From: Bacteroidota bacterium
GTDB lineage: Bacteria > Bacteroidota > Bacteroidia > NS11-12g > UBA9320
Direction: 5' to 3'
DNA: 64,000 nucleotides
NCBI GenBank assembly: GCA_018700895.1
Contig: JABIUV010000024.1
Span: 1-64,000, forward strand
A program made the translations under genes and the position numbers. The stretch's first letter is position 1, and every line of letters starts with the position of its first letter. Below the pieces are notes generated by a model. That model ran no database searches and was not told where the DNA came from. It worked only from the letters and a program-made list of their open reading frames with translations. Positions 1 to 64,000 of this stretch are shown piece by piece.

Positions 1-186
1 GCGGCTCGGAGTACTTCTGCTCGGCGAGGCACTGCGGCTCGGAGTACTTCGGCTTGGTGTTACCGTTCTACTCGGAGTAGTACTGCGTGGTGTTACCGTT
101 CTACTCGGAGTAGTACTGCGTGGTGTTACTGTTCTGCTTGGGGTAGTACTGCGTGGTGTTACTGTTCTGCTTGGGGTAGTACTGCG
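1..186. repeat. 33-bp in-frame tandem repeat array inside the lipoprotein gene
   Basis: Four consecutive 33-bp units occupy 55-87, 88-120, 121-153 and 154-186. Units 1 and 2 are identical to each other, units 3 and 4 are identical to each other, and the two pairs differ at a few bases. Bases 1-17 and 34-50 are also an identical repeat with the same 33-base spacing, so the array continues in a diverged form toward the left edge. The period is 11 codons, so unit gain or loss keeps the reading frame. The pairwise identity suggests recent duplication by slippage or unequal exchange. Confidence 0.9.
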
Positions 187-1242
187 TGGTGTACGTGTAG
201 TAGTGGTTGATCGTCTTTCATCTACTCCACCTTCGTTACGTACTGGTGTTCTTACATTAGTACCGTTCACTGTTCCAGTATTCCCTCTTGTAGTTCCGGT
301 TGCCGTGGTGCTTGTTGCAGGTCTTCTGCCTTTTGGCACTGCTACCTTATTTGTACCTACACCTCTTGGGTTTATTTCTCCTGTACTACCACCTCTAGTT
401 ATGGGTGTGGTAGTACGTTGAGTAGTAGGCCTGCGGGTGTTTACATTTCCATCGCCACCTGTCGTGTTGTTTGTGCTTATACGTTGGCGAGAACTGTTAG
501 CTGCCCTGTTATATCTATCACTTCCTTGAAATTGGATTCCTCCTCCGCTGTTGTTAGTACTCGCGGTACGTAAACCTCGGGTACCATTCCAACCGCTGTT
601 CCATCCATAGCTATTATATCCACGTCCCCATCGGTTTCCGCCTCTATAGTAATATGTTTTAGCACAGTAATTCCAGCCACTATCCCAGCCGCCGTATCCA
701 TAACTATAAGGAGCGTTCCAGGTATTCCATCCAGGATTACCCCACGAGTAGCCATCATACCAGCCATTCCGGCTGTTATATCCTAAGTGCCAACTGCCTC
801 TCGGGCGATGCCAAAAACTATTGCCATACCAAGGACTGTACGCCCAATTATCATATCCGTACCATCCATTGTTCCAAGAGTTATTCCATCTATTGTTACG
901 GTTGGCATCACGATATCCATCTAAATACCCATTTTCATAAGAGTATTCAAACTCCTCACCTCTAAAACGACGAATGCGTCTTTCATAATCGGTCAAACCA
1001 CCTGCATATTCTTCGGTAGGAATTACACGCTCATCGTACACTAGTTCTAGTGTATTCACTGTATTTTCTTGCGGTTGTTCGGGTGTATATTTTTGAGGAG
1101 CAGGTTGTGGCGTATTCTGTACTATGACCACATCGTCTTCGGGGGTGTAATATACGTCATCGGGGTAGGTGGTTGTAAGCCTATTAGAGGTGCAACTCGC
1201 TAGTAAAAGGGCGGTAAGGGAGATATAAGTGTATAATTTCAT
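1..1242 (-). CDS. Repeat-rich lipoprotein, C-terminus beyond the left edge
   Basis: The frame is open for 414 codons from an ATG at 1242 down to base 1, with no stop inside the window. The N-terminus is a lipoprotein signal, with a hydrophobic stretch ending in the lipobox LLLASC (Cys17), so the protein is probably anchored in the outer membrane or periplasm. After an acidic, Pro/Gln-rich linker (residues 20-75), residues about 95-230 are very rich in Trp, Tyr, Gly and Asn with patterns like WNNGWYGYDNW. The rest is a Thr/Ser/Pro/Arg low-complexity tail ending in tandem 11-residue units of the type TPRSTTPSRTV. I recognise no enzyme domain. A structural or matrix-binding surface role is inference. 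It is divergent from proS. Confidence 0.85.
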   Translation of the reverse strand, partial: MKLYTYISLTALLLASCTSNRLTTTYPDDVYYTPEDDVVIVQNTPQPAPQKYTPEQPQENTVNTLELVYDERVIPTEEYAGGLTDYERRIRRFRGEEFEYSYENGYLDGYRDANRNNRWNNSWNNGWYGYDNWAYSPWYGNSFWHRPRGSWHLGYNSRNGWYDGYSWGNPGWNTWNAPYSYGYGGWDSGWNYCAKTYYYRGGNRWGRGYNSYGWNSGWNGTRGLRTASTNNSGGGIQFQGSDRYNRAANSSRQRISTNNTTGGDGNVNTRRPTTQRTTTPITRGGSTGEINPRGVGTNKVAVPKGRRPATSTTATGTTRGNTGTVNGTNVRTPVRNEGGVDERRSTTTTRTPRSTTPSRTVTPRSTTPSRTVTPRSTTPSRTVTPRSTTPSRTVTPSRSTPSRSASPSRSTPSR

Positions 1243-1324
1243 AAGGCTAAAAATTTAATTCAACATAACGGTTTAATTTTGCCGTCATACTACAATAATC
1301 AAATAGCATTCCAAGTTTAGAAAG

Positions 1325-2803
1325 ATGGCATTCGGAAAAGTAACACGCGAACAAGACTATAGCAAATGGTACAATAACCTCGTAGAAAATGCAGACCTAG
1401 CACAGCACAGTAGTGTGCGTGGCTGTATGGTTATCAAACCATACGGATATGCTATTTGGGAAAAAATGCAGGCTGAACTAGACAGACGTTTCAAAGAAAC
1501 GGGTCACGAGAATGCCTATTTCCCATTGTTCGTACCCAAAAGTCTTTTTGAAGCTGAAGAAAAAAACGCAGAAGGTTTTGCCAAGGAATGTGCTGTGGTA
1601 ACACACTACAGACTAGAGAGTGATCCGGACAAAGAAGGAAAACTACGCGTAGACCCTAAAGCAAAATTGGAAGAAGAACTCATTGTGCGACCTACCAGTG
1701 AAGCCATTATTTGGAACACATACAAAGGTTGGATACAGAGTTATAGAGACTTACCTATATTGGTAAATCAATGGGCCAATGTAGTACGCTGGGAAATGCG
1801 TACACGTTTGTTCTTACGTACTGCAGAGTTTTTGTGGCAAGAAGGACATACCGCTCATGCTACCAAACAAGAAGCCATAGAAGAAACCGACCAAATGGTG
1901 CGTGTATACGAAGAGTTCTCTAGAAATGTACTCGCTATCCCTACTATAATGGGACATAAAACAGAAAGTGAGCGATTTGCCGGAGCAGACGACACGCTGT
2001 GTATAGAAGGACTAATGCAAGACGGGAAGGCCCTACAAATGGGCACTTCTCATTTCTTGGGTCAAAACTTTGCGAAAGCATTTGATGTGAAATTTGCGAG
2101 TAAAGAAGGTAAACTAGAGCACGTATGGGCTACAAGCTGGGGAGTAAGCACTCGGCTGATGGGAGCACTTATCATGACCCACTCAGATGATGAGGGACTT
2201 ATATTGCCTCCCAACCTTGCTCCTACCCAAGTAGTGATAGTGCCTATATATAAAGGGCTAGAGCAGCTAGATGCGATTAGCGAAAAAATAGAACCCATTA
2301 TCAAAGCACTACGAGCAAAAGGCATCAGTGTGAAGTTTGACAAACGTGATACGCACAAGCCTGGGTTCAAATTTGCAGAATGGGAACTGAAAGGTGTACC
2401 CGTACGCATAGCCATAGGCAATAGAGACATAGAGAGTGGCACCGTAGAAGTAGCCCGTAGAGATACTAAGGAGAAGCAAAAAATGGCATTTGAAGGATTG
2501 GAAGACAATATAGCCGAACTGCTCGATACGATGCAAGAAGCCATATACACCAAAGCCCTCAACTACCGCGACGAGCATATCACAGAAGCAACCTCGTGGG
2601 AAGAGTTCCAAAAAGTACTAGAAACCAAAGGTGGATTCATATCTGCACACTGGGATGGTACCGCCGAAACTGAAGACGCGATACAACAAGCCACCAAAGC
2701 TACTATTCGTTGTATTCCTTTTGACAATCCACAAGAAGACGGGGTATGCGTATTCTCTGGCAAGCCAAGTAAGGAGAGAGTGCTGTTTGCTAAGGCGTAT
2801 TAG
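1325..2803 (+). CDS. proS: Prolyl-tRNA synthetase (short, archaeal/eukaryotic-like form)
   Basis: This is a class II aminoacyl-tRNA synthetase that charges tRNA-Pro with proline in the cytoplasm. The 492 residues fit the short form without the editing insertion of the long bacterial enzyme. Motif 2 is seen around residues 152-180 (VRWEMRTR and [10 protein letters not shown]), and motif 3 around 272-290 ([19 protein letters not shown]). The anticodon-binding domain begins near residue 300 ([10 protein letters not shown]), and the C-terminus ends in the Tyr that is usual for this form (AKAY). A TAATTTTG element at 1274-1281 resembles a Bacteroidota -7 box. The gene stands alone between a divergent lipoprotein gene and a small membrane protein gene. 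Confidence 0.97.
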
Positions 2804-2833
2804 GGGTTCATTGATTGGTTAAATGGTTGACTA

Positions 2834-3481
2834 GTGGAACCGGAAGAGAAAAAAGAATCAAAATTTAATTCAAAATCAGGGAAGGCTTTCTTAATATTTA
2901 GTGTTTTTAATGTTGCTGGACTTGTTATTGTATTATCCTTTCCCGAATTCATTGGCGAAGAAGAAAAGACGTTCATGGACTACTTACCTTGGAACTTTAT
3001 TTTTATCCTCTGGGGAATATTTGCGATACTAATTGGAATTGGCCAAACAAAAAAACCACCACTTTTCGAACCTGTATGGTTTAGAGACTCTAAATTGATG
3101 AAAGTTTTCATCTCTATTCTTGCGGTTCCATCCCTTTCGTTCTTACCTGCATGTATGTCGGTATTTGCGATTTACGGTTTAATTAACTACTCATTTGTCA
3201 ATGAGAAAATAGCTCTAGAGGGCAAGCTATATAAAAAGGAGATTAAGGAATCAAGTAGACGGCGAAGTTCAACCATACGAAAGGAATACTATATCTACTT
3301 TAATGAAGACAAGAGATATTCCTTTAAGGTGGACAAACCTACATTTACAGAACTTCAAGAAGGGGATTCATTAGAGTTAAATGTTTTGAAAGGTAGATTC
3401 GATGGATATTACAACATTACGGATAGTTTTAGTTTTTGGAGGAAGACTCCACTATTAGACCACTTGAAGGAAGAAGATTAG
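2834..3481 (+). CDS. Membrane protein of unknown function (DUF3592-like)
   Basis: The 215-residue protein starts at a GTG 30 bases after proS. Residues 18-38, 50-68 and 92-118 are hydrophobic and look like three membrane segments, followed by a soluble C-terminal half from about residue 125. That half contains EGKLYKKEIKESSRRR and a short beta-rich domain (YYIYFNEDKRYSFKVDK) of the kind seen in DUF3592-type membrane proteins. The family assignment is by impression only. Codon use is more AT-rich than in proS. No partner is evident in the neighbourhood, and no function can be stated. Confidence 0.75.
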   Translation: MEPEEKKESKFNSKSGKAFLIFSVFNVAGLVIVLSFPEFIGEEEKTFMDYLPWNFIFILWGIFAILIGIGQTKKPPLFEPVWFRDSKLMKVFISILAVPSLSFLPACMSVFAIYGLINYSFVNEKIALEGKLYKKEIKESSRRRSSTIRKEYYIYFNEDKRYSFKVDKPTFTELQEGDSLELNVLKGRFDGYYNITDSFSFWRKTPLLDHLKEED

Positions 3482-3601
3482 ACCATATACTAAGTATCGC
3501 TCCTACAGAGCTATTCTTACTTTCGATTATTCTGTGCTATTGACATTCTGCTCCGCTGTAGCTTAGACTTCCCACAAGAAAATTTTAGACTTAGACTTTG
3601 A

Positions 3602-3625
3602 CTTAGTCCGAAGCTTCGGACTAAG
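3602..3625. terminator. 24-bp perfect palindrome between convergent genes
   Basis: The 24 bases read identically on both strands (two 12-base arms, centre 3613/3614, core CCGAAGCTTCGG). It lies between the convergent ends of the membrane protein gene and ccmB, so a bidirectional terminator is the simplest reading. There is no T-run directly after it on the + strand. It is preceded by short direct repeats of TTAGACTT at about 3563-3600, so a repeat-family element is an alternative. The rest of 3482-3641 shows nothing else. Confidence 0.5.
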
Positions 3626-3641
3626 ACTTAACCTTTCCACC

Positions 3642-4307
3642 CTACTCCTCCCACACATACTTAAACAGCACCACTGAAAGCACCAACTGCATAATAAGCA
3701 ATAGAATAAGCACACCCCAGTCTTGTATGAATAGGTGAGAATCCAAAGGTGAGATGGCTTTGCTAGCAGAACGCAGGCTTACCAGCAAGCTTGGAATAAG
3801 CAAGGGCAGACTCAATATCATCGCTACGAGGCTACTATTTTTGGCTCCAAGGGCCAAGGCACTATTAAAAGTAAATACCGCCGAATTGCAAAGCGTAAAG
3901 AGCATAGCAGTAATAAGATACTCCGTAAAATGAGGAATACCCTGTGGCAACCAAAAAGACATTAATGCCGTAAGCACTCCCAAAAAAAATGCATTTACCA
4001 AAAACTGATAGGCGATTTTGGAAAGGATAATGGCCCGACTATCTACCAAAAATTTGTAGTAAAGCAGGCTACCGCTATTTTCCATCAAAAAACTACGCCC
4101 TATGTTTTGTACCACACCAAAAATAAGAACCACATAAAACAAGCTGTGCCACACCTTGTTGCTCGCCTCTTTCTGTATGGTGTAAATAATGAATACAGAA
4201 ACAGTAAGCAGCAGCACAAGCGACCAAAGGGCGTACTTGTTCTTAAGTTCCATTCTGAACTCTTTTAGAAAAAGTTGTTTTATCTGCTTAATAAGTGCGG
4301 TTTGCAT
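3642..4307 (-). CDS. ccmB: CcmB-family heme exporter membrane protein
   Basis: With the start at the ATG at 4307, the protein has 221 residues, the normal CcmB size. An ATG at 4331 would add eight residues that overlap the divergent gene. Six hydrophobic segments can be seen, and the sequence has the CcmB character in LLYYKFLVDSRAIILSKI and the central segment with TAMLFTLCNSAVFTFNSALAL. CcmB is the permease subunit of the CcmAB(C) system of cytochrome c maturation system I, acting in the inner membrane in heme delivery or release of the heme chaperone. No ccmA or ccmC is adjacent. The gene is divergent from the next one, with only 27 bases between the starts. Confidence 0.88.
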   Translation of the reverse strand: MQTALIKQIKQLFLKEFRMELKNKYALWSLVLLLTVSVFIIYTIQKEASNKVWHSLFYVVLIFGVVQNIGRSFLMENSGSLLYYKFLVDSRAIILSKIAYQFLVNAFFLGVLTALMSFWLPQGIPHFTEYLITAMLFTLCNSAVFTFNSALALGAKNSSLVAMILSLPLLIPSLLVSLRSASKAISPLDSHLFIQDWGVLILLLIMQLVLSVVLFKYVWEE

Positions 4308-4334
4308 AAATTTGCCACAGCAAAAGTACATTTA

Positions 4335-4793
4335 ATGTTATACCAATTACAGAAGTTATCAGAAGAAGAGCAGACCTTAGTGAGACGTTCTCCAATATGG
4401 GTCACCCTACTTATATCTTGTGCCGATCATGATATAGATGAGTCTGAAATAGACCGAGCTAAAGAAATCATTCACATCAAATCATTTGCGGTGCAAAATG
4501 ACGTGAAAAACCTATATAAAAATCTAGATCAACACGTAGATGAGGAGATAGACTTTGCCCTTAAATCATTGTCTGCCGATGGTAAGGAGCGTTTGGCATT
4601 CTTAGAGCAGCACATTGCTAAGTTGAATGACATTTTCGCCAAATTGGACCATACTTACGCTGTACAGTTATACAATAGTTTGAAAAACTTGGCTGTATCC
4701 GTAGCACAATCTGATGGTGGTATTTTTGGTATTAGAAGAATAAGCGAGGATGAGAAGAAGTATATTCACCTCCCAATGCTAAAGCAGCCGTGA
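4335..4793 (+). CDS. Uncharacterised helical protein preceding accC
   Basis: The protein is 152 residues long from the ATG at 4335. An in-frame TTG at 4275 lies opposite the ccmB coding region and is unlikely to be the start. The sequence is predicted to be mostly helical and acidic, with ADHDIDESEIDRAKEIIHIK near residue 35, which loosely resembles the acidic loop of TerB-like or EF-hand-like helical proteins. I do not recognise a family with confidence. It overlaps accC by four bases (GTGA), so the two are probably translationally coupled and co-transcribed. Its role is unknown. Confidence 0.75.
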   Translation: MLYQLQKLSEEEQTLVRRSPIWVTLLISCADHDIDESEIDRAKEIIHIKSFAVQNDVKNLYKNLDQHVDEEIDFALKSLSADGKERLAFLEQHIAKLNDIFAKLDHTYAVQLYNSLKNLAVSVAQSDGGIFGIRRISEDEKKYIHLPMLKQP

Positions 4794-6259
4794 AGAAAAT
4801 ATTAATAGCCAATCGTGGAGAAATCGCCGTACGTGTGATAAAAACCTGTCGGAAGATGGGCATATCCACTGTGGCTATTTACTCGGAAGCAGACCGAAAC
4901 TCTAAGCACGTACAATTGGCCGATGAGGCTTTTTGTGTAGGACCCGCTCCTAGTGCTGAGAGTTATCTGCAGGCGGACAAAATCATTCAAATCTGCAAAG
5001 ACAACGATGTGGATGGCATACACCCTGGATACGGATTCTTGTCGGAAAATGCTGGTTTTGTAAAAGCAGTAACCAATGCTGGTATCACCTTCATAGGGCC
5101 TAGTCCGGAGGCGATAGACCTTATGGGTAGTAAGATAGCCAGCAAGCAAGCCGTAGCCAAATATGGTGTGCCCTTGGTTCCCGGCATCAATCACGCAGTA
5201 GAAGATATAGCTGAAGCGGCTGACGTAGCCAACCAAATAGGCTACCCCGTACTGGTAAAAGCCAGTGCAGGTGGTGGTGGCAAGGGAATGCGTATTGTAC
5301 ACGACCCAAAAGACCTGGAGAGCCAAATGAAAACAGCTCAAAGCGAGGCTCAAAGTGCTTTTGGTGACCGCTCGGTATTCATCGAAAAATTTGTAACCAA
5401 ACCACGCCACATTGAGATACAACTTATCGCCGATAATCACGGAAACGTAGTGTACCTATTGGAACGTGAGTGCTCTATACAACGTAGACATCAAAAACTA
5501 GTGGAAGAAGCACCCAGTGCGGTACTCACACCCGAACTCCGCAAAGAGATGGGCGAAGCTGCGGTAAATGTGGCCAAGGCGTGCAACTACTCTGGAGCAG
5601 GTACGGTAGAGTTTCTGCTTGATGCAGATCATAAATTTTATTTCTTAGAAATGAATACCCGTCTGCAAGTGGAGCATCCAGTTACTGAGCTTATCACAGG
5701 ATTAGACTTAGTAGCGGAGCAAATACATGTAGCTCGTAATGAGAAACTTACCTACACCCAAGACGACATAAAAGCAAATGGCCACGCTATAGAACTACGC
5801 TTGACGGCCGAAGAGCCCGAAAATGATTTTGTGCCAGCCATAGGAACGATAGAGGTTTACGATACGCCCAAGCAAGACTGGGTAAGATTGGATGATTTTG
5901 TGTACGACGGATACGAAATACCTATTTACTATGACAATATGTTTGCGAAGCTTATCGTATGGGGCGAAGACCGCACACAAGCTATCCAACGCATGATTGC
6001 GGCTATTAATGATTTTAAGATAGAAGGCGTACCAACTACGCTCGATTTTGGCAGATTTGTGATGCAGCATCCTAAGTTTGTGGATGGTGATTTTGATACC
6101 AACTTCATCGCCCAATACTACACTCCAGAAGCACGAGCAGAGCAAGATGCTGACCTCAATAAAGCTGCGGCACTATTCACGTACTTAGAGTTCAATGAGC
6201 ACAAAGAAGTAGTAGTGGCAGAGCACGCTAGTAGTGCTTGGAGGAAACGAGCTGAGTAA
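4790..6259 (+). CDS. accC: Biotin carboxylase subunit of acetyl-/acyl-CoA carboxylase
   Basis: This ATP-grasp enzyme carboxylates the biotin of the biotin carboxyl carrier protein using ATP and bicarbonate, the first half-reaction of acetyl-CoA carboxylase (or of propionyl/acyl-CoA carboxylase). The N-terminal MKKILIANRGEIAVRVIK, the glycine-rich ATP loop at residues about 159-168 (AGGGGKGMRI) and the catalytic EMNTRLQVEHPVTE near 287-300 are all present. The 489 residues exceed the usual ~450, with an acidic C-terminal extension rich in Glu and Ala. The start is a GTG whose last two bases form part of the stop of the preceding gene. No accB or carboxyltransferase gene is adjacent, so whether it serves acetyl- or propionyl-CoA carboxylase is open. 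Confidence 0.93.
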   Translation: MKKILIANRGEIAVRVIKTCRKMGISTVAIYSEADRNSKHVQLADEAFCVGPAPSAESYLQADKIIQICKDNDVDGIHPGYGFLSENAGFVKAVTNAGITFIGPSPEAIDLMGSKIASKQAVAKYGVPLVPGINHAVEDIAEAADVANQIGYPVLVKASAGGGGKGMRIVHDPKDLESQMKTAQSEAQSAFGDRSVFIEKFVTKPRHIEIQLIADNHGNVVYLLERECSIQRRHQKLVEEAPSAVLTPELRKEMGEAAVNVAKACNYSGAGTVEFLLDADHKFYFLEMNTRLQVEHPVTELITGLDLVAEQIHVARNEKLTYTQDDIKANGHAIELRLTAEEPENDFVPAIGTIEVYDTPKQDWVRLDDFVYDGYEIPIYYDNMFAKLIVWGEDRTQAIQRMIAAINDFKIEGVPTTLDFGRFVMQHPKFVDGDFDTNFIAQYYTPEARAEQDADLNKAAALFTYLEFNEHKEVVVAEHASSAWRKRAE

Positions 6260-6307
6260 GAGTTTCAAACGCAAGTGCAAAAATTTGATTTAATAATTTT
6301 TGACAGA

Positions 6308-6826
6308 ATGCATCATATTACCTCTATCTATGACAGAATTTTCACACTTCTAAATGAATAAGCCTTAAAATTTTGGAATGGCTGGATTGACATTGAAGAT
6401 TCTGACTTCTCACTTTTAGAACCCAATATCGAATCGGAAGATTCTGAGTTTTCAGTTTTTAAAACAGTAAATTACGATGCTGGCATTCTATTCAGTATGA
6501 GTCAAAAACTGGATATTTTTGAAACAGAAAGAGGATTTCTAATATACGATGGAATATACAGTGACAGCTCCATAAAGAATACTCAACTAGTTAAATCTGA
6601 GGTAATAGAATTTGGTCTTCACACAATACTTGCCTCAAACCATTCTTGTCATATTTTCGAGTCTCCTTACGGCGGAATCGAACAACTGAAAATCAATTCT
6701 GAGAAGAAAATTGGCACAGAATTAACCATACAAAACAAGGATTACATTGTCAACAAAATACGCTCAACATTTATGTTGGATAATAAAGAGTATGATCTTA
6801 AGGGAATATCTATTTTCAGTAGTTAA
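6308..6826 (+). pseudogene. Small unknown gene interrupted by one in-frame stop
   Basis: From an ATG at 6308, 17 codons are open to a TAA at 6359-6361. The same frame then stays open from 6362 to the stop at 6824-6826 with no start codon until the ATG at 6497. The segment between the stop and that ATG looks coding: it reads FWNGWIDIEDSDFSLLEP and then IESEDSEFSVFK, an internal imperfect repeat. The simplest reading is a gene of about 172 residues with a nonsense mutation. The alternative is a functional 109-residue protein from 6497. The C-terminal part (ESPYGGIEQLKINSEKKIG) has no family I can recognise. It lies directly upstream of a tex relic. Confidence 0.55.
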
Positions 6827-6867
6827 TACCTTCCCGCAAAACCTCATTTACTGCTAGTCTAACCTTT

Positions 6868-6993
6868 GTGGACTTTCTATATTCGCCCCACCTTGAACAA
6901 TCCATCACACAAAGCACCAATATCTCTGAGAAGCGAATAGCAGCATTACTAAAACTACTTGCAGTATGTGGCACCATTCCGTTTATCGCTAGA
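6868..6993 (+). pseudogene. tex: N-terminal relic of tex (RNA-binding transcriptional accessory protein)
   Basis: The + strand frame reads HLEQSITQSTNISEKRIAAL near 6889-6948, then LKLLAVCGTIPFIAR ending at 6993, followed by a TAG. This matches the start of Tex/YhgF proteins, where a short helical segment ends in ...ATIPFIARYRKE. The similarity stops right after IAR. A GTG at 6868 is in frame, but the original start is uncertain. The matching C-terminal piece lies at 14712-14822 on the same strand, with the sugar locus between. An intact Tex is about 700-780 residues, so about 2 kb of the gene is missing. The assignment is from recalled family motifs. Confidence 0.7.
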
Positions 6994-7033
6994 TAGCTAT
7001 TGAGAAGTAGATAATAGATAGAAGAAGTAGGCT

Positions 7034-8599
7034 TTAAAACTTCCACTCTACCTCGCTCCCATTTTCTGAGAATTGAATCTTAAATTCTTGTGTTTTTAGG
7101 TTAGCATCCAGCGTAGCGATATCGCCATCAGATCTCCATGATATAGTTAACTTTTCTGCATCACTTTTAAAACTAGGAGTACCTGAAAAGGCCGCAGAGG
7201 TGTTACGTATACGTATCATATCCAGCTGCTTAGTTACCACTTCTTTTTTGAGGCCTTCTTCTACAGCTTCTAACCTGAGCGTAGTTCTATTTATCTCTTT
7301 ATGACCTCCCTCTCCTGCGGCATCTGCCGCGGCGTAATCATTTTTACCTGCAAATACATCTAAATACCATACTTGCGGAATACCTGGCATAAAAAGCTGA
7401 ATGGCTCTGGCAAGCAGCATTTTCTGATCACTTTCGCCTAAAGCACTATAGTAGGTAGCGTTTACCTGGTAGTAAGAGATTTTTTTACCATATGAACCAT
7501 ACAGGTTCTTAACTCTACCACCGCGTTCTAGTATGAGATTCATCATCTCCTCTATCTCATCATCTGGCAATAAGCCATCATTGTAAACTCCGTTTACTTC
7601 TTTACCCTTTAGGTCGAGTATAGGAATCCCATCATGGCAGCCGAGCATATTTACAGTTTTAAAACCTTTTTCTACTATCTCCTTAGCCCAAGCAATAACA
7701 GCTGTGCTAGTTCCTTTCTCTATGGCATGTATAAGCAGACCTGGCAAGAAAAAATCATAGATTACATACCCTTTAGCAGCTACTTCATCGTGCAAGTGCA
7801 ATCCATACTCTGCGTGTATTTCTGGTAGTAGCTGCAGATTATTCCTTTCTGCTATTCCATTGATTCGTTCTAGGTAATCCCAGGTGCCCGGTTTATTGAA
7901 AAAATTGGTTTGCCCAACTTCCTTATGCAAGTATGCAAAAGCATCTAGACGCAATATCTGACAGCCGTAACCGCCTAGTTTAGCTAAGACTTCCTCGTAA
8001 AACTCCCATACTAAAGGCGAGTTACTATTCACATCCATCTGCCCTAAGTAGGTCTTTGCATTGTCTTCTGATACTGTTATTTTTTGATAAAAAGTATTCC
8101 AGTACGGAACCTCTGTACCATCTGAAAATGGAACCTTTAGTATAGGTAGCCCAGACTTTCGCATAAAGAGCTTGTCTAGGTGCTTCTTGTGAGGAACGAT
8201 AATGCCTTCCTCATTCATGTCACCCTCTCCAGCCCAAAACTCATTCCAATTGATAAAGAAGTCTCTGTATTTAGACTCTTTTCCCTTGGCTAGCAAATCC
8301 TTGAATTGTGATGAAGCTACAGATAAATGATTCAGTACTATATCAAACTTGAGTGCAATATTGAGCTCACCAAGTTTATCTATATCCTTAGTGGTCACAA
8401 GTTCTTTATTAATATTATAATCTATGATTGAGAACCCTCTATCTAAGTCACTATTAAAAAATGTTGGCAAGGCATAAAACAAGGAAAACACGTCCTCAAA
8501 CTCAGGCTTGCTAAGTACATTAACAATATCATTTAGGTTGGTTCCTATGCTATCTGGGTATGCATTGAGCATAACTCCGTTACTCAGTCTATTGCTCAT
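7034..8599 (-). CDS. GH13_18 disaccharide phosphorylase (sucrose- or glucosylglycerate-phosphorylase type)
   Basis: This is a retaining alpha-glucoside phosphorylase that splits an alpha-glucoside with phosphate to glucose 1-phosphate and the aglycone. The 521 residues and the N-terminal NGVMLNAYPDSIGTNLNDI are typical of the subfamily. The nucleophile motif RLDAFAYLHKE (near 218-228), the acid/base motif LLPEIHAEYG (near 256-265) and the third acidic site CHDGIPILDLKG (near 322-333) are all visible. There is no signal peptide, so it acts in the cytoplasm. It overlaps the kinase gene by four bases and is the last gene of the sugar operon. Substrate cannot be fixed from sequence: sucrose, glucosylglycerate and glucosylglycerol are all possible. 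Confidence 0.88.
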   Translation of the reverse strand: MSNRLSNGVMLNAYPDSIGTNLNDIVNVLSKPEFEDVFSLFYALPTFFNSDLDRGFSIIDYNINKELVTTKDIDKLGELNIALKFDIVLNHLSVASSQFKDLLAKGKESKYRDFFINWNEFWAGEGDMNEEGIIVPHKKHLDKLFMRKSGLPILKVPFSDGTEVPYWNTFYQKITVSEDNAKTYLGQMDVNSNSPLVWEFYEEVLAKLGGYGCQILRLDAFAYLHKEVGQTNFFNKPGTWDYLERINGIAERNNLQLLPEIHAEYGLHLHDEVAAKGYVIYDFFLPGLLIHAIEKGTSTAVIAWAKEIVEKGFKTVNMLGCHDGIPILDLKGKEVNGVYNDGLLPDDEIEEMMNLILERGGRVKNLYGSYGKKISYYQVNATYYSALGESDQKMLLARAIQLFMPGIPQVWYLDVFAGKNDYAAADAAGEGGHKEINRTTLRLEAVEEGLKKEVVTKQLDMIRIRNTSAAFSGTPSFKSDAEKLTISWRSDGDIATLDANLKTQEFKIQFSENGSEVEWKF

Positions 8600-9228
8600 C
8601 GTATAGTATAGTTCGTATCTATTACCATGTCTGCCTTTTTAATAAGAGGTGCTATGATACTATGCTCTATTTCTAGGATTTGTTCTACGTATGCATCATA
8701 AACTTCACGTTTCCTTTGCTTTCTTATCTCTTTGGTTTGAAGGTAATTTCTTTCCATAAAAATTCCGAAATTGACCCTATCCAACAGAAAGGAATAAACC
8801 CCTTCAATTATTAGAACATCCACTTTATTCAGTTGTAATTCTAAATTCTCAAAGCAGCTATTGATATAGTCTACGACTGGAATAGTAATTTGATGAACTC
8901 CATCCTTGAATAGATCTACGTGCTTTTGTAGTAAAGCTAAGTTCACCTCCTTTGCTCCCACACATTCTAAACCTAAAAGTCGGTTTTTATGATTTTCCTT
9001 TGGCGGCAATTTAAAATAACTGTCAAGGTGAAGTATGTAGGACGAGACACCATTTTTATTCAGTTGCATTTTTAGACTAGTAGCCGTAACAGTCTTACCA
9101 CTTCCTGACTCTCCACAAACCGCCACTACAGTCCTATTCTTTAACCTTGCCAAAGGCAAAACGGTGCTGCAAATCTGAGCCCCAAGTTGAGCATATTCTT
9201 CTTTAATTTCTATCTCCTCTTTTATCAT
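8596..9228 (-). CDS. P-loop kinase of the uridine kinase/phosphoribulokinase superfamily
   Basis: The 210-residue protein has a clear Walker A motif (VVAVCGESGSGKT, about residues 35-47), the substrate-region motif HLDSYFKLPP near 66-75 and a Walker B-like strand VLIIEGVYSF near 137-146. The fold is that of uridine kinase, phosphoribulokinase and the P-loop D-glycerate kinases. Its position between a phosphorylase and a sugar permease makes nucleoside phosphorylation unlikely. I infer that it phosphorylates the aglycone released by the phosphorylase (fructose, glycerate or similar). The stop overlaps the phosphorylase start by four bases (ATGA). Confidence 0.8.
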   Translation of the reverse strand: MIKEEIEIKEEYAQLGAQICSTVLPLARLKNRTVVAVCGESGSGKTVTATSLKMQLNKNGVSSYILHLDSYFKLPPKENHKNRLLGLECVGAKEVNLALLQKHVDLFKDGVHQITIPVVDYINSCFENLELQLNKVDVLIIEGVYSFLLDRVNFGIFMERNYLQTKEIRKQRKREVYDAYVEQILEIEHSIIAPLIKKADMVIDTNYTIR

Positions 9229-9260
9229 CTATTGTCACTTCACATTCGTTCTCACTAGTC

Positions 9261-10568
9261 CTATAACTCTATTTGCGACGGTTGTCTTAGTCTCATGGCA
9301 AGGACTCCTGAAATCACAAAGAACACACCACCAAGTAAGATTGCATTTACGGCACTATTCCCCAAAAAGTTTTTAATAATAGGCCCAAAAGTTACGGTCT
9401 GAATACCCATTGGTATAACTATCATCATATTTAGAATACCCATATATACTCCTCGTCTTTCGGTAGGTACTATTTTGGATACCATAGAATATGGAATGCC
9501 CATCATAGCAGCCCATCCTATACCAAATAGAATCATTGGGTATATGACGAGTGTTGCATCTTGTATATAGGGAATGGAAAGCATTGCTATTCCTGTAACG
9601 AATAGACTAATTACATATACTTTTTTGCCGCCCCATTTCAGAGCAAGTGGCACTAAGAGTAATGCAAATATCATAGTAGACACATTGTATGTTGTATTCA
9701 TTTTAGCCGCTTGACTTAGGGCTTGATCATTATCAAAACCCATTGTTTCTTTAAACATTGGCATAATATATTGCCAGTATATAAACAGTGCGTACCACTG
9801 AAAGAGATAGATGCCAGATAACTTCCACATAAACTTAGGCATCTCTTTGATAGCCAGCGATATGTCTATAAATGGTGATCTTATTCTTTCTATTAGTGGC
9901 AAAGCTTTATGTCTATTAATTTCTTCAAATTCCTCGTCTGTAGGCGGGTATTCTGGTGTTTTAAAAACAGACCAAAGTATAGTGGCAAGTGATAAAAATG
10001 CTCCTATAAAGAATGAATAGTATAGCCACGTAGGAATAGTTTGGGTGTCTTCCCCTACTTCGCCAGCACCAAACCAATCCTGAAAAAGAAATATGGAGGC
10101 GTTAGCCAGTACGATGCCTGCTCCTACAAAAAGACTCTGCATCTGAAAACCGAAACTCATCTGTTCTTTAGGCAATTTGTCTCCTACAAGTGCACGGTAA
10201 GGCTCCATAGCCACATTATTCCCAACATCTAGAATCCATAACATTCCCACAGCAAACCATAAAGTAGGACTATAGGGAAATATAAATAAGCAAGCACTAC
10301 CTATAAGGGCTCCAATTAGAAAAAATGGTCTTCGTCTTCCAAATTTCGGTGACCAAGTCTTATCAGACACGGCTCCTATAATAGGTTGTACTAACAAACC
10401 TGTTACTGGCCCTGCTATATTTAGTAAGGGTAAATCTTCTAGACTCGCTCCTAGATAAGTGAATATGGGATTGACAGCTGTTTGCTGTAAACCAAAGCTA
10501 AATTGAATACCTAAGAACCCAATATTCATATTCCATATTTGCCAGAATGACAGTTTCGTATCAGACAT
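9261..10568 (-). CDS. MFS sugar transporter (SLC45/sucrose-permease-like)
   Basis: The 435-residue protein has twelve hydrophobic segments and the motif KFGRRRPFFLIGALIG after the second helix, which is typical of the GPH/sucrose transporter-like MFS branch (plant SUT, animal SLC45 and many Bacteroidota disaccharide permeases). It sits in the inner membrane and would import, probably with a proton, the glucoside that the TonB receptor brings across the outer membrane. It is followed after 32 bases by the kinase gene and is separated from the TonB receptor gene by 272 bases that contain a strong hairpin. Substrate is inferred from context only. Confidence 0.88.
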   Translation of the reverse strand: MSDTKLSFWQIWNMNIGFLGIQFSFGLQQTAVNPIFTYLGASLEDLPLLNIAGPVTGLLVQPIIGAVSDKTWSPKFGRRRPFFLIGALIGSACLFIFPYSPTLWFAVGMLWILDVGNNVAMEPYRALVGDKLPKEQMSFGFQMQSLFVGAGIVLANASIFLFQDWFGAGEVGEDTQTIPTWLYYSFFIGAFLSLATILWSVFKTPEYPPTDEEFEEINRHKALPLIERIRSPFIDISLAIKEMPKFMWKLSGIYLFQWYALFIYWQYIMPMFKETMGFDNDQALSQAAKMNTTYNVSTMIFALLLVPLALKWGGKKVYVISLFVTGIAMLSIPYIQDATLVIYPMILFGIGWAAMMGIPYSMVSKIVPTERRGVYMGILNMMIVIPMGIQTVTFGPIIKNFLGNSAVNAILLGGVFFVISGVLAMRLRQPSQIEL

Positions 10569-10742
10569 GTTTTTTTGATATATATAAAAAGGTAGGGAGC
10601 AAATAAACCCCCTACCTAAAATTAACTGAATAAAAGCTTAACCTCTTTTGTTAACAATAAAATTCTTCAAGACCTTTACTCTTTTTTTTGAGTACAGGTT
10701 TGGATTCGAGTCTTTTTATTCTATAATCTTGGAGATTATTAA

Positions 10743-10787
10743 GAGTGTATTGTTTAGCTAATAAGTCGTTAGCTGAACAATACACTC
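10743..10787 (-). terminator. Strong hairpin between the TonB receptor and permease genes
   Basis: Arms 10743-10761 and 10769-10787 form a 19-bp stem with one G-T pair and a 7-base loop. A second small hairpin (10723-10729 with 10733-10739) follows on the minus strand, and the region after it is A/T-rich. Transcripts from the TonB receptor promoter would pass this hairpin before the permease gene, so it may partially terminate and keep receptor mRNA more abundant than the rest, or protect the receptor 3' end. The remaining intergenic bases (10569-10722) show no gene. Confidence 0.7.
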
Positions 10788-10840
10788 CTTATTCTTAGTC
10801 TTGCCAGCTCTATCGACAAGAACTTCTAACCAAATTCTGA

Positions 10841-13441
10841 TTAGAAATTAAATCTAATAGAAGCAGATAATGATCTACCAGTGATTGATCTAGCTCTTAC
10901 AAAATTCATCTGATTGTCTATAATAGAACCATCTTCAGATTCGGTGATACCAATAGCATCTAATAAGTTGTTTCCGTTTAGACTAAGGCTCAATTTATCT
11001 GTGATGCCGAAGTTTACAAATCCGTTTATTACAGTATAACCACTCATCACTAGCTCGTTGTTATCTTGAGCAAATGCTTCTGTTTGTCCTATTACACTAA
11101 AACCAACCGAGTGGTTGCCTATTTTGTAAGAAGGTACAAGGCTATACATCAAGTTTGGTTGTCTTCTTGGTGTATTCCCCGCATTGGCGTCACCTTCGGT
11201 AGTTATTTCTGCTTTGGTGTATGTAGCAGCACCAGATACAGTGAAATCGCTAACGGCATACGCACCTTCTAGCTCTACCCCAAATGCGGTGTAGTCATTT
11301 TCTATTACCTTTTGGGTACTTGCCTCAAAACCACCTTCTTCTGTAGTACCAGCGTAGAATGCTGTAACAAAGATACCACCTTGCTTAAATCGTTGTTTCC
11401 AACCTAGTTCAGCTTGGTCTATCATATCTTTAGGGTTGCCTAATGAAGTGTATGAACCTGTAGGAAAGACAGCTCTGTCGGCTTTTGCCGAGGCTCCGTG
11501 GCTATATCTTGCAAATACGGCTTGGTTGCTATTTAGGCTAAAGTTACCACCTAACGAGTAAGAAGTGTAGCTGTACTCATAATCTACGATATTTCTATCG
11601 GCTAAATTTACTGTTGCAACACTTTGCTCAATAGGAGAAATTACTCCGTCATTATTTACATCCACTGTACCAGTAGACATTCCGTTTCCTACTCCTGCTA
11701 CAGTACCTTGATCAAATCTTACACTCGCATCTAAGGTAATTCTGTTGTTTGGAGAGTACTGAATATTTGCATAAGGAGCACTGATAGTATATTCAGAGTT
11801 GTACTGTACTTGGCAGCATCCCCACACAGGTACACCATAAGCAAATTGTCCGTTAGAAGAAAGCGAAGTACTATCAGCTCTATTTACATTAAGCATACGG
11901 GCATTATCTCCATTTGCTTCCATCATATATGAGTTCCACAACCAAGCCATATTTACACTTTGCTGTGCTCTAAAATATCCAAGGTCTACTTTTACACCAT
12001 CTAATTCTTTTGATAAACGTGTATCGCTTATCGCATTGTTAAAGTCTTTAAGTTCTGTATCAAACATATGCACTATTTGTGCTTCTGAACCCGTGTATGG
12101 AGTTCCATCTGTATACGTAACAAAATTACCAGCGGCATCATCTACCAGGTTGGCCATATCGGCGGTAGTTCCATAAGCTGCAGTAAATGGTGCTACAAAT
12201 CTTCCTGAGTTCATAGACACTCTATTTCTACTTACGATAGACCAGTCATTTCCCAAATCAAATTGAAATTCTGCTCCTATTGAGTTAGAATTTGGATTCA
12301 TACCATCAGCCACATCTACGCTTCTTCGTTCGCCATTGGCTCCTATTCCAAAATTACTTGGCAAGTTTACACTATGTATACCATCTTGGTTAGCATTAAA
12401 ATTTGGAGCAGACTCCCAAGTAGGGTCTGCATTAGTTCCACTTACTCTCATTGGATTTGGCATATAAGCAGCGGTCTTGTCGTTTAAGTGCTTGTAGTAA
12501 ATACGAGCATATCCACTTTTGAACTCTTTTGTAAGATTAGCTTTTATCTGCCCACCGTTGTTACCTGTGTACCCTAAGTTTCTTGGTCCTTCTCCAGTTC
12601 TGTAAAAACCACCTACGTGATATCTCAGACCGTTACCAATAGGAGCACCATATTCAAAATCAGTTCTAAATGAGTTATAGTCTAACCCAAATGTATTCAT
12701 CAAGCTACCACCTTCTACAGCACCTGTTTTGCTTATGAAGTTTATGATACCCGCTGGGGCATTTGATGACATAGTACTAGCTGCACCACCTCTAGTTGCT
12801 TCTATACGAGCAATGTTCTGGTCAAAACGCAAAAATATATCTGAAGTAGCAAATGCCATATCTCCAAACATCATTACTGGTAATCCGTCTTCTTGCAATT
12901 GCAAGTATTTAGATCCACCTGCAGATATAGGCACACCCCTTACCGTGATATTTGTATTACCTTCACCTCCAGATGATTCCGAACGAATACCTGGTATTGT
13001 TCTGAATATTTCAGCCGTAGTTCTCGGTGTAGTTTGCAATATTGCTTCTGGTTTGATAGTAGATATTGATATACTAGAGTTGATTTTAGAACTGGGATTT
13101 GTAGACCCCGTTACTACCACCTCATCAAAACCTAGTAAATCACTTTCAAGTACAAAATCTACTTTGCTAACACCTGCTGCTACCGATTGCTCTTGGGTTT
13201 TTAGACCTGAGTAAGAAGCTCGGAGTGTAAAAGGTGCATTCTGGTCTACCACTATAGTGTATGAACCATCTTCTCTACTTACAGCTCCGCCTGACGCATC
13301 TAGCACTTGCACTATTGCTCCATACACTGCATCTCCATTTCCATCGGTTATTCTACCACTTACCTCTGTCTGAGCCATTGCCGCAGCGGAGAAGCACAAT
13401 AAGGTAAAGAATAATAAAATTTTCTGTTGTGTGTTCTTCAT
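10841..13441 (-). CDS. TonB-dependent outer membrane receptor with CarboxypepD_reg-like domain
   Basis: The 866-residue protein has a cleavable signal peptide (residues 1-23, ending AAAMAQ), a beta-sandwich domain of the CarboxypepD_reg type (about 24-110, starting TEVSGRITDGNGDAVYGAIV), a plug domain (about 120-235, with NITVRGVPIS) and a 22-strand-type barrel ending in the terminal Phe (SASIRFNF). The motif NNLLD near the end is typical. It takes up a ligand across the outer membrane using TonB/ExbBD energy. There is no SusD partner, which fits small disaccharide-like ligands rather than long glycans. It is divergent from a LacI-type regulator with operator-like sites in between, so regulation by that protein is likely. 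Confidence 0.92.
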   Translation of the reverse strand: MKNTQQKILLFFTLLCFSAAAMAQTEVSGRITDGNGDAVYGAIVQVLDASGGAVSREDGSYTIVVDQNAPFTLRASYSGLKTQEQSVAAGVSKVDFVLESDLLGFDEVVVTGSTNPSSKINSSISISTIKPEAILQTTPRTTAEIFRTIPGIRSESSGGEGNTNITVRGVPISAGGSKYLQLQEDGLPVMMFGDMAFATSDIFLRFDQNIARIEATRGGAASTMSSNAPAGIINFISKTGAVEGGSLMNTFGLDYNSFRTDFEYGAPIGNGLRYHVGGFYRTGEGPRNLGYTGNNGGQIKANLTKEFKSGYARIYYKHLNDKTAAYMPNPMRVSGTNADPTWESAPNFNANQDGIHSVNLPSNFGIGANGERRSVDVADGMNPNSNSIGAEFQFDLGNDWSIVSRNRVSMNSGRFVAPFTAAYGTTADMANLVDDAAGNFVTYTDGTPYTGSEAQIVHMFDTELKDFNNAISDTRLSKELDGVKVDLGYFRAQQSVNMAWLWNSYMMEANGDNARMLNVNRADSTSLSSNGQFAYGVPVWGCCQVQYNSEYTISAPYANIQYSPNNRITLDASVRFDQGTVAGVGNGMSTGTVDVNNDGVISPIEQSVATVNLADRNIVDYEYSYTSYSLGGNFSLNSNQAVFARYSHGASAKADRAVFPTGSYTSLGNPKDMIDQAELGWKQRFKQGGIFVTAFYAGTTEEGGFEASTQKVIENDYTAFGVELEGAYAVSDFTVSGAATYTKAEITTEGDANAGNTPRRQPNLMYSLVPSYKIGNHSVGFSVIGQTEAFAQDNNELVMSGYTVINGFVNFGITDKLSLSLNGNNLLDAIGITESEDGSIIDNQMNFVRARSITGRSLSASIRFNF

Positions 13442-13552
13442 TTTAATAACTTTTAATTTAACTTTTTGGTTGTTCTTTTTTGAACCTCTGTTGAGGCATT
13501 TTGTGAGGCAAGTTTAATAACAAATTCAGCAAAGTGAAAAGTTTCATTTTTT

Positions 13553-13578
13553 CGCAATCATTTGCGGGAACGTTTGCG
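13553..13578. promoter_or_regulatory. Tandem LacI-type operator-like sites
   Basis: Two adjacent imperfect palindromes lie between the divergent TonB receptor and lacI-type genes. The first is CGCAAtcatTTGCG (13553-13566). The second is centred on AACGTT (13569-13574) with matching outer bases (CG...CG, 13565-13578). CG-centred 14-bp palindromes with such flanks are the usual targets of LacI/GalR proteins. The sites overlap by two bases and lie about 112 bases from the receptor start and about 115 from the regulator start, so one protein could control both directions. Binding is inferred. Confidence 0.55.
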
Positions 13579-13692
13579 GTTGATAAGTTTTCAAAAAATG
13601 CAGTTAGGCGTTAAGTAACTGAATGCCAATTGATTGCATTTGTATTGAGTTGTTTCAGATGTTAACTATACAATCTGCGTTTATTTGCACTA

Positions 13693-14706
13693 ATGAAAAA
13701 AGTGACAATTAAGGATTTGGCAAAAGCTCTGAACGTCTCTACATCAACGGTTTCGCGTGCTCTTGCAGACCACCAAGATATAAGCCAAAGTACCAAAAAG
13801 AAAGTAAAGCTGTTGGCTGACGAGCTAAATTACACCATCAATATGCACGCCAAGCTTTTCAGAAATCAAAACTCAGGGCTCATAGCCTTGGTATTGCCAG
13901 AGATTAACATGTTCTTTACTCCAAGACTTATTGAGGGTATTAATAAAACCTTGAATAACTCTAAGTATACGTTAATCACCTTTGTAAGTAAAGACTTACT
14001 TGAAAAGGAGAAAGAAATTATAAAGCAATGCCTGGCTTGGAATGTAGAAGGTGTACTCATATCACTGTCTAAGGAAAGCACCAACATAGACCATCTAGCC
14101 AAATTAACACAGGCAAATATAGAATGTGTATTGCTAGACAAGACAAACTCTGAAAAGGACAACCAGTACGCTACAGTAGGTATAAATGGGGCTTCTACAA
14201 GCTATGATGCTACCATGCACTTAATACAAAATGGGCATAAGAACATTATTGGCATATTTGGCAATCCCGCTTTGAGCATTACACAAAACAGACTGCAAGG
14301 TTTTAAAAATGCATTTAATGAGAAAAAAATCACATTGCCTACAGAAAACATCGTTTTGGTGGAAAAATCTAAAGACCTCGATTTTATTCTCCCTCATATT
14401 TTAAGACACAACAAAAATGTAACGGCTATTTTTACAATGTCTGACGAGCTTTTGGCAGCAACACATCACAACTTACGGGCTGCCGACAAAAGGGTTCCAG
14501 AGGACATCTCCATTATGGCAATAAGTGACGGAGTCTACCCTTATTTATTACACCCCAAAATATCGCATATTAAGCACTCCGGGTACCGACTTGGGAGAAA
14601 ATCTTCAATATTATTAATCAAAATTTTGGAAGATAAGAAGGAACGATGCCATGAAGTGATAAAGACCAAAACCATCATTCTAGATTCTGTTAGAGATTTA
14701 ACCTAA
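13693..14706 (+). CDS. LacI/GalR-family transcriptional regulator
   Basis: The 337-residue protein has the N-terminal LacI helix-turn-helix (residues 1-50: VTIKDLAKALNVSTSTVSRA, hinge region near 50-60) and a periplasmic-binding-protein-like effector domain from about 62 onward (SGLIALVLPEINMFFTPRLI). It would bind operators as a dimer and respond to a sugar or sugar phosphate. It is divergent from the TonB receptor gene, with palindromic sites in the 251-base gap. Its stop codon lies five bases before a tex relic, so its 3' end coincides with the border of the inserted locus. The C-terminus looks complete. Confidence 0.93.
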   Translation: MKKVTIKDLAKALNVSTSTVSRALADHQDISQSTKKKVKLLADELNYTINMHAKLFRNQNSGLIALVLPEINMFFTPRLIEGINKTLNNSKYTLITFVSKDLLEKEKEIIKQCLAWNVEGVLISLSKESTNIDHLAKLTQANIECVLLDKTNSEKDNQYATVGINGASTSYDATMHLIQNGHKNIIGIFGNPALSITQNRLQGFKNAFNEKKITLPTENIVLVEKSKDLDFILPHILRHNKNVTAIFTMSDELLAATHHNLRAADKRVPEDISIMAISDGVYPYLLHPKISHIKHSGYRLGRKSSILLIKILEDKKERCHEVIKTKTIILDSVRDLT

Positions 14707-14711
14707 TTATA

Positions 14712-14822
14712 CGACGCATAACCGATCCCGCAGAAGTACTGCAACTCGATCAAGTGGTGCAAGTACGTGTGATAGATGTGGACCTAGATCGCAAGCGGAT
14801 AGGCCTGAGTATGAAGGAGTAG
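14712..14822 (+). pseudogene. tex: C-terminal relic of tex (end of the S1 RNA-binding domain)
   Basis: This 36-codon frame ends at a TAG (14820-14822) and has no start codon. It reads RRITDPAEVLQLDQVVQVRV then IDVDLDRKRIGLSMKE, which matches the last strands of the S1 domain that closes Tex/YhgF proteins (...DPxEVVxxxQxVxVxVxxVDxxRKRIxLSMK). Everything N-terminal of this is absent; the lacI-type gene ends five bases upstream. Together with the N-terminal relic at 6868-6993 on the same strand it shows a single tex gene whose middle was replaced by the sugar locus. The 100 bases after it carry only the promoter region of the next gene. Confidence 0.8.
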
Positions 14823-14923
14823 GTGGCAGTTCATTCTCTATAAATCAAAATTTAGTAACTGGACTACACGGTTAACTTTATAAACATACCTAAACCACAG
14901 ATAGGCTTACCTTTGTCGAACGT

Positions 14924-16279
14924 ATGGAGTCTTTTTCAGAATTAAATATCAATCGCTTTTTACAAAATGCCGTAGCAGACTTGGGGTTTACAAAACCTAC
15001 GCCAGTTCAAGCAGAGGCATACCCTGTGCTTATGTCGGGCAAAAATGTAATCGGCATATCGCAAACAGGTACAGGTAAAACTCTGGCCTACATGCTTCCC
15101 ATTCTGCAAAGATTAAAATACCTCAAAACCTATAAACCACGCGTTATTATTCTTGTGCCTACTCGAGAGCTTGTAGTGCAAGTAGTAGAGCAAATAGAAC
15201 TATACAGTAAGTATATGAGCACACGCGTACTAGGAGTATATGGCGGTGTCAATATTAAAACTCAGATGAGTGCTCTTACGCAAGGTGTGGACATTGTAGT
15301 AGGTACGCCGGGTAGGTTGTATGACCTCGCCGTAAACCGCTCGCTGCTTCTACAAGATGTAAAAAAACTGGTGATAGATGAGGTAGACGTAATGCTTGAC
15401 TTAGGGTTCCGTTTTCAGTTGAATAATATTTTTGAGCTCCTTCCTGAGAAAAGACAGAATATTATGTTCTCAGCAACGATGACCGAAGAGGTGGAAATAT
15501 TGATTAATGAAAATTTCATCGCTCCAGCTTACATTGCGATAGCTCTAAGTGGCACACCGCTTGACAACATAGCACAATCGTCGTACTCTGTTCCTAATTT
15601 TTATACCAAGGTAAATTTACTCAACCATCTGTTGAAAGATAAGGAGCGTTTTCAGAAAGTACTTGTATTCATTGATAGTAAGAAAAATGCCGACCGCCTA
15701 TTCGAAGCAATGCAAGAAGACTACTGGAATGAACTAGGGATTATACACAGTAATAAGAGTCAAAATAATCGACTAGCGGCGATAGAGCGTTTTAATGATA
15801 ACAATGCACGCATACTTATAGCTACAGATGTTATTGCACGCGGTTTAGACTTAGATGACATTACGCATGTTATCAATTTTGATACCCCTAAGTTTCCTGA
15901 GAATTACATGCACCGCATCGGCAGAACGGGTAGAGCCGAGAAAAAAGGAGAAACCATCTTGTTCTCTACCGAAAAAGAAGAAGCATGGAAAACAGCCATC
16001 GAAGAGCTTATGGAATACACGATACCCTTAGAACAATTCCCCTCTGATGACGTGCGAGTAAGCAAGCAACTCACGCTAGATGAGCAACCGCGTATCATAG
16101 AAAAGAACCCTCACAAAACGAAAAAGCACGTAGCAGGACCAAGTTTTCACGAGAAAAAGGACAAAAACAAGAAAGAGTATAACCTAGGTGGCGGACAGAA
16201 AATAAAAATAAAAAAAGCCAAAAAGTATAAGAAGCCAATCTCCCGAGGACAAAAACCACGTGGCAAGGGAAAGGGTTAA
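14924..16279 (+). CDS. DEAD-box-family ATP-dependent RNA helicase
   Basis: The 451-residue protein has all the DEAD-box motifs: Q motif (GFTKPTPVQ), motif I SQTGTGKT (about 45-52), Ia PTREL, GG, TPGR, motif II DEVD rather than DEAD (about 151-154), SAT, and in the second domain ATDVIARGLD and HRIGRTGR (about 330-337). The tail from about residue 385 is strongly basic (runs of Lys and Arg), as in RhlE/CshA-like helicases that act on structured RNA, ribosome assembly or mRNA decay. A TACCTTTG -7-like box lies at 14908-14915, eight bases before the ATG. The 3' end overlaps the convergent folA by four bases. Confidence 0.95.
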   Translation: MESFSELNINRFLQNAVADLGFTKPTPVQAEAYPVLMSGKNVIGISQTGTGKTLAYMLPILQRLKYLKTYKPRVIILVPTRELVVQVVEQIELYSKYMSTRVLGVYGGVNIKTQMSALTQGVDIVVGTPGRLYDLAVNRSLLLQDVKKLVIDEVDVMLDLGFRFQLNNIFELLPEKRQNIMFSATMTEEVEILINENFIAPAYIAIALSGTPLDNIAQSSYSVPNFYTKVNLLNHLLKDKERFQKVLVFIDSKKNADRLFEAMQEDYWNELGIIHSNKSQNNRLAAIERFNDNNARILIATDVIARGLDLDDITHVINFDTPKFPENYMHRIGRTGRAEKKGETILFSTEKEEAWKTAIEELMEYTIPLEQFPSDDVRVSKQLTLDEQPRIIEKNPHKTKKHVAGPSFHEKKDKNKKEYNLGGGQKIKIKKAKKYKKPISRGQKPRGKGKG

Positions 16280-16773
16280 TTACGCTCCCACACACAGAAG
16301 TCGAAAGCAAACTCATTCACTTCATTTTGCTCATAACAATTACACTGAACGCGTGACCAACCGCTGAGGTCTACTCGCGGGAAATGGGCATCCGCGTCTG
16401 GAAATGATCCTTGCACTTCGCTAAGGTACATTCTATCTACTATATCGAGTGACTGCTTATAAATCTCAGCTCCGCCGAGTATAAAAATCTCGTTGTTCAT
16501 CTCCAAATTCCTCCCCAATGTTATAGCTTCTGCTAAGGAGTGAGTAACAAAGGCACCTTCTGCTTTGTATTCCTTGTTTCTGGTAATTACAATATTGCTT
16601 CTATTGGGCAATGGAAAACCAATACTCTCAAAACTCTTACGCCCGTGAATGACTACGTGGCCTGCAGTTGTACGTTTGAATAATTTCAAGTCGTCCTTAA
16701 TCTTCCATAGCAAGTCATTATCCTTACCTATGGCATTGTCTTTAGCTCGGGCTACGATGAGAGAGATGGTCAT
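16276..16773 (-). CDS. folA: Dihydrofolate reductase
   Basis: The 165-residue enzyme reduces dihydrofolate to tetrahydrofolate with NADPH in the cytoplasm. The start MTISLIVARAKDNAIGKDND, the substrate-binding WKIKDDLKLFKRTT with Asp at the folate site, the NADPH loop HGRKSFESIG, the PLPNRSNIVITR segment and the ILGGAEIYKQSL glycine pair are all typical. It is convergent with the helicase gene, with a four-base overlap of the stop regions. metF, another folate-pathway gene, is elsewhere in the window (59.5 kb) and is not linked. Confidence 0.96.
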   Translation of the reverse strand: MTISLIVARAKDNAIGKDNDLLWKIKDDLKLFKRTTAGHVVIHGRKSFESIGFPLPNRSNIVITRNKEYKAEGAFVTHSLAEAITLGRNLEMNNEIFILGGAEIYKQSLDIVDRMYLSEVQGSFPDADAHFPRVDLSGWSRVQCNCYEQNEVNEFAFDFCVWERN

Positions 16774-16842
16774 TGGGTCAAATTTACGTCTAAGTGAAAG
16801 ATTAAATCAACGTTAAACTTAAAAATGTTACAACAGGTACTC

Positions 16843-16850
16843 TACATTTG
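16843..16850 (+). promoter_or_regulatory. Bacteroidota-type -7 box that decides a start codon
   Basis: TACATTTG matches the TAnnTTTG consensus of Bacteroidota promoters. It lies between an in-frame ATG at 16825 and a GTG at 16858, so the GTG is the likely translation start, with a very short leader. I see no clear -33 TTTG at the usual distance. Confidence 0.5.
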
Positions 16851-16857
16851 TAAAATA

Positions 16858-17532
16858 GTGAAGTATATTTATACATTATTAGCTTCGGCCATTATCACCA
16901 CTAGTGCTTGCACTTCCCAAAAGATCGTAAAACCCTTAGAAAAAGGACAACAACAAGTAAGTGCTAATTTGGGCGGACCACTCATAGGTTTTGGGGGATT
17001 AACTATCCCCGTTCCGCTTACCTCAGTGAATTATGCTCGCGGAATAACCGATAGCCTTACCATACACGGCAGCCTTCAAACTACGTCGCTCATTTACAAA
17101 ACAATACAGCTGGACGCAGGAGCAACATACGGCATACTCCAACCCAAAGGATGGAAACCCGGATTATCAGTAAGTGGATCACTCAATGTATTGACAGATA
17201 TGCGAGAAGGCAACGCACGACTCTATCCGCAACTGGATGCTAATCTGTACTGGGAATACGGCTCAGATAACTTTATGTATCTGGGAAGCACCAACTGGAT
17301 AGAACTCGTAGGCACCAAGGCACACGAACAAACACAAGAAAAGAGAATACTAAGCGGTATACAATTTGGCAATACTTGGGTCACACCCAAATGGAGCTTC
17401 ACCGCCGAGAGTAAGTGGCTTGCTCCCACTCGCAGCTCCTTGTATAGTGTAGTAGATTACAAGTCGTACTCCTTAGCTGGCGAGCCACGAGGAGCAGTAG
17501 GAATTTATTTTGGCATAGCACGCAGATTTTAA
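16858..17532 (+). CDS. Uncharacterised lipoprotein, probable beta-barrel-like outer membrane protein
   Basis: From the GTG at 16858 the protein has 224 residues and a lipoprotein signal (MKYIYTLLASAIITTSAC, Cys18). An upstream ATG at 16825 would place 11 residues before the signal and lies upstream of the likely promoter box. The mature part is Gly/Ser/Tyr-rich with alternating hydrophobic residues (GGLTIPVPLTSVNYARGITD, WSFTAESKWLAP) and ends in an aromatic residue (GIARRF), as in outer membrane barrels. No family is recognised. It is followed after six bases by a lipoprotein hydrolase gene, so the two probably form an operon. Confidence 0.75.
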   Translation: MKYIYTLLASAIITTSACTSQKIVKPLEKGQQQVSANLGGPLIGFGGLTIPVPLTSVNYARGITDSLTIHGSLQTTSLIYKTIQLDAGATYGILQPKGWKPGLSVSGSLNVLTDMREGNARLYPQLDANLYWEYGSDNFMYLGSTNWIELVGTKAHEQTQEKRILSGIQFGNTWVTPKWSFTAESKWLAPTRSSLYSVVDYKSYSLAGEPRGAVGIYFGIARRF

Positions 17533-17538
17533 CCCATT

Positions 17539-18417
17539 ATGAACAAGACATTTTACACCATCATACTCGTTACATTATTAAGTAGTTGCTTGGATTTAGA
17601 TCCATTGCTATTCAACCCCAACACCGACATTACGGAATATCTGCTCGACGATTTTGAGCGAGAAGAAGACGAGGAATTAGACACATACGCCGTAGCCGAT
17701 AGTCTCACGACTTTATTCACTATGGACGTGGGCGAAAACAACGAAAAAATACACGCCATATACATTGGTAACATCTCCAATATCGCCACAGATACCGTTA
17801 TTCTCTATCTACATGGCAACTCTGGTCATATGGACTATTACTGGCCTAGAGCAAAATTACTCGCTAATATAGGCCGTCAGCACAAATACGGAGTGCTCAT
17901 GATAGACTACCGTGGCTATGGATTAAGTGATGGCTTGCCATCCGAAGCAAACTTATACGAAGATAGTAGGGCCGCTGCACAATGGCTCTTAGACCAAGGA
18001 CTCACCTCAGACCGGTTTTTAATCTATGGATTTAGTCTGGGTGGTGCCCCTACACTTGAGCTTACAGCAAATGGAGCACCTATTGCCCCCACTAAAATTA
18101 TGCTCGAGAGTCCATTTGCAAGTGCTGAAGTGATGGTGCAAGATGGCAGTGGATTGGCCTTGCCAGGTTCTTTTTTCATCAATCTGCAAATAGATAATGC
18201 CGAAGAGGTAAAAAAGGTAACACAACCACTCTACTGGCTACACGGGGAGCTTGATGATTTTGTTGCAATGGAGACCCACGGCTTAGTAGTGTACGAAAGT
18301 CACCAAGGAGATTACAAGGAAGCACACCGTATCCCAAAGGCAAATCATAGTGACGTGCCCAAAGTGATGGGCTACGAGACTTATCTTGAGAGTCTTCAAG
18401 CATTTATGTTACGCTAA
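17539..18417 (+). CDS. Alpha/beta hydrolase lipoprotein
   Basis: The 292-residue protein begins with a lipoprotein signal (TIILVTLLSSC, Cys17) and has the alpha/beta hydrolase features HGNSG (about 92-96, oxyanion region), a DYRGYGLSDG segment typical of the BEM46/YqiA-like branch, the nucleophile elbow GFSLGG (about 164-169), the acid in HGELDDF (about 236-242) and the His in ANHSD (about 272). It is likely a serine esterase or lipase-like enzyme on the periplasmic or outer face of the cell envelope. Substrate is unknown. The stop TAA shares its last base with the ATG of the next hydrolase gene. Confidence 0.88.
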   Translation: MNKTFYTIILVTLLSSCLDLDPLLFNPNTDITEYLLDDFEREEDEELDTYAVADSLTTLFTMDVGENNEKIHAIYIGNISNIATDTVILYLHGNSGHMDYYWPRAKLLANIGRQHKYGVLMIDYRGYGLSDGLPSEANLYEDSRAAAQWLLDQGLTSDRFLIYGFSLGGAPTLELTANGAPIAPTKIMLESPFASAEVMVQDGSGLALPGSFFINLQIDNAEEVKKVTQPLYWLHGELDDFVAMETHGLVVYESHQGDYKEAHRIPKANHSDVPKVMGYETYLESLQAFMLR

Positions 18418-19037
18418 TGGAACATCACATAGGCTACTCGCAACGTGCAAAATATTACCGCGAAGGAAGCGGGAAGAAGCTACTATACGTAATGCATGGA
18501 TATGGTCAACTAGCTAAGTTTTTTATACGTAAGTTTCATCCTGCTGTATCACTAGATTATACAATAATCGCTCCTGAGGGTCAACACTATTTTTACCTAA
18601 ACGGCACGAGCGGTCGTGTAGGTGCTAGTTGGATGACCAAAGAAAATCGTGAACAAGACATACAGAACTACTTGGCCTATTTGGATGCCATTCACGCAGA
18701 ATTGCAACAAGAAAATGATTGGGAAGAAATTGTGATACTCGGATTTAGTCAAGGGGTGGCTACGGCTTTTCGGTGGTTAGCTCATAACAATATAAAGCCA
18801 AGTACATTCCTCATTTGCAGCGGACTAGTGCCGCCTGACGTAGACTTAAATATCAAAAAAGTGGTATTTGACCCTATTCAAATGACTTACTTCTCAGGAG
18901 TAAATGATCCTTATCGTACAGAGGCTTCTGTTCAGGAATTTTATGATGCCGTGGCTCAGAGTCAACTCGATATGGAGCTCGTCAATTTTGATGGAGTGCA
19001 CGAGGTGTATGTGGATGGAGTAATGGAGAGACTGTAG
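18417..19037 (+). CDS. Phospholipase/carboxylesterase-family alpha/beta hydrolase
   Basis: This 206-residue cytoplasmic protein (no signal peptide) has HGYG near residue 27, the nucleophile elbow GFSQG (about 108-112), a likely catalytic Asp in SGVNDPY (about 163) and His in GVHEVY (about 197). This is the layout of the small esterase family that includes YpfH and acyl-protein thioesterase-like enzymes. It overlaps the upstream lipoprotein hydrolase gene by one base, so the two are co-translated. Substrate is unknown. Confidence 0.87.
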   Translation: MEHHIGYSQRAKYYREGSGKKLLYVMHGYGQLAKFFIRKFHPAVSLDYTIIAPEGQHYFYLNGTSGRVGASWMTKENREQDIQNYLAYLDAIHAELQQENDWEEIVILGFSQGVATAFRWLAHNNIKPSTFLICSGLVPPDVDLNIKKVVFDPIQMTYFSGVNDPYRTEASVQEFYDAVAQSQLDMELVNFDGVHEVYVDGVMERL

Positions 19038-19097
19038 GATTGATAAAAGATTTAAGACTATTATGGGCAACCTACTTCAGGGACGGACACGGACAAT

Positions 19098-19130
19098 AAG
19101 TCCTAAATCTTAAATCCTAAGTCCTAAATC
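19098..19130. repeat. Short direct repeat in an intergenic region
   Basis: The 12-base word AAGTCCTAAATC occurs at 19098-19109 and 19119-19130, with the related TTAAATCC between. This fills most of the 100-base gap between convergent genes. It looks like simple-sequence intergenic filler; no hairpin terminator is apparent here. Confidence 0.45.
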
Positions 19131-19138
19131 AGCTAAAT

Positions 19139-19987
19139 CTAAAACTCTTTCAAACTCAAATCCAAACTTCTTACTGAGTGCGTGAGTGCTCCTACTGAAA
19201 TGTAGTCTACACCGGTCTCAGCATAACTGCGAACAGTATCGCCAGTGATCCCCCCGCTAGCTTCGGTTTCGCATTGTCCGTTTACCAATTTCACAGCCTC
19301 TACCATAAGCTCTGGAGTGAAATTGTCGAACATTATCCTATCGACCAACCCTGTATCTAGAGCCTCTTGCACTTCGTTGAGGTCTCTGGTCTCCACCTCT
19401 ATTTTAATGTCTTTCCCTTTAGATTTCAAGTACTCTTTGGTACGCGTCACGCCACCAGTGATTCCTCCTGCATAGTCATTGTGGTTATCCTTGAGCATTA
19501 CCATATCCCAAAGTGCAAAACGATGATTTACCCCACCACCTATGGTCACGGCATATTTTTCGAAGGTGCGAAGCCCAGGAGTTGTTTTGCGTGTATCGAG
19601 CAGTTTGGCATTGGTGCCTTCTATCAATTTCACAAGATTGTGGGTTACAGTAGCTACCCCACTCATACGCTGCATAAAATTGAGCATCAGTCGTTCTGCT
19701 TGTAGTATGCTATGCACACTGCCTTTTACAGTAAAAGCAATATCACCAAACGTAACCTCTGCTCCTTCCTCTATCAGTTGGTCAAATATCACGTCGGCAT
19801 CTATTCGTTCCATAATATGACGAGCAAGCGGCACACCACACAAGATCCCTTCATCTTTAACCAACAGTCTGGCCTGCCCTTGCGTACCTGCAGGTATAGC
19901 TCCAAGACTACTGTGGTCGCCATCGCCTATATCTTCGGCTATGGCTAAATCTATAAGTTGCTTTACAAATTGGTTGTTAAAATCCAT
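19139..19987 (-). CDS. nadC: Nicotinate-nucleotide pyrophosphorylase (carboxylating)
   Basis: Quinolinate phosphoribosyltransferase converts quinolinate and PRPP to nicotinate mononucleotide with loss of CO2, a late step of de novo NAD synthesis. The 282 residues have the expected EDIGDGDHSS near 17-26, the KLLDTRKTTPGLR motif near 130 with the catalytic Arg/Lys cluster, GGGVNHRFALWDMVMLKDNH near 152-171, the EVETRDLNE strand and the C-terminal TEASGGITGDTV and YISVGALTHS phosphate-binding motifs. No nadA or nadB is adjacent. It is transcribed away from the T9SS cargo gene remains and convergent with the hydrolase operon. Confidence 0.96.
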   Translation of the reverse strand: MDFNNQFVKQLIDLAIAEDIGDGDHSSLGAIPAGTQGQARLLVKDEGILCGVPLARHIMERIDADVIFDQLIEEGAEVTFGDIAFTVKGSVHSILQAERLMLNFMQRMSGVATVTHNLVKLIEGTNAKLLDTRKTTPGLRTFEKYAVTIGGGVNHRFALWDMVMLKDNHNDYAGGITGGVTRTKEYLKSKGKDIKIEVETRDLNEVQEALDTGLVDRIMFDNFTPELMVEAVKLVNGQCETEASGGITGDTVRSYAETGVDYISVGALTHSVRSLDLSLKEF

Positions 19988-20096
19988 TGGTCAAATTTAC
20001 GTTTTAGTTGAGAGGTTGAAAATTAATTTGGCAATAGATTTTCGCCTTAGCTTTTCCCTTGGGCGAACCACCTCTAACAACCTACTAACATTAAGC

Positions 20097-22408
20097 TTAA
20101 TCTAAAAGTGTAACGCCTCCATAATATGTCTGGACCTCACCTCCGCAATCCGTAAACCTAATAATATACAAGTATACTCCTTGCTGGCACTTGCCACCGT
20201 TATATGAGCCGTCCCAGTTCTTCACCTCGAATGTTTCAAATATCTTTTCACCCCAGCGTGTAAAAATTTGTAACGAATAATCTCGAACAGAAATATCTCC
20301 ACTTAACGCCGGGAATACTTCATTTAAGTTGTCCCGATTAGGGGTAAAAGCACTAGGTATATGCACTTGACTACTAAAGCCACGTTGATTCACAATCAGT
20401 TGCAATGGTTGCTCACAACCATCCTCCGAGATCAGCACAAGCGGATATACGCCAGCACTATTCACACTCTTAGCCAGCGAAGTATCCCCGTCATACCACA
20501 GTGCATGGTATTCCGAAGGCAACTCTATTTTCACCCTTTGTCCTAAGCATAATTCTATGGTATCTAAATCGTGATTAGGTATATCTCCTAGCGACACCTG
20601 GAATGTATCCCGCAACACACAATTTGCCGCATCTCGCACCTCTATCCAATAGCTGCCAAAGTCCGATACATCAAAGCTGGATGCGGTACTATTGTCACTC
20701 CACAATGTAGATGTAAAAGAAGATGTATATGTTAAATCTACAATTGAATCACACAATACGGTGTCTCTAATCAACGCTTGAAACGACTCTTCGGCAAAAT
20801 CTATTTCAATTGAGTCGACACTTATACAACCGTTAGTATCTACTACCTCCAATATGTAATTTGACGATTCTGAAACGGTTGTATTTCGTGTAGTTGCTCC
20901 ATTGCTCCATTTATAAGACGTTGCAATGGGACCAGATAAGAGAATACTCTGAACCTTACAGTACACTGGATCATCGCCCAAATCAAATTGCGTTGGACTA
21001 TTCATCTGAACAACAAAAGTATCCAATGTAATACAGTCATTGTCTGTACTTACACATATAAAAGTTCCCGGTGTTTTAGTATAAATAGACGAAGATTTTT
21101 GACCCGTACTCCATTCGAAATCGGCAAAACTAGAGACACTTGAACTCAGAAGTACAGAGTCAAACTCACAGAAAGAAACCTCTAATTCACTAGAACTTCC
21201 GCAATCATCACAAGTAAAATCTCCTGAGATCACCAACGGTAAACCTAAACCTGAGGCAGCACCAAAATTAGCCGTATTTAATGAAGGAGTTACACCATTG
21301 GCATTTTCTATTCTCACCAAGTGACTAAACGCAGTTCCATTCACATAAATATGACCATCAATAGCCAATTGCAGGGCTGTAAAAGCATAGTTTTTATAAA
21401 ATGATGCGGTGAAAATTACCTCGGAATTTAAAATCTCTTGATCGTTATACCTGAATCGTAAAATTCTATTTTTTGCACTCGTACCTTTATAATGTTCAGT
21501 CACAAAAAATGAATTACCCGATGAGGAAAATTCAAAACCGTATAAATTTACCGCTCCTGTATAAAACGTCCGTGAATTAGTCAACATACCCGTAACAGGA
21601 TTAAAATCAAATAATTCAACTACACGATCGGCGGGGAATACGTGTCCTAATTTTGTGCCATCTAGACTAAATTTCATCTGACCTTGGGCTTGATAATAAC
21701 GTGAGTTTGCATTTAATGACCAGCCATTGGTATACAATCTCCCCACACTCTGAGATTGCGATGACGTATTAAAAAAACTCATTGCATCTGACACCGATTT
21801 AATGTTGTCTAGTATATCCGCGGTTAGGTTCCACTTAAAATATGTATTCCCCCCAGGAAGTAACTCTTTAGCCACAATCCAATACTCTCCTTGATTTTCA
21901 TATATGGCTAATTTTTCGCAAAAAGTAAACTCGGTCAAAACCCTGGTAGATGTGCTAGAATTTATGGTAATGACATCATTTTCGTCTATCTCCACAAAGG
22001 CCACTCCAATACCTTTTACGGTACTTGAGCTTCCAGTAGTACCCTCTACTCCTGGGGTTGCTAATATTAAAAATCTTTTGCAGTCTCCTAGAGGTAGGAT
22101 TGCAGAACCCTGAGTACTAGAAGAGGATTAAAAGCTGCTTCAAACAACGGACCCCCTGTGTTTATTAAAACTCCCGAACCACTATAAACATTTGCCCCAT
22201 TAGTATAAAAGAGCACTTCACCCGTCTCATCTTGAATAGAGGAACACCCTTCTCCTGTCGTTATATTACTACTAGATGAGACTACAGCACCATTAGAGCT
22301 AATATTAATAGCAGCCTTATCTCCATAAGGCCAATACTGTGATTGGCAATAAGCATATTGATGTGCCGGAAAGCAGAGTAGTAAAACAATTATTCGTAAA
22401 GTCTGCAT
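20097..22408 (-). pseudogene. T9SS type B (gliding-motility C-terminal domain) secreted protein, frameshifted
   Basis: The N-terminal piece starts at the ATG at 22408 with a signal peptide (IIVLLLCFPAHQYAYCQ) and contains QDETGEVLFYTNGANVYSGS, typical of large secreted Bacteroidota proteins. This frame runs into a stop at 22088. The adjacent frame is open from just upstream of the break, reading SSSSTQGSAILPLGDC, and continues to 20097. One missing base near 22125-22131, at GGATTAAAAG on the + strand, would join the two parts into about 770 residues. The C-terminus has HIPSAFTPNRDNLNEVF and IFTRWGEKIFET, the TIGR04131-type domain for secretion through T9SS and attachment to the surface. The middle has several Ig-like or SprB-like segments. 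It may be a true pseudogene or a sequencing error. Confidence 0.85.
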
Positions 22409-22524
22409 CAGATAAAATTTTCAAAGTCAAAGATAACAATATATAGAAGAAAAACATGAACGCCTGCAAATGAGCGATTCAATTGAAATGCAGAATCTCC
22501 CCTGCATAAACCCATTGCCCTAAA

Positions 22525-23193
22525 ATGAATTATTTTCGAAGGGTGGTACATATACTTTCTAAAGAGTTTTCGCTAGTCAATGAATTTCTTCGTGAGCTGC
22601 GAGACAAAGACATACAACAAGACAGAGCTCGTTTTCGTAAAAACATAGAACGCATTGGGCAAATCATCGCTTATGAAATTAGTAAAGAGATGCAATCTGA
22701 ACTGCATTTTATTACTACACCGTTGGGTGTAGCTCAAGTGAAAAAAATGCGTGAACAGCCTATTATCGCAACCATACTGAGAGCAGGACTTCCACTCCAA
22801 CGCGGCCTCAACGATATGTTTGACCAAGCGGACCTAGCCTATATATCTGCGTACCGAAAACACGACGAAACGGACCACACCGCTTTTGAAATTGTGCTGG
22901 AATATGTCGCCACGCCAGACATCAACGACCGTATACTCATTATATGTGATCCGATGCTCGCCACTGGCCAAAGTTTGGTGCAGACCTATGAGGCTTTTAT
23001 GCACAAAGGTAAACCCACTAAGGTGTACTTGGTAAGTGTAATTGGTAGTCAGCAAGGGGTAGACTACGTTACTAGCAACATACCCGATGCAGACTTGTGG
23101 ATAGGTGTGGTAGACCAAGATTTAGATTCTAATGGGTATATCGTGCCAGGTCTTGGGGATGCAGGGGATTTGTCATTTGGTGCGAAGGTTTGA
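22525..23193 (+). CDS. upp: Uracil phosphoribosyltransferase
   Basis: The 222-residue enzyme makes UMP from uracil and PRPP in pyrimidine salvage. The N-terminal VVHILSKEFSLVNEFLRELR, the PRPP loop ICDPMLATGQSL (about 139-150) and the uracil-binding C-terminal YIVPGLGDAGDLSFG are all clear. The divergent gene upstream is the frameshifted T9SS cargo gene, and the downstream stretch holds an IS30 relic on the opposite strand, whose end lies nine bases after the upp stop. Confidence 0.95.
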   Translation: MNYFRRVVHILSKEFSLVNEFLRELRDKDIQQDRARFRKNIERIGQIIAYEISKEMQSELHFITTPLGVAQVKKMREQPIIATILRAGLPLQRGLNDMFDQADLAYISAYRKHDETDHTAFEIVLEYVATPDINDRILIICDPMLATGQSLVQTYEAFMHKGKPTKVYLVSVIGSQQGVDYVTSNIPDADLWIGVVDQDLDSNGYIVPGLGDAGDLSFGAKV

Positions 23194-23201
23194 ACATTAA
23201 G

Positions 23202-23752
23202 TTACATAGCAATAGCTCCATTCTGCTGGAAAAGAAAAAAAATGAGCAAATTATCTATATAATAACTAAAAGAACCTGCTAGGATTCCAGCTACAAACGC
23301 AACTTTTTGATTGAATAATAATTGATTCTTCCCAAATATAGGGGCTTCGTAATTGTGGCGTTTTCTTGGCCTTTCATTTAGCTTGATTTCTAAGCGTTTG
23401 ACATTCATCGATTATGGTTTCAAAGTCGGTTTTCTTAGGGATAAATTGGCTTATTAGTCCTTATGAATTTTCATTTGATCCCAGGTACCAGCTATGATAT
23501 GGAATGACAAAGAAAAATGGAATGCCTGATTGTTCAGCTAGGCGAGTCCTGAAAACTATCGACCATTGTCTGATGTTATCATGTGAATATTGGCAGACCA
23601 TTCTTCACGCAGTGTGTTGATAGCTCGGCTAGCTATTATTGTTTCTTTAGATTGCACATTACACAACTTAAGCATTCCTAACACCCTGTCATTAATTTTC
23701 ACTACAGCTCCTTTATGACTTTTCACACCCCTGTTCCGATTTGACTAGGATG
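23202..23752 (-). mobile_element. Relic of an IS30-family transposase (C-terminal half)
   Basis: Read on the minus strand, the segment holds recognisable IS30 transposase pieces in order but in different frames. These are VKSHKGAVVKINDRVLGML (near 23740-23680), NVQSKETIIASRAINTLREE and MITSDNGR then a stop (near 23660-23570), IPFFFVIPYHSWYLGSNENS then a stop (near 23535-23460), GLISQFIPKKTDFETIIDE, and last LEIKLNERPRKRHNYEAP with FNQKVAFVA (23400-23290). This covers the DDE core (the D of TSDNG and the E of SNEN) and the C-terminus. Two stops and at least three frame changes make it non-functional. The N-terminal half and terminal inverted repeats were not found. In the 290 bases from 23753 to 24042 I see only AT-rich sequence and the upstream region of the next gene. 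Confidence 0.85.
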
Positions 23753-24042
23753 AGCACCTTTACTTTGCAGTTATTTTAGCTCTAATACAAACTCTTTTAA
23801 AAGTTGAGTTTAGCCCTTAGGTTTAAACAACTTCGTTAAAAAAAAATGAGGTAGAGCAGCATTTTTCACATTGTAAAGCAACTAAAGTCATCAACCCATC
23901 GTTTAGCAAACAGGCACTTTTGCCAACTATTCACTCAAAATTGGGTGCATTACAATTAGATGTTATTTTTGTCCACTATACAAAAACAGATTTGTCTTAA
24001 AGACTTGTTCTGAAAATGCAACCAATATTGAAATAAAATAAG

Positions 24043-24279
24043 ATGTCAAGCACTAAAAAATCAGATAGTAATACCCCCGCAAAAAATCAGTTTGTATTTA
24101 CCAAAGACAACTATATGTGGATGCTCATTGGCCTCTTAGTAGTTATAATTGGTTTTGCATTGATGTATGGCAACGAAGATATATACGATTTCAGAAAGAC
24201 TAAGCTCGCTCCAGTGGTAGTGGTGCTTGGATTTGCGATAGAGATATTCGCCATAATGAAAAAACCTAAGGACCAGTAA
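24043..24279 (+). CDS. DUF3098 small membrane protein
   Basis: This 78-residue protein has a charged N-terminus, the conserved FVFTKDNYMWMLIGLLVVII entry into the first membrane helix, a short loop with GNEDIYDFRKTKLAPVVV and a second helix ending IFAIMKKP. This is the DUF3098 layout, a small family I know only from Bacteroidota, commonly placed directly upstream of uppP. The stop codon shares one base with the start of uppP (TAATG), so the two are co-translated. Its role is unknown; context suggests the cell envelope. Confidence 0.9.
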   Translation: MSSTKKSDSNTPAKNQFVFTKDNYMWMLIGLLVVIIGFALMYGNEDIYDFRKTKLAPVVVVLGFAIEIFAIMKKPKDQ

Positions 24280-25073
24280 TGTCAATTTGGGAATCTATAG
24301 TTCTTGGTATTATTCAGGGACTTACGGAGTTTTTGCCTGTTAGTAGCAGCGGGCATATAGAGCTTGGGCAGGCCATACTAGGTACTGCCAGTCTAAAAGA
24401 GCAAGAGGAGCTACTAAGTGTAGTGCTACATGCGGCCACGGCATTGGCTACCATACTTGTATTTAGAAAAGACATCGTTGCTATCCTGAAAGGGTTCTTT
24501 TCTAAGAATGACAAAGAGCAAAAGCAATTCACTCTTTTTGTAATTGTATCTATGGTGCCAGCGGTTATAGTTGGTCTTTTTTTTGATGAAGTATTAGAAC
24601 AACTATTCGAAGGGCAAGTATTATTGGTATGTGTGATGTTGCTACTCACAGGAGCATTGCTTCTATTTGCAGAAAAAACTACACGCCCGGGCACTAAAAA
24701 ACTAACAGTAGGGAAATCACTACTCATTGGCATTGCTCAGGCCATAGCCATATTACCAGGTATATCCAGATCAGGTGCTACTATTTCTACATCTATACTT
24801 CTCAATATAGATAGATCCCAGGCTGCTCGTTTCTCATTTCTGATGGTCGTGCCACTCATCATTGGCAAAATGGCAAAAGATGTGCTGGATGGAAAGTTAG
24901 TGCTCTCAGATGATTTGGCTATGCCGTTTGCTGTAGGTTTTGTTGCAGCATTAGTTTCGGGCATAATAGCCTGCCAGTGGATGATAGCGATAGTGAAAAA
25001 AAGTAAATTGTCTTATTTTGCCTACTACTGTTTTGTCGTAGGAGCTATAGGTATTATTTATTCTTTAGTTTAA
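24279..25073 (+). CDS. uppP: Undecaprenyl-diphosphatase
   Basis: This inner-membrane phosphatase converts undecaprenyl diphosphate to undecaprenyl phosphate, recycling the lipid carrier for peptidoglycan and surface glycans. The 264 residues contain the two BacA/UppP signature regions: LTEFLPVSSSGHIELGQAIL (about 15-34) and LPGISRSGATI (about 157-167), with eight hydrophobic segments. It lies directly after the DUF3098 gene, and its 3' end overlaps the convergent apaG by nine bases. Confidence 0.96.
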   Translation: MSIWESIVLGIIQGLTEFLPVSSSGHIELGQAILGTASLKEQEELLSVVLHAATALATILVFRKDIVAILKGFFSKNDKEQKQFTLFVIVSMVPAVIVGLFFDEVLEQLFEGQVLLVCVMLLLTGALLLFAEKTTRPGTKKLTVGKSLLIGIAQAIAILPGISRSGATISTSILLNIDRSQAARFSFLMVVPLIIGKMAKDVLDGKLVLSDDLAMPFAVGFVAALVSGIIACQWMIAIVKKSKLSYFAYYCFVVGAIGIIYSLV

Positions 25074-25442
25074 CGCCTCTTCTGGCATGAGTAAGAATGT
25101 TTCTATTTCTGCTTGCACCATTTTTCTTGTTCTCAGTTCTTGAAAGGTAAAGTAACCTCTCATACTGCCATAATCTTCGGATACGGGACACCATGATTGG
25201 TAGTCAAAGCTTTCGCCAGGTTCTAAGGTAGGTTGCTGCCCTATTACGCCTTCACCTTCTACCTCCCGCTCCGCAAATATGCCATCAGTGATAAACCAAT
25301 GCCTACGGAGCAACTGCACCGTCTCATAACCATTATTGGTCACGGTAACGGTATAGCTAAATACGTGGCGAGCTCCACGTACTTTGTGAGCGGGTTCGTA
25401 TCGTGGTGCTGCGTTTACTACTATTTTATCTGTGTATTCCAA
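25065..25442 (-). CDS. apaG: ApaG-domain protein
   Basis: The 125-residue protein is a single fibronectin-like beta-sandwich. The segments FSYTVTVTNNGYETVQLLRR, HWFITD, GVIGQQPTLEPGESFDYQS and GSMRGYFTFQ match the ApaG family. ApaG has been linked to cation efflux and Ap4A levels in enterobacteria, but its biochemical role in Bacteroidota is not established. The gene is convergent with uppP (nine-base overlap) and divergent from recR. Confidence 0.93.
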   Translation of the reverse strand: MEYTDKIVVNAAPRYEPAHKVRGARHVFSYTVTVTNNGYETVQLLRRHWFITDGIFAEREVEGEGVIGQQPTLEPGESFDYQSWCPVSEDYGSMRGYFTFQELRTRKMVQAEIETFLLMPEEALN

Positions 25443-25523
25443 ATTGGTAAGTGCAAGTTAAACACATCCTAGCAATATATGTTGTATTCTTAATGTCAGT
25501 ATTTACATTTGCTTCAGAATCAT

Positions 25524-26129
25524 ATGAGTACGTCGTCCAATCTTATCAATAAGGCCGTTGAGCAACTCTCCAAATTTCCGGGAGTGGGGCATAAGAGTGC
25601 TCTGCGTATGGCTCTACATTTACTCAAAAAATCAGAAGGCGACACCATAGACCTTAGTCAGGCTCTCATAAATATGCGAACTGAGATAAAGTTTTGTAGG
25701 CAATGTTTTAATATAAGTGATGCCGAGTTATGCAATGTATGTAACTCGCCAAGTAAGGATGAGAGTGTGGTTTGTGTTGTAAAGGATTTTCAAGATGTAA
25801 TAGCTATAGAGAATACGGGGCAGTATAATGGGCATTTTCACGTGCTAGGGGGCTTAATATCGCCTGTAGACGGCATAGGGCCTAGTGATATCAAAATACC
25901 GCAACTCTTGGCTCGGGTAGAACAAGGCACTATCAAAGAAGCAATCATAGCCCTGAGTTCAACCTTAGAAGGGGATACCACGGAATACTACATTGCCAAA
26001 AAACTCCGTGAGCTCAACCTAAAAGTAAGTACTCTAAGTAAGGGGATATCCGTTGGAGGAGAGCTAGAGTACGCCGACGAAATGACCTTAGCACGATCCA
26101 TTCGTAATCGTGTGAATCTGGAAGGGTAA
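25524..26129 (+). CDS. recR: Recombination protein RecR
   Basis: From the ATG at 25524, RecR has 201 residues, the usual length. A TTG at 25509 would add five residues. The helix-hairpin-helix (LSKFPGVGHKSALRMALHLL), the Cys4 zinc finger (CRQCFNISDAELCNVC, about 54-69), the Toprim domain (VVCVVKDFQDVIAIENTG) and the C-terminal Walker-B-like region (GGELEYADEMTLARSI) are all in order. RecR acts with RecO (and RecF) to load RecA at gaps. No dnaX or yaaK homologue is adjacent, unlike in many other bacteria. Confidence 0.95.
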   Translation: MSTSSNLINKAVEQLSKFPGVGHKSALRMALHLLKKSEGDTIDLSQALINMRTEIKFCRQCFNISDAELCNVCNSPSKDESVVCVVKDFQDVIAIENTGQYNGHFHVLGGLISPVDGIGPSDIKIPQLLARVEQGTIKEAIIALSSTLEGDTTEYYIAKKLRELNLKVSTLSKGISVGGELEYADEMTLARSIRNRVNLEG

Positions 26130-26192
26130 TTACTTTATAAGTTGTACAACCAGTTTCAAATCTAGGTTTTGTCAAACAATAGTCTATAACTA

Positions 26193-26981
26193 TTATTTAT
26201 TTGCTCTTACAGCATAGTAAGCAGCCGTGACGAAGAAATTTCGTAAAAATGGGATGCCTGAGAGTAAACCTATCTGCCTGCGTGGTTTTAGCCCAAACTT
26301 AGTTTCGTAGTTCGGATTAAAAAGCCACATCGTCTTCTTCAGGACGGAGTAGTCGTTCTTTTTCAAGATTTTATTTAGGCGATCTATGGTAATACGTGTA
26401 TCATATATTTCGAGCATTCCTTTTATTTTGACGTCAGATTCGCCGATGAGCTTAAGAAAACCCTTATAGATACCTCGCGGTAAAATATGAAAGTACGGCA
26501 GCTTAGAGAAAAACGTATGCTCTAATAGCTGCTGATGACCTCCAAAAGGATTATGCCACGGTGGGAAACCTATGAAGTAAATGCCATTGGGTTTCATAAA
26601 ATCGCGACACCTTCTCATGAATACTTCTTGGTTTGGGATATGCTCTATTACGTCTCTACTGATAATGACATCAAACTCTTCGGGCGATACCGTGTCATAT
26701 ATGTCTTCCGCTATCAGTTCAAGGTTTGCTACATTAGGATGGTCAGCAAAGAATTTTTTGCCGTTTTCTATGCGCCCTTCAGAAATGTCAATACCCACTA
26801 CACGTTTGCATCCCATGTCCAAAAATGGCTTGAGATTTCCTGCCTCGCCACATCCTATTTCTAGTACGGATGTTTCTGGGGTTATGGTGATAAGGTCTGA
26901 TATGTAGGGAATTACATGTTTCTCAGTAGTTAGCCCTTGCTCATAAAAGTACCGCTTTCTGTTAGAGTGCCGTTCTTGCAT
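26193..26981 (-). CDS. Class I SAM-dependent methyltransferase
   Basis: The 262-residue protein has the Rossmann methyltransferase motifs: VLEIGCGEAGN (motif I, about 38-48), VGIDISEGRIENG (acidic loop), DVIISRDVIEHIP (post-motif II) and FMKPNGIYFIGFPPWHNPFG. The last third carries a C-terminal extension that ends with an aromatic tail. Such proteins often methylate small molecules or glycan and lipid precursors; the substrate is not evident. It starts two bases after the stop of ricT on the same strand, so it is probably the last gene of the ricT transcript. Confidence 0.88.
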   Translation of the reverse strand: MQERHSNRKRYFYEQGLTTEKHVIPYISDLITITPETSVLEIGCGEAGNLKPFLDMGCKRVVGIDISEGRIENGKKFFADHPNVANLELIAEDIYDTVSPEEFDVIISRDVIEHIPNQEVFMRRCRDFMKPNGIYFIGFPPWHNPFGGHQQLLEHTFFSKLPYFHILPRGIYKGFLKLIGESDVKIKGMLEIYDTRITIDRLNKILKKNDYSVLKKTMWLFNPNYETKFGLKPRRQIGLLSGIPFLRNFFVTAAYYAVRANK

Positions 26982-26983
26982 AC

Positions 26984-28342
26984 TTATCCTATATTCTCAG
27001 GAGATGGCCCTTTTTTATCTCCTTGTGGTTTTCTGTTTGGGTTAGGTTTGCGATTGCTCGTTTTCTTACGTGGATTACCCGTGCGTTCACCTCTGGGTTT
27101 ATCGCTCTGCGGTTTATCACCTTTCGGCTTGTCTGTTCTGTTACGGTCGTTTCTTGGTTTGCCTCCTTTGCCTTTAGGCTGGTTGCGATTTCTATCGTTT
27201 CTTGGCTTTCCCCCCTTACCTTTATTTCTGTTTCCACCTCTGCGATTTTTATCATCCATACGGGTAAGGTCAGTATCTCCTAGTAGGTCATCTTTGTACT
27301 CCAATGTTTTGAAGGCCACTTCTGCACCCAGAGCGGTATCGCTTAGCGTTGGAGGTGTTTTGCCTTTTTTGTTTAAGGCGACAATCTCGTTTACACGTTT
27401 TAAGTCGAGTGGTATCCAGTCAAAGCTTTTTTCGTAGCAGTACCAAGCAGTCCCTTTCAGAATGTCAATCTTTCGTAGACTAGCGAGTCCTGATTCTGTC
27501 TTAAGTTTCACCTTCTCATTTGGGAATTCTTTTAATGCTTCGTGGTAGGTTTCTAGCTCATAGTTTAAACAGCATTTTAGTCTGCCGCATTGTCCACTTA
27601 GTTTGAGCATATTGATACTCAAGTTCTGCGTCTTAGGAGCCCCCATGCTCACTACCTTGTAATCGGTAAGCCAGGTACTACAGCACAGTTCTCTTCCGCA
27701 AGTTCCTATGCCGCCTAGTCGTGAAGCTTCTTCACGGTAGCTTACTTGTAGCATCTGTATGCGGCTCTTGAATGATGAAGCGTATCGGCGTATCAATTCT
27801 CTGAAGTCTACACGACCTTCTGCAGTGTAATAAAATGTCACTTTTTTACCATCCCCTTGAAACTCAATGTCGCTTATTTTCATTTTTAAGCGAAGCTGCA
27901 GGGCGATAGTTCGAGCTTCCTCTAGTGTTTTTTGTTCTAAGCTTTTGAAGTGGTCGTATTTCTGTATTTGTTCCTCAGCTGCAATGCTTCGTATGGTACG
28001 CATCTCTGAGTTATTTTCGTCTACACCATATTTTTTGAGGTGTAGTTTTACCAGCTCACCTGCTAGCGATACTTCCCCCACATCGTACCCTATGTCCGAG
28101 TCTACAATCACCTTATCACCTGTGAATAATTCAAGGTGATTTACATTGCGATAAAACTGTTTCTTACTTCCTTTGAAACGAATTTCTACGATGTTAAAAG
28201 GCTCATAGTCTTCTGGCAGCACCACATCAGTAAGCCAATTGTACACATTCAATTTATTGCAACTCCCCGTAGAGCAGCTGCCGTTATTTCCACATCCAGG
28301 GCTGTGGCTCCCATTATTATTTCCGCAACTTCCGCATCCCAT
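26984..28342 (-). CDS. ricT: RicT/YaaT-type PSP1-domain protein with basic repeat tail
   Basis: The 452-residue protein has a Cys-rich N-terminus (six Cys in the first 28 residues, mixed with Gly, Asn and Ser). A PSP1/RicT core follows (about 33-330), with FNIVEIRFKGSKKQFYRN, the conserved TCGRELCCSTWL (near 219-230) and GQCGRLKCCLNYE (near 251-263) Cys clusters. These clusters fit the iron-sulfur-binding Ric complex known from Bacillus. The tail from about 375 is a Lys/Arg/Gly/Asn/Pro-rich low-complexity region with the unit GKGGKPRNDRNR twice. In Bacillus RicT promotes mRNA processing with RNase Y; the role in Bacteroidota is unproven. The basic tail suggests RNA contact (inference). Confidence 0.9.
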   Translation of the reverse strand: MGCGSCGNNNGSHSPGCGNNGSCSTGSCNKLNVYNWLTDVVLPEDYEPFNIVEIRFKGSKKQFYRNVNHLELFTGDKVIVDSDIGYDVGEVSLAGELVKLHLKKYGVDENNSEMRTIRSIAAEEQIQKYDHFKSLEQKTLEEARTIALQLRLKMKISDIEFQGDGKKVTFYYTAEGRVDFRELIRRYASSFKSRIQMLQVSYREEASRLGGIGTCGRELCCSTWLTDYKVVSMGAPKTQNLSINMLKLSGQCGRLKCCLNYELETYHEALKEFPNEKVKLKTESGLASLRKIDILKGTAWYCYEKSFDWIPLDLKRVNEIVALNKKGKTPPTLSDTALGAEVAFKTLEYKDDLLGDTDLTRMDDKNRRGGNRNKGKGGKPRNDRNRNQPKGKGGKPRNDRNRTDKPKGDKPQSDKPRGERTGNPRKKTSNRKPNPNRKPQGDKKGPSPENIG

Positions 28343-28382
28343 ATATTTATTGCCCGAAGGACTTGTTTATCAGTTTGTTATG

Positions 28383-28466
28383 GCGGTTTAGGTGTTCGTT
28401 TCAAACCGCACATGTATGCTTGCTTATTGTGCCTTAGCGGGTGACCGCTAGGTTAATTGCATACAT
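28383..28466. other. Cluster of two inverted repeats between ricT and an ATP-grasp gene
   Basis: One hairpin has arms GCGGTTT (28383-28389) and AAACCGC (28403-28409). Just after it, ATGTATGC (28412-28419) pairs with GCATACAT (28459-28466) and encloses a further short stem TAGCGG/CCGCTA. The 157-base gap lies downstream of the ATP-grasp gene and upstream of ricT on the minus strand. It could be a terminator, the 5' leader of ricT or a small repetitive element. It does not fold as a tRNA. Confidence 0.5.
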
Positions 28467-28499
28467 CGGTCAAATATATCTCAAAAAAAATGAAATGAC

Positions 28500-29534
28500 T
28501 TAGAAATATAGCTCTTCGTAATGACGAACAAATTGGGTGCCCCATTTTATCGGGTAATCGTTCAATTTTGCTACATTGAAATCAGGAGATAGACATAACG
28601 AAGGAACATTGACACCAGCTCCTTGTAAGGCTACGGTGGTTCCTTGTATCCTTGGATTTATTTCTACCACCAGGGGTTGTCCTTTTGTACTCATTTTTAC
28701 CTGAATGCCTATTGGGCCATGCAGGTTTAATGTGGCGAGTATTTGAGTGCAATAAGCTATGATTTCGGTATGATTTTCTATATGCCCAGCTACGCTGATG
28801 CCGGCATTCATTTTGTCTCTGCTACGTGGTATTATGAGTAGTGGTGTGCCCTTATTCACTAGGCAATCTACGGTGTATTCTTGGCCGGGTAAATATTCAG
28901 AAACGAGTAGTGGCGGAAATGACTCTTGGAGTATTTCACTAAGCTCATTTTCAGTAATGTACGTACTGTTTGGTTTGTGGTTAAAAAGGAGATCGTGCTT
29001 GCTTATGCTGCTATCCACTATCCTAAAACCTCTGCTTCCGTTGGCTCTACATGGTTTTACAATGTATTTGGATTCAGTGGTTTTAAGCCTCTTTTGTATC
29101 GCAAGAAATTCATCGTAATTAGTCGCCACTCCAAATTGCGGTACCGCAATGCCGTTATCGCTCAGGTGCTGATAGAGCTTCCCTTTATCGTTGGCTATAG
29201 TAAGGTCGTGTAAGTCGCTTACTATTACGCGAATTCCTGCTTTGGCAAATGTATCCTTAGATCGGCTGAGTGGTTCTAGTTCACGCGTGGTGATGGGCAG
29301 TATGGCTTGTATTTGCTCCTTTTTGCATTGAGCTAGGAGCCTGTCTGCAAAAGTGGGATCTGCACCCAATGGCACTGTAAAATATCGGTGAGCTAAAAGC
29401 TTGCCTGCGGTATGAGGTTGGGCGTCACACGCGTATATGATCACATCAGGATGGGCTGATTTTATGGCTTTTATAATACCAGGAGCACCGGGAGCTCCTC
29501 CGCCAGTGATGAGTATACGATTTATAGTTTCCAA
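28500..29534 (-). CDS. ATP-grasp ligase (carbamoyl-phosphate-synthase-like)
   Basis: The 344-residue protein has an N-terminal pre-ATP-grasp Rossmann part (RILITGGGAPGAPGIIKAIK), followed by ATP-grasp features: YIVKPCRANGSRGFRI (about 156-171), LLVSEYLPGQEYTVDCLVNK (about 208-227) and the metal-binding PLVVEINPRIQGTTVAL (about 283-299). This is the fold of carbamoyl-phosphate synthetase large-chain-like ligases that join carboxylates to amines or make acyl phosphates in surface-glycan and natural-product pathways. It overlaps the PIG-L deacetylase gene by 13 bases, so both probably act on the same metabolite. The substrate is unknown. Confidence 0.87.
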   Translation of the reverse strand: METINRILITGGGAPGAPGIIKAIKSAHPDVIIYACDAQPHTAGKLLAHRYFTVPLGADPTFADRLLAQCKKEQIQAILPITTRELEPLSRSKDTFAKAGIRVIVSDLHDLTIANDKGKLYQHLSDNGIAVPQFGVATNYDEFLAIQKRLKTTESKYIVKPCRANGSRGFRIVDSSISKHDLLFNHKPNSTYITENELSEILQESFPPLLVSEYLPGQEYTVDCLVNKGTPLLIIPRSRDKMNAGISVAGHIENHTEIIAYCTQILATLNLHGPIGIQVKMSTKGQPLVVEINPRIQGTTVALQGAGVNVPSLCLSPDFNVAKLNDYPIKWGTQFVRHYEELYF

Positions 29535-30160
29535 CGTACTACTTCAAAAACTTCTGCAAAAGGTGCGTTTACATGTATGCCTCTGCTGAGTGCTAGTCCC
29601 TTGATAAATTCAGGATTGCTATACGGACGGTGTGCTTGTGACTGATACTTTTTAAGTGCCGTAATTTTTTGCTCTACCTGTCCCTTTGTAAGTGTATTAA
29701 AACACGTGGTATTAAAAACCAAGTTATTCCAAGGCATCTCGTAGCTTAAAATACTATAAAACTTAAAAGCTCTCACACCTTCTTCGGCGATGGTTTTGTG
29801 GTCTTGGTGTATGTCATTAAGCGATGGCATAACGACCAAATCGGGCTGTATCTTCTCCCTTAATTTTATGAGATCGTCTAATATTTCTTGTCGATGATAG
29901 TTGAAGGTTCTTACTTCATAATCATACAAAATCAAATTCTCAGGTCTCACACCCAGCACTTGAGTAGCTGCTTTTACCTCGGTGATGAGTATGTCCTCAG
30001 GAAATTGAGGAAGAACGGATTGCTTGCAGGCAGAGAACGTAGCATAGTATACCTGCTTGCCTTCTTGTGTCCACTTGTATATACTTGCTCCGCAGCCAAA
30101 TTCGCCATCATCTGTATGAGGGGCGAGGATTAATATCTTTTCTATATTGTTGCTAATCAT
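29522..30160 (-). CDS. PIG-L family deacetylase (LmbE-like)
   Basis: The 212-residue zinc hydrolase has the signature ILAPHTDDGEFGCGASIYKW at residues about 10-29 (family form HPDDE; here HTDDGE) and MPSLNDIHQDHKTIAEEG with the third zinc His near 117-120. PIG-L enzymes remove N-acetyl or related acyl groups from sugars such as N-acetylglucosaminyl compounds, in the cytoplasm. It overlaps holB by four bases at its start and the ATP-grasp gene by 13 bases at its end. The trio is thus one operon, with the sugar-modifying pair riding behind a replication gene. Confidence 0.9.
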   Translation of the reverse strand: MISNNIEKILILAPHTDDGEFGCGASIYKWTQEGKQVYYATFSACKQSVLPQFPEDILITEVKAATQVLGVRPENLILYDYEVRTFNYHRQEILDDLIKLREKIQPDLVVMPSLNDIHQDHKTIAEEGVRAFKFYSILSYEMPWNNLVFNTTCFNTLTKGQVEQKITALKKYQSQAHRPYSNPEFIKGLALSRGIHVNAPFAEVFEVVRWKL

Positions 30161-31281
30161 TTACGTACGAAGTTGTATCTTAGGTTTAGACTCAAGTGAA
30201 AAAGCGTCATCTTACCATTGGAGTTTCGTTTTATCTGGTAAATCACCTCATTTATTTGCTCGTAACTTTTTTCTATGCACGCTGCATTTAGCGTGGTGCT
30301 AAATTTTTTGATAAAATCTTGTTGCTCCTTCTCTGCTTTTATTTGATAGTTATCTACCATTTTTTGGAGCAGACTTTGTCTTAAAATAGCCAGTCCATTG
30401 GTCAAGAAAAGTTGGGTTTGTGTGCGGCCGCTCTTGTGAAGTGATTCACCTATTTCATAAGCCTTGGCTAGGTTATTGGTATAGCACGCCACCATCCACT
30501 CTCTGAATAAGGCACTGTAATTATCTTCTACGCTTTCTACTAGGCTGATAGCTTTGCGAAAATTACCCTCGGCTAAGTAGCTTAGTTGTTCAGCCTTGGT
30601 GCTTTCCAGGTTGTATTTTTCTTTGAGGTAGGCCTCCGTTTCTTCTTCGGTATAGGTGGGCACCTTTACCAGTTGTGTTCTGCTGGTAATGGTAGTCAGT
30701 AGTTCGTCGCTATCTTCCGCTACGAGTATGAAATATGTTTTTTGAGGTGGTTCTTCTATGATTTTGAGCAGGGCATTACTCTCTGTTTTCAGATACTCCG
30801 GCATCCAAATGATGAGTGTTTTTGCTTCGCCTTCGTATGGTTTTAACGAGAGTTTGGAGAGTATGCTTCGTGTTTCCTCACGGTATATATTGGGTTGCTT
30901 GTTTTCGTCTTTGGCTATGACGGATACCCAATCGGCAGTGTTAAAAAAAGTATGATCCTTATTAAACTCTCGCCATTGCGTTATGAAATCAGTACTTATT
31001 GGTTTTTTGGCACTTGTGCTGTTATTGGTGAGAGGTATGGTGTAATGCACATCAGGGTGGGTGTGGCTGCCTATTTTTCGGCAACTGCTACACTCCCCGC
31101 ACGAATCGTCATTTTGCCTATTGGTGCAGTATATATATGAAGTAAGAGCATAAGCCAGAGCAAGCTTACCACTGCCTTCATTACCAAGTAGTAACAACGC
31201 GTGAGGTAGCTTTCCCTTGTTCACACTCGTAGCGAGCTTGGTTTTTAACTTGGCCAGTCCAGGCACATCTCCAAATTGCAT
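30157..31281 (-). CDS. holB: DNA polymerase III delta' subunit
   Basis: The 374-residue protein is an AAA+ clamp-loader subunit. The N-terminal part has a degenerate P-loop, LLLGNEGSGKLALAYAL, the Cys zinc module around SCGECSSCRKIGSHTHPD and the LLKIIEEPPQKTYFILVAED segment with the SRC/sensor-type TSRTQ. It loads the sliding clamp together with DnaX and delta. Bacteroidota often have holB next to ricT; here the PIG-L and ATP-grasp genes lie between the two. The stop of the upstream YfhO-type gene is only two bases away. Confidence 0.93.
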   Translation of the reverse strand: MQFGDVPGLAKLKTKLATSVNKGKLPHALLLLGNEGSGKLALAYALTSYIYCTNRQNDDSCGECSSCRKIGSHTHPDVHYTIPLTNNSTSAKKPISTDFITQWREFNKDHTFFNTADWVSVIAKDENKQPNIYREETRSILSKLSLKPYEGEAKTLIIWMPEYLKTESNALLKIIEEPPQKTYFILVAEDSDELLTTITSRTQLVKVPTYTEEETEAYLKEKYNLESTKAEQLSYLAEGNFRKAISLVESVEDNYSALFREWMVACYTNNLAKAYEIGESLHKSGRTQTQLFLTNGLAILRQSLLQKMVDNYQIKAEKEQQDFIKKFSTTLNAACIEKSYEQINEVIYQIKRNSNGKMTLFHLSLNLRYNFVRK

Positions 31282-31283
31282 TT

Positions 31284-33770
31284 TTACTGAACTTCTTTTG
31301 AGTTAAAGAATTCGCTTTTTATCCAGAGACCTAATGAGAGAGCAATGAGTAAATAAATAATTGCACCAAAAGATAAAGATAAGGTACTTCCTAGCTCGTA
31401 GGTCTTTGGTTCAAATTTGAAAACAATCTTATGCTTGCCTGCGGGCACTCTGAGCCCACGTAAGATATAGTTTACTCTATAATGGTCCACAAGCTCATTG
31501 TCTATGTATGCATTCCATCCCTTGTCATAAAACACTTCTGAGAATACTACATTGCTTTCCTGAGAGCTAGCGTAAGTGTATTCCATCTGCTCGGGGTGAT
31601 ACTTGTCAAAAGTGATGGTTGCATTACTATCTACGGCATTATTTTTACTTACTCGGCCAGCAAATTCTTGTTCTACCACACCATTGGTGCGGGTATCTAA
31701 TTGACCAAGAGCAAGAATTGCACTGTCTGCATTAGCTACTATACGTATATTAGGGACTATCCACGCATTGCCCAGTGCATTGGCATTTTGGCCGTACATA
31801 GGTTGCCCGCCTTGCTGCTGCTGATTGGGATATATGAAGTACTTCATATTGAGCATATTGAGAATTGGATTATTATCTACCTTACTCTTTTGTAAATCGT
31901 CTATCAAATACCAGTCCCAAAGATCTTGATATCGCCTGATTTTAGCAGCACTGTATCCACCTATTGATTTATGGAAGTTTGCACATCTATTACTGTTTAG
32001 TGTACTCTCAGTAACATCTAATACCCTATAATAACTTTGGTCTCTTTTTATTTCTAAGTCAGCGGCATAGGGTTCGAAAGGTTGGGGTGAATAGCTGGCT
32101 TTTTTGAAATGTTTATCATTTAGTTGACGCTTCCCTACGAACCATAGGTCTGCTAACACCAATATGCCAATTAACAGTACTACGTATTTAGTGTCCATCT
32201 TTTTGTAAAATGCTAACCAAACAAGAGCTAGAATGGCTAGAGTAAAAAACAAGCTGATTTTTGCATCTTTTTCCATTGGTTTAATACGTTCTGCACTGAA
32301 ATAGTCCAAGTAACTATTAATTTCAGATGGAGTAGGATTCCTTTTTTGTAATACCCTTTTTGCTTGTTCTGTGTCTCGATCATATACTACACGACCACTT
32401 TCATTTTTAATGGGAACGGTATTGAAGTCGTTAAACATAGTCCCTGTAAAGCCAGCTAAAATTATGATAGCTATGCCTGCAGAACTTGCTATTATTAATG
32501 GTTTTTTGAAGCTCGATAAATTTGCATGATTCTTAAAAAATTCTTCGAGTCCTAACATGGCTAGTAAACCCATACTAATTTGAATAAGCACAATCATCAT
32601 ACTGGGAGCTCTAAACTTGTTATAGAGTGGGAAATGTTCATACATGAAGGTATTAATCCCGACAAAATGATTACCACCCATAGATAGGACTATGGTCAGA
32701 AGTATGACAGAAACTATCCACCATTTTAGCGGCCCTTTTACCATCACTAGGCCTAATAGCATTAAAATAAACATAGTCACCCCCAAGTATTTAGGACCTG
32801 AAGTGCTGCCTATCTGACCGTAGTATAAATTTGCAGTCTGAGAAGGTGGATCTTCTGGGTTGTAGTTTTTACCTCCACTGTAGTTTGGAATTATAGTAGC
32901 TACGTAATCTGACCATCCCATACTGTAGGAGAATACGTAGTCTTTCGTCAAGCCATTTTGTACATTGTCGTTAGTCTGGCTGTCAGGTGTGATGGTAAGA
33001 GCACTTTCGCCACGTATCGAGTCCTCTGCATATTCATTAAGAAGTAAAAGGTTAAGACTGTTGGCACCTACAGCAATACCTGCTCCTGCTAAAGCAAGAA
33101 TGGCGGCGATGGCATAATCCTTAATCTTATTTTCTTGGATATGTTTTACCAATTGAAATATAAAAAATAACACCACCATGAACCCACCGTAATAGGTAAT
33201 CTGCACGTGATTTACAAAAATTTGCAATGCAAATCCAGCGGATAACACCGTGAGTCCCAATAGGTATTTCTTGCGAAAAAGATACTGACACCCAGCAATG
33301 ACAAGGGGTAGGTATCCTATGGCAGCTGCTTTGGTATTATGCCCTACGGCTAGTATGGTAAAATTCTCGGTGGCGAAACCTATGCCTATAGCTCCGATAA
33401 CTGCAAGCCACGTGCGTACTTCAAATGACTTGAGCATTATGAAGGCACATATTAGGTATAAGAACAGTTGTGCCCAAATACGCGGGTGTGATGGAAATTT
33501 AAGATTCTGAAGAACTGTCTTTGTACCTTGATTTTGGATGGCATAAGCAGGCATTCCTGCGAATAGGGCGTTTGTCCATATAATGTTTTCGTCCGATTTG
33601 TTGTAAGCCATAATCTCGCTTGCAGCACCTTTGTATTGGATGATATCGCTCTGTTTGGGAGCTTTGCCTTTGAAATTAGAAGGGACAAAAAGAGCAGAAA
33701 TAACAAGTACGGCAAGTAGAGCAAGAACTTCGTTCTTGTACCTACTCCATAGTGATTTTATTTTATTCAT
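31284..33770 (-). CDS. YfhO-family polytopic membrane protein
   Basis: With the start at the ATG at 33770 (MNKIKSLWSRYKNEVLALLA) the protein has 828 residues. An upstream ATG at 33812 is less likely because it adds a Leu/Arg-rich stretch. At least twelve hydrophobic helices are interspersed with a long periplasmic part, and the sequence NALFAGMPAYAI, then GNSLNLLLL-like and FRAPSMMIVL segments fit the YfhO family. A soluble beta domain lies near the C-terminus (residues about 560-790: VFSEVFYDKGWNAYIDNELV), as is usual. Family members are GT-C-like and implicated in teichoic acid or lipid-linked sugar modification. It is part of the minus-strand block running into holB. Confidence 0.88.
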   Translation of the reverse strand: MNKIKSLWSRYKNEVLALLAVLVISALFVPSNFKGKAPKQSDIIQYKGAASEIMAYNKSDENIIWTNALFAGMPAYAIQNQGTKTVLQNLKFPSHPRIWAQLFLYLICAFIMLKSFEVRTWLAVIGAIGIGFATENFTILAVGHNTKAAAIGYLPLVIAGCQYLFRKKYLLGLTVLSAGFALQIFVNHVQITYYGGFMVVLFFIFQLVKHIQENKIKDYAIAAILALAGAGIAVGANSLNLLLLNEYAEDSIRGESALTITPDSQTNDNVQNGLTKDYVFSYSMGWSDYVATIIPNYSGGKNYNPEDPPSQTANLYYGQIGSTSGPKYLGVTMFILMLLGLVMVKGPLKWWIVSVILLTIVLSMGGNHFVGINTFMYEHFPLYNKFRAPSMMIVLIQISMGLLAMLGLEEFFKNHANLSSFKKPLIIASSAGIAIIILAGFTGTMFNDFNTVPIKNESGRVVYDRDTEQAKRVLQKRNPTPSEINSYLDYFSAERIKPMEKDAKISLFFTLAILALVWLAFYKKMDTKYVVLLIGILVLADLWFVGKRQLNDKHFKKASYSPQPFEPYAADLEIKRDQSYYRVLDVTESTLNSNRCANFHKSIGGYSAAKIRRYQDLWDWYLIDDLQKSKVDNNPILNMLNMKYFIYPNQQQQGGQPMYGQNANALGNAWIVPNIRIVANADSAILALGQLDTRTNGVVEQEFAGRVSKNNAVDSNATITFDKYHPEQMEYTYASSQESNVVFSEVFYDKGWNAYIDNELVDHYRVNYILRGLRVPAGKHKIVFKFEPKTYELGSTLSLSFGAIIYLLIALSLGLWIKSEFFNSKEVQ

Positions 33771-33829
33771 AAAGCGTAGGCTCAAAAATAGAATTACTTT
33801 GCGAAGTAACAAGCGGTAGAGCGAGTCTA

Positions 33830-35116
33830 TTATACGAGTAAATCTTTGAAGCGAGAGGCTTGCAACGGACGGCTATAGGCTAGTACCTCTTTATTTTCTG
33901 GCAAAATGGCTTTGCCACTTTGCCAATCCTCGTGTACTTTGTTAAGATAAGCAGTTATTGCCGGGACATCAGTATCGAAGGACTGCCCTGCTACTGTTTC
34001 TTCTAAGATGTGTGCTACAAATCCATCTACTTTGCCTATGTAAATAATCGGCTTGCGTGCGGCCAAGTACTCATATACTTTGGCTGGGATTCCTCCTTCT
34101 TTTTGGTCCTTGTTTAATGGTCCGCATACGAGCAAGAGGCTCGATTTTTGCAAGTAGCGGATACTCTCTTTATGCGGCACGTAGTCACTAAATAAAGTGT
34201 GCTTGATGAGGTTGCGTTGCTCTAGCTCCTCGTGCAACTGAGGGTATACCGAACCAACAAACTGGAGTTTAAATTCTATACTATCCTTTAATGAAGATAA
34301 TGCATCCAGAAACGGATTGATATTATACTGCTCGCTTATTGTGCCCGTGTAGGTAATCGTGAAAACATCGTTTTTGCCGTAATCAAAATCTTCAAAATCC
34401 TTAGGATCGTACCCATTAGGTATAGACGTGAATTTATCACTGTTTACCTTGCTCGATTTTGACGCAAAAAATGAAATATATACAGGCGTAGCAGTGGCAA
34501 TATGGTCTGCCTGCTCTATGACCTTACGTTCCATACGCAGATTCATAATGTGCGAGAGGCGGCTATGATTCAGCAGCTCATAGTAGTATATGTCGGTCCA
34601 CATATCCCTAAAGTCTGCAATCCAATTTACGTTGAGCTTACGTTTGAGCTTCTTACCTATGAGCTGTACGGAGTGTGGAGGGCTGGAAGTGATAATATTG
34701 GTGATGCCGTGTTGTCTTATGATTTGTTTAGCTGTTTTGTAGGCATAAGGTTTCCAGTATTTTCGGGGGTCGGGGATAAATAGGTTGGTCCGAAGAAAGA
34801 TTACTAGTTGTTGTTTCCAGTTCTTTTTATCTACGTTTCCAAATCCGGCAGAGGGAATGCTTTTTTTGCCAAATAGTTTGGCAAAAATTCCAAGGGGTTC
34901 AAAAGACTTGGTTTGGTGCAGTTTTACATCAGGGTGGATGTCATTTTGCAACGTAGGGTCTAGGGTGGTGTAGCTTGCGTAGTCACCACGAGGTGTTAGT
35001 ACGTGTACTTCTACTCCTTGTTCGGCAAGGTAGTGACTCAGTTTTAACCAACGTTGCACACCTGCACCTCCGCTAGGTGGCCAGTAGTAGGTGAGTATGA
35101 GTACTTTTTTTTGCAC
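33830..35116 (-). CDS. Glycosyltransferase, GT4-like (GT-B fold)
   Basis: The 428-residue protein has the N-terminal domain of GT4-type enzymes (YYWPPSGGAGVQRWLKLSHY, about 9-28, then EVHVLTPRG) and a C-terminal donor-binding domain with ITYTGTISEQYN and FSDYVPHKESIRYLQKSSLL, plus GGIPAKVYEYLAARKPIIYI, the usual E-x-x-A-like donor site region. It transfers a sugar from a nucleotide donor in a cytoplasmic or membrane-associated reaction of glycan assembly. The next gene on the strand is a GT2 enzyme, which ends 11 bases upstream of its start, so they likely work on the same glycan. Confidence 0.9.
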   Translation of the reverse strand: MQKKVLILTYYWPPSGGAGVQRWLKLSHYLAEQGVEVHVLTPRGDYASYTTLDPTLQNDIHPDVKLHQTKSFEPLGIFAKLFGKKSIPSAGFGNVDKKNWKQQLVIFLRTNLFIPDPRKYWKPYAYKTAKQIIRQHGITNIITSSPPHSVQLIGKKLKRKLNVNWIADFRDMWTDIYYYELLNHSRLSHIMNLRMERKVIEQADHIATATPVYISFFASKSSKVNSDKFTSIPNGYDPKDFEDFDYGKNDVFTITYTGTISEQYNINPFLDALSSLKDSIEFKLQFVGSVYPQLHEELEQRNLIKHTLFSDYVPHKESIRYLQKSSLLLVCGPLNKDQKEGGIPAKVYEYLAARKPIIYIGKVDGFVAHILEETVAGQSFDTDVPAITAYLNKVHEDWQSGKAILPENKEVLAYSRPLQASRFKDLLV

Positions 35117-35127
35117 GGTGAATGTTG

Positions 35128-36018
35128 TTAGTTCTTAGGGTTGATTGATTGTGCGACAAAGCCAAAGCGTTTATATACCTTACGAAGTACGTCTATTTTC
35201 CAGTTTTGTATGTAGTAATTCTTATAGACGAGTTGAGGAGTATATCGAACGAGGTCTTTTATAAATACGGCACTGCCTATGATAATTTGCTTGGCAATAT
35301 TTAGTATCTTGTTGCCTGTTTGATATTTGGCCATGTCTACTCCTCTGCTTTTACTGGCGTTCATAAACCACTGAACATTAAGTTTGTAGGCGGCAACTAC
35401 GTGATATATAATAAGTTGATCATCATAGACCCTCGCAATATTGCTTTTTATCATTCGATCTTGTAGCTCAGATTCTTCTCCATACCCAATGCTCGTTCCG
35501 GTCATACCTAGGGCGGTATTGAATGGCCCTACTTGCTCAAAAATATCTTTGTGTATACACATTATGCCTCCAGACAGGTACTCGTTTTTGGGCAATATGC
35601 CAGCTTGTTCAAAGTTGTGCGAGTTGCTACCGTATTGCACCTTGTGCCATTTGGGTTGTCCATAGTGATACCAGGGGTAGTATACCCCACCAAAAACCAA
35701 GTGGTTTGATTTGCAATGTTGGAGAGCTTTGGCTACTAAGTTTTTGTGTGATTTGGCATCATCGTCTAGATACATTACCCATTTGCCCTGAGCTTCGGCA
35801 ATCGCTTTATTTCGGGCGAATGATAGGCCCGTATTATCCTCAGAAACATACCTAGCTTCGGGGTAGGATTCTATTAAGGTTTTTACTTTTTTGGTGCCAT
35901 TATCTATCACTAAGAGTTCTGCATCGGCAGTGAGTTGCGGTATGAGTGAGTCTAAACAATGTGTTAAGAGCTCTTCTCTGTTGTAAGTGCAGATGGCTAT
36001 GGTAAGTGTGAGACTCAA
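35128..36018 (-). CDS. Glycosyltransferase family 2
   Basis: The 296-residue protein begins with the GT-A nucleotide-binding strand LTIAICTYNREELLTHCLDS, followed by LLVIDNGTKK, the DXD motif in YLDDDAKSHKN (about 80-90) and GGIMCIHKDIFEQVGPFN with GYGEESELQDRM, which is the acceptor and catalytic base region. A C-terminal region with hydrophobic patches may associate with the membrane. It is the first gene of a minus-strand glycosyltransferase pair and is divergent from the big + strand glycan cluster, with 90 bases between the two start codons. Confidence 0.9.
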   Translation of the reverse strand: MSLTLTIAICTYNREELLTHCLDSLIPQLTADAELLVIDNGTKKVKTLIESYPEARYVSEDNTGLSFARNKAIAEAQGKWVMYLDDDAKSHKNLVAKALQHCKSNHLVFGGVYYPWYHYGQPKWHKVQYGSNSHNFEQAGILPKNEYLSGGIMCIHKDIFEQVGPFNTALGMTGTSIGYGEESELQDRMIKSNIARVYDDQLIIYHVVAAYKLNVQWFMNASKSRGVDMAKYQTGNKILNIAKQIIIGSAVFIKDLVRYTPQLVYKNYYIQNWKIDVLRKVYKRFGFVAQSINPKN

Positions 36019-36108
36019 TGTTTGGCAAAGAAAAACTTTAATACGCTAAATGCGGAGTAAAATGTAGGTCGGTTTGTTATTTAGACGTATTAACCTTTGA
36101 TTTGTCCT

Positions 36109-37020
36109 ATGTTAACGGAAAAATTAAAACAGGCATATTTTTCGAATCAGGACAATGATACTCCAGCTTTTAGCCCTGAAATAAAGGCACTTAGCGGATT
36201 TTCAGGTGTAAAGTTTATGAAAACGCTCCAAAGTCTGGCTAAATTATTTGTTGACGAGGAGAAATCATATGTGGAAGTAGGAGTTTTCCAAGGATTGACA
36301 CTTATGGCAGTGGCTTCAGAAATTCCTGATTTCGAGGCTGTTGGAATAGATAATTTTGCTTTTTTTGATAAAGAAAAACGCAATCAAAAAATTATAGAAG
36401 AACGTAGGTCAAAGCTGAAATTAGAAAATGTCAAATTGGTAAATATGGATTATGAAGATGCCTTTTTGGATTTCGCGAACATCACTGATAAAAAAATAGG
36501 GCTATACCTTGTAGATGGTCCTCACGATTACCGCAGTCAGATGATGTGCCTGCTCTATGCTAAGCCATTTTTAGCAGATGAGTCTGTCATAGTAATAGAT
36601 GATTGTAATTATAAGCACGTGCGACAAGCGAACAGAGATTTTTTAATATCTCATCCTGAATACAAGTTGGTTTTCGAGTCTTATACCGAAGCACACCCTA
36701 ATAATCAATCCGCAAATGTTGTGCAACAATCCAGAGAAGGATGGTGGAACGGGATCAACGTAATTGCTCGCGACCCCAATAACGTTTTGTCTACGATGTA
36801 TCCACCTGTTGAGCAAGACAAGTCATTATTTGTGAATGATCACACGATGCATAGCATAAGGTATCCAGAATATATTACAAAATTCATTCCTATAATTAAT
36901 ACCATTAGCTCTTTTATGAATAGTAAATGGAAGCCAAAAAATGAATTTATTGGAGACTTTGATAAACTTAACACGCACAGTAAAGGATTGAAGGAACGTC
37001 TAAATAATGCCTTAGATTAG
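36109..37020 (+). CDS. Class I SAM-dependent methyltransferase of the glycan cluster
   Basis: The ATG at 36109 gives 303 residues; a TTG at 36097 is in frame but less likely. The SAM-binding strand KSYVEVGVFQGLTLMAVA (motif I, about 53-70), AVGIDNFAFFD and YLVDGPHDYRSQMMCL (motif IV, about 138-153) fit the Methyltransf_24 / CmcI-like group that modifies small molecules and sugars. A C-terminal extension (about 220-303) has no recognised domain. It opens the + strand glycan cluster, so O-methylation of a surface sugar is a reasonable inference. Confidence 0.83.
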   Translation: MLTEKLKQAYFSNQDNDTPAFSPEIKALSGFSGVKFMKTLQSLAKLFVDEEKSYVEVGVFQGLTLMAVASEIPDFEAVGIDNFAFFDKEKRNQKIIEERRSKLKLENVKLVNMDYEDAFLDFANITDKKIGLYLVDGPHDYRSQMMCLLYAKPFLADESVIVIDDCNYKHVRQANRDFLISHPEYKLVFESYTEAHPNNQSANVVQQSREGWWNGINVIARDPNNVLSTMYPPVEQDKSLFVNDHTMHSIRYPEYITKFIPIINTISSFMNSKWKPKNEFIGDFDKLNTHSKGLKERLNNALD

Positions 37021-37060
37021 TATTGGCCATAATGACTACTTAGGATAACTAATTTAAGAT

Positions 37061-38482
37061 ATGCTCTTCCAGTCATATGAGTTCTTGTTTTTCTTCCCAA
37101 CTGTTTTTATCCTCTTTTGGGTACTCAATAAAGGGAGTTTGTCAGCGAGAAATCTTTTTCTGCTTGGAGCAAGCTACTTCTTTTATGGGTATTGGGATTA
37201 TAGGTTCCTGGCTCTTATTCTCGCTAGCTCGTTCGTAGACTACACCGTAGGACTCCTATTGTACAAGTCAGTGCAACAAAATAGGCGTAAGTGGCTGTTG
37301 TTTTTTAGCATCGCATTTAATCTAGGGGTTTTGGGATATTGCAAATACCTCAACTTCTTTATCGAAAACTTTGCAGGTATGTTAAGTTCTATAGGTATAG
37401 TGCAGGACATTAGTACGTTGTCCATCATCTTACCGGTTGGTATTAGCTTTTATACTTTTCAAACAATGAGTTACACCATTGATGTCTATCGAAAGAGCAT
37501 CAATGCTGAGAAAAATATTATTACGTTTTTGACTTTTGTTTCCTTCTTTCCGCAGCTAGTAGCAGGGCCTATAGAGCGGGCAAGTAACTTGTTGCATCAG
37601 TTTAACCGGAAATCCAAATTTAACATGGATCTTGGAGCTGATGGGTTAAGACAAATTCTGTATGGCCTGTTCAAAAAAATAGTGATAGCAGATAATTGTG
37701 CGGTATATGCCAATCAGGCCTTTGCCGATTATCACGAGTTGTCATCTCCTTATATTATATTAGGAGCTGTTTTTTTTGCATTTCAGATTTATGGAGATTT
37801 TTCGGGTTACTCAGATATAGCGAGAGGTGTAGCAAAGCTGTTAGGATTCGACCTTATGAAAAATTTCAACTTCCCATACTTTTCTAAGAGTATAGGAGAG
37901 TTTTGGCATAGATGGCATATTTCCTTGTCTACTTGGTTTCGAGATTACGTGTATATACCTCTAGGAGGTAGTAGAGGAAAAAGAAGTGTTACTGTGCGAA
38001 ATGTATTTATAATCTTTGTGGTGAGTGGATTTTGGCACGGAGCCAATTGGACTTTTATAGTCTGGGGTGTTGTGCACGCTTTGTTATTTGTGCCTTCTAT
38101 CTTTAGGGAGAAGAAGGACAAGATTTCACCCATCGAAGTGTCACTTAGCAGTCGAGTACTGGATTTTGGCAAGATACTATATACATTCAGCCTCGTATGC
38201 ATCACTTGGGTGTTTTTTAGAGCAGATTCCATTGAGCATTCATTGAGTTATCTAGCAGGGATATTCCATTTGGAGCACATACCGTATAATGGTTACTATC
38301 TTAAATTTGTTCCAGTGCTAGGTCTTTTTATAATTTGGGAGTGGTTTAACAGGCATACAGAATATGGATTTGGGGTTTTACCAAAGCATAAAATGGTACG
38401 GTGGTGTTTGTATATATGTGTGATTTGCATAATCATCTACTTCAGACGAGAAGATAATGCGTTTATATATTTCCAGTTTTAA
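37061..38482 (+). CDS. MBOAT family membrane O-acyltransferase (AlgI/PatA-like)
   Basis: The 473-residue protein has about ten membrane helices and the MBOAT hallmarks: FWHRWHISLSTWFRDYVYIP (about 285-304) and the invariant catalytic His in VSGFWHGANWTFIVWG (about 321-336). Members move acyl groups, mostly acetyl, from cytoplasmic acyl-CoA to periplasmic polysaccharides. The next gene overlaps it at its first in-frame ATG or starts ten bases after its stop. That gene encodes an SGNH-like protein, the usual partner that completes the transfer. Confidence 0.92.
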   Translation: MLFQSYEFLFFFPTVFILFWVLNKGSLSARNLFLLGASYFFYGYWDYRFLALILASSFVDYTVGLLLYKSVQQNRRKWLLFFSIAFNLGVLGYCKYLNFFIENFAGMLSSIGIVQDISTLSIILPVGISFYTFQTMSYTIDVYRKSINAEKNIITFLTFVSFFPQLVAGPIERASNLLHQFNRKSKFNMDLGADGLRQILYGLFKKIVIADNCAVYANQAFADYHELSSPYIILGAVFFAFQIYGDFSGYSDIARGVAKLLGFDLMKNFNFPYFSKSIGEFWHRWHISLSTWFRDYVYIPLGGSRGKRSVTVRNVFIIFVVSGFWHGANWTFIVWGVVHALLFVPSIFREKKDKISPIEVSLSSRVLDFGKILYTFSLVCITWVFFRADSIEHSLSYLAGIFHLEHIPYNGYYLKFVPVLGLFIIWEWFNRHTEYGFGVLPKHKMVRWCLYICVICIIIYFRREDNAFIYFQF

Positions 38483-38492
38483 CTCTTTGTTT

Positions 38493-39359
38493 ATGAAAAA
38501 ATTTGTCACATCAGTCATCGCGTTTAGCCTATTACTTGTTGCGTATTATGGAGTGAATATAATGGTGAACAGTCACCTAAATAGTAAGCAGGTAAAAGTA
38601 GGCGATAGTAAGATAATAGCGGTAGGTGATTCGCATATCATGACAGCCGTTGACCCTCAGTTTTCAATGGATTTAATAAACATTGCCCAATCTTCAGAAC
38701 CTTATTTAGCATCTTATCTCAAAATAAAAAAGATTCTAGAGAGCCAAAGTGAGGTGGAAACTGTTGTACTTGGCTTGGGTTATCACAACCTGTCAGGTTA
38801 TTACGATCAAAAACTATTGACCAATGAATCTACAGCCATTTTTGATAATAACATACAGTTATTAGGTACTTATGAACTGAGTAATCAATCTTACGATTTT
38901 GAACGCTACGTGAATTCTTTTCTCAAAAATCAGTGCATATATCCTCAGTTGAAAAAACGCTACCTGGGTGCCTACAAGGCCACACGTTCCGACTTAGCCA
39001 AAGCAGATTTGTCACAAACAGTCAAGAAGCATTTTTATGAAGAAGAGCAGATACACGATTTTTCTGATACTTTTAATCTGTTTTACCTCGGCCAGATTGT
39101 TAATCTTTGTTCTGATTATAATATAAATTTGGTTCTTGCTAAAACGCCTACAACGAAAAAGTATATGTCTCAAGTGCCTATTGTTTACAGGGGTAAGTTG
39201 CAGGCCGTAGTTGCCAATTTTAAAAAGAAAGGAGTGTATACTTTTGCCCTGGAGATAGAAGATAAAGAAGTATATTTCAAAGACCATAGTCACTTATCAG
39301 CACAAGGAGCTCAAGTTTTTACACCCAAGTTACTCGATTATATAGCACGCCTAAAATGA
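38493..39359 (+). CDS. SGNH/AlgX-like partner of the MBOAT acyltransferase
   Basis: With the start at ATG 38493, the protein has 288 residues. An ATG at 38457 would overlap the MBOAT gene by 26 bases. It has an N-terminal signal anchor (FVTSVIAFSLLLVAYYGVNI), an SGNH block I-like motif IIAVGDSHIMTAVDP (about 44-58) and the C-terminal D-x-x-H in KDHSHLSAQGAQ (about 265-276). This layout matches the periplasmic O-acetyltransferase or esterase domain that works with an MBOAT protein. Its 3' end overlaps the next gene by four bases. Confidence 0.83.
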   Translation: MKKFVTSVIAFSLLLVAYYGVNIMVNSHLNSKQVKVGDSKIIAVGDSHIMTAVDPQFSMDLINIAQSSEPYLASYLKIKKILESQSEVETVVLGLGYHNLSGYYDQKLLTNESTAIFDNNIQLLGTYELSNQSYDFERYVNSFLKNQCIYPQLKKRYLGAYKATRSDLAKADLSQTVKKHFYEEEQIHDFSDTFNLFYLGQIVNLCSDYNINLVLAKTPTTKKYMSQVPIVYRGKLQAVVANFKKKGVYTFALEIEDKEVYFKDHSHLSAQGAQVFTPKLLDYIARLK

Positions 39360-40267
39360 AAGAATTTAAAAAACACAACCCTCCATTTGGTAAAATTCAC
39401 TTTTACGCCCTCAAACTCTTTAATGTCTTAAATTTCCCGCCCTTCAGCTGGCTTATAGATACGTGGACGTGGCGTAAACAAGCCAATTTTTTTAGCGTGC
39501 TGAAGAATACATGGAAGTATAAGCTTGCAGCAAAGGGGCTGATACTTACGGAAAATGAGAGGCGAATTAAGGCACTCAAAGATAGCCACAAAGGAGAGCG
39601 ATGTTTTATTATAGGCAATGGTCCGAGTCTCAATGATTGTGATCTTACATTGCTGAAAGACGAAGTTACTTTTGGCGTGAATGGAATATACCTGAAGGCT
39701 GATAAAATGGGGTGGGCTCCTACTTACTACACCGTAGAAGATATCTTTGTCGCCGAGGATAGGTGTGATGAGATAAATGTATATGATAAACCTAAAAACA
39801 AGTTTTTTGGTAATTATTTACACTATTGTATAGAGCCAGATGATAAAACTTTACTACTTAATATTAAGGCAGACTATTCGCTGTATAAAAACTTCCCTCA
39901 CTTCTCCAAGGATGCACTCCGTTATCTTTGGGTAGGCGGTACGGTGAGTTACCTCAGTATGCAACTCGCTTATTATATGGGTTTTAGTGAAGTTTATCTC
40001 ATTGGTTTTGATCACTCGTATGATATACCAGATGATGCTGAGGTGAAACAATCAGAAATCATGTCAAACTCAGATGACCCTAATCACTTTGACCCTAACT
40101 ACTTTGGCAAGGGGTACAGGTGGCATGATCCGCAAGTAGACCGTATGGAGAAATCATACGAAAGAGCGAAAGCAGAGTTTGAAAATGACGGTAGAAGAAT
40201 TATAAATGCCACGGTCGGTGGTCACTTAGAAGTATTTCCTAGGGTAGATTATACTACATTGTTTTAA
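39356..40267 (+). CDS. MptE/DUF115-like protein, possibly a glycosyltransferase
   Basis: The 303-residue protein has at about residues 82-98 the motif ERCFIIGNGPSLNDCDL, followed by FGVNGIYLKADKMGWAPTYY, then YYMGFSEVYLIGFDHSYDIP near 200-219 and a His-rich MSNSDDPNHFDPNYFGKGYR. The GNGPSL motif is that of DUF115/6-hydroxymethylpterin-pyrophosphokinase-like proteins and of the related Maf/CST-like sialyltransferase fold. A role in moving an acidic sugar is an inference from the CMP-sugar-type gene downstream. It overlaps the SGNH gene by four bases. Confidence 0.75.
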   Translation: MKEFKKHNPPFGKIHFYALKLFNVLNFPPFSWLIDTWTWRKQANFFSVLKNTWKYKLAAKGLILTENERRIKALKDSHKGERCFIIGNGPSLNDCDLTLLKDEVTFGVNGIYLKADKMGWAPTYYTVEDIFVAEDRCDEINVYDKPKNKFFGNYLHYCIEPDDKTLLLNIKADYSLYKNFPHFSKDALRYLWVGGTVSYLSMQLAYYMGFSEVYLIGFDHSYDIPDDAEVKQSEIMSNSDDPNHFDPNYFGKGYRWHDPQVDRMEKSYERAKAEFENDGRRIINATVGGHLEVFPRVDYTTLF

Positions 40268-40276
40268 TTTGTAGTA

Positions 40277-41215
40277 TTGAAAATATCCATAATCATACGC
40301 TGCTTCAATGAAGAGGAACATATTGGTAAGCTACTCACGGGTATAGAGCACCAAGATCATAAAGATGTTGAGGTAATTGTAGTAGACTCCGGGTCTACGG
40401 ATTCTACAGTTGCTATAGCTTCTAAGTTTGATACGCATATCATTAAGATAAAACCTGAAGATTTTTCATTTGGCTATGCACTGAATGTGGGTTGTGAGGC
40501 AGCCAGTGGTAACATTCTTCTTTTTGGGAGTGCCCACGTATATCCGCTTTATCAAGACTGGTTAAGTAAGATGGCAGCACCCTTTATAACCGATGAGAAG
40601 GTAGCCCTCGTATACGGTAAGCAGAGGGGAGATCACCGCAACAAGTACTCGGAGCACCAAATATTCAAACAATGGTTTCCCGACAAATCTAATTATAACC
40701 AGCAAATACCTTTTTGCAATAACGCCAACTGTGCTGTCCGAACCACGCTATGGGAAAATCAACCATTTGACGAATTGCTTACGGGGCTAGAAGACCTAGA
40801 TTGGGCCAAAAAAATACAAAACAAGGGTTATAAGTTAGTGTATGAAGCACAAGCTACAATTATTCATGTACACGAGGAAAAAGCAACGAACATCAGAAAT
40901 AGATATAAACGTGAAGCTATTGCCCTCAAAAAAATAAATCCAGACAGTTCTTTTAGTTTTATGACTATGGTGCGATTGTTAGTTATTAATATCGCCCATG
41001 ACCTAAGACAATCGTTCACGGATGGTAAGCTTTTAACTTATTATGGTGAGATTTTTATGTTTAGGTACAATCAGTTCATTGGTACATACGCTGGTCATAA
41101 GGAAACTGAGACCAAGCTCAATGATAAACTGAGAACCAAGTACTACTACCCGCCAACCAAAGATGCAGTGATGCCTTACGATGACGAACAGCAGCTTATA
41201 GATTATAATGAATGA
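40277..41215 (+). CDS. Glycosyltransferase family 2
   Basis: The protein is 312 residues long from a TTG start. The GT-A features are MKISIIIRCFNEEEHIGKLL, VIVVDSGSTDSTVAIASKFD and the DXD-like end of the donor site around SAHVYPLYQDWL. The catalytic region has FCNNANCAVRTTLWENQPFD and GLEDLDWAKKIQNKG (about 175-189), with a C-terminal RLLVINIAHDLRQSF stretch. It probably adds a sugar during repeat-unit assembly. Its 3' end overlaps the cyclase-family gene by eight bases. Confidence 0.9.
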   Translation: MKISIIIRCFNEEEHIGKLLTGIEHQDHKDVEVIVVDSGSTDSTVAIASKFDTHIIKIKPEDFSFGYALNVGCEAASGNILLFGSAHVYPLYQDWLSKMAAPFITDEKVALVYGKQRGDHRNKYSEHQIFKQWFPDKSNYNQQIPFCNNANCAVRTTLWENQPFDELLTGLEDLDWAKKIQNKGYKLVYEAQATIIHVHEEKATNIRNRYKREAIALKKINPDSSFSFMTMVRLLVINIAHDLRQSFTDGKLLTYYGEIFMFRYNQFIGTYAGHKETETKLNDKLRTKYYYPPTKDAVMPYDDEQQLIDYNE

Positions 41216-41840
41216 TAAGATAATAGATATCTCCGTAAAGGTAACTTCTAGCTTGGTGAAATGGCCAGATAGTTTTGGGTTTGCTACGGAACCGATGCTC
41301 GAAATAGCCGGTGAAATAGAAGCAAACGTAACCAAGATAGAAATGGATGTACATTTTGGAACACACGTAGATGCCCCACTACATTTTTTGGCTGAGGGAG
41401 ATGATATGAGTACCATGCCGCTGCGTAAACTAGTGGGTAAATGTTATGTGATGGATTGTGGAGAGGCTAGCGTTATATCAGCTGAAGTTGTACAACACCT
41501 ACCTAAGAATGCACAAAAAATACTTTTTAAAACAAAAAATTCACAACTCTGGGAAGATCCTAGCCACGTTTTTAAAGAGGATTTTGTAGGAATAGATGCC
41601 CTAGGTGCCGCAATGCTAGCCAAAATGAATTTGGACTTGGTAGGAGTGGATTATCTATCCATACAAGGTTACAAAGAACACAACGATACGCACAGAAACC
41701 TGTTAGAAGCTAATGTGGTCCTCCTCGAGGGCATAGATTTACGAGAAGTAGATAAGGGCTGGTACGACTTGTACTGCCTTCCTATCAAATTACAACATAT
41801 AGAAGCCGCTCCTTGTAGAGCGATATTGATAAAAAAATAA
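41208..41840 (+). CDS. Cyclase-family metal-dependent hydrolase (kynurenine formamidase-like fold)
   Basis: The 210-residue protein has the signature VHFGTHVDAPLHFLAEGDDM (about 45-64), the family motif HGTHxDAPxHF with its metal-binding His and Asp residues, and a C-terminal YLSIQGYKEHNDTHRNLLEA with another metal-type H-x-x-x-H pattern. Members act on formylamides, lactones or N-acyl sugars. It starts a run of four tightly linked enzyme genes (cyclase, cytidylyltransferase, 2-hydroxyacid dehydrogenase, SDR). Its stop shares a base with the start of the next gene. Confidence 0.85.
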   Translation: MNDKIIDISVKVTSSLVKWPDSFGFATEPMLEIAGEIEANVTKIEMDVHFGTHVDAPLHFLAEGDDMSTMPLRKLVGKCYVMDCGEASVISAEVVQHLPKNAQKILFKTKNSQLWEDPSHVFKEDFVGIDALGAAMLAKMNLDLVGVDYLSIQGYKEHNDTHRNLLEANVVLLEGIDLREVDKGWYDLYCLPIKLQHIEAAPCRAILIKK

Positions 41841-42508
41841 TGAATAACATCGTTGCCATACTCCCCATGAAACACACGTCTACTCGTGTGCCAGGAAAAA
41901 ACTACCGTGCCTTTGGTGATAAAATGCTTTTTGAGCATATTCTATTGACTATGCTAGCCTGCGAAAAAATAGACTTGGTAGTGGTAGATACAGATAGCCA
42001 GACCATAATGGATAAAATCGCCACTGATTATCCTAAGGTGAAAGTATTGGAACGACCTGAGCACCTAAGACCTGGGGACACCCCTATGAATGACGTGTTG
42101 CTCAACACTATCAGCCAAGTGCCATCCAAGTTTTATCTGCAAACACATAGTACTAATCCTCTTTTAACCCAGAAAAGTATTGATGCTGCTATTGATAAAT
42201 TTGAGGCTAAGTTCCCTATATATGATTCCTTGTTTAGTGTTACTCGCCTTCAAACTAGGCTATGGAATGAGTTGGCATTGCCGATGAACCACAATCCAAA
42301 CATTCTTTTACCTACGCAAGATTTGCCTCCTGTCTACGAGGAGAATTCGTGCATCTACCTCTTTACAGAAGAGATACTTCGTAAGAAACATAATAGGATC
42401 GGAGACCGTCCTATGATGCATGAGATAGAGCCTATAGAAGCTCAAGATATAGATACAGAGCAAGAATATTTGATAGCTGAAGCCATATATTTAAACAATT
42501 CTAAATGA
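41840..42508 (+). CDS. Cytidylyltransferase of the CMP-sialic acid/KDO synthetase family
   Basis: The 222-residue protein has the nucleotide-binding VAILPMKHTSTRVPGKNYRA (about 4-23), the PEHLRPGDTPMNDVL segment and FYLQTHSTNPLLTQKSID, matching NeuA/KdsB-type CMP-sugar synthetases. These couple CTP to a 2-keto-3-deoxy acid sugar to give CMP-sugar and pyrophosphate. The preceding and following genes do not include a NeuB or KdsA synthase, so the substrate is unknown. It overlaps the cyclase gene by one base and the next gene by four bases. Confidence 0.88.
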   Translation: MNNIVAILPMKHTSTRVPGKNYRAFGDKMLFEHILLTMLACEKIDLVVVDTDSQTIMDKIATDYPKVKVLERPEHLRPGDTPMNDVLLNTISQVPSKFYLQTHSTNPLLTQKSIDAAIDKFEAKFPIYDSLFSVTRLQTRLWNELALPMNHNPNILLPTQDLPPVYEENSCIYLFTEEILRKKHNRIGDRPMMHEIEPIEAQDIDTEQEYLIAEAIYLNNSK

Positions 42509-43428
42509 AGATACTCGTAACTTGCCCACCCATGCTCAAACAGATAGAGGAATATCGCTCACTGTTTGAGGATAAAAACATTGAATTAGTAACGCCTCAG
42601 GTGGTTCAGATAATGACTGAGGAGCAACTTATGCAAATACTGCCACAAATGGACGGCTGGATAATAGGAGATGATCCAGCTACGGAACAAGTTTTTGCAG
42701 CGGGTGTTGCAGGCAATCTTAAGGCTGCAGTAAAGTGGGGAGTAGGGGTTGATAATGTTGATTTCGAAGCGTGCAAAAAATTAAACATTCCAATCATCAA
42801 CACGCCAGGAATGTTTGGTAATGAAGTATCGGACGTAGCCATAGGTATGATGCTAAACCTTACACGTAGGCTTCACGATATAGATAGGGAAGTTAGAAAT
42901 GGAAATTGGATAAAACCAGTAGGGAACTCTACGGCAGGCAAAAAAGTTGGTGTAGTTGGTTTTGGAGATATAGGTTTGTCTATAGGGCGTAAGTTGGTGG
43001 CGTTTGATATGGAGGTCATCGCATATGACCCCCACGCGAGAAGCGAGTTTGGTATTCCAGTTTGTACTTTCCCTGATGAGATAGAGTCGTTAGATTATTT
43101 ATTCTTGGCTTGTGCCCTAAATGATTCCACTTATCATCTTATCAATAAAGAAATATTAGATAAGCTGAAACCTACTGCTATATTGGTTAATGTGTCTAGA
43201 GGGCCACTTATAGATGAGCAAGCCCTCATAGCATCCTTGCAGGAAGGTAAATTTAGAGGGGTAGGACTAGATGTTTTTGAGGAGGAACCGCTCAGTGTAG
43301 CATCGCCATTGGCGTCCTTTGACAAGTGTTTTTTTGGTAGCCATAATGGTTCTAATACAAAGGAGGCCGTAGATAAAACAAGTTACAAGGCGATAAATTT
43401 ATTGTTTGGATTTTTGGAAAAAGAATAA
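42505..43428 (+). CDS. D-2-hydroxyacid dehydrogenase (phosphoglycerate dehydrogenase-like)
   Basis: The 307-residue NAD-dependent enzyme has the D-2-hydroxyacid dehydrogenase layout: VGVVGFGDIGLSIGRKLVAF (about 152-171, Rossmann nucleotide loop), ILVNVSRGPLIDEQALIASL (about 230-249, with the catalytic Arg), EEEPL (about 268, the Glu) and the His near the C-terminus in GSHNGSNTKEA. It oxidises a 2-hydroxyacid to the 2-keto acid or the reverse. It belongs to the CMP-acid cassette: it overlaps the cytidylyltransferase gene by four bases and the SDR gene by one. Confidence 0.92.
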   Translation: MKILVTCPPMLKQIEEYRSLFEDKNIELVTPQVVQIMTEEQLMQILPQMDGWIIGDDPATEQVFAAGVAGNLKAAVKWGVGVDNVDFEACKKLNIPIINTPGMFGNEVSDVAIGMMLNLTRRLHDIDREVRNGNWIKPVGNSTAGKKVGVVGFGDIGLSIGRKLVAFDMEVIAYDPHARSEFGIPVCTFPDEIESLDYLFLACALNDSTYHLINKEILDKLKPTAILVNVSRGPLIDEQALIASLQEGKFRGVGLDVFEEEPLSVASPLASFDKCFFGSHNGSNTKEAVDKTSYKAINLLFGFLEKE

Positions 43429-44162
43429 TGGCAAGGCAAATAATTATAACAGGAGCTAACGGTGGCATAGGTACTGCATTGTGTGAGGCCTATCATTCTC
43501 GAAATTTTGACGTGGTGGCTATAGATATACAGTCTATGGCTTCGCATAAATTCAAAAGTCAATATATTACTCTAGATCAAGATGAGTATGTGAGATCGAA
43601 GGAATATCGTAAAAAAATAGATGCTCAACTCTCCAAACTGAATCCTTCGGTTTTGATAAATAACGCAGCTACTCAGCTATTGGGTGAATTTTCAGTGCTA
43701 GATGATGATGACTGGACCACCACTATGAATGTGAACTTTCAGAGTTGCTATTTTCTTATAAAGGCTTGTTATGAGGCATTAGCCCAAAATATTGGTCAGG
43801 TAATAAATATTGGCAGTATACATGCAAACCAAACAAAGCCGCGATTTTTTGCTTACGCTGCTTCTAAGTCGGCACTCGTAGGGCTAACTAAAGCTCTTGC
43901 AGTAGAACTAAAGGGTAAGATTACAGTAAATGCTGTAAGTCCAGCTGCGATAGGTACAGATATGCTAAGGGCAGGGTTCGATAATGACGATAAAATGCTA
44001 AGCAAGTTAGCTGGCATTCATCCTTCTCAGGAGATTGGAAGTCCACAATTATTGGCAAATTTTATAACAGATATTACCCAAGCAAATAATCGATTTCTTA
44101 ATGGGTCTAATATATCTTATGATGGAGGAATTAGTAGTGCTTTGTTAGATTTGGATTACTAA
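43428..44162 (+). CDS. Short-chain dehydrogenase/reductase
   Basis: The 244-residue protein has the SDR nucleotide-binding IITGANGGIGTALCEAYHSR (about 5-24), INNAATQLLGEFSVLDDDDW (NNAG-like), the catalytic Ser in NIGSIHANQTK and the YAAS-K motif (YAASKSALVGLTKALAVELK, Tyr about 144 and Lys about 148), then VNAVSPAAIGTDMLRAGF. It is an NAD(P)-dependent oxidoreductase on a hydroxyl or keto group. It ends the four-enzyme cassette and its stop shares a base with the flippase start. Confidence 0.92.
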   Translation: MARQIIITGANGGIGTALCEAYHSRNFDVVAIDIQSMASHKFKSQYITLDQDEYVRSKEYRKKIDAQLSKLNPSVLINNAATQLLGEFSVLDDDDWTTTMNVNFQSCYFLIKACYEALAQNIGQVINIGSIHANQTKPRFFAYAASKSALVGLTKALAVELKGKITVNAVSPAAIGTDMLRAGFDNDDKMLSKLAGIHPSQEIGSPQLLANFITDITQANNRFLNGSNISYDGGISSALLDLDY

Positions 44163-45637
44163 TGGGAGTAATTGCTCGGCAAACATTAAAATCAAGTACA
44201 GTTGGCTACTTAGCTGCTGTGATTGGAGTTCTCAATACTTTTTTCATATATACTCTATGCTTTGATGAGGCAGAGTTGGGCCGATTTAGGTACGTGCAAG
44301 AGATGGGGATTATCCTAGCTAGTTTTTTTAGTTTGGGGATTACCAATGTAGTCGTTCGTTTTTTCCCTGAGTTTAGAGATGATACGAACAAGCATAACGG
44401 TTTACTGAGTTTTGTAATCGTTGTCTTGCTGGCGGGAATAGGCATTTTTTCTTTGTTGTATGCCATAACACGAGACTATTGGCCTGTTGAATTTCAAGAC
44501 AATATTGGGTGGATATTCTTTCTATTTGTCGCTATTATGTTCGCCAATTCGTTTTTTTACTATTCATCTAATTTTAGGCTTATTACGATTCCCAATGTGT
44601 TCAGACAATTAGGCGTGAAGATAGGGTTAGGTCTATCGGCACTTGCCTTTTTGTACCGTGGCATATCATTTGAAGAAACGCTTAATTACGTAGTGCTGGT
44701 ATATGCTGCGGCTACCTTAAGTATGCTTGGCTACCTTATCTATAAAGGGAACTTTGCTTTTGGATTGAATCTTAAGTTTTTCACAAATAAACGTCTAAAG
44801 AATATTGCCGTATTCGCTGGTTTTGGGATATTGAGTAGCTTAGGCAGTAGTTTGGCCAGTAAACTCGATGTATTTATGGTGACCGATATGCTTAGTTTTA
44901 GCAAGACTGGTGTGTACTCTATAGCTATGAGCATTACAGGCCTAATGATTTTAGTAACAGGGCCGATGATTTCTATATCGGGGCCTATCTTGGCGGAGTC
45001 ATTGGCAAAAAATGACCTGCCCCATGTGGAAGAAGTTTACAAAAAGTCAAGTGTTACTCTCTTCTTATTTGGATCTTTATTATTATTACTCTTATGGGTT
45101 AATATTGATAGCATTTTTGCCCTTATTCCCAATGGTGAGCGTTATACCTCAGGTAAAATAGTGATATTAATTCTTGGCATTGCCAAGCTAGCTGATATGC
45201 TTACGAGTGTGAATGAGGTGATTATTTCGTATTCCAAGTATTTCAGATTTAACCTCTATGCTCTCTTGCTTTTAGGTATTCTTAATGTTGGGGCAAATTT
45301 GCTGTTCATTCCCATGTTTGATATCGCTGGAGCAGCTTTAGCCACGTGTATGTCTGTGGTATTGTACAACGGAGCTAAAACGCTGTTTATTTACCATAAG
45401 TTTTCTATTCATCCATTCCAATCGTCGTTGCTCTATATCGCTATACTCGCTGTAGTATGCTACTTTGGGGTAAATGCCATCGGTAGCGTCTCTCAGCCTC
45501 TTCTGAGTATCGCTATGAAATCAACTATAGTGCTTATTGTATTTGGGTATGTTACATTGAAATTTAACTTTTCTGATGATATTACCCACCTCTGGAATCA
45601 AGTAAAATCAAAGGCGACAGCTATTTTTAATAAGTAA
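44162..45637 (+). CDS. Polysaccharide flippase (Wzx/MATE-like)
   Basis: The 491-residue protein has about 12-14 hydrophobic helices with the polysaccharide transporter layout (FFIYTLCFDEAELGRFRYVQ near the start; SSLGSSLASKLDVFMVTDML near 222-241). It would flip a lipid-linked oligosaccharide from the cytoplasmic to the periplasmic side of the inner membrane. It is the last gene of the glycan cluster and its start overlaps the SDR stop by one base, so the preceding cassette most likely builds part of the sugar that it exports. Confidence 0.92.
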   Translation: MGVIARQTLKSSTVGYLAAVIGVLNTFFIYTLCFDEAELGRFRYVQEMGIILASFFSLGITNVVVRFFPEFRDDTNKHNGLLSFVIVVLLAGIGIFSLLYAITRDYWPVEFQDNIGWIFFLFVAIMFANSFFYYSSNFRLITIPNVFRQLGVKIGLGLSALAFLYRGISFEETLNYVVLVYAAATLSMLGYLIYKGNFAFGLNLKFFTNKRLKNIAVFAGFGILSSLGSSLASKLDVFMVTDMLSFSKTGVYSIAMSITGLMILVTGPMISISGPILAESLAKNDLPHVEEVYKKSSVTLFLFGSLLLLLLWVNIDSIFALIPNGERYTSGKIVILILGIAKLADMLTSVNEVIISYSKYFRFNLYALLLLGILNVGANLLFIPMFDIAGAALATCMSVVLYNGAKTLFIYHKFSIHPFQSSLLYIAILAVVCYFGVNAIGSVSQPLLSIAMKSTIVLIVFGYVTLKFNFSDDITHLWNQVKSKATAIFNK

Positions 45638-45640
45638 TCC

Positions 45641-45670
45641 TTAGTTACCCTACAGATTAATTTACCTTTG
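45641..45670 (+). promoter_or_regulatory. Probable promoter of adk
   Basis: TACCTTTG at 45663-45670 matches the Bacteroidota -7 consensus TAnnTTTG. A TTAG at 45641-45644, one base from the -33 TTTG, lies 18 bases upstream. The adk ATG is 19 bases after the -7 box. It begins right after the flippase stop, so adk is probably transcribed separately from the glycan cluster. Confidence 0.5.
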
Positions 45671-45689
45671 CAACCAAATTAAGAACACC

Positions 45690-46277
45690 ATGCTCAACAT
45701 TATTTTATTTGGCCCTCCAGGGGCAGGAAAAGGTACGCAAAGCAACAAACTGATAGAAAAGTACGGTCTTACCCACCTATCTACCGGCGATGTTTTTAGA
45801 TATAACATCAAAAACGAAACAGAGCTTGGCGTATTAGCCAAGAGCTATATAGACAAAGGTGAGCTAGTGCCAGATGAGGTGACCAATAATATGGTGAAGG
45901 ATTTCTTGCAGCGTAACACCAATGAGCAGGGCTTTATTTTTGACGGATACCCGCGTACTATAGCTCAAGGCGAAAACCTTGAAAAAGTACTAGGCGATAT
46001 GGATACGCAAGTTACGATGATGCTGGCTTTAGAAGTAGATGAAGACGAGCTTGTAAAAAGATTGTTAGAACGAGGCAAAACAAGCGGTAGAGTGGATGAT
46101 CAGAATGAGGATACCATTCGTAATAGATTCAAAGTGTACCAAGAAGAAACATCTCCACTAGCTGAGTTTTATTCTAATCAAGATAAATATATGGGCGTGC
46201 ATGGCAAAGGGACTATCGACGAAATATTCGAACGACTGACACACGCCATAGAAGCTAAAACGGCTCAATCGGAGTAA
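45690..46277 (+). CDS. adk: Adenylate kinase
   Basis: The 195-residue enzyme interconverts ATP, AMP and ADP in the cytoplasm. The P-loop is FGPPGAGKGTQS (about 5-16), the AMP site is STGDVFRYNI (about 31-40), FDGYPRTIAQGENLE carries the core FDGYPR motif (about 80-94), and the LID is the short form, without a zinc insertion (RLLERGKTSGRVDD). A probable promoter lies just upstream. The next gene is obgE, 43 bases downstream on the same strand, so the two may be co-transcribed. Confidence 0.97.
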   Translation: MLNIILFGPPGAGKGTQSNKLIEKYGLTHLSTGDVFRYNIKNETELGVLAKSYIDKGELVPDEVTNNMVKDFLQRNTNEQGFIFDGYPRTIAQGENLEKVLGDMDTQVTMMLALEVDEDELVKRLLERGKTSGRVDDQNEDTIRNRFKVYQEETSPLAEFYSNQDKYMGVHGKGTIDEIFERLTHAIEAKTAQSE

Positions 46278-46320
46278 TCCTTCCTTTCATTTTTTTTAAT
46301 ATTCTTACACCTAAAAGCAG

Positions 46321-47313
46321 ATGAGTAATCAAAATTTTATAGACTACGTAAAAATCTGCGGAAAAAGTGGAAACGGCGGGGCTGGAAGTCATAGCTATTT
46401 CAGAGATAACCTCAATGCTAAAGGTGGTCCTGATGGTGGCGACGGGGGAAAAGGTGGCTCTATCATACTGCGAGGCAACTCACAGCTATGGACGCTAATG
46501 CACCTCAAGTTTAAACGCCACGTGTACTGTGAGCACGGAGCTCCCGGTAAGAAAAAACATCAAACCGGTAAAAGCGGTAAAAATCAAATCGTAGAAGTAC
46601 CACTAGGTACGGTAGTAAAAGACCCTGAAACCTATGAAGTGCTGGGAGAAATCACTGAAGATAATCAAGAAATCGTCATCCTCAAAGGGGGTAAAGGTGG
46701 ACTGGGTAATGCCAATTTTAAAAGTGCAACTAACCAGACACCACGCTATGCACAACCCGGACAGCCAGGTAGGGAGCAATGGTTTATACTAGAACTCAAG
46801 GTGCTCGCCGACGTAGGACTCGTAGGGCTGCCCAATGCAGGTAAATCTACGTTGCTAAGTGTAGTATCTGCCGCTAAGCCCGAAATAGCCGATTACGCAT
46901 TTACTACCCTCACACCTAATTTGGGTATTGTAAAATATCGCGATTATAAGTCATTTGTGATGGCAGATATCCCTGGTATTATAGAAGGGGCCAGCGATGG
47001 GAAGGGGCTTGGTCATCGATTTTTGAGACATATAGAACGTAATGCCGCCTTACTATTTATGATATCTGCAGATAGTGACGATATCAATGCTGAATACAAA
47101 ACATTGCTCAACGAACTGCATAAGTTTAATGAAGAACTAATGTACAAGCAACGCATTTTGGCTATAAGTAAGGCTGACATGCTAGATGATGAGCTGGAAG
47201 AAGCCTTACGAACAGATATAGATGTAGATTGCGAAGTCGTATTTATATCAGCCGTAAGTGGTCAAGGTATACAAAACCTCAAAGATAAACTTTGGGCTAT
47301 GATGCAAAGCTAA
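46321..47313 (+). CDS. obgE: Obg-family GTPase
   Basis: The 330-residue protein has the glycine-rich Obg domain (about 1-158: [36 protein letters not shown]) and a G domain with [19 protein letters not shown] (G1, about 168-186), the switch region [32 protein letters not shown] (G3), SKAD (G4) and ISAVSG (G5). It has no long C-terminal OCT extension. ObgE binds the large ribosomal subunit and acts in ribosome assembly and growth control. Confidence 0.97.
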
Positions 47314-47320
47314 ACCACCT

Positions 47321-48598
47321 ATGAATAGAGTGGACAAAATAGTATTTACCTTACTCTTTGGGTTACTGCTTTTTGTATCGCTCAATAGGCACTCGCGTCA
47401 TCCCCGTTTTGAATATCACTCACAAATATTCTCAGACAAAGCCGGATACCACGTGTATTTGCCAGCATACTTTTATTACGATATGGATGGTCGTAATATG
47501 CCAGCCGCCTTGGATTCACTCGTAGGTCGAGGGTTTCAGCTTGACAGGGATAAAATCATAACCAAATATCCTATAGGTGTCGCTATTTTGCACGCACCGT
47601 TTTTTGGTATAGCTGCAGCACTTGATGGCATTCAGGGAGAAGCGGAGTATCTGGGCTACACCCATAATCAGCATTTGGCTCTCAATTGGTCTACAGCCGT
47701 ATATGGTACGCTAGGGTTACTTATGATTTTTCTATTAGCTGTGCGGGAGTGGCAACTCTCCAGAAGTAGAGCCTACCTATTGGTGATTATGTTGTTGGGT
47801 TGCAGTAATCTATTGTATTATCTCACTCGCGATGCAGGTATGTCTCACGGCTACCTATTCTTTTGCTATGCCCTTATACTTACGTTATGGTATCGATTTA
47901 AGCATTTTCAGAGTTGGCACGCGTTGGCTGCAATTATAGCCTTGTCGCTATTGGCTATCAGTATGCGTCATATAAATAGTGTATTTTTTGTAGTGGGTAT
48001 GGGCTATTTTATTGCCGAAGCAAAGTCACAACTGAAATTGATTAATACATCACTTTGGGCAAAGGGAGTAGGTGTGGGCTTATTAATTGGTTCTGTTCCG
48101 CTCATTTTACAAGCAATGTATAATCGCTATGCTTATGGCACAGTCTTATCTAGCGGTTATTCGGAAGAGTCTTTTATAAATGTTCTTCATCCAAGATTGC
48201 TCGAGTTTTGGTTAGCACCTAATAATGGAGTGCTTTTATATGCTCCAATCTTACTCCTAGCTTTGTATGGCGTTGTGAGGCATAGTATGTACAATCGCAA
48301 TGTGTTATTCTTTGCAGCTTTGTTTGTGCTTCCCAGTATTATATACGCATCTTGGTGGTCGCCTACCTTGGGTTGTGGTTTTGGTCACCGCGGATTTACG
48401 GAGTTGTTGGCATTTTTCAGTTTCCCGATATCGCTTGGACTTCGTGATTACAATTTAAGCCGCATTAAGTTTACGTGGTTTGTTGCCATTATGGTGACGT
48501 GCGTATTGTTCGTAGCCCAATGGAACTTTGACGGTTGCTGGTACGGCAACGGAGCTTGGGATTGGAATGAGCTAGTCTCATTACTGTCTTTTCAATGA
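47321..48598 (+). CDS. Polytopic membrane protein of unknown function
   Basis: The 425-residue protein has about nine to ten hydrophobic helices (for example IVFTLLFGLLLFVSLNRHSR at the start and YGTLGLLMIFLLAVREWQLS near 123), with a periplasmic loop near residues 30-80 (FSDKAGYHVYLPAYFYYDMD, then ITKYPIGVAILHAPFFGIAA). The ordering of loops and helices recalls GT-C glycosyltransferases (GT39/83 type), but no catalytic acidic pair is obvious to me. It begins eight bases after obgE. Function unknown. Confidence 0.75.
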   Translation: MNRVDKIVFTLLFGLLLFVSLNRHSRHPRFEYHSQIFSDKAGYHVYLPAYFYYDMDGRNMPAALDSLVGRGFQLDRDKIITKYPIGVAILHAPFFGIAAALDGIQGEAEYLGYTHNQHLALNWSTAVYGTLGLLMIFLLAVREWQLSRSRAYLLVIMLLGCSNLLYYLTRDAGMSHGYLFFCYALILTLWYRFKHFQSWHALAAIIALSLLAISMRHINSVFFVVGMGYFIAEAKSQLKLINTSLWAKGVGVGLLIGSVPLILQAMYNRYAYGTVLSSGYSEESFINVLHPRLLEFWLAPNNGVLLYAPILLLALYGVVRHSMYNRNVLFFAALFVLPSIIYASWWSPTLGCGFGHRGFTELLAFFSFPISLGLRDYNLSRIKFTWFVAIMVTCVLFVAQWNFDGCWYGNGAWDWNELVSLLSFQ

Positions 48599-48627
48599 TT
48601 CTTGAGCACAGAAATAGTTAGCTCTTC

Positions 48628-49317
48628 TCAAAATATATCTTTCAACTCACTCAAGTGACTAATAGGCGTGCAATCCTCATGTGAAAATCCGGATGCGTCT
48701 TGGGTATACCAATAGGCTTTCCATCCACTCTTGATGGCTCCTTTTACATCTGCCTCCAGACTGTCGCCTACGTAGTGACTCGTTTTCTCAGTTGCTCCAG
48801 CGTTTTTTAAAGCAGTTTCAAATACTAATGGGTGCGGCTTTTGCTGGCCTACTTCTTCGCTTATTGTCAGTGTTTTAAAATATTTCCCAAGGTCGGCATT
48901 CTTTAGTTTGCGGCGTTGTACCTCAGCAAAGCCGTTGGTAATGAGGTGAAGGTCGTATTTACCAGTTAGATAGTCTAGCAATTCGCGAGCTCCATCTACG
49001 AGGATGGTTTTAGTAGGGCATATCTTTAGGTATTTCTCCCAGATATTGTGAGGTATTTTATCCTCTTCTACTTCCATTTCTCTGAACGTATCTACAAATC
49101 GTTTGCTTCTCAGCACCGCTTTGGTCACCTTATTTTGGCGGTAGAGTCTCCACAGTTCATCATTATTACGCACGTAGATATCTAAGAAATCTTGCTCGCT
49201 TCGGTGCGAGAGGTAGCGTATCTGGTACAGATGATATAATTCGCGTAGCGTTTCTTCTGCATTGGCATCAAAGTCCCAAAGGGTGTGGTCTAGGTCAAAG
49301 AATAGGTTATTAGGCAT
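48628..49317 (-). CDS. yjjG: YjjG-family HAD phosphatase (noncanonical pyrimidine nucleotidase)
   Basis: The 229-residue protein has HAD motif I (FFDLDHTLWDFDANAEETLR, nucleophile Asp about residue 8 and the second Asp about 10), motif II (LITNGF, about 131), the Lys in EVGQQKPHPLVFETAL (motif III, about 160) and motif IV (HYVGDSLEADVKGAIKSGWK). The N-terminal LWDFDANAEETL and the long cap domain are typical of YjjG, which hydrolyses 5'-nucleotides of damaged or non-canonical pyrimidines. It is convergent with the membrane protein gene, with 29 bases between the stops. Confidence 0.88.
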   Translation of the reverse strand: MPNNLFFDLDHTLWDFDANAEETLRELYHLYQIRYLSHRSEQDFLDIYVRNNDELWRLYRQNKVTKAVLRSKRFVDTFREMEVEEDKIPHNIWEKYLKICPTKTILVDGARELLDYLTGKYDLHLITNGFAEVQRRKLKNADLGKYFKTLTISEEVGQQKPHPLVFETALKNAGATEKTSHYVGDSLEADVKGAIKSGWKAYWYTQDASGFSHEDCTPISHLSELKDIF

Positions 49318-49346
49318 GTAGGTTTTTGGGTTTAAACACTAAGGCA

Positions 49347-49616
49347 CTAAAAGGTGCTTAGCTTGGTAGTTTTTTTATAGAAGTTGTTCACTAGATGAAT
49401 TGCTGAATAAGTGATTTTATCCGTAAAAAAGTTGATGATAATTCCTTTGGGACACTTTAGCAGTTTCATATAGGTTATCGTTTGAGATTCAAATATAATA
49501 GGATGATCCAAAGTACTTTTGATTTCTAAAATAAAAAGATCGTTAACAACAATCTCCGCTCTTAATTCAGTGTATAAGTCTACCAGACAAGCAACATTGT
49601 ACCGAAAGCAGTAACA
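49347..49616 (-). pseudogene. Relic of a GxxExxY-type (PDDEXK-like) protein
   Basis: This minus-strand frame is open for 89 codons between a TGA at 49617-49619 and a TAG at 49347-49349. It reads VDLYTELRAEIVVNDLFILE, then IKSTLDHPIIFESQTITYMK, then LLKCPKGIIINFFTDKITYS. This matches the core and C-terminal half of GxxExxY proteins, a small PDDEXK nuclease-like family common in Bacteroidota (there: ...ADLIVEDKIVLELKAV...HEAQLLTYLKL...GLLINF). The N-terminal GxxExxY motif and the start are missing, with a stop just upstream. The rest of 49318-49721 shows no other gene. Confidence 0.7.
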
Positions 49617-49721
49617 TCACCACATTAGCGATAACTCCTACACTCCTTCCAAAATTGTACTCCGAAATGAAACGCCATCTAAAAAAAATACGGTTCTTTG
49701 TCGCTTTATTATATATAAGTA

Positions 49722-52514
49722 ATGAGCTCATACGATTTTAAAGCTATAGAGGCCAAGTGGCAAGCCGAATGGAACGCAAAACAAATCTACAAAACCACTG
49801 TAGACCATAGTAAACCTAAGTTTTACGCATTGGATATGTTTCCATACCCTAGTGGAGCGGGTTTGCATGTGGGGCATCCGCTCGGTTATATCGCCAGTGA
49901 TATCGTATCGCGATATAAACGTCACAAAGGTTTCAATGTATTGCACCCTATGGGTTTTGATGCTTTTGGTCTACCTGCGGAGCAATATGCTATACAGACC
50001 GGGCAACATCCGGCTATCACTACCGAAGAAAACCTGAAACGATACAAGGAGCAGCTCAATAGAATCGGATTTTCGTATGATTGGGATCGCGAGATACGCA
50101 CTACCGACCCCGCCTACTATAAATGGACTCAGTGGATTTTTATCCAACTATTTGAGTCGTGGTACAATACCAATACGCAAAAAGCTGAAGGTGTCGATAT
50201 GCTGATCACCATTTTCGAAAATGAAGGAAATGTGAATGTAAAACACAATGGTGAAGAGGTAGCACCTTTCACCGCCGAAGACTGGGAGAAGAAAACCCCA
50301 CAAGAACAAGAGGCCGTGTTGCAATGCTATAGACTGGCGTTCCAAAAAGAGAATACTGTAAACTGGTGTGAGGAACTCGGAACCGTACTCGCTAATGACG
50401 AGGTAAAAAATGGCCTCTCTGAGCGTGGCGGGCATCCTGTTACCCAAAAGGTGATGAAACAATGGTACCTACGTATTACCGCGTATGCCGACCGACTGCT
50501 GGCTGGACTAAACCACATAGACTGGAGCGATAGCATAAAAGAAACGCAACGTAACTGGATAGGCAAGAGTCAAGGAGCACAAATAGACTTTAGAGTGGAG
50601 ACTTTAGACCATAGAGAAGGCAAAGCCATCTCTAATCTAACTTCTAATATCTCAAGTCTGCAGATAGAGGTCTTCACCACCCGTCCTGATACCATTTTCG
50701 GATCAACTTTTATGGTGCTGGCACCTGACCATGAACTGGTAACCCAAATCACTACCGAGCAACAACGAGCGGAGGTAGCAGCCTATGCTACCGTAGCTAA
50801 TAACAAGTCGGAACTAGAACGCAAAAAAGACAAGTCGGTAAGTGGTGTATTCACTGGAGCGTATGCCTTACATCCTTTTACACAGAAAAAACTTCCTATC
50901 TACATATCGGAATACGTACTCAGCGGTTACGGAACTGGAGCTATAATGGCTGTACCTGCTCACGATGAGCGAGATCACGCCTTTGCCAAAAAGTTTGGAT
51001 TAGAGATTGTGCAGGTAATAGAATCTAAAGAAGGGGGCCAAATAGATATCCAAAAGGAAAGCTACGATGCCAAAAAAGGCCGGCTTATGAATAGCGAAAA
51101 CTTTGACCGACTCACGGTAAAGGAAGCGACTCAAGCCATTATACAATTGGCCGAAGAACGTGGATTTGGCACTCGTAAAATAAATTACAAGCTACGCGAT
51201 GCAGGATTTAGTCGCCAGCGTTATTGGGGCGAGCCATTCCCTATTGTACATGCAGCTGGAGTACCCACAGTAATCAACGAAATACCCGTAGAGCTACCAC
51301 CCGTAGATAGCTACGAGGCCAAAGGAACAACTGAAAGTCCATTGGCAAACAATAAAGAATGGGTAAATACACCGAAAGGTCGCAGAGAAACCGACACCAT
51401 GCCGGGATATGCGGGTAGTAGCTGGTATTTTCTTCGCTATATGGATCCTCATAATGATAAAGCATTTGCAGGGGAAGAGAGCCTAGCCTACTGGAACCAA
51501 GTAGACCTGTACATAGGCGGCACGGAGCACGCAACGGGTCACTTACTCTACAGTAGATTCTGGACTAAGTTTCTGCATGACCGAGGCTACCTGACCTTTG
51601 ATGAGCCATTCAAAAAACTGGTAAATCAAGGGATGATTCAGGGGGAGAGTATGATTATGGATGCCAACGGTGTGGAACTACATGTTCCGATAAATTTGGC
51701 TACTAAGGATGCTACGTTAACAAAGGATAAATTCACTGAGCTTCAGATTTTAGACAACAGATTTAAACCAATCGAATTCAACTCCTTAAATTTAAAGGAT
51801 GGTGCGATTAAGTTGAGAACTCAAGTTGAAAAAATGTCAAAGCGATATTTTAACGTAGTAAACCCAGATGATATATGCGATGAATACGGAGCCGATACCC
51901 TTCGTCTGTACGAGATGTTCCTCGGACCGCTGCAAGATAGCAAGCCGTGGAGCACCAAAGGTATAGACGGCACCTACCGTTTTCTCAAAAAACTATGGGC
52001 CCTGCATTACGATCAAGATGGCAATGCCCAATGGACTACTGACAACCCGAGCAAGGAGTCACTCAAAACGCTGCACGCCACCATCAAAAAAATAACGGAT
52101 GACATCAATGCCATGTCGCTCAATACTTCGGTAGCACAGTTTATGATATGTGTAAATGAACTTGGCAGTCAAAAATGCAGCAGCAAATCTGTTCTTGATC
52201 AAGTGCTTGTTTTGCTTCACCCATTCGCTCCGCATATTACCGAGGAGCTATGGAGTGCCTTGGGTAACGACGGTTTCATTGCCGATGCGGCGTGGCCCAC
52301 TTTTGACGAGAAGCACCTGGTAGAAAACAGCAAGCTCTACCCTATTTCCATCAATGGTAAGACACGCACCAACCTAGAGTTTCCTATAGACATGAGCAAA
52401 GACGAAATAGAGAAGCACGTCCTTGCCAATGAGGTCGTTCAAAAATGGCTAGACGGTCAACCGCCTAAAAAAGTGATTGTAGTACCCGGTAGGATTGTAA
52501 ATGTGGTGATGTAA
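49722..52514 (+). CDS. leuS: Leucyl-tRNA synthetase
   Basis: The 930-residue class I synthetase charges tRNA-Leu. The HIGH motif is seen as HVGHPLGY (about 49-56), the CP1 editing domain includes EVFTTRPDTIFGSTFMVLAP (about 318-337) and AVPAHDERDHAF, and the KMSKS motif is KMSKRYFN (about 704-711) with the SSWYFLRYMDP region before it. The insert near residues 160-185 (ENEGNVNVKHNGEEVAPFTA) is unremarkable for Bacteroidota. The C-terminal VVPGRIVNVVM is complete. Confidence 0.97.
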   Translation: MSSYDFKAIEAKWQAEWNAKQIYKTTVDHSKPKFYALDMFPYPSGAGLHVGHPLGYIASDIVSRYKRHKGFNVLHPMGFDAFGLPAEQYAIQTGQHPAITTEENLKRYKEQLNRIGFSYDWDREIRTTDPAYYKWTQWIFIQLFESWYNTNTQKAEGVDMLITIFENEGNVNVKHNGEEVAPFTAEDWEKKTPQEQEAVLQCYRLAFQKENTVNWCEELGTVLANDEVKNGLSERGGHPVTQKVMKQWYLRITAYADRLLAGLNHIDWSDSIKETQRNWIGKSQGAQIDFRVETLDHREGKAISNLTSNISSLQIEVFTTRPDTIFGSTFMVLAPDHELVTQITTEQQRAEVAAYATVANNKSELERKKDKSVSGVFTGAYALHPFTQKKLPIYISEYVLSGYGTGAIMAVPAHDERDHAFAKKFGLEIVQVIESKEGGQIDIQKESYDAKKGRLMNSENFDRLTVKEATQAIIQLAEERGFGTRKINYKLRDAGFSRQRYWGEPFPIVHAAGVPTVINEIPVELPPVDSYEAKGTTESPLANNKEWVNTPKGRRETDTMPGYAGSSWYFLRYMDPHNDKAFAGEESLAYWNQVDLYIGGTEHATGHLLYSRFWTKFLHDRGYLTFDEPFKKLVNQGMIQGESMIMDANGVELHVPINLATKDATLTKDKFTELQILDNRFKPIEFNSLNLKDGAIKLRTQVEKMSKRYFNVVNPDDICDEYGADTLRLYEMFLGPLQDSKPWSTKGIDGTYRFLKKLWALHYDQDGNAQWTTDNPSKESLKTLHATIKKITDDINAMSLNTSVAQFMICVNELGSQKCSSKSVLDQVLVLLHPFAPHITEELWSALGNDGFIADAAWPTFDEKHLVENSKLYPISINGKTRTNLEFPIDMSKDEIEKHVLANEVVQKWLDGQPPKKVIVVPGRIVNVVM

Positions 52515-52557
52515 CATTACCTTACTTGATTACAGCAAACATTTTAAAATGGCGTAG

Positions 52558-52728
52558 CTATGCAGCTTTACGGTGGTAGCACTGCCTGTTCTTTTGCTTG
52601 ATGTATTTGCGGTGATTATTCACCGTGTGCATACTGATTTTCAACTCTTTTGATATTTCTACTGATGTTTTGCCTTAACACAGCAGTGACAATACCTCTA
52701 TTTCTCTATCATTGAGCCGTCTATCGAA
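52558..52728 (-). pseudogene. Relic of a LuxR-type helix-turn-helix protein
   Basis: The minus-strand frame reads FDRRLNDREIEVLSLLC, then a TAA, then GKTSVEISKELKISMHTVNN and HRKYIKQKNRQ before a stop at 52558. This is the LuxR/GerE DNA-binding helix-turn-helix (L-x-x-R-E-x-E-V-L; T-V-x-x-H-R-x-x-I), complete except for the stop where the family has a sense codon. It is preceded by another in-frame stop (52729-52731), and no N-terminal sensory or receiver part can be found. It is the tail of a lost regulator. The rest of 52515-53107 holds only this relic, a palindrome and AT-rich sequence. Confidence 0.75.
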
Positions 52729-52939
52729 TTACTGACGTAAAAGAACCTAAATAAATATTAGCTACTAATAACTAAACTTATATTGACATCATCCTTATTT
52801 TCCTGCAATAGGATTCCTTATTATTATGCCTAGGAGTAACTTTCTTCAGCTCATAAAGTTTTCGTCTGAGACAAAAAAACTCTGTGAACATTGTTTCTCT
52901 GTAGTTTAAAAAAACAAAACAGGTTTCGTCCAAAGACCA

Positions 52940-52957
52940 TCCCGATAGCTATCGGGA
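52940..52957. repeat. 18-bp palindrome TCCCGATAGCTATCGGGA
   Basis: The 18 bases are a perfect palindrome (9-base arms). They lie in a stretch without genes (52729-53107) between the LuxR relic and a lipoprotein gene. I recall similar CCGATAGCTATCGG words as dispersed repeats in Bacteroidota genomes, but no second copy is seen in this window. It could serve as a small terminator or a repeat element. Confidence 0.55.
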
Positions 52958-53107
52958 GACAACGCTACCTCATTGAGATTCTTTCCGCCTGAGGTGGACT
53001 CTGAATCATTCAGAAAGCATAAAATCGTTTTCGATGGAAGGCAAACACGACCAACTTGTAATGCCACCATACTCTTATTATATTTGTTCGAGAGAACTAT
53101 ACATCTT

Positions 53108-53545
53108 ATGACTAAATTAGACACAGCTACATTTATCCTCTTTTTAATCATCACTTGCACAAGCGGCTGCTCCGAAAAAGAACCCACCTCCTCCCAGTGC
53201 GATAGATCAGTAATAGTAAGTGACAGAAACTATAATAAGGCTAATGACAATAGTGATTTTAGCATTGAAGAGGTGAGCATTACGAGCAACTGTATGACCA
53301 TTACGTATAATTACGGCGGAGGATGTGGCAACATTAATACGAGCTTGGTCGCCGGTGAGAATACCACCCAAAACACCCTTAACTTACCGCAACGGGAGCT
53401 GAAATTATCTATAGACGATAATGATAATTGCGAAGCACTCATACAGACCAGCGAAGAGTTTGATATCTCTGCTCTGCAGGGTGAAGGCAACCTCACTATA
53501 CTTAAGCTACACAAGTGGGACACCGATATCAATTATACCTATTAA
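53108..53545 (+). CDS. Small uncharacterised lipoprotein
   Basis: With the start at the ATG at 53108, the protein has 145 residues and a clear lipoprotein signal (MTKLDTATFILFLIITCTSG followed by Cys21 and SEKEPTS). The mature part is acidic with patterns such as TITYNYGGGCG and a Cys pair that may form a disulfide. An upstream ATG at 52973 would add 45 residues that look non-coding. No family is recognised. It lies in a decaying area and is followed 21 bases later by a broken ppk2 gene. Confidence 0.7.
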   Translation: MTKLDTATFILFLIITCTSGCSEKEPTSSQCDRSVIVSDRNYNKANDNSDFSIEEVSITSNCMTITYNYGGGCGNINTSLVAGENTTQNTLNLPQRELKLSIDDNDNCEALIQTSEEFDISALQGEGNLTILKLHKWDTDINYTY

Positions 53546-53566
53546 GCCACTATTCCTTTACTTTGA

Positions 53567-54404
53567 ATGGTTCAATTCATAAACGACCCAAAACTACCTG
53601 ACTACAACGGTGGAATAACCAATGAGCAACAAGCTGAAAAACTCCTGAAAAAAAACCAGTAAAAGCAACCAAAAAAGAAACGCAAGCTATATGCTGCCAA
53701 CAGCCACGCTGTGCTCTGTATATTTAAGGCGACGGATACCGCAGGTAAGGACAGCCCCATACGCACCGTATTTCTGGAGCAAATCCTGCTGCATTTAAGG
53801 TTACAAGTTTTAAGGCCCCGAGCAAAAAAGAGTTAGGTTACGATTTCTTATGGAGATGCAATGAGGCACTGCCCGGTAGGTACAAATTGCCATTTTTAAT
53901 TGAAGTCATTAAGAACAAGTAATGGTATGCAAGGTGCACCCGGGCTGTGTGGTGGGGCAAAATATACCAGGAATTACTTGTACGAGTGACTTAACAGAGC
54001 GTTTTTGGGAAGGACGATATACTAGCATTCGCAATTGGGAGCAGCACCTTGCCAAAAACGGAACGGTGATACTAAAATTCTTCTTGAACGTAGGTAAAAA
54101 TGAACAAAAAGCACGATTTCTCTCGCGTACAGCTGAAAAAAAAATGGGAATTTAATTTTGGCGATTTGAAGGAGCGAGCTCTATGGCCCAGGTATATGGA
54201 GGCACACCAACAAACATTAGCCATACGGCAAGCAATGCTGCCCCGTGGTCTGTGATACCTGCTGACAATAAGCTTATTATGCGTACAATGGTAGCTGGCA
54301 TAGTCGCAGAGAAGTTGCAAAGCTCGGAGCCAAAATACCCCGATGTAAGCATTGAGGATATGGTAAAAACGAAGGAGAGACAGAATATTTTACAAAATGA
54401 ATAG
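53567..54404 (+). pseudogene. Polyphosphate kinase 2 (PPK2) pseudogene
   Basis: Pieces of a PPK2-family protein run in order along the + strand but switch frame at least three times. These are an N-terminal linker (NGGITNEQQAEKLLKKNQ, then stop), KLYAANSHAVLCIFKATDTA with GKDSPIRTVF (the Walker A region GxDxxGKD), and KVTSFKAPSKKELGYDFLWR. Next come QIAIFN, a stop, SH, a stop, then EQVMVCKVHPGCVVGQNIPG, FWEGRYTSIRNWEQHLAKNG and ILKFFLNVGKNEQKARFLSR. The end has KWEFNFGDLKERALWPRYME and, in the last frame, APWSVIPADNKLIMRTMVAG. All expected blocks of PPK2, including the IFNRSxYEE-like block (with two stops), are present, so one full-length gene was disabled recently. Two short open frames (53922-54155 and 54183-54404) are fragments of it. 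Confidence 0.88.
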
Positions 54405-54487
54405 CAAGCAATAGTATTTTTTGCGAAAAGTATTACTTTTGCAAGCCTTTAAGAAAAATACGCTTCAGAGCATAAAAATATATTACG

Positions 54488-54649
54488 ATGAGTAAAAGAA
54501 CATTCCAACCCAGTAGAAGAAAGAGAAGAAACAAGCACGGTTTCAGAGAGAGAATGGCTACCAAAAACGGTAGAAAAGTACTAGCTGCTCGTCGTAAAAA
54601 AGGACGCAAGAAACTGACTGTCTCTGACGAGCCACGTCACAAGAAGTAA
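54488..54649 (+). CDS. rpmH: 50S ribosomal protein L34
   Basis: This 53-residue protein begins [20 protein letters not shown] and continues [20 protein letters not shown], the very conserved L34 sequence, with a slightly longer C-terminal tail ([13 protein letters not shown]) as in other Bacteroidota. It is part of the large ribosomal subunit. The start ATG is at 54488. A TACTTTTG element at 54434-54441 resembles a -7 box. rnpA follows 18 bases after its stop, as expected for the conserved rpmH-rnpA-yidD order. Confidence 0.97.
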
Positions 54650-54667
54650 GAAATCATCCCCTAACCG

Positions 54668-55057
54668 ATGATGGGGACTTCGCATACACTTCATAAGCAC
54701 GAGAAACTATCTCACAAGGCTACTGTTGATGCTATTTTTCAGAAAAAAGGAAAAAGCATCTTCAAACCACCTTTGCTTCTCGCTTACTACAAAACTGATT
54801 TACTTACCACGTACCCGTGCCAACTGTTGGTATCCGTAGGTAAACGTAAGTTTAAACTGGCAGTGCATCGCAATCGTATCAAACGGCAGCTTACCGACAT
54901 TTATCGCCAGCAAAAACACCGCATTTACGACGTAATTCCTCCTGATGACAAATATGCTATTGGTATTTTATTCCTAGAAAAGACTACGCCCACCTACGAG
55001 GAGCTGGAGCAACACTTAACCGCCGCTATAGATGAACTTATTAAAAGGATTAGGTAA
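54668..55057 (+). CDS. rnpA: Ribonuclease P protein component
   Basis: The 129-residue basic protein binds the RNase P RNA and helps process tRNA 5' ends. The start is one of two adjacent ATGs (54668 or 54671). The conserved [20 protein letters not shown] (about 57-76, the RNR motif) is present. Its 3' end overlaps yidD by 26 bases. The order rpmH-rnpA-yidD is the typical arrangement of this chromosomal region, but yidC and the dnaA/origin region are not seen here. Confidence 0.95.
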
Positions 55058-55274
55058 TATCATCGTTCTGTTTTTGCTTATCCCTATTCGGATTTACCAA
55101 AAGGCTATATCGCCGTTTCTTCCTGCTACGTGTAGATACACGCCTACGTGTAGTGCTTATGCCCTGGAGGCACTACAAAAACACGGACCATTCAAAGGTC
55201 TTTATCTAGCCGTAAAACGCATACTCAGTTGCCACCCGTGGAGCAAAAAACATTACCACGACCCCGTACCTTAG
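55032..55274 (+). CDS. yidD: YidD membrane protein insertion efficiency factor
   Basis: The 80-residue protein has the YidD core: [40 protein letters not shown] and RILSCHPW with the conserved Cys residues and the HPW motif near the C-terminus. It acts with YidC in inserting inner membrane proteins. The ATG lies inside rnpA (26-base overlap), a common feature of this gene. Downstream, 55275-55386 has a weak inverted repeat (CTATATG at 55311-55317 with CATATAG at 55320-55326 would have no usable loop, so it is not convincing) and the promoter area of the next gene. Confidence 0.95.
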
Positions 55275-55386
55275 CTTTCCACATGGAATCATACTGATGT
55301 CTATATGCCAAATTGATGACATATAGGCTCCTTTTGCTCGCCACATATTCATTCGATTCGTTACTTTTGTTCGCAAGCACTTTATT

Positions 55387-57012
55387 TTGAAACAATACAT
55401 TTATATATTATTCGTAGGCACTTTGGGTCTTGTCGCTTTTAAGGCGGAGGACTACTTCGAAATATCCAAAAACCTTGACATTTTTGCGGAAGTATACAAA
55501 GAGGTAAACACCACTTACGTAGACGAGGTAAAACCTGGAGAACTCATACGAGCTGCTGTAGATGGTATGCTCCAATCGCTTGACCCATACACCAATTTTT
55601 ATAGCGAAGCCCAAGCCGAGGACTACCGCTACCAGGTTACAGGAACGTATGCAGGTATAGGTTCTACCATACGCACCATAGACGAGTACGTGTACATAGA
55701 GTCGCCTATGGATGGATTTCCTGCATACAAAGCTGGCCTATTGCCAGGAGACAAAATACTTGCCGTAGATGGGCAAGATATGAAAGGAAAAAACAGCAAA
55801 GAGATCACAGAATACCTCAAAGGAAAAGCTGGCACATCATTGGAACTGAAAATAGAACGGGTGGGTGAAGGTGAACTCATAAAATCAATCACCCGCGAAA
55901 ATATAAAAGCCAAAAATGTGCCTTATCACGGCATCATAGAAAACCAAATAGGCTACATACAACTTACTCGATTCACCCCTAATGCGGGTAAAGAGGTGAA
56001 AGACGCACTTACCCATCTCAAAGGACAAGGAGCTCAAAAAATCGTATTGGACCTGAGGAACAACGGTGGTGGACTGCTGCACGAGGCGATAAACATTGTC
56101 AATGTATTTGTACCGAGAGGAGAAACTATCGTAGTGACTAAAGGCAAATTTGAAGAAGATAACAGAACCTACAGAACACTAAATGGCCCAGTAGATACCG
56201 AAATACCCCTTGTGGTACTTATTAATGGGAACTCAGCATCTGCTAGTGAGATTGTAAGCGGAGCATTGCAAGACCTAGACAGAGCAGTGGTAGTGGGACG
56301 TAATTCGTATGGTAAAGGACTCGTACAAACAACTAAAAGTCTAACGTACAATACCAGTATGAAGATAACGACAGCCAAGTATTATCTCCCTAGCGGACGA
56401 CTCATACAGCGACTGGATTATGGAAATAAAGTAAACGGAAAAGCCGTAGCCGTAGCAGATAGCACCAAGAAAACATTTGAGACGCGTAACGGTCGTGCCG
56501 TAATAGATGGAGAAGGTATACAACCTGATGTACAGGTAGAACGCACCACATACTCCAAACTAACCCAGGCACTGATACGCAAAAATCTCATTTTTCAATT
56601 TGCCAACGAATACCGAAGTAAAACGGATAGTGCAGTTCCTCCTATGCAATTCGATATCACGGATACGGATTACAGCACTTTTAAGTCCTTTTTGGCAGAC
56701 AAGGATTACACCTACACGTCGGACACAGAGAAACGACTAGAAAGTCTTGTAGAGCAAGCAGAAGAAGAGAATCACACGACGCTACTGAAGGGTCAATTAG
56801 ATGCGATAGAGGCACTTCTTGCAGAAAACAAGAAGAATGACTTGCAGATACACCAAAACGAGCTCAAAGAAATATTGGAGTACGAGATTATCAAACGTTA
56901 CTATTTTGAGCGAGGAAAGGTAGAAATCACATTCGACGACGACCCAGACTGGGCCAAGGTTAAGGAAATTCTTCTGGACAATGCGGAATACGAATCACTC
57001 TTAGTAAAATAA
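55387..57012 (+). CDS. S41-family C-terminal processing protease
   Basis: The 541-residue serine protease starts at a TTG and has an N-terminal signal or anchor segment (YIYILFVGTLGLVAFKAE). A PDZ domain covers about residues 85-170 (IESPMDGFPAYKAGLLPGDK), and the S41 catalytic domain has the Ser in NGNSASASEIVSGALQD (near 281) and the Lys in YGKGLVQTTKSL (near 306). A C-terminal extension follows from about 400. It processes or degrades periplasmic proteins by recognising C-termini. A TACTTTTG -7-like box lies at 55362-55369. The TauE/SafE-type gene follows three bases after its stop. Confidence 0.93.
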   Translation: MKQYIYILFVGTLGLVAFKAEDYFEISKNLDIFAEVYKEVNTTYVDEVKPGELIRAAVDGMLQSLDPYTNFYSEAQAEDYRYQVTGTYAGIGSTIRTIDEYVYIESPMDGFPAYKAGLLPGDKILAVDGQDMKGKNSKEITEYLKGKAGTSLELKIERVGEGELIKSITRENIKAKNVPYHGIIENQIGYIQLTRFTPNAGKEVKDALTHLKGQGAQKIVLDLRNNGGGLLHEAINIVNVFVPRGETIVVTKGKFEEDNRTYRTLNGPVDTEIPLVVLINGNSASASEIVSGALQDLDRAVVVGRNSYGKGLVQTTKSLTYNTSMKITTAKYYLPSGRLIQRLDYGNKVNGKAVAVADSTKKTFETRNGRAVIDGEGIQPDVQVERTTYSKLTQALIRKNLIFQFANEYRSKTDSAVPPMQFDITDTDYSTFKSFLADKDYTYTSDTEKRLESLVEQAEEENHTTLLKGQLDAIEALLAENKKNDLQIHQNELKEILEYEIIKRYYFERGKVEITFDDDPDWAKVKEILLDNAEYESLLVK

Positions 57013-57015
57013 ACA

Positions 57016-57828
57016 TTGGATATAGCATACATCATCGCCCTTATTATGTTTGGGATAATGGGCGGGTTCATAAGTGGATTGTTGGGAGTGGGCGGCGGCA
57101 TTGTATTCGTGCCTGTACTTATGTGGGCAGTGACAGCATTAGGTATTACCGAAGCGGAGCATACACAATATGTATTGGCCAATTCTTTTGCCGCAACATT
57201 TTTTGCAGGAGCAATAAGTTCGTACAAGCAGTTTAAGCTAAACTCTTTTTATCCCAAGCAGATAGCCCTTACAGCAATGCTTGCAGTACCAAGCAGTTTG
57301 CTAATGACCTACATCATCAGAAGTGGAAATTGGTATAGTAGAGAGCGATTTGCGGGCATCTTCATAGCATTGCTGATATTCATGCTTATTAGATTTTTGT
57401 TAATAAAACCAAGTGCAAGACAAGAAATTAACGCTACTAAAAACTACAAATATCCACTAACGGGATTTTTTACTGGCATCGTTTCAGCTCTATCAGGGTT
57501 AGGCGGAGGAATCATAATGGTTCCTATACTCAATCAGTATATGCGTTTAGATATAAGGAAAGCAGCGGCAATCTCAATAGGTGTGATTCCTATGATGATG
57601 ATTCCACTAATTGGTTACTACGGTGCTGTAAAACCCGAACAAACAATAATGAGCACACAACTTGGGTATCTCCTTCCATCTGTATTTCTTCCTATGGTCG
57701 CCGGATTGTTATTTGCTGCACCTCTTGGAGTGGTATTTGCCCAAAAATGGTCTGCTAAGCGTTTGAAAATTATATTTGCCTCGCTAATCGTAGTTGTAAT
57801 TCTAAAAACCATCATCAGTGTACTTTAA
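57016..57828 (+). CDS. TauE/SafE-family membrane transporter
   Basis: The 270-residue protein has about eight membrane helices in two halves, each with the family motif: GGFISGLLGVGGGIVFVPVL (about 17-36) and GIVSALSGLGGGIIMVPIL (about 156-174). TauE/SafE proteins move sulfite, sulfoacetate or other organosulfur or carboxylate anions across the inner membrane; the substrate is not evident here. The start is a TTG. The 3' end overlaps the next gene by 11 bases. Confidence 0.92.
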   Translation: MDIAYIIALIMFGIMGGFISGLLGVGGGIVFVPVLMWAVTALGITEAEHTQYVLANSFAATFFAGAISSYKQFKLNSFYPKQIALTAMLAVPSSLLMTYIIRSGNWYSRERFAGIFIALLIFMLIRFLLIKPSARQEINATKNYKYPLTGFFTGIVSALSGLGGGIIMVPILNQYMRLDIRKAAAISIGVIPMMMIPLIGYYGAVKPEQTIMSTQLGYLLPSVFLPMVAGLLFAAPLGVVFAQKWSAKRLKIIFASLIVVVILKTIISVL

Positions 57829-59497
57829 TATTTCAAACTTCAAAAACATATTGGTCTTTTTTGGCCTCACCGTTTCGTTGCATACTCTCGGACAGAAACC
57901 AAGATTTAAAGACAAAAAAGTTGCAACACAGCTCCAAAATCACATAGAGTACTTCACCAGTGAAGAGTTAGAGGGACGTAAAATGACAACAGCAGGCGAG
58001 TACAAATCTGCTCAGTACATTGCATCACAATTTGAACAAATAGGTCTGGAACCAAAAGGTGACGAAGGGTACATGCAGTACCTCCCTATACCAAATCTAA
58101 GAATGGCTCAAGCGGCTAGTTCACTGAAAATGGACAAAGAGGTATTAACACTGTTTACTGATTTTTATCCTGTATCTGTATCGGCTAACAATGGTCAGTA
58201 TCGCGGTGATGCAATCAATGTTGGGTATGGTATAAATGACCCTGGACTTAATGTAAATGACTACAAAGACAAAGATGTAAAAGGTAAAGCGGTCATCATA
58301 AACTTAGACATACCTGGGGGTATGAAAGAGCACAATCGTTTTATGGCTTGGGAAGGAATAGAGATGCGAGTGGAATACGCTAAATCTAAAGGGGCACGCG
58401 TGGTTCTTTTTCATACCACTAACAAAGACCTAAAACCAAGCGGCAAGTTGGAGATGACCATCAAACACATAGGCATCCCCGTAGTATTCGTCAACAAGGA
58501 ATTGACTAAACTTAAGGCTGTAAAAATTGATTTCCAACTGAGTATATTGCTCTTGAGCACTAATGCACATAATGTGGTGGGAATGATAAATAACAAGGCT
58601 CCACATACGATTATACTTGGTGCTCATCACGATCATATCGGCATGGGGGCAAGTAACAAAGAGCAGTTACATCCCGGGGCAGATAACAACGCAAGTGGCA
58701 CCGCAGCTCTCATCGAACTCGCACGCGAAATCTCCTCTAAACATAAGAAATACAAGAATTATAACTATGTATTCGTAGCATTTACGGCGAGTGACGCTGT
58801 TATTAGTGGTTCTGATTTTTTTATAGATAGCGAACCTTTTTACAATATAGAGCCCAATTGCATGATAAACCTTGATATGCTTGGCCGACTAGACTCTACG
58901 CTCAAAACGTTAACGCTGAATGGCGTAGGAACATCTGCAGGATGGCAAAGTGCAATGACGAGTACACGCATATGCAAACGCAAAATCAAGTATGTAAACT
59001 CAACATATAGTGGCGTTAGCTCCACTGACCATTTTTCGTTTTACCGAAATGGGGTGCCAGCTATTCATGTAACTACAGGATATCACAACGACATGAATAC
59101 TCCCAGAGATAATATTGCGTCAATAAACTACGGTGGAGAAGCCTTTGCTGTGCGATACCTTACCAAGCTTTTGAAAAAATTAGACAAGGCCCCTCAGCAG
59201 CAATTTATAAAAACCGCCAGCGAAATGGAATTATACCGCGATTTGCAAGTTTCTCTTGGTCTATTCCCCGATTACTTATACACAGGGCAAGGATTGAAAA
59301 TAGCCGCTATAGAAAGCAATGGTATTGCTGACAAAATAGGCCTAAAACACGGAGATATTATTACGCAACTGGGTGACCAAAAAATAGAAAACCTAGGGGA
59401 GTACATGGAAAAACTGTCCACCTTTTCACCTGGCACTTTAACACAAATCAAAATAGTAAGAAATAACGAAACAAAAACTATCCCCCTGCAGTTTTAG
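57818..59497 (+). CDS. M28-type peptidase-like protein with PDZ domain, active site degenerate
   Basis: The 559-residue protein has a signal peptide (NILVFFGLTVSLHTLGQ), a PA-like domain (about 110-230) and an M28-type catalytic fold, then a C-terminal PDZ domain (about 470-559, GLKHGDIITQLGDQKIENLG). The first ligands are present: LGAHHDHIG (about 267-275) and ADNNASGTA (about 287-295). The usual GEE-x-GLxGS motif with the general base Glu and a metal Glu is replaced by ASDAVISGS (about 323-331). The last His ligand of the family's HxDYHxPxD is lost in HNDMNTPRD (about 422-430). NLDMLGRLD keeps its Asp. It may be a non-catalytic homologue. The start is a GTG inside the upstream gene. Confidence 0.85.
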   Translation: MYFNISNFKNILVFFGLTVSLHTLGQKPRFKDKKVATQLQNHIEYFTSEELEGRKMTTAGEYKSAQYIASQFEQIGLEPKGDEGYMQYLPIPNLRMAQAASSLKMDKEVLTLFTDFYPVSVSANNGQYRGDAINVGYGINDPGLNVNDYKDKDVKGKAVIINLDIPGGMKEHNRFMAWEGIEMRVEYAKSKGARVVLFHTTNKDLKPSGKLEMTIKHIGIPVVFVNKELTKLKAVKIDFQLSILLLSTNAHNVVGMINNKAPHTIILGAHHDHIGMGASNKEQLHPGADNNASGTAALIELAREISSKHKKYKNYNYVFVAFTASDAVISGSDFFIDSEPFYNIEPNCMINLDMLGRLDSTLKTLTLNGVGTSAGWQSAMTSTRICKRKIKYVNSTYSGVSSTDHFSFYRNGVPAIHVTTGYHNDMNTPRDNIASINYGGEAFAVRYLTKLLKKLDKAPQQQFIKTASEMELYRDLQVSLGLFPDYLYTGQGLKIAAIESNGIADKIGLKHGDIITQLGDQKIENLGEYMEKLSTFSPGTLTQIKIVRNNETKTIPLQF

Positions 59498-59507
59498 ATT
59501 ATAGCAG

Positions 59508-60458
59508 ATGCACTTATCAGAATATATACAACCCAACAAGACTCTTTTCTCTTTTGAAGTATTACCACCACTCAAAGGCAAAAGCATAGATTCTTTATAC
59601 AAGGCTATAGACCCACTTATGGAGTTTAAACCATCATTTGTAGATGTAACCTACCACCGCGAGGAATTCATAGAACGCCCTCGTAAAGATGGCGGTTACG
59701 ATAAGATTAGCACCAAAAAGCGACCAGGAACTGTAGCGATATGTGCTGCTATTATGAATAAGTACCAAGTAGAAGCCGTACCTCACTTGATATGTGGCGG
59801 TTTCAACAAGGATGAAACAGAAAATGCTCTTATAGACCTTGCGTTTTTGGGTATCGAAAATGTACTTGCCCTACGCGGTGATAATCTACGAGAAGAACGC
59901 AACTTCACTCCTGAAAAAAATGGAAATAGTAACTCACTAGACCTTATTCGTCAGATTAAGGATATGAACAATGGTATCTATCAAGATCAGGAGTTACTTA
60001 ATGCTACGGAAACCAATTTCTGCATAGGTGCGGCTGGCTATCCAGAGAAACATATCGATGCCCCTAATATGGAAAGTGACCTAAAATTTTTGAAACGAAA
60101 AGTAGATGCTGGTGCGGAGTTCATCACTACACAGATGTTTTTTGATAACAAAAAATACTTTGAGTATGTAGACCGATGCAGAGCTATAGGTATAAACGTC
60201 CCGATCATACCCGGAATAAAACCTATCACACGCAAGGCTCATTTACGCAATCTGCCAAAAATATTCAATATGGATATACCCGAGCCATTGGCAAGTGAGC
60301 TGGAAAATGCTAAGGATGACGATGCAGCTCGTGAGATAGGCATAGCCTGGTGTGTACAACAATGTAAGGAACTGAAATCAGCTAATGTACCTGCACTTCA
60401 TTTTTACACAATGAGTTTCTCCAGTAGTACCAAGGAGATTGCTTCACTGATTTTTTAG
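59508..60458 (+). CDS. metF: Methylenetetrahydrofolate reductase
   Basis: The 316-residue flavoenzyme reduces 5,10-methylene-THF to 5-methyl-THF for methionine synthesis. The TIM-barrel sequence has FSFEVLPPLKGKSIDSLYKA (Glu about 20), SFVDVTYHREEF, VPHLICGGFNKDETENAL, NVLALRGDNL (the flavin contact LRGD), FCIGAAGYPEKH and EFITTQMFFDNKKYFEYVDR, the full MetF pattern. It starts ten bases after the M28-type gene and precedes rsgA by nine bases, so these genes may share a transcript. Confidence 0.97.
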   Translation: MHLSEYIQPNKTLFSFEVLPPLKGKSIDSLYKAIDPLMEFKPSFVDVTYHREEFIERPRKDGGYDKISTKKRPGTVAICAAIMNKYQVEAVPHLICGGFNKDETENALIDLAFLGIENVLALRGDNLREERNFTPEKNGNSNSLDLIRQIKDMNNGIYQDQELLNATETNFCIGAAGYPEKHIDAPNMESDLKFLKRKVDAGAEFITTQMFFDNKKYFEYVDRCRAIGINVPIIPGIKPITRKAHLRNLPKIFNMDIPEPLASELENAKDDDAAREIGIAWCVQQCKELKSANVPALHFYTMSFSSSTKEIASLIF

Positions 60459-60467
60459 CATATCTGC

Positions 60468-61373
60468 ATGAAAGGTATCGTAACCAAAAGTACAGGCAGC
60501 TGGTACCGCGTGCTATTAGATGGCAAAGAGATAGAAGCTCGGCTAAGGGGAAAAATAAGAACCCTTGAGATAAAAAGCACCAATCCGGTGGTGGTAGGCG
60601 ACGAAGTAACGCTGGAGTATGATGGTGAAGAGTATGCGATAAGTGCTATAAGCGAACGTCATAATTGCATTGTACGCAAGAGTAACAAACTGAGTAAGCA
60701 GTACCAGTTGATTGCTTCTAATATTGACCACGCCTTTCTGATTGCCTCACCCGCTAATCCGCACACACCCCAAGGTTTTATAGACCGCTTTTTGTCTACC
60801 GCAGAGGCTTATCATATACCTGTTTCTATCTTACTCAACAAAAAAGATATAGACTCCAAAAAAGCCAATAATCATAGAGAAGTGCTCCTTGAATTGTACC
60901 CCAGCATAGGATATGATATACACAACGTAAGTTTTCTAGATGAAGGAGATGTTCTGGAAATAAAAAAGCTTGTGGCAGGCAAATGTGTATTGCTATCGGG
61001 CAACTCAGGAGTAGGCAAATCAACACTCATCAATGCACTGCTACCTGGTTCTAATCAAAAAGTAAGTGCGATATCTAAATCATACAACAAAGGACGACAT
61101 ACCACCACTTTTGCTCAAATGTTTTTGGGCGAAAACGGAACCCGAATTATAGACACGCCGGGTATCAAAGATTTTGGGATGGTACATACAGAGCCTAATC
61201 AAGTGTGCCACTATTTTCCCGAGATAAAAAAGCTTATCTCCAAATGTAAATTCAGTAACTGCCTGCATACCGAAGAACCTGAATGCCGAGTGATAGAAGC
61301 AGTACAGCGAGGAGAAATACCCGCTACCCGATACATCAATTACCTGGGCATACTCGCTGAGGTAACCAAGTAA
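60468..61373 (+). CDS. rsgA: Ribosome small subunit GTPase RsgA
   Basis: The 301-residue protein is a circularly permuted GTPase that acts late in 30S assembly. The N-terminal OB fold is followed by the G4 motif LNKKDID (about 123), G1 GNSGVGKSTLINALLPG (about 178-194), the switch GRHTTTFAQMF and G3 DTPGIKDFG. The C-terminal zinc site is CKFSNCLHTEEPEC (about 262-275), with an HxCC-like arrangement. It is convergent with the DUF2452 gene, eight bases between the stops. Confidence 0.97.
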   Translation: MKGIVTKSTGSWYRVLLDGKEIEARLRGKIRTLEIKSTNPVVVGDEVTLEYDGEEYAISAISERHNCIVRKSNKLSKQYQLIASNIDHAFLIASPANPHTPQGFIDRFLSTAEAYHIPVSILLNKKDIDSKKANNHREVLLELYPSIGYDIHNVSFLDEGDVLEIKKLVAGKCVLLSGNSGVGKSTLINALLPGSNQKVSAISKSYNKGRHTTTFAQMFLGENGTRIIDTPGIKDFGMVHTEPNQVCHYFPEIKKLISKCKFSNCLHTEEPECRVIEAVQRGEIPATRYINYLGILAEVTK

Positions 61374-61381
61374 AATTAAGT

Positions 61382-61831
61382 TTATATAATCATCAAGCTA
61401 CCTTCTTCATTAGTAACCTTCACTTCCCACGTACGGTCGGCAAGTAGATGTACAGAAGCTAGAAACTTGTCATAAGGCATCTTCGCTCCCCACTCGTCGG
61501 GAGATATGAACGAGAGTATTTTTTGGCCATCTTTTTCATACAAGTGGTAGTCCTCGCCTATCTTGGGTGTGAATTTCATTTCTGCCTCGTATATGCCATA
61601 CGATATTTGTAGCCGAGCCTCTATCTCCTTCACTTGATTCATAATGGCCTCGGCTTGTTTACGGAGCATATTAATCTGCTGATTGGCCTGCTTCTGCATT
61701 GTCTCCACTGCACTCGCCTTTATCTTGCCCTTATTCTCCGCTTTTATTTGTGGAGATGACACGCTGAGCGGAATAGGAGAAAACTTAGCCTCTCCTGTGT
61801 AATATGTCGGTTTATTCTCTTCTTCGCTCAT
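61382..61831 (-). CDS. DUF2452 protein
   Basis: The 149-residue protein matches the DUF2452 family I know mainly from Bacteroidota: KPTYYTGEAKFSPIPLSVSS near the start, a long central helix (KGKIKASAVETMQKQANQQI, then NMLRKQAEAIMNQVKEIEAR, probably a coiled coil, about 35-75) and a C-terminal beta-rich part (QKILSFISPDEWGAKMPYDK, then WEVKVTNEEG). The function is unknown and it is cytoplasmic. It is divergent from the glutathione peroxidase gene. Confidence 0.88.
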   Translation of the reverse strand: MSEEENKPTYYTGEAKFSPIPLSVSSPQIKAENKGKIKASAVETMQKQANQQINMLRKQAEAIMNQVKEIEARLQISYGIYEAEMKFTPKIGEDYHLYEKDGQKILSFISPDEWGAKMPYDKFLASVHLLADRTWEVKVTNEEGSLMII

Positions 61832-61920
61832 TATTGTCTTAGTGCAACGCTTCTAAGCATTTTTGGTTCTATGCCAATGCAAAAATGAAACATAATACCG
61901 TCTTTTTGTGTTTAGGAACT

Positions 61921-62544
61921 ATGCGAAATATAATATTACCCGCCATTGCTCTGCTACTTGCAGCTTGCTCTCCTAAGACTAAATCGGTAGAATCTACCAC
62001 AACCATCGAAAATAACCCAAACAATACAGCCATGATATCAGCAGAATCTTCATCGAACATCGTTGCCGCAAAAAACTTTCACTACTTCAGCATACCATCG
62101 TTAGATGAAAGCAACACCTTGAATATGGGTGATTACAAAGGCAAAAAAATACTTGTCGTAAATGTTGCCTCCAAATGCGGATATACGTCACAGTATGAAG
62201 GCCTACAAAAGCTAAACGAGCAATATGGTGACAAGGTGCAGATTATTGGTTTTCCGTGTAACCAGTTTATGGGTCAAGAGCCAGGAGGAAAAGAAGAAAT
62301 TGCTGCTTTCTGCAAGAAAAATTATGGCGTAACTTTTCCCATGACTACTAAGATAAATGTGAAAGGCAGCGACCAGCACGCAATATACCAATGGCTTACC
62401 AGCAAGGCAGAAAACCAAGTAGGAGATTATAAGGTGAGTTGGAATTTCAATAAGTTTTTGATAGACGAAAATGGTAAGCTAATCGCACACTACAGCAGTA
62501 ATGTAGAGCCTATGAGCGAAGAGCTTATTGCTGCTATCCAATAA
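61921..62544 (+). CDS. Glutathione peroxidase-family lipoprotein
   Basis: From the ATG at 61921 the protein has 207 residues and a lipoprotein signal (ILPAIALLLAAC, Cys17). An ATG at 61885 would add 12 residues. The peroxidase domain has VVNVASKCGYTSQYEGLQKL (peroxidatic Cys, not selenocysteine), GFPCNQFMGQEPGGKEEIAA (the Gln and the second Cys) and KVSWNFNKFLIDENGKLIAH (the Trp-Asn). It reduces hydroperoxides in the periplasm, probably with thioredoxin-like donors as in other Cys-type members. The transcript ends at a strong hairpin at 62563. Confidence 0.93.
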   Translation: MRNIILPAIALLLAACSPKTKSVESTTTIENNPNNTAMISAESSSNIVAAKNFHYFSIPSLDESNTLNMGDYKGKKILVVNVASKCGYTSQYEGLQKLNEQYGDKVQIIGFPCNQFMGQEPGGKEEIAAFCKKNYGVTFPMTTKINVKGSDQHAIYQWLTSKAENQVGDYKVSWNFNKFLIDENGKLIAHYSSNVEPMSEELIAAIQ

Positions 62545-62562
62545 GTTTTAACATCGGAGTAT

Positions 62563-62605
62563 ACGCAACAAGCCCGCTGCTCCTTGAGTAGTGGGCTTGT
62601 TGCGT
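62563..62605 (+). terminator. Rho-independent-like terminator after the peroxidase gene
   Basis: Arms 62563-62575 and 62593-62605 form a perfect 13-bp stem (ACGCAACAAGCCC with GGGCTTGTTGCGT) around a 17-base loop, which may hold a further small pairing. It lies 19 bases after the peroxidase stop and is followed by only a short T-rich stretch. This is the clearest terminator in the window. Confidence 0.85.
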
Positions 62606-62634
62606 TTGGTTATAAAATAAATTGCACATCTTTG
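62605..62634 (+). promoter_or_regulatory. Probable promoter of the NAGPA-domain gene
   Basis: TTTG at 62605-62608 is followed after 18 bases by CATCTTTG (62627-62634), one mismatch from the Bacteroidota consensus TTTG-N19-TAnnTTTG. The GTG start at 62639 is only four bases downstream, so the mRNA may be nearly leaderless or the start may lie further in. Confidence 0.5.
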
Positions 62635-62638
62635 TACA

Positions 62639-63388
62639 GTGCGATTGATATTCATACCCATAGCCGGTATAATCCTAACGGGGTTTGCCTTCTTTACAAA
62701 AAGTCGAGAAGCAGAACGCACTGCTGAAGCTCCTATATCAAAACAAGAAGATCAACGCTTTGTGGTACACGAGGCAGATATTACGCAAGGAAATCTCAGA
62801 ATGTATTGGCAAGATGACAATGGACCACTCCAAACCTTCGACAATTTGCGTAAGCATGTTGAAAAACAAAATCTCACACTCACGTTTGCTATGAACGGAG
62901 GCATGTATCTCCAAGATCACTCACCGCAGGGTTTATATATTGAAAACGGGAAAGTCATCCGACCACTTAACACCAAAACATCGGACTACGGCAATTTTTA
63001 TCTGACACCCAACGGTGTATTTTACCTGACTGATAATAACCAAGCTGTGGTGTGCAAAACAAAAGATTTTGAACCTAGTACAGCTATTGCTTACGCTACT
63101 CAATCAGGGCCTATGCTTCTGATAGACTGCACCATTCACCCTAAATTCACCCAAGGATCTAAAAACGTTCATATTCGTAATGGGGTCGGTATACTTCCCA
63201 ATGGAAATCCGCTTTTTGTCATCAGTACAGAGCGTGTAAACCTGTATGACTTCGCATCATTCTTTAAAAAACACGGCTGTAAAAATGCCTTATACCTTGA
63301 TGGATTTGTATCGCGTATCTATTGGCCTGCTCAGCAGTTAGAGCAAATGGATGGTCACTTTGGCGTACTCATAGCCGAGGTGGAGTAA
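62639..63388 (+). CDS. Phosphodiester glycosidase (NAGPA/DUF2233)-domain protein
   Basis: The 249-residue protein starts at a GTG with a signal or anchor segment (LIFIPIAGIILTGFAFFTKS). The NAGPA domain follows from about residue 42: DITQGNLRMYWQDDNG, LTFAMNGGMYLQDHSPQGLY (about 79-98), the conserved ATQSGPMLLID (about 157-167), HIRNGVGILPNG and the final CKNALYLDGFVSRIYWP with the YLDGG-like motif (here YLDGF). Related proteins cleave phosphodiester-linked sugars or modify exopolysaccharide in the periplasm or outside the cell; the exact substrate is unknown. Confidence 0.88.
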   Translation: MRLIFIPIAGIILTGFAFFTKSREAERTAEAPISKQEDQRFVVHEADITQGNLRMYWQDDNGPLQTFDNLRKHVEKQNLTLTFAMNGGMYLQDHSPQGLYIENGKVIRPLNTKTSDYGNFYLTPNGVFYLTDNNQAVVCKTKDFEPSTAIAYATQSGPMLLIDCTIHPKFTQGSKNVHIRNGVGILPNGNPLFVISTERVNLYDFASFFKKHGCKNALYLDGFVSRIYWPAQQLEQMDGHFGVLIAEVE

Positions 63389-63403
63389 ACCGATATTCTC
63401 AGA

Positions 63404-64000
63404 CTACAACGAGGTTTTTGTAAACTTCACTACTACACTTTCTCCGCCTGATATGGCTCGGAGCTGGTATATCCCATTTACCAAATCTGACACATCTATT
63501 GTCGTAGTCTTACCTTTTAGGCTCAGCACATCTACTTCCTTTACCACTCTTCCTTGTAGGTCTATCAATTCTACGCTATCCAACTTACGGTCTTGCATAA
63601 ATACAGAAAGACTATTCGCACTTGGGTTAGGATATAATTGAACGGACGAAAGGTCTACGTGTGTTCCTTGCACTAATGTATTACGCACCAAGAGCCAATA
63701 ATCAGGGTCAAACTGAAGCTCGTCTACCCGAAAACCAAGGTCGATTATCCACTCTTGATTGAGACTACTTAAATTAACCGTAAAAATACTATCACCGCTG
63801 GGGCCAATGGCTCTAAATGGAATTTTCAAAGGAAAGAAACTCACCGATGGGTGCGAGGTAGTTTGATCTATCTTAATACGCAGCTCTCCGTCATTTACTC
63901 TATTCCATCGGGTGACCAATATGGGATAACCTTCTTGGTACACGTATCTGTCAAAGAACCCATCCAGGTCTTGTCCACTTGCTGCTTCTATCGCATCTTG
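63404..64000 (-). CDS. M1-type metallopeptidase C-terminal part with T9SS type A sorting domain, cut by the right edge
   Basis: The frame is open from the right edge to a stop at 63404-63406 (198 residues seen). The first part reads EAASGQDLDGFFDRYVYQEG then YPILVTRWNRV, the end of the M1 aminopeptidase helical domain (...DLxWFFDQWLYxxGYP). The final part has LSSVQLYPNPSANSLSVFMQ, then SVELIDLQGRVVKEVDVLSL and LVNGIYQLRAISGGESVVVK, the T9SS type A C-terminal signal for secretion and surface attachment. The catalytic HEXXH region lies outside the window. Confidence 0.88.
   Translation of the reverse strand, partial: QDAIEAASGQDLDGFFDRYVYQEGYPILVTRWNRVNDGELRIKIDQTTSHPSVSFFPLKIPFRAIGPSGDSIFTVNLSSLNQEWIIDLGFRVDELQFDPDYWLLVRNTLVQGTHVDLSSVQLYPNPSANSLSVFMQDRKLDSVELIDLQGRVVKEVDVLSLKGKTTTIDVSDLVNGIYQLRAISGGESVVVKFTKTSL

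Follow-up and report, generated by a model that had tools for sequence, protein, structure and literature searches.

A recurrent cassette of a NeuA-like cytidylyltransferase and two dehydrogenases, with a possible oxidative route to a CMP-activated 2-ulosonic acid

Synthesis of the well-known CMP-activated acids of glycans proceeds through condensation of a sugar with PEP or pyruvate. The locus described here raises the question of how the acid for such an activation could arise in a gene set that contains no condensing synthase. It lies in a 64,000-nucleotide stretch of a Bacteroidota bacterium genome (the window), in which a preliminary description had noted four overlapping genes directly before a flippase gene, an arrangement borne out by the open reading frames and the Pfam matches, with start/stop overlaps of 1–8 bp. 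We abbreviate the NeuA-like cytidylyltransferase of the cassette as CTP in gene orders, the D-2-hydroxyacid dehydrogenase as HDH and its short-chain-type partner dehydrogenase as SDR. The genes of the locus are the following:

36097–37020, forward strand, Methyltransf_24 methyltransferase (Pfam PF13578), at the edge of the locus
37061–38482, forward strand, MBOAT O-acyltransferase, DltB/AlgI-like (PF03062, 2e-26)
38457–39359, forward strand, SGNH-like partner of the MBOAT protein, inferred from a GDSH motif found by eye
39356–40267, forward strand, MptE/Maf-like protein with a GNGPSL motif (PF01973)
40277–41215, forward strand, GT2 glycosyltransferase, directly upstream of the cyclase gene (PF00535)
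41208–41840, forward strand, cyclase-family metal hydrolase with an HxGTHxDAPxH motif (PF04199, 1e-17)
41840–42508, forward strand, CTP, NeuA/KdsB-type cytidylyltransferase (CTP_transf_3, PF02348, 3e-26)
42505–43428, forward strand, HDH, D-2-hydroxyacid dehydrogenase, SerA/GhrB-like, NAD type (2-Hacid_dh, PF02826/PF00389, 1e-51)
43428–44162, forward strand, SDR, classical, NAD type (adh_short, 2e-37)
44162–45637, forward strand, Wzx-like flippase (PF01943, Polysacc_synt, 1e-7)

The catalytic motifs of the cassette proteins are intact and are kept in the aligned relatives. CTP, HDH, SDR, GT2 and the MptE-like gene form a well-supported gene unit, and the boundary drawn in the preliminary description is too narrow, since the GT2 and MptE-like genes belong to this unit and had been left out. 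Of the genes named there, CTP, HDH and SDR stand as a core, the cyclase gene is optional, and the flippase belongs to the level of the locus: it also adjoins adk in congeners without the cassette (L130–L133) and, being retained at this site, is part of the locus and not of the pathway. Because the cyclase gene is swapped for other hydrolase genes in relatives, the core is best written as GT2-CTP-HDH-SDR plus the MptE/Maf-like transferase. Upstream, the MBOAT protein probably serves glycan decoration outside the core, and the Pfam search with its SGNH-like partner gave no match. The methyltransferase has a 46% homologue within a related HpcH-type locus (L024, blastp); its tie to the pathway is weak.

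Members of the Bacteroidota, Alphaproteobacteria, Cyanobacteria and Chloroflexota share the cassette module, so that its gene order is not due to chance. Of the pattern candidates in the stretches examined, 457 proved to be relatives of the cytidylyltransferase. HDH directly follows CTP in 57 of the 60 HDH-linked loci and the order CTP-HDH-SDR is found in 39; GT2 directly precedes CTP in 37 and cyclase-CTP in nine (46/60 in total), an MptE-like gene lies at most 9.5 kb from the cassette in 41, and no SDR is within view in 14. Where CTP stands alone, the same HDH occurs elsewhere in 22 of 25 genomes, as against 4 of 395 genomes of the class in general, and in 14 of these 22 the unlinked HDH sits with SDR and MptE-like genes, often in an operon of the order HDH-SDR-MptE. 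Six plasmid loci were examined; an Enterobacter plasmid with a 32% relative of the cytidylyltransferase was set aside as a different pathway, carrying its own NeuB. The phage records gave no match.

The earlier remark that no synthase is visible beside these genes also holds for the genome as a whole. The set has neither NeuB nor KdsA nor an aldolase with it, either here or in most relatives, and NeuB or KdsA lies within about 9.5 kb of the cassette in only four of the 60 HDH-linked loci. Profile searches of the 100%-complete genome found no NeuB, no HpcH-type aldolase and no NanA-type aldolase. A co-regulated NeuB elsewhere in the genome would have spoken against a new type of pathway; the sole PF03102 match genome-wide is weak and falls in a PF00793 protein read as a DAHP synthase, and this candidate was dropped. 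The HpcH match proved to be pyruvate kinase, and the only gene of the DHDPS family, considered as a NanA-like lyase, is DapA. KdsA, the DAHP synthase, DapA and a KDPG aldolase do occur, and each has its own function. KdsA is encoded on contig C42 and a separate KdsB-type gene lies on contig C1, both apart from the cassette; the single KDPG-type aldolase gene lies in a locus reading as alginate degradation, on which ground it was rejected as the synthase of the cassette.

The cytidylyltransferase, a stand-alone protein of 222 residues, is by its sequence a member of the NeuA/KdsB-type superfamily PF02348 (93.3 bits, cut-off 22.6). Among solved structures its profile finds NeuA proteins (best 2.5e-20), a full-length homology to CMP-ulosonate synthetases, and is of the NeuA and not the KdsB type; the best NCBIfam match is PseF, far under the cut-off, and the subfamily carries a distinct motif, LPMK/VPMRHxSxRVxGKN. 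In both dehydrogenases an Asp of the NAD type stands at the end of β-strand 2 (60 of 62 aligned HDH members, 40 of 43 aligned SDR members). The nearest solved relatives of HDH are PGDH, HPPR and the glyoxylate and 2-ketogluconate reductases, and we propose that it makes a 2-keto acid, although D-2-hydroxyacid dehydrogenases in general frequently act as reductases. The best NCBIfam matches of SDR, all far under cut-off, are aldose and glucose dehydrogenases, and a sugar 1-dehydrogenase is proposed; the substrates of both subfamilies are not assignable from sequence.

The cyclase-family hydrolase keeps the HxGTHxDxPxH metal motif of superfamily PF04199, as do 13 aligned members. Its assignment as a kynurenine formamidase (TIGR03035) was rejected, as it scores 131 bits against an NCBIfam equivalog cut-off of 223. 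Three mutually unrelated lactonase-capable families share the hydrolase slot of the HDH-linked loci, namely the cyclase (14 loci), SMP-30/gluconolactonase (seven) and a UlaG-like family (one); in L025, L069 and L084 the hydrolase assignment is backed by Pfam. The SDR and SMP-30 genes overlap by 4 bp in L115 and in L069, where the SDR is a 39% homologue and the overlapping gene a gluconolactonase, and in L084 SDR2-SMP30 directly follows CTP-HDH. This replacement by SMP-30 and UlaG-like families suggests that the cyclase is an optional lactonase. It was dropped as an essential part, being missing from most loci, and it may do something else, because no lactonase is in view in 38 of the 60 loci and because the cyclase gene is present in one Larkinella and missing from near relatives. 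In the genome of the window, only a sub-threshold match for SMP-30 was found.

The MptE-like protein is probably a CMP-sugar transferase of a GT42-like kind, as judged from sequence and model. A profile built from 27 cassette-linked homologues has the CstI/CstII (GT42) sialyltransferases as its best PDB match (E 4.5e-4). The AF2 model (pLDDT 85.5) gave as top Foldseek matches ST8SiaIII with CTP, the HPPK (MptE) of M. jannaschii and ST6GALNAC2 with CMP, so that similarity to GT42 is seen in both sequence and fold, though the TM-scores against sialyltransferases are low (0.30–0.37). The Maf domain PF01973 is described as resembling Cst-II, and CMP-ulosonates, CMP-Kdo among them, are used by Maf enzymes (PMC11339370).

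Taken together, the genes may suffice to form a CMP-activated 2-ulosonic acid and put it in place, as a self-contained route in which no synthase condenses PEP or pyruvate, a reading to which we give somewhat less than an even chance. SDR would oxidize an aldose at C1 to the lactone with NAD+; the lactone would open to the aldonic acid spontaneously or through the cyclase-family hydrolase (SMP-30 or UlaG-like enzymes in relatives); HDH would oxidize C2 with NAD+ to the 2-keto-aldonate; and the cyclic keto acid would be captured as its CMP derivative by the NeuA-like enzyme, a capture that would draw the unfavourable oxidation forward. The GT42-like MptE-like enzyme and GT2 would then add the acid to a surface glycan, to be exported by the flippase. 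This would yield a hexulosonic acid, or one like it, in which the 3-hydroxyl is retained, unlike in Kdo and the sialic acids. Several observations weigh against the reading: the 14 loci with no SDR in view, the 38 with no lactonase, the frequent action of D-2-hydroxyacid dehydrogenases as reductases, the low TM-scores of the MptE-like model, and the loci with an HpcH aldolase taken up below. The preliminary description had suggested oxidation of a hydroxyacid to a keto acid before activation with CTP, which fits HDH as the constant partner of the cytidylyltransferase; the substrate and direction, like the chemistry and product of the whole cassette, are what we infer. In the literature searched, which took in few of the subscription journals, no published description of the gene set was found, and more tentatively still we suggest an undescribed cross-phylum route, in which two NAD dehydrogenases would oxidize C1 and C2 of an aldose, CTP would serve to trap the product, and a sialyltransferase-like enzyme would transfer the acid to surface glycans with its 3-hydroxyl retained. 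Such a route, if true, would define a new class of bacterial surface acid sugars, would account for a gene set so far only generically annotated in many genomes, would make the cassette a marker to predict such glycans, and is small enough for reconstitution in the test tube.

Three other explanations have to be weighed. The keto acid could come from an aldolase or synthase elsewhere (Kdo derived from KdsA, or KDG through KDPG aldolase), with HDH and SDR supplying or tailoring it and the lone cytidylyltransferase activating it. KdsA, KdsB and KDPG aldolase are indeed all in the genome. A related cytidylyltransferase gene, moreover, stands with genes for a HAD phosphatase and an HpcH aldolase, a pair that looks like a replacement for KdsA/KdsC, in L023, L024, L103 and an Acuticoccus plasmid, a set counted as three loci plus L114, so that at least some of the wider cytidylyltransferase family probably uses aldol-made acids. 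Hydroxypyruvate is a possible substrate of HpcH-type aldolases, and an HDH could form and supply it. We nevertheless consider this explanation unlikely, since KdsA serves the universal Kdo route, which has a KdsB to itself, the KDPG aldolase belongs to the apparent alginate locus, NeuB or KdsA is so seldom near the cassette, and it is hard to see what HDH would do after a 2-keto acid has formed, as reducing this acid would block activation.

That the cytidylyltransferase instead activates an acid without a 2-keto group, such as a lactate- or glycerate-type hydroxy acid formed by HDH as a reductase, to give a CDP- or CMP-linked acid side group, would agree with VanH and GhrB, HDH homologues best known as reductases, and with the activation of non-sugars by CTP known from other families. 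It is improbable in view of the profile match to NeuA-type CMP-ulosonate synthetases and of the sialyltransferase-like partner, and it leaves the lactonase partners unexplained. Modification of a ready-made ulosonic acid has a proven counterpart in Acinetobacter, where EpaA/EpaB, a cytidylyltransferase–aldo-keto reductase fusion and an SDR, convert pseudaminic acid to its 8-epimer (PMC12053666), and PseF is the best, if far sub-threshold, NCBIfam match of our cytidylyltransferase. This is quite improbable for the cassette: no NeuB/PseI precursor pathway is present in the genome or near most relatives, HDH is a 2-hydroxyacid enzyme and not an aldo-keto reductase and would destroy the 2-keto group, and lactonases have no role in epimerization.

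With the oxidative route as the preferred reading, the cassette can be placed among known systems. In common with the nonulosonic pathways for sialic, pseudaminic and legionaminic acids (NeuB, NeuA/PseF and GT42/Maf), it has CMP activation of the NeuA type and a transferase of GT42/Maf-like kind within a surface-glycan locus, but it lacks NeuB-type PEP condensation and genes for UDP-amino-sugar precursors, in whose place stand two NAD dehydrogenases and, optionally, a lactonase, and it lies in a genome with no PF03102 synthase, only the weak match above. As in the Kdo pathway (KdsD, KdsA, KdsC, KdsB), an acid sugar would be activated by a cytidylyltransferase, the two enzymes belonging to one superfamily; the cassette contains neither KdsA nor KdsB, and its NeuA-type enzyme is not the KdsB of the genome and has no KdsA beside it. 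The 8-epimerases EpaA/EpaB and AciE of Acinetobacter likewise combine a cytidylyltransferase domain with a reductase and an SDR, but start from pseudaminic (or acinetaminic) acid, and EpaA has an aldo-keto reductase where the cassette has a 2-hydroxyacid dehydrogenase (PMC12053666); our cytidylyltransferase is not fused to an aldo-keto reductase, and no NulO precursor pathway accompanies it. A capsule with a six-carbon ulosonic acid is known from E. coli K3, which according to Dengler 1988, as cited in PMC10433991, contains 4-deoxy-2-hexulosonic acid; this was the only hexulosonic acid found as a precedent in the E. coli capsule literature searched, and the likeness is one of sugars, the K3 sugar being a 4-deoxy one. 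The proposed SDR, lactonase and 2-ketoaldonate/aldonate dehydrogenase steps resemble non-phosphorylative sugar oxidation, with its sugar 1-dehydrogenase and lactonase and the 2-keto-gluconate metabolism of GhrB/TkrA, which is normally catabolic, whereas the version proposed for the cassette would be coupled to CMP activation and transfer to a glycan.

The four genes of the cassette, claimed as overlapping in the preliminary description, are confirmed as open reading frames at the position given there. They overlap by 1–8 bp and lie between genes for a GT2 and for a Wzx-like flippase:

39356-40267, MptE/Maf-like protein
40277-41215, GT2 glycosyltransferase
41208-41840, cyclase-family hydrolase
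41840-42508, NeuA-like cytidylyltransferase (CTP enzyme)
42505-43428, D-2-hydroxyacid dehydrogenase (HDH)
43428-44162, short-chain dehydrogenase (SDR)
44162-45637, Wzx-like flippase

Pfam and NCBIfam assign the four products and the flippase to Cyclase, CTP_transf_3, D-2-hydroxyacid dehydrogenase, classical SDR and Polysacc_synt, respectively. The matches to narrowly defined NCBIfam families (arylformamidase, PseF, PGDH, aldose dehydrogenase) all score below the cut-off of the family, so the cassette proteins can be placed in broad families but not given a substrate. Their catalytic motifs are intact and conserved in relatives (HxGTHxDAP in the cyclase, R/E/H in HDH, S/Y/K in SDR), and the NAD-favouring Asp at the end of β2 is present in 40 of 43 aligned SDR and 60 of 62 aligned HDH members, which fits the expectation for oxidations. 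Among proteins of known structure, HDH is related to PGDH, glyoxylate reductase and 2-ketogluconate reductase, among others, and SDR to aldohexose dehydrogenase-type proteins, likewise among others.

The preliminary description had noted that no synthase accompanies the cassette and had named a NeuB elsewhere in the genome as the finding that would overturn its reading; no NeuB was found anywhere in the assembly that contains the window (2.4 Mb in 59 contigs, 100% complete). The single weak PF03102 match lies inside a PF00793 gene that reads from sequence as DAHP synthase and was rejected; the second PF00793 gene reads as KdsA, and a KdsB-type gene, separate from the cassette CTP gene, lies on contig C1. 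Also rejected were an HpcH/HpaI aldolase, the match being pyruvate kinase, and a NanA-type candidate, the sole DHDPS-family gene being DapA. The only PF01081 aldolase, of the KDPG type, sits in a likely alginate-utilisation locus together with lyases, transporter, SDR and sugar kinase (contig C17, L123:139-12000). This leaves the normal Kdo pathway as the one way in which the genome could supply glycans with a 2-keto-3-deoxy sugar acid.

An alignment of five CTP relatives was used to scan 84,980 genomes and yielded 501 candidate stretches, among which 457 relatives were confirmed. Neighbourhoods were read for the best 80 of these 457, the window, three genome loci and five plasmid loci; HDH lies close to CTP in 60 and not in 29. 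Among the 60 HDH-linked loci, which belong to Bacteroidota, Alphaproteobacteria, Cyanobacteria, Chloroflexota and single other proteobacteria, HDH directly follows CTP in 57, GT2 precedes CTP in 37 and GT2-cyclase in 9, an MptE/Maf-like PF01973 protein occurs within 9.5 kb in 41, and NeuB or KdsA within the same distance in only 4. The order CTP-HDH-SDR recurs in 39 of the 60, and a cyclase is present in 14. The functional unit is wider than four genes.

As this survey was anchored on CTP, HDH was searched independently in 395 genomes of the class (E≤1e-60). It was found in four, adjoined by SDR in all four and by CTP in three; in the fourth (G246) the match is the same as that of the L057 genome, which has a lone CTP gene. 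Of 25 genomes with such a lone CTP gene among housekeeping genes, mostly of Saprospiraceae and Cytophagales, 22 carry this HDH elsewhere (50–58% identity), in 14 of these 22 together with SDR and MptE. The comparison of 22/25 with 4/395 (Fisher test, p about 1e-29) ignores shared ancestry and is hence an indication. This split arrangement shows that the four proteins CTP, HDH, SDR and MptE-like co-occur even where their genes are not neighbours. The lone genes of L034-L100 lie beside secG-like, RdgB-like and enoyl-CoA hydratase genes, a layout that suggests a use conserved across the lineage and not a variable antigen.

Within the genus, the cassette is present in 2 of the 19 genomes examined. 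In four relatives (L130-L133) the site matching window 33830-45637 holds other glycan genes between the YfhO-like/glycosyltransferase block and flippase-adk, while the flanks and the flippase-adk end are kept; the cassette is therefore an exchangeable module within a surface-glycan locus of variable content.

When a profile was built from 27 MptE-like proteins linked to the cassette, its best matches among PDB entries were the GT42 sialyltransferases CstI and CstII (E 4.5e-4); the archaeal MptE enzyme ranked behind them. With the AF2 model of the window protein (pLDDT 85.5), the top Foldseek matches were ST8SiaIII with CTP, HPPK (MptE) and ST6GALNAC2 with CMP, at modest TM-scores of 0.30–0.48. 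In Maf flagellin transferases the PF01973 domain resembles Cst-II, and the substrates are CMP-ulosonates including CMP-Kdo (PMC11339370). By this homology, the MptE-like protein is the likely user of the CMP-sugar. In two alphaproteobacterial loci (L069:11674-16044, L090:11765-16513) its domain lies within very long ORFs starting with a 'YTDSRG' domain. In loci of Mucilaginibacter, Limnovirga and Larkinella this 'YTDSRG' domain is encoded by a gene of its own, which has no Pfam match (e.g. L037:12366-13166). A NeuB-annotated protein of an Enterobacter plasmid (L117:9367-10911) starts with a GKGPSV motif stretch recalling the GT42/MptE type and is perhaps a transferase-synthase fusion. In the window, the MptE-like gene adjoins an MBOAT and SGNH-like pair (37061-39359), probably for O-acylation of the glycan.

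The hydrolase position is variable. Within Larkinella the cyclase is present in some loci and absent from others, and in L025 a metallo-β-lactamase-fold protein of the UlaG kind takes its place between GT2 and CTP. SMP-30/gluconolactonase occurs within 9.5 kb in seven of the 60 loci, a link noticed before counting; in four of the seven the association is less tight, the gene lying on the other strand or several kb off. SDR and SMP-30 genes overlap by 4 bp in L115 and L069, the SDR of the latter being 39% identical to that of the window, and L084 has the order CTP-HDH-SDR2-SMP30; 38 loci have no lactonase in view. The occurrence of three unrelated families capable of opening lactones, in one pathway whose first enzyme would be an NAD-type SDR, suggests that a lactone is an intermediate. 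The SDR would convert an aldose to the lactone, which would open; HDH would then oxidise the 2-hydroxyl to a keto group, and the hemiketal would be trapped by the CTP enzyme as a CMP derivative, to be installed by the GT42-like enzyme together with GT2. The order and direction of the steps are inferred, as are the sugar that enters and the product that is formed.

An alternative is that the keto acid is made by an aldolase outside the cassette. It is kept alive by a second architecture (L023, L024, L103 and the Acuticoccus plasmid L114), in which a related CTP is paired with an HpcH/HpaI aldolase, a HAD phosphatase, a different HDH, an extended SDR and usually a cyclase. This architecture is itself a NeuB-free route, its aldolase/phosphatase set looking like a possible substitute for KdsA/KdsC.

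A full-text search of a library of open-access papers turned up no described pathway that uses this gene set, which does not in itself prove novelty. The nearest proven system, EpaA/EpaB, shares a CTP transferase and oxidoreductases with the cassette but needs pseudaminic acid (PMC12053666), and the E. coli K3 capsule contains a hexulosonic acid, as cited in PMC10433991. The cassette glycans would be CMP-ulosonate glycans whose acid is made in a different way.
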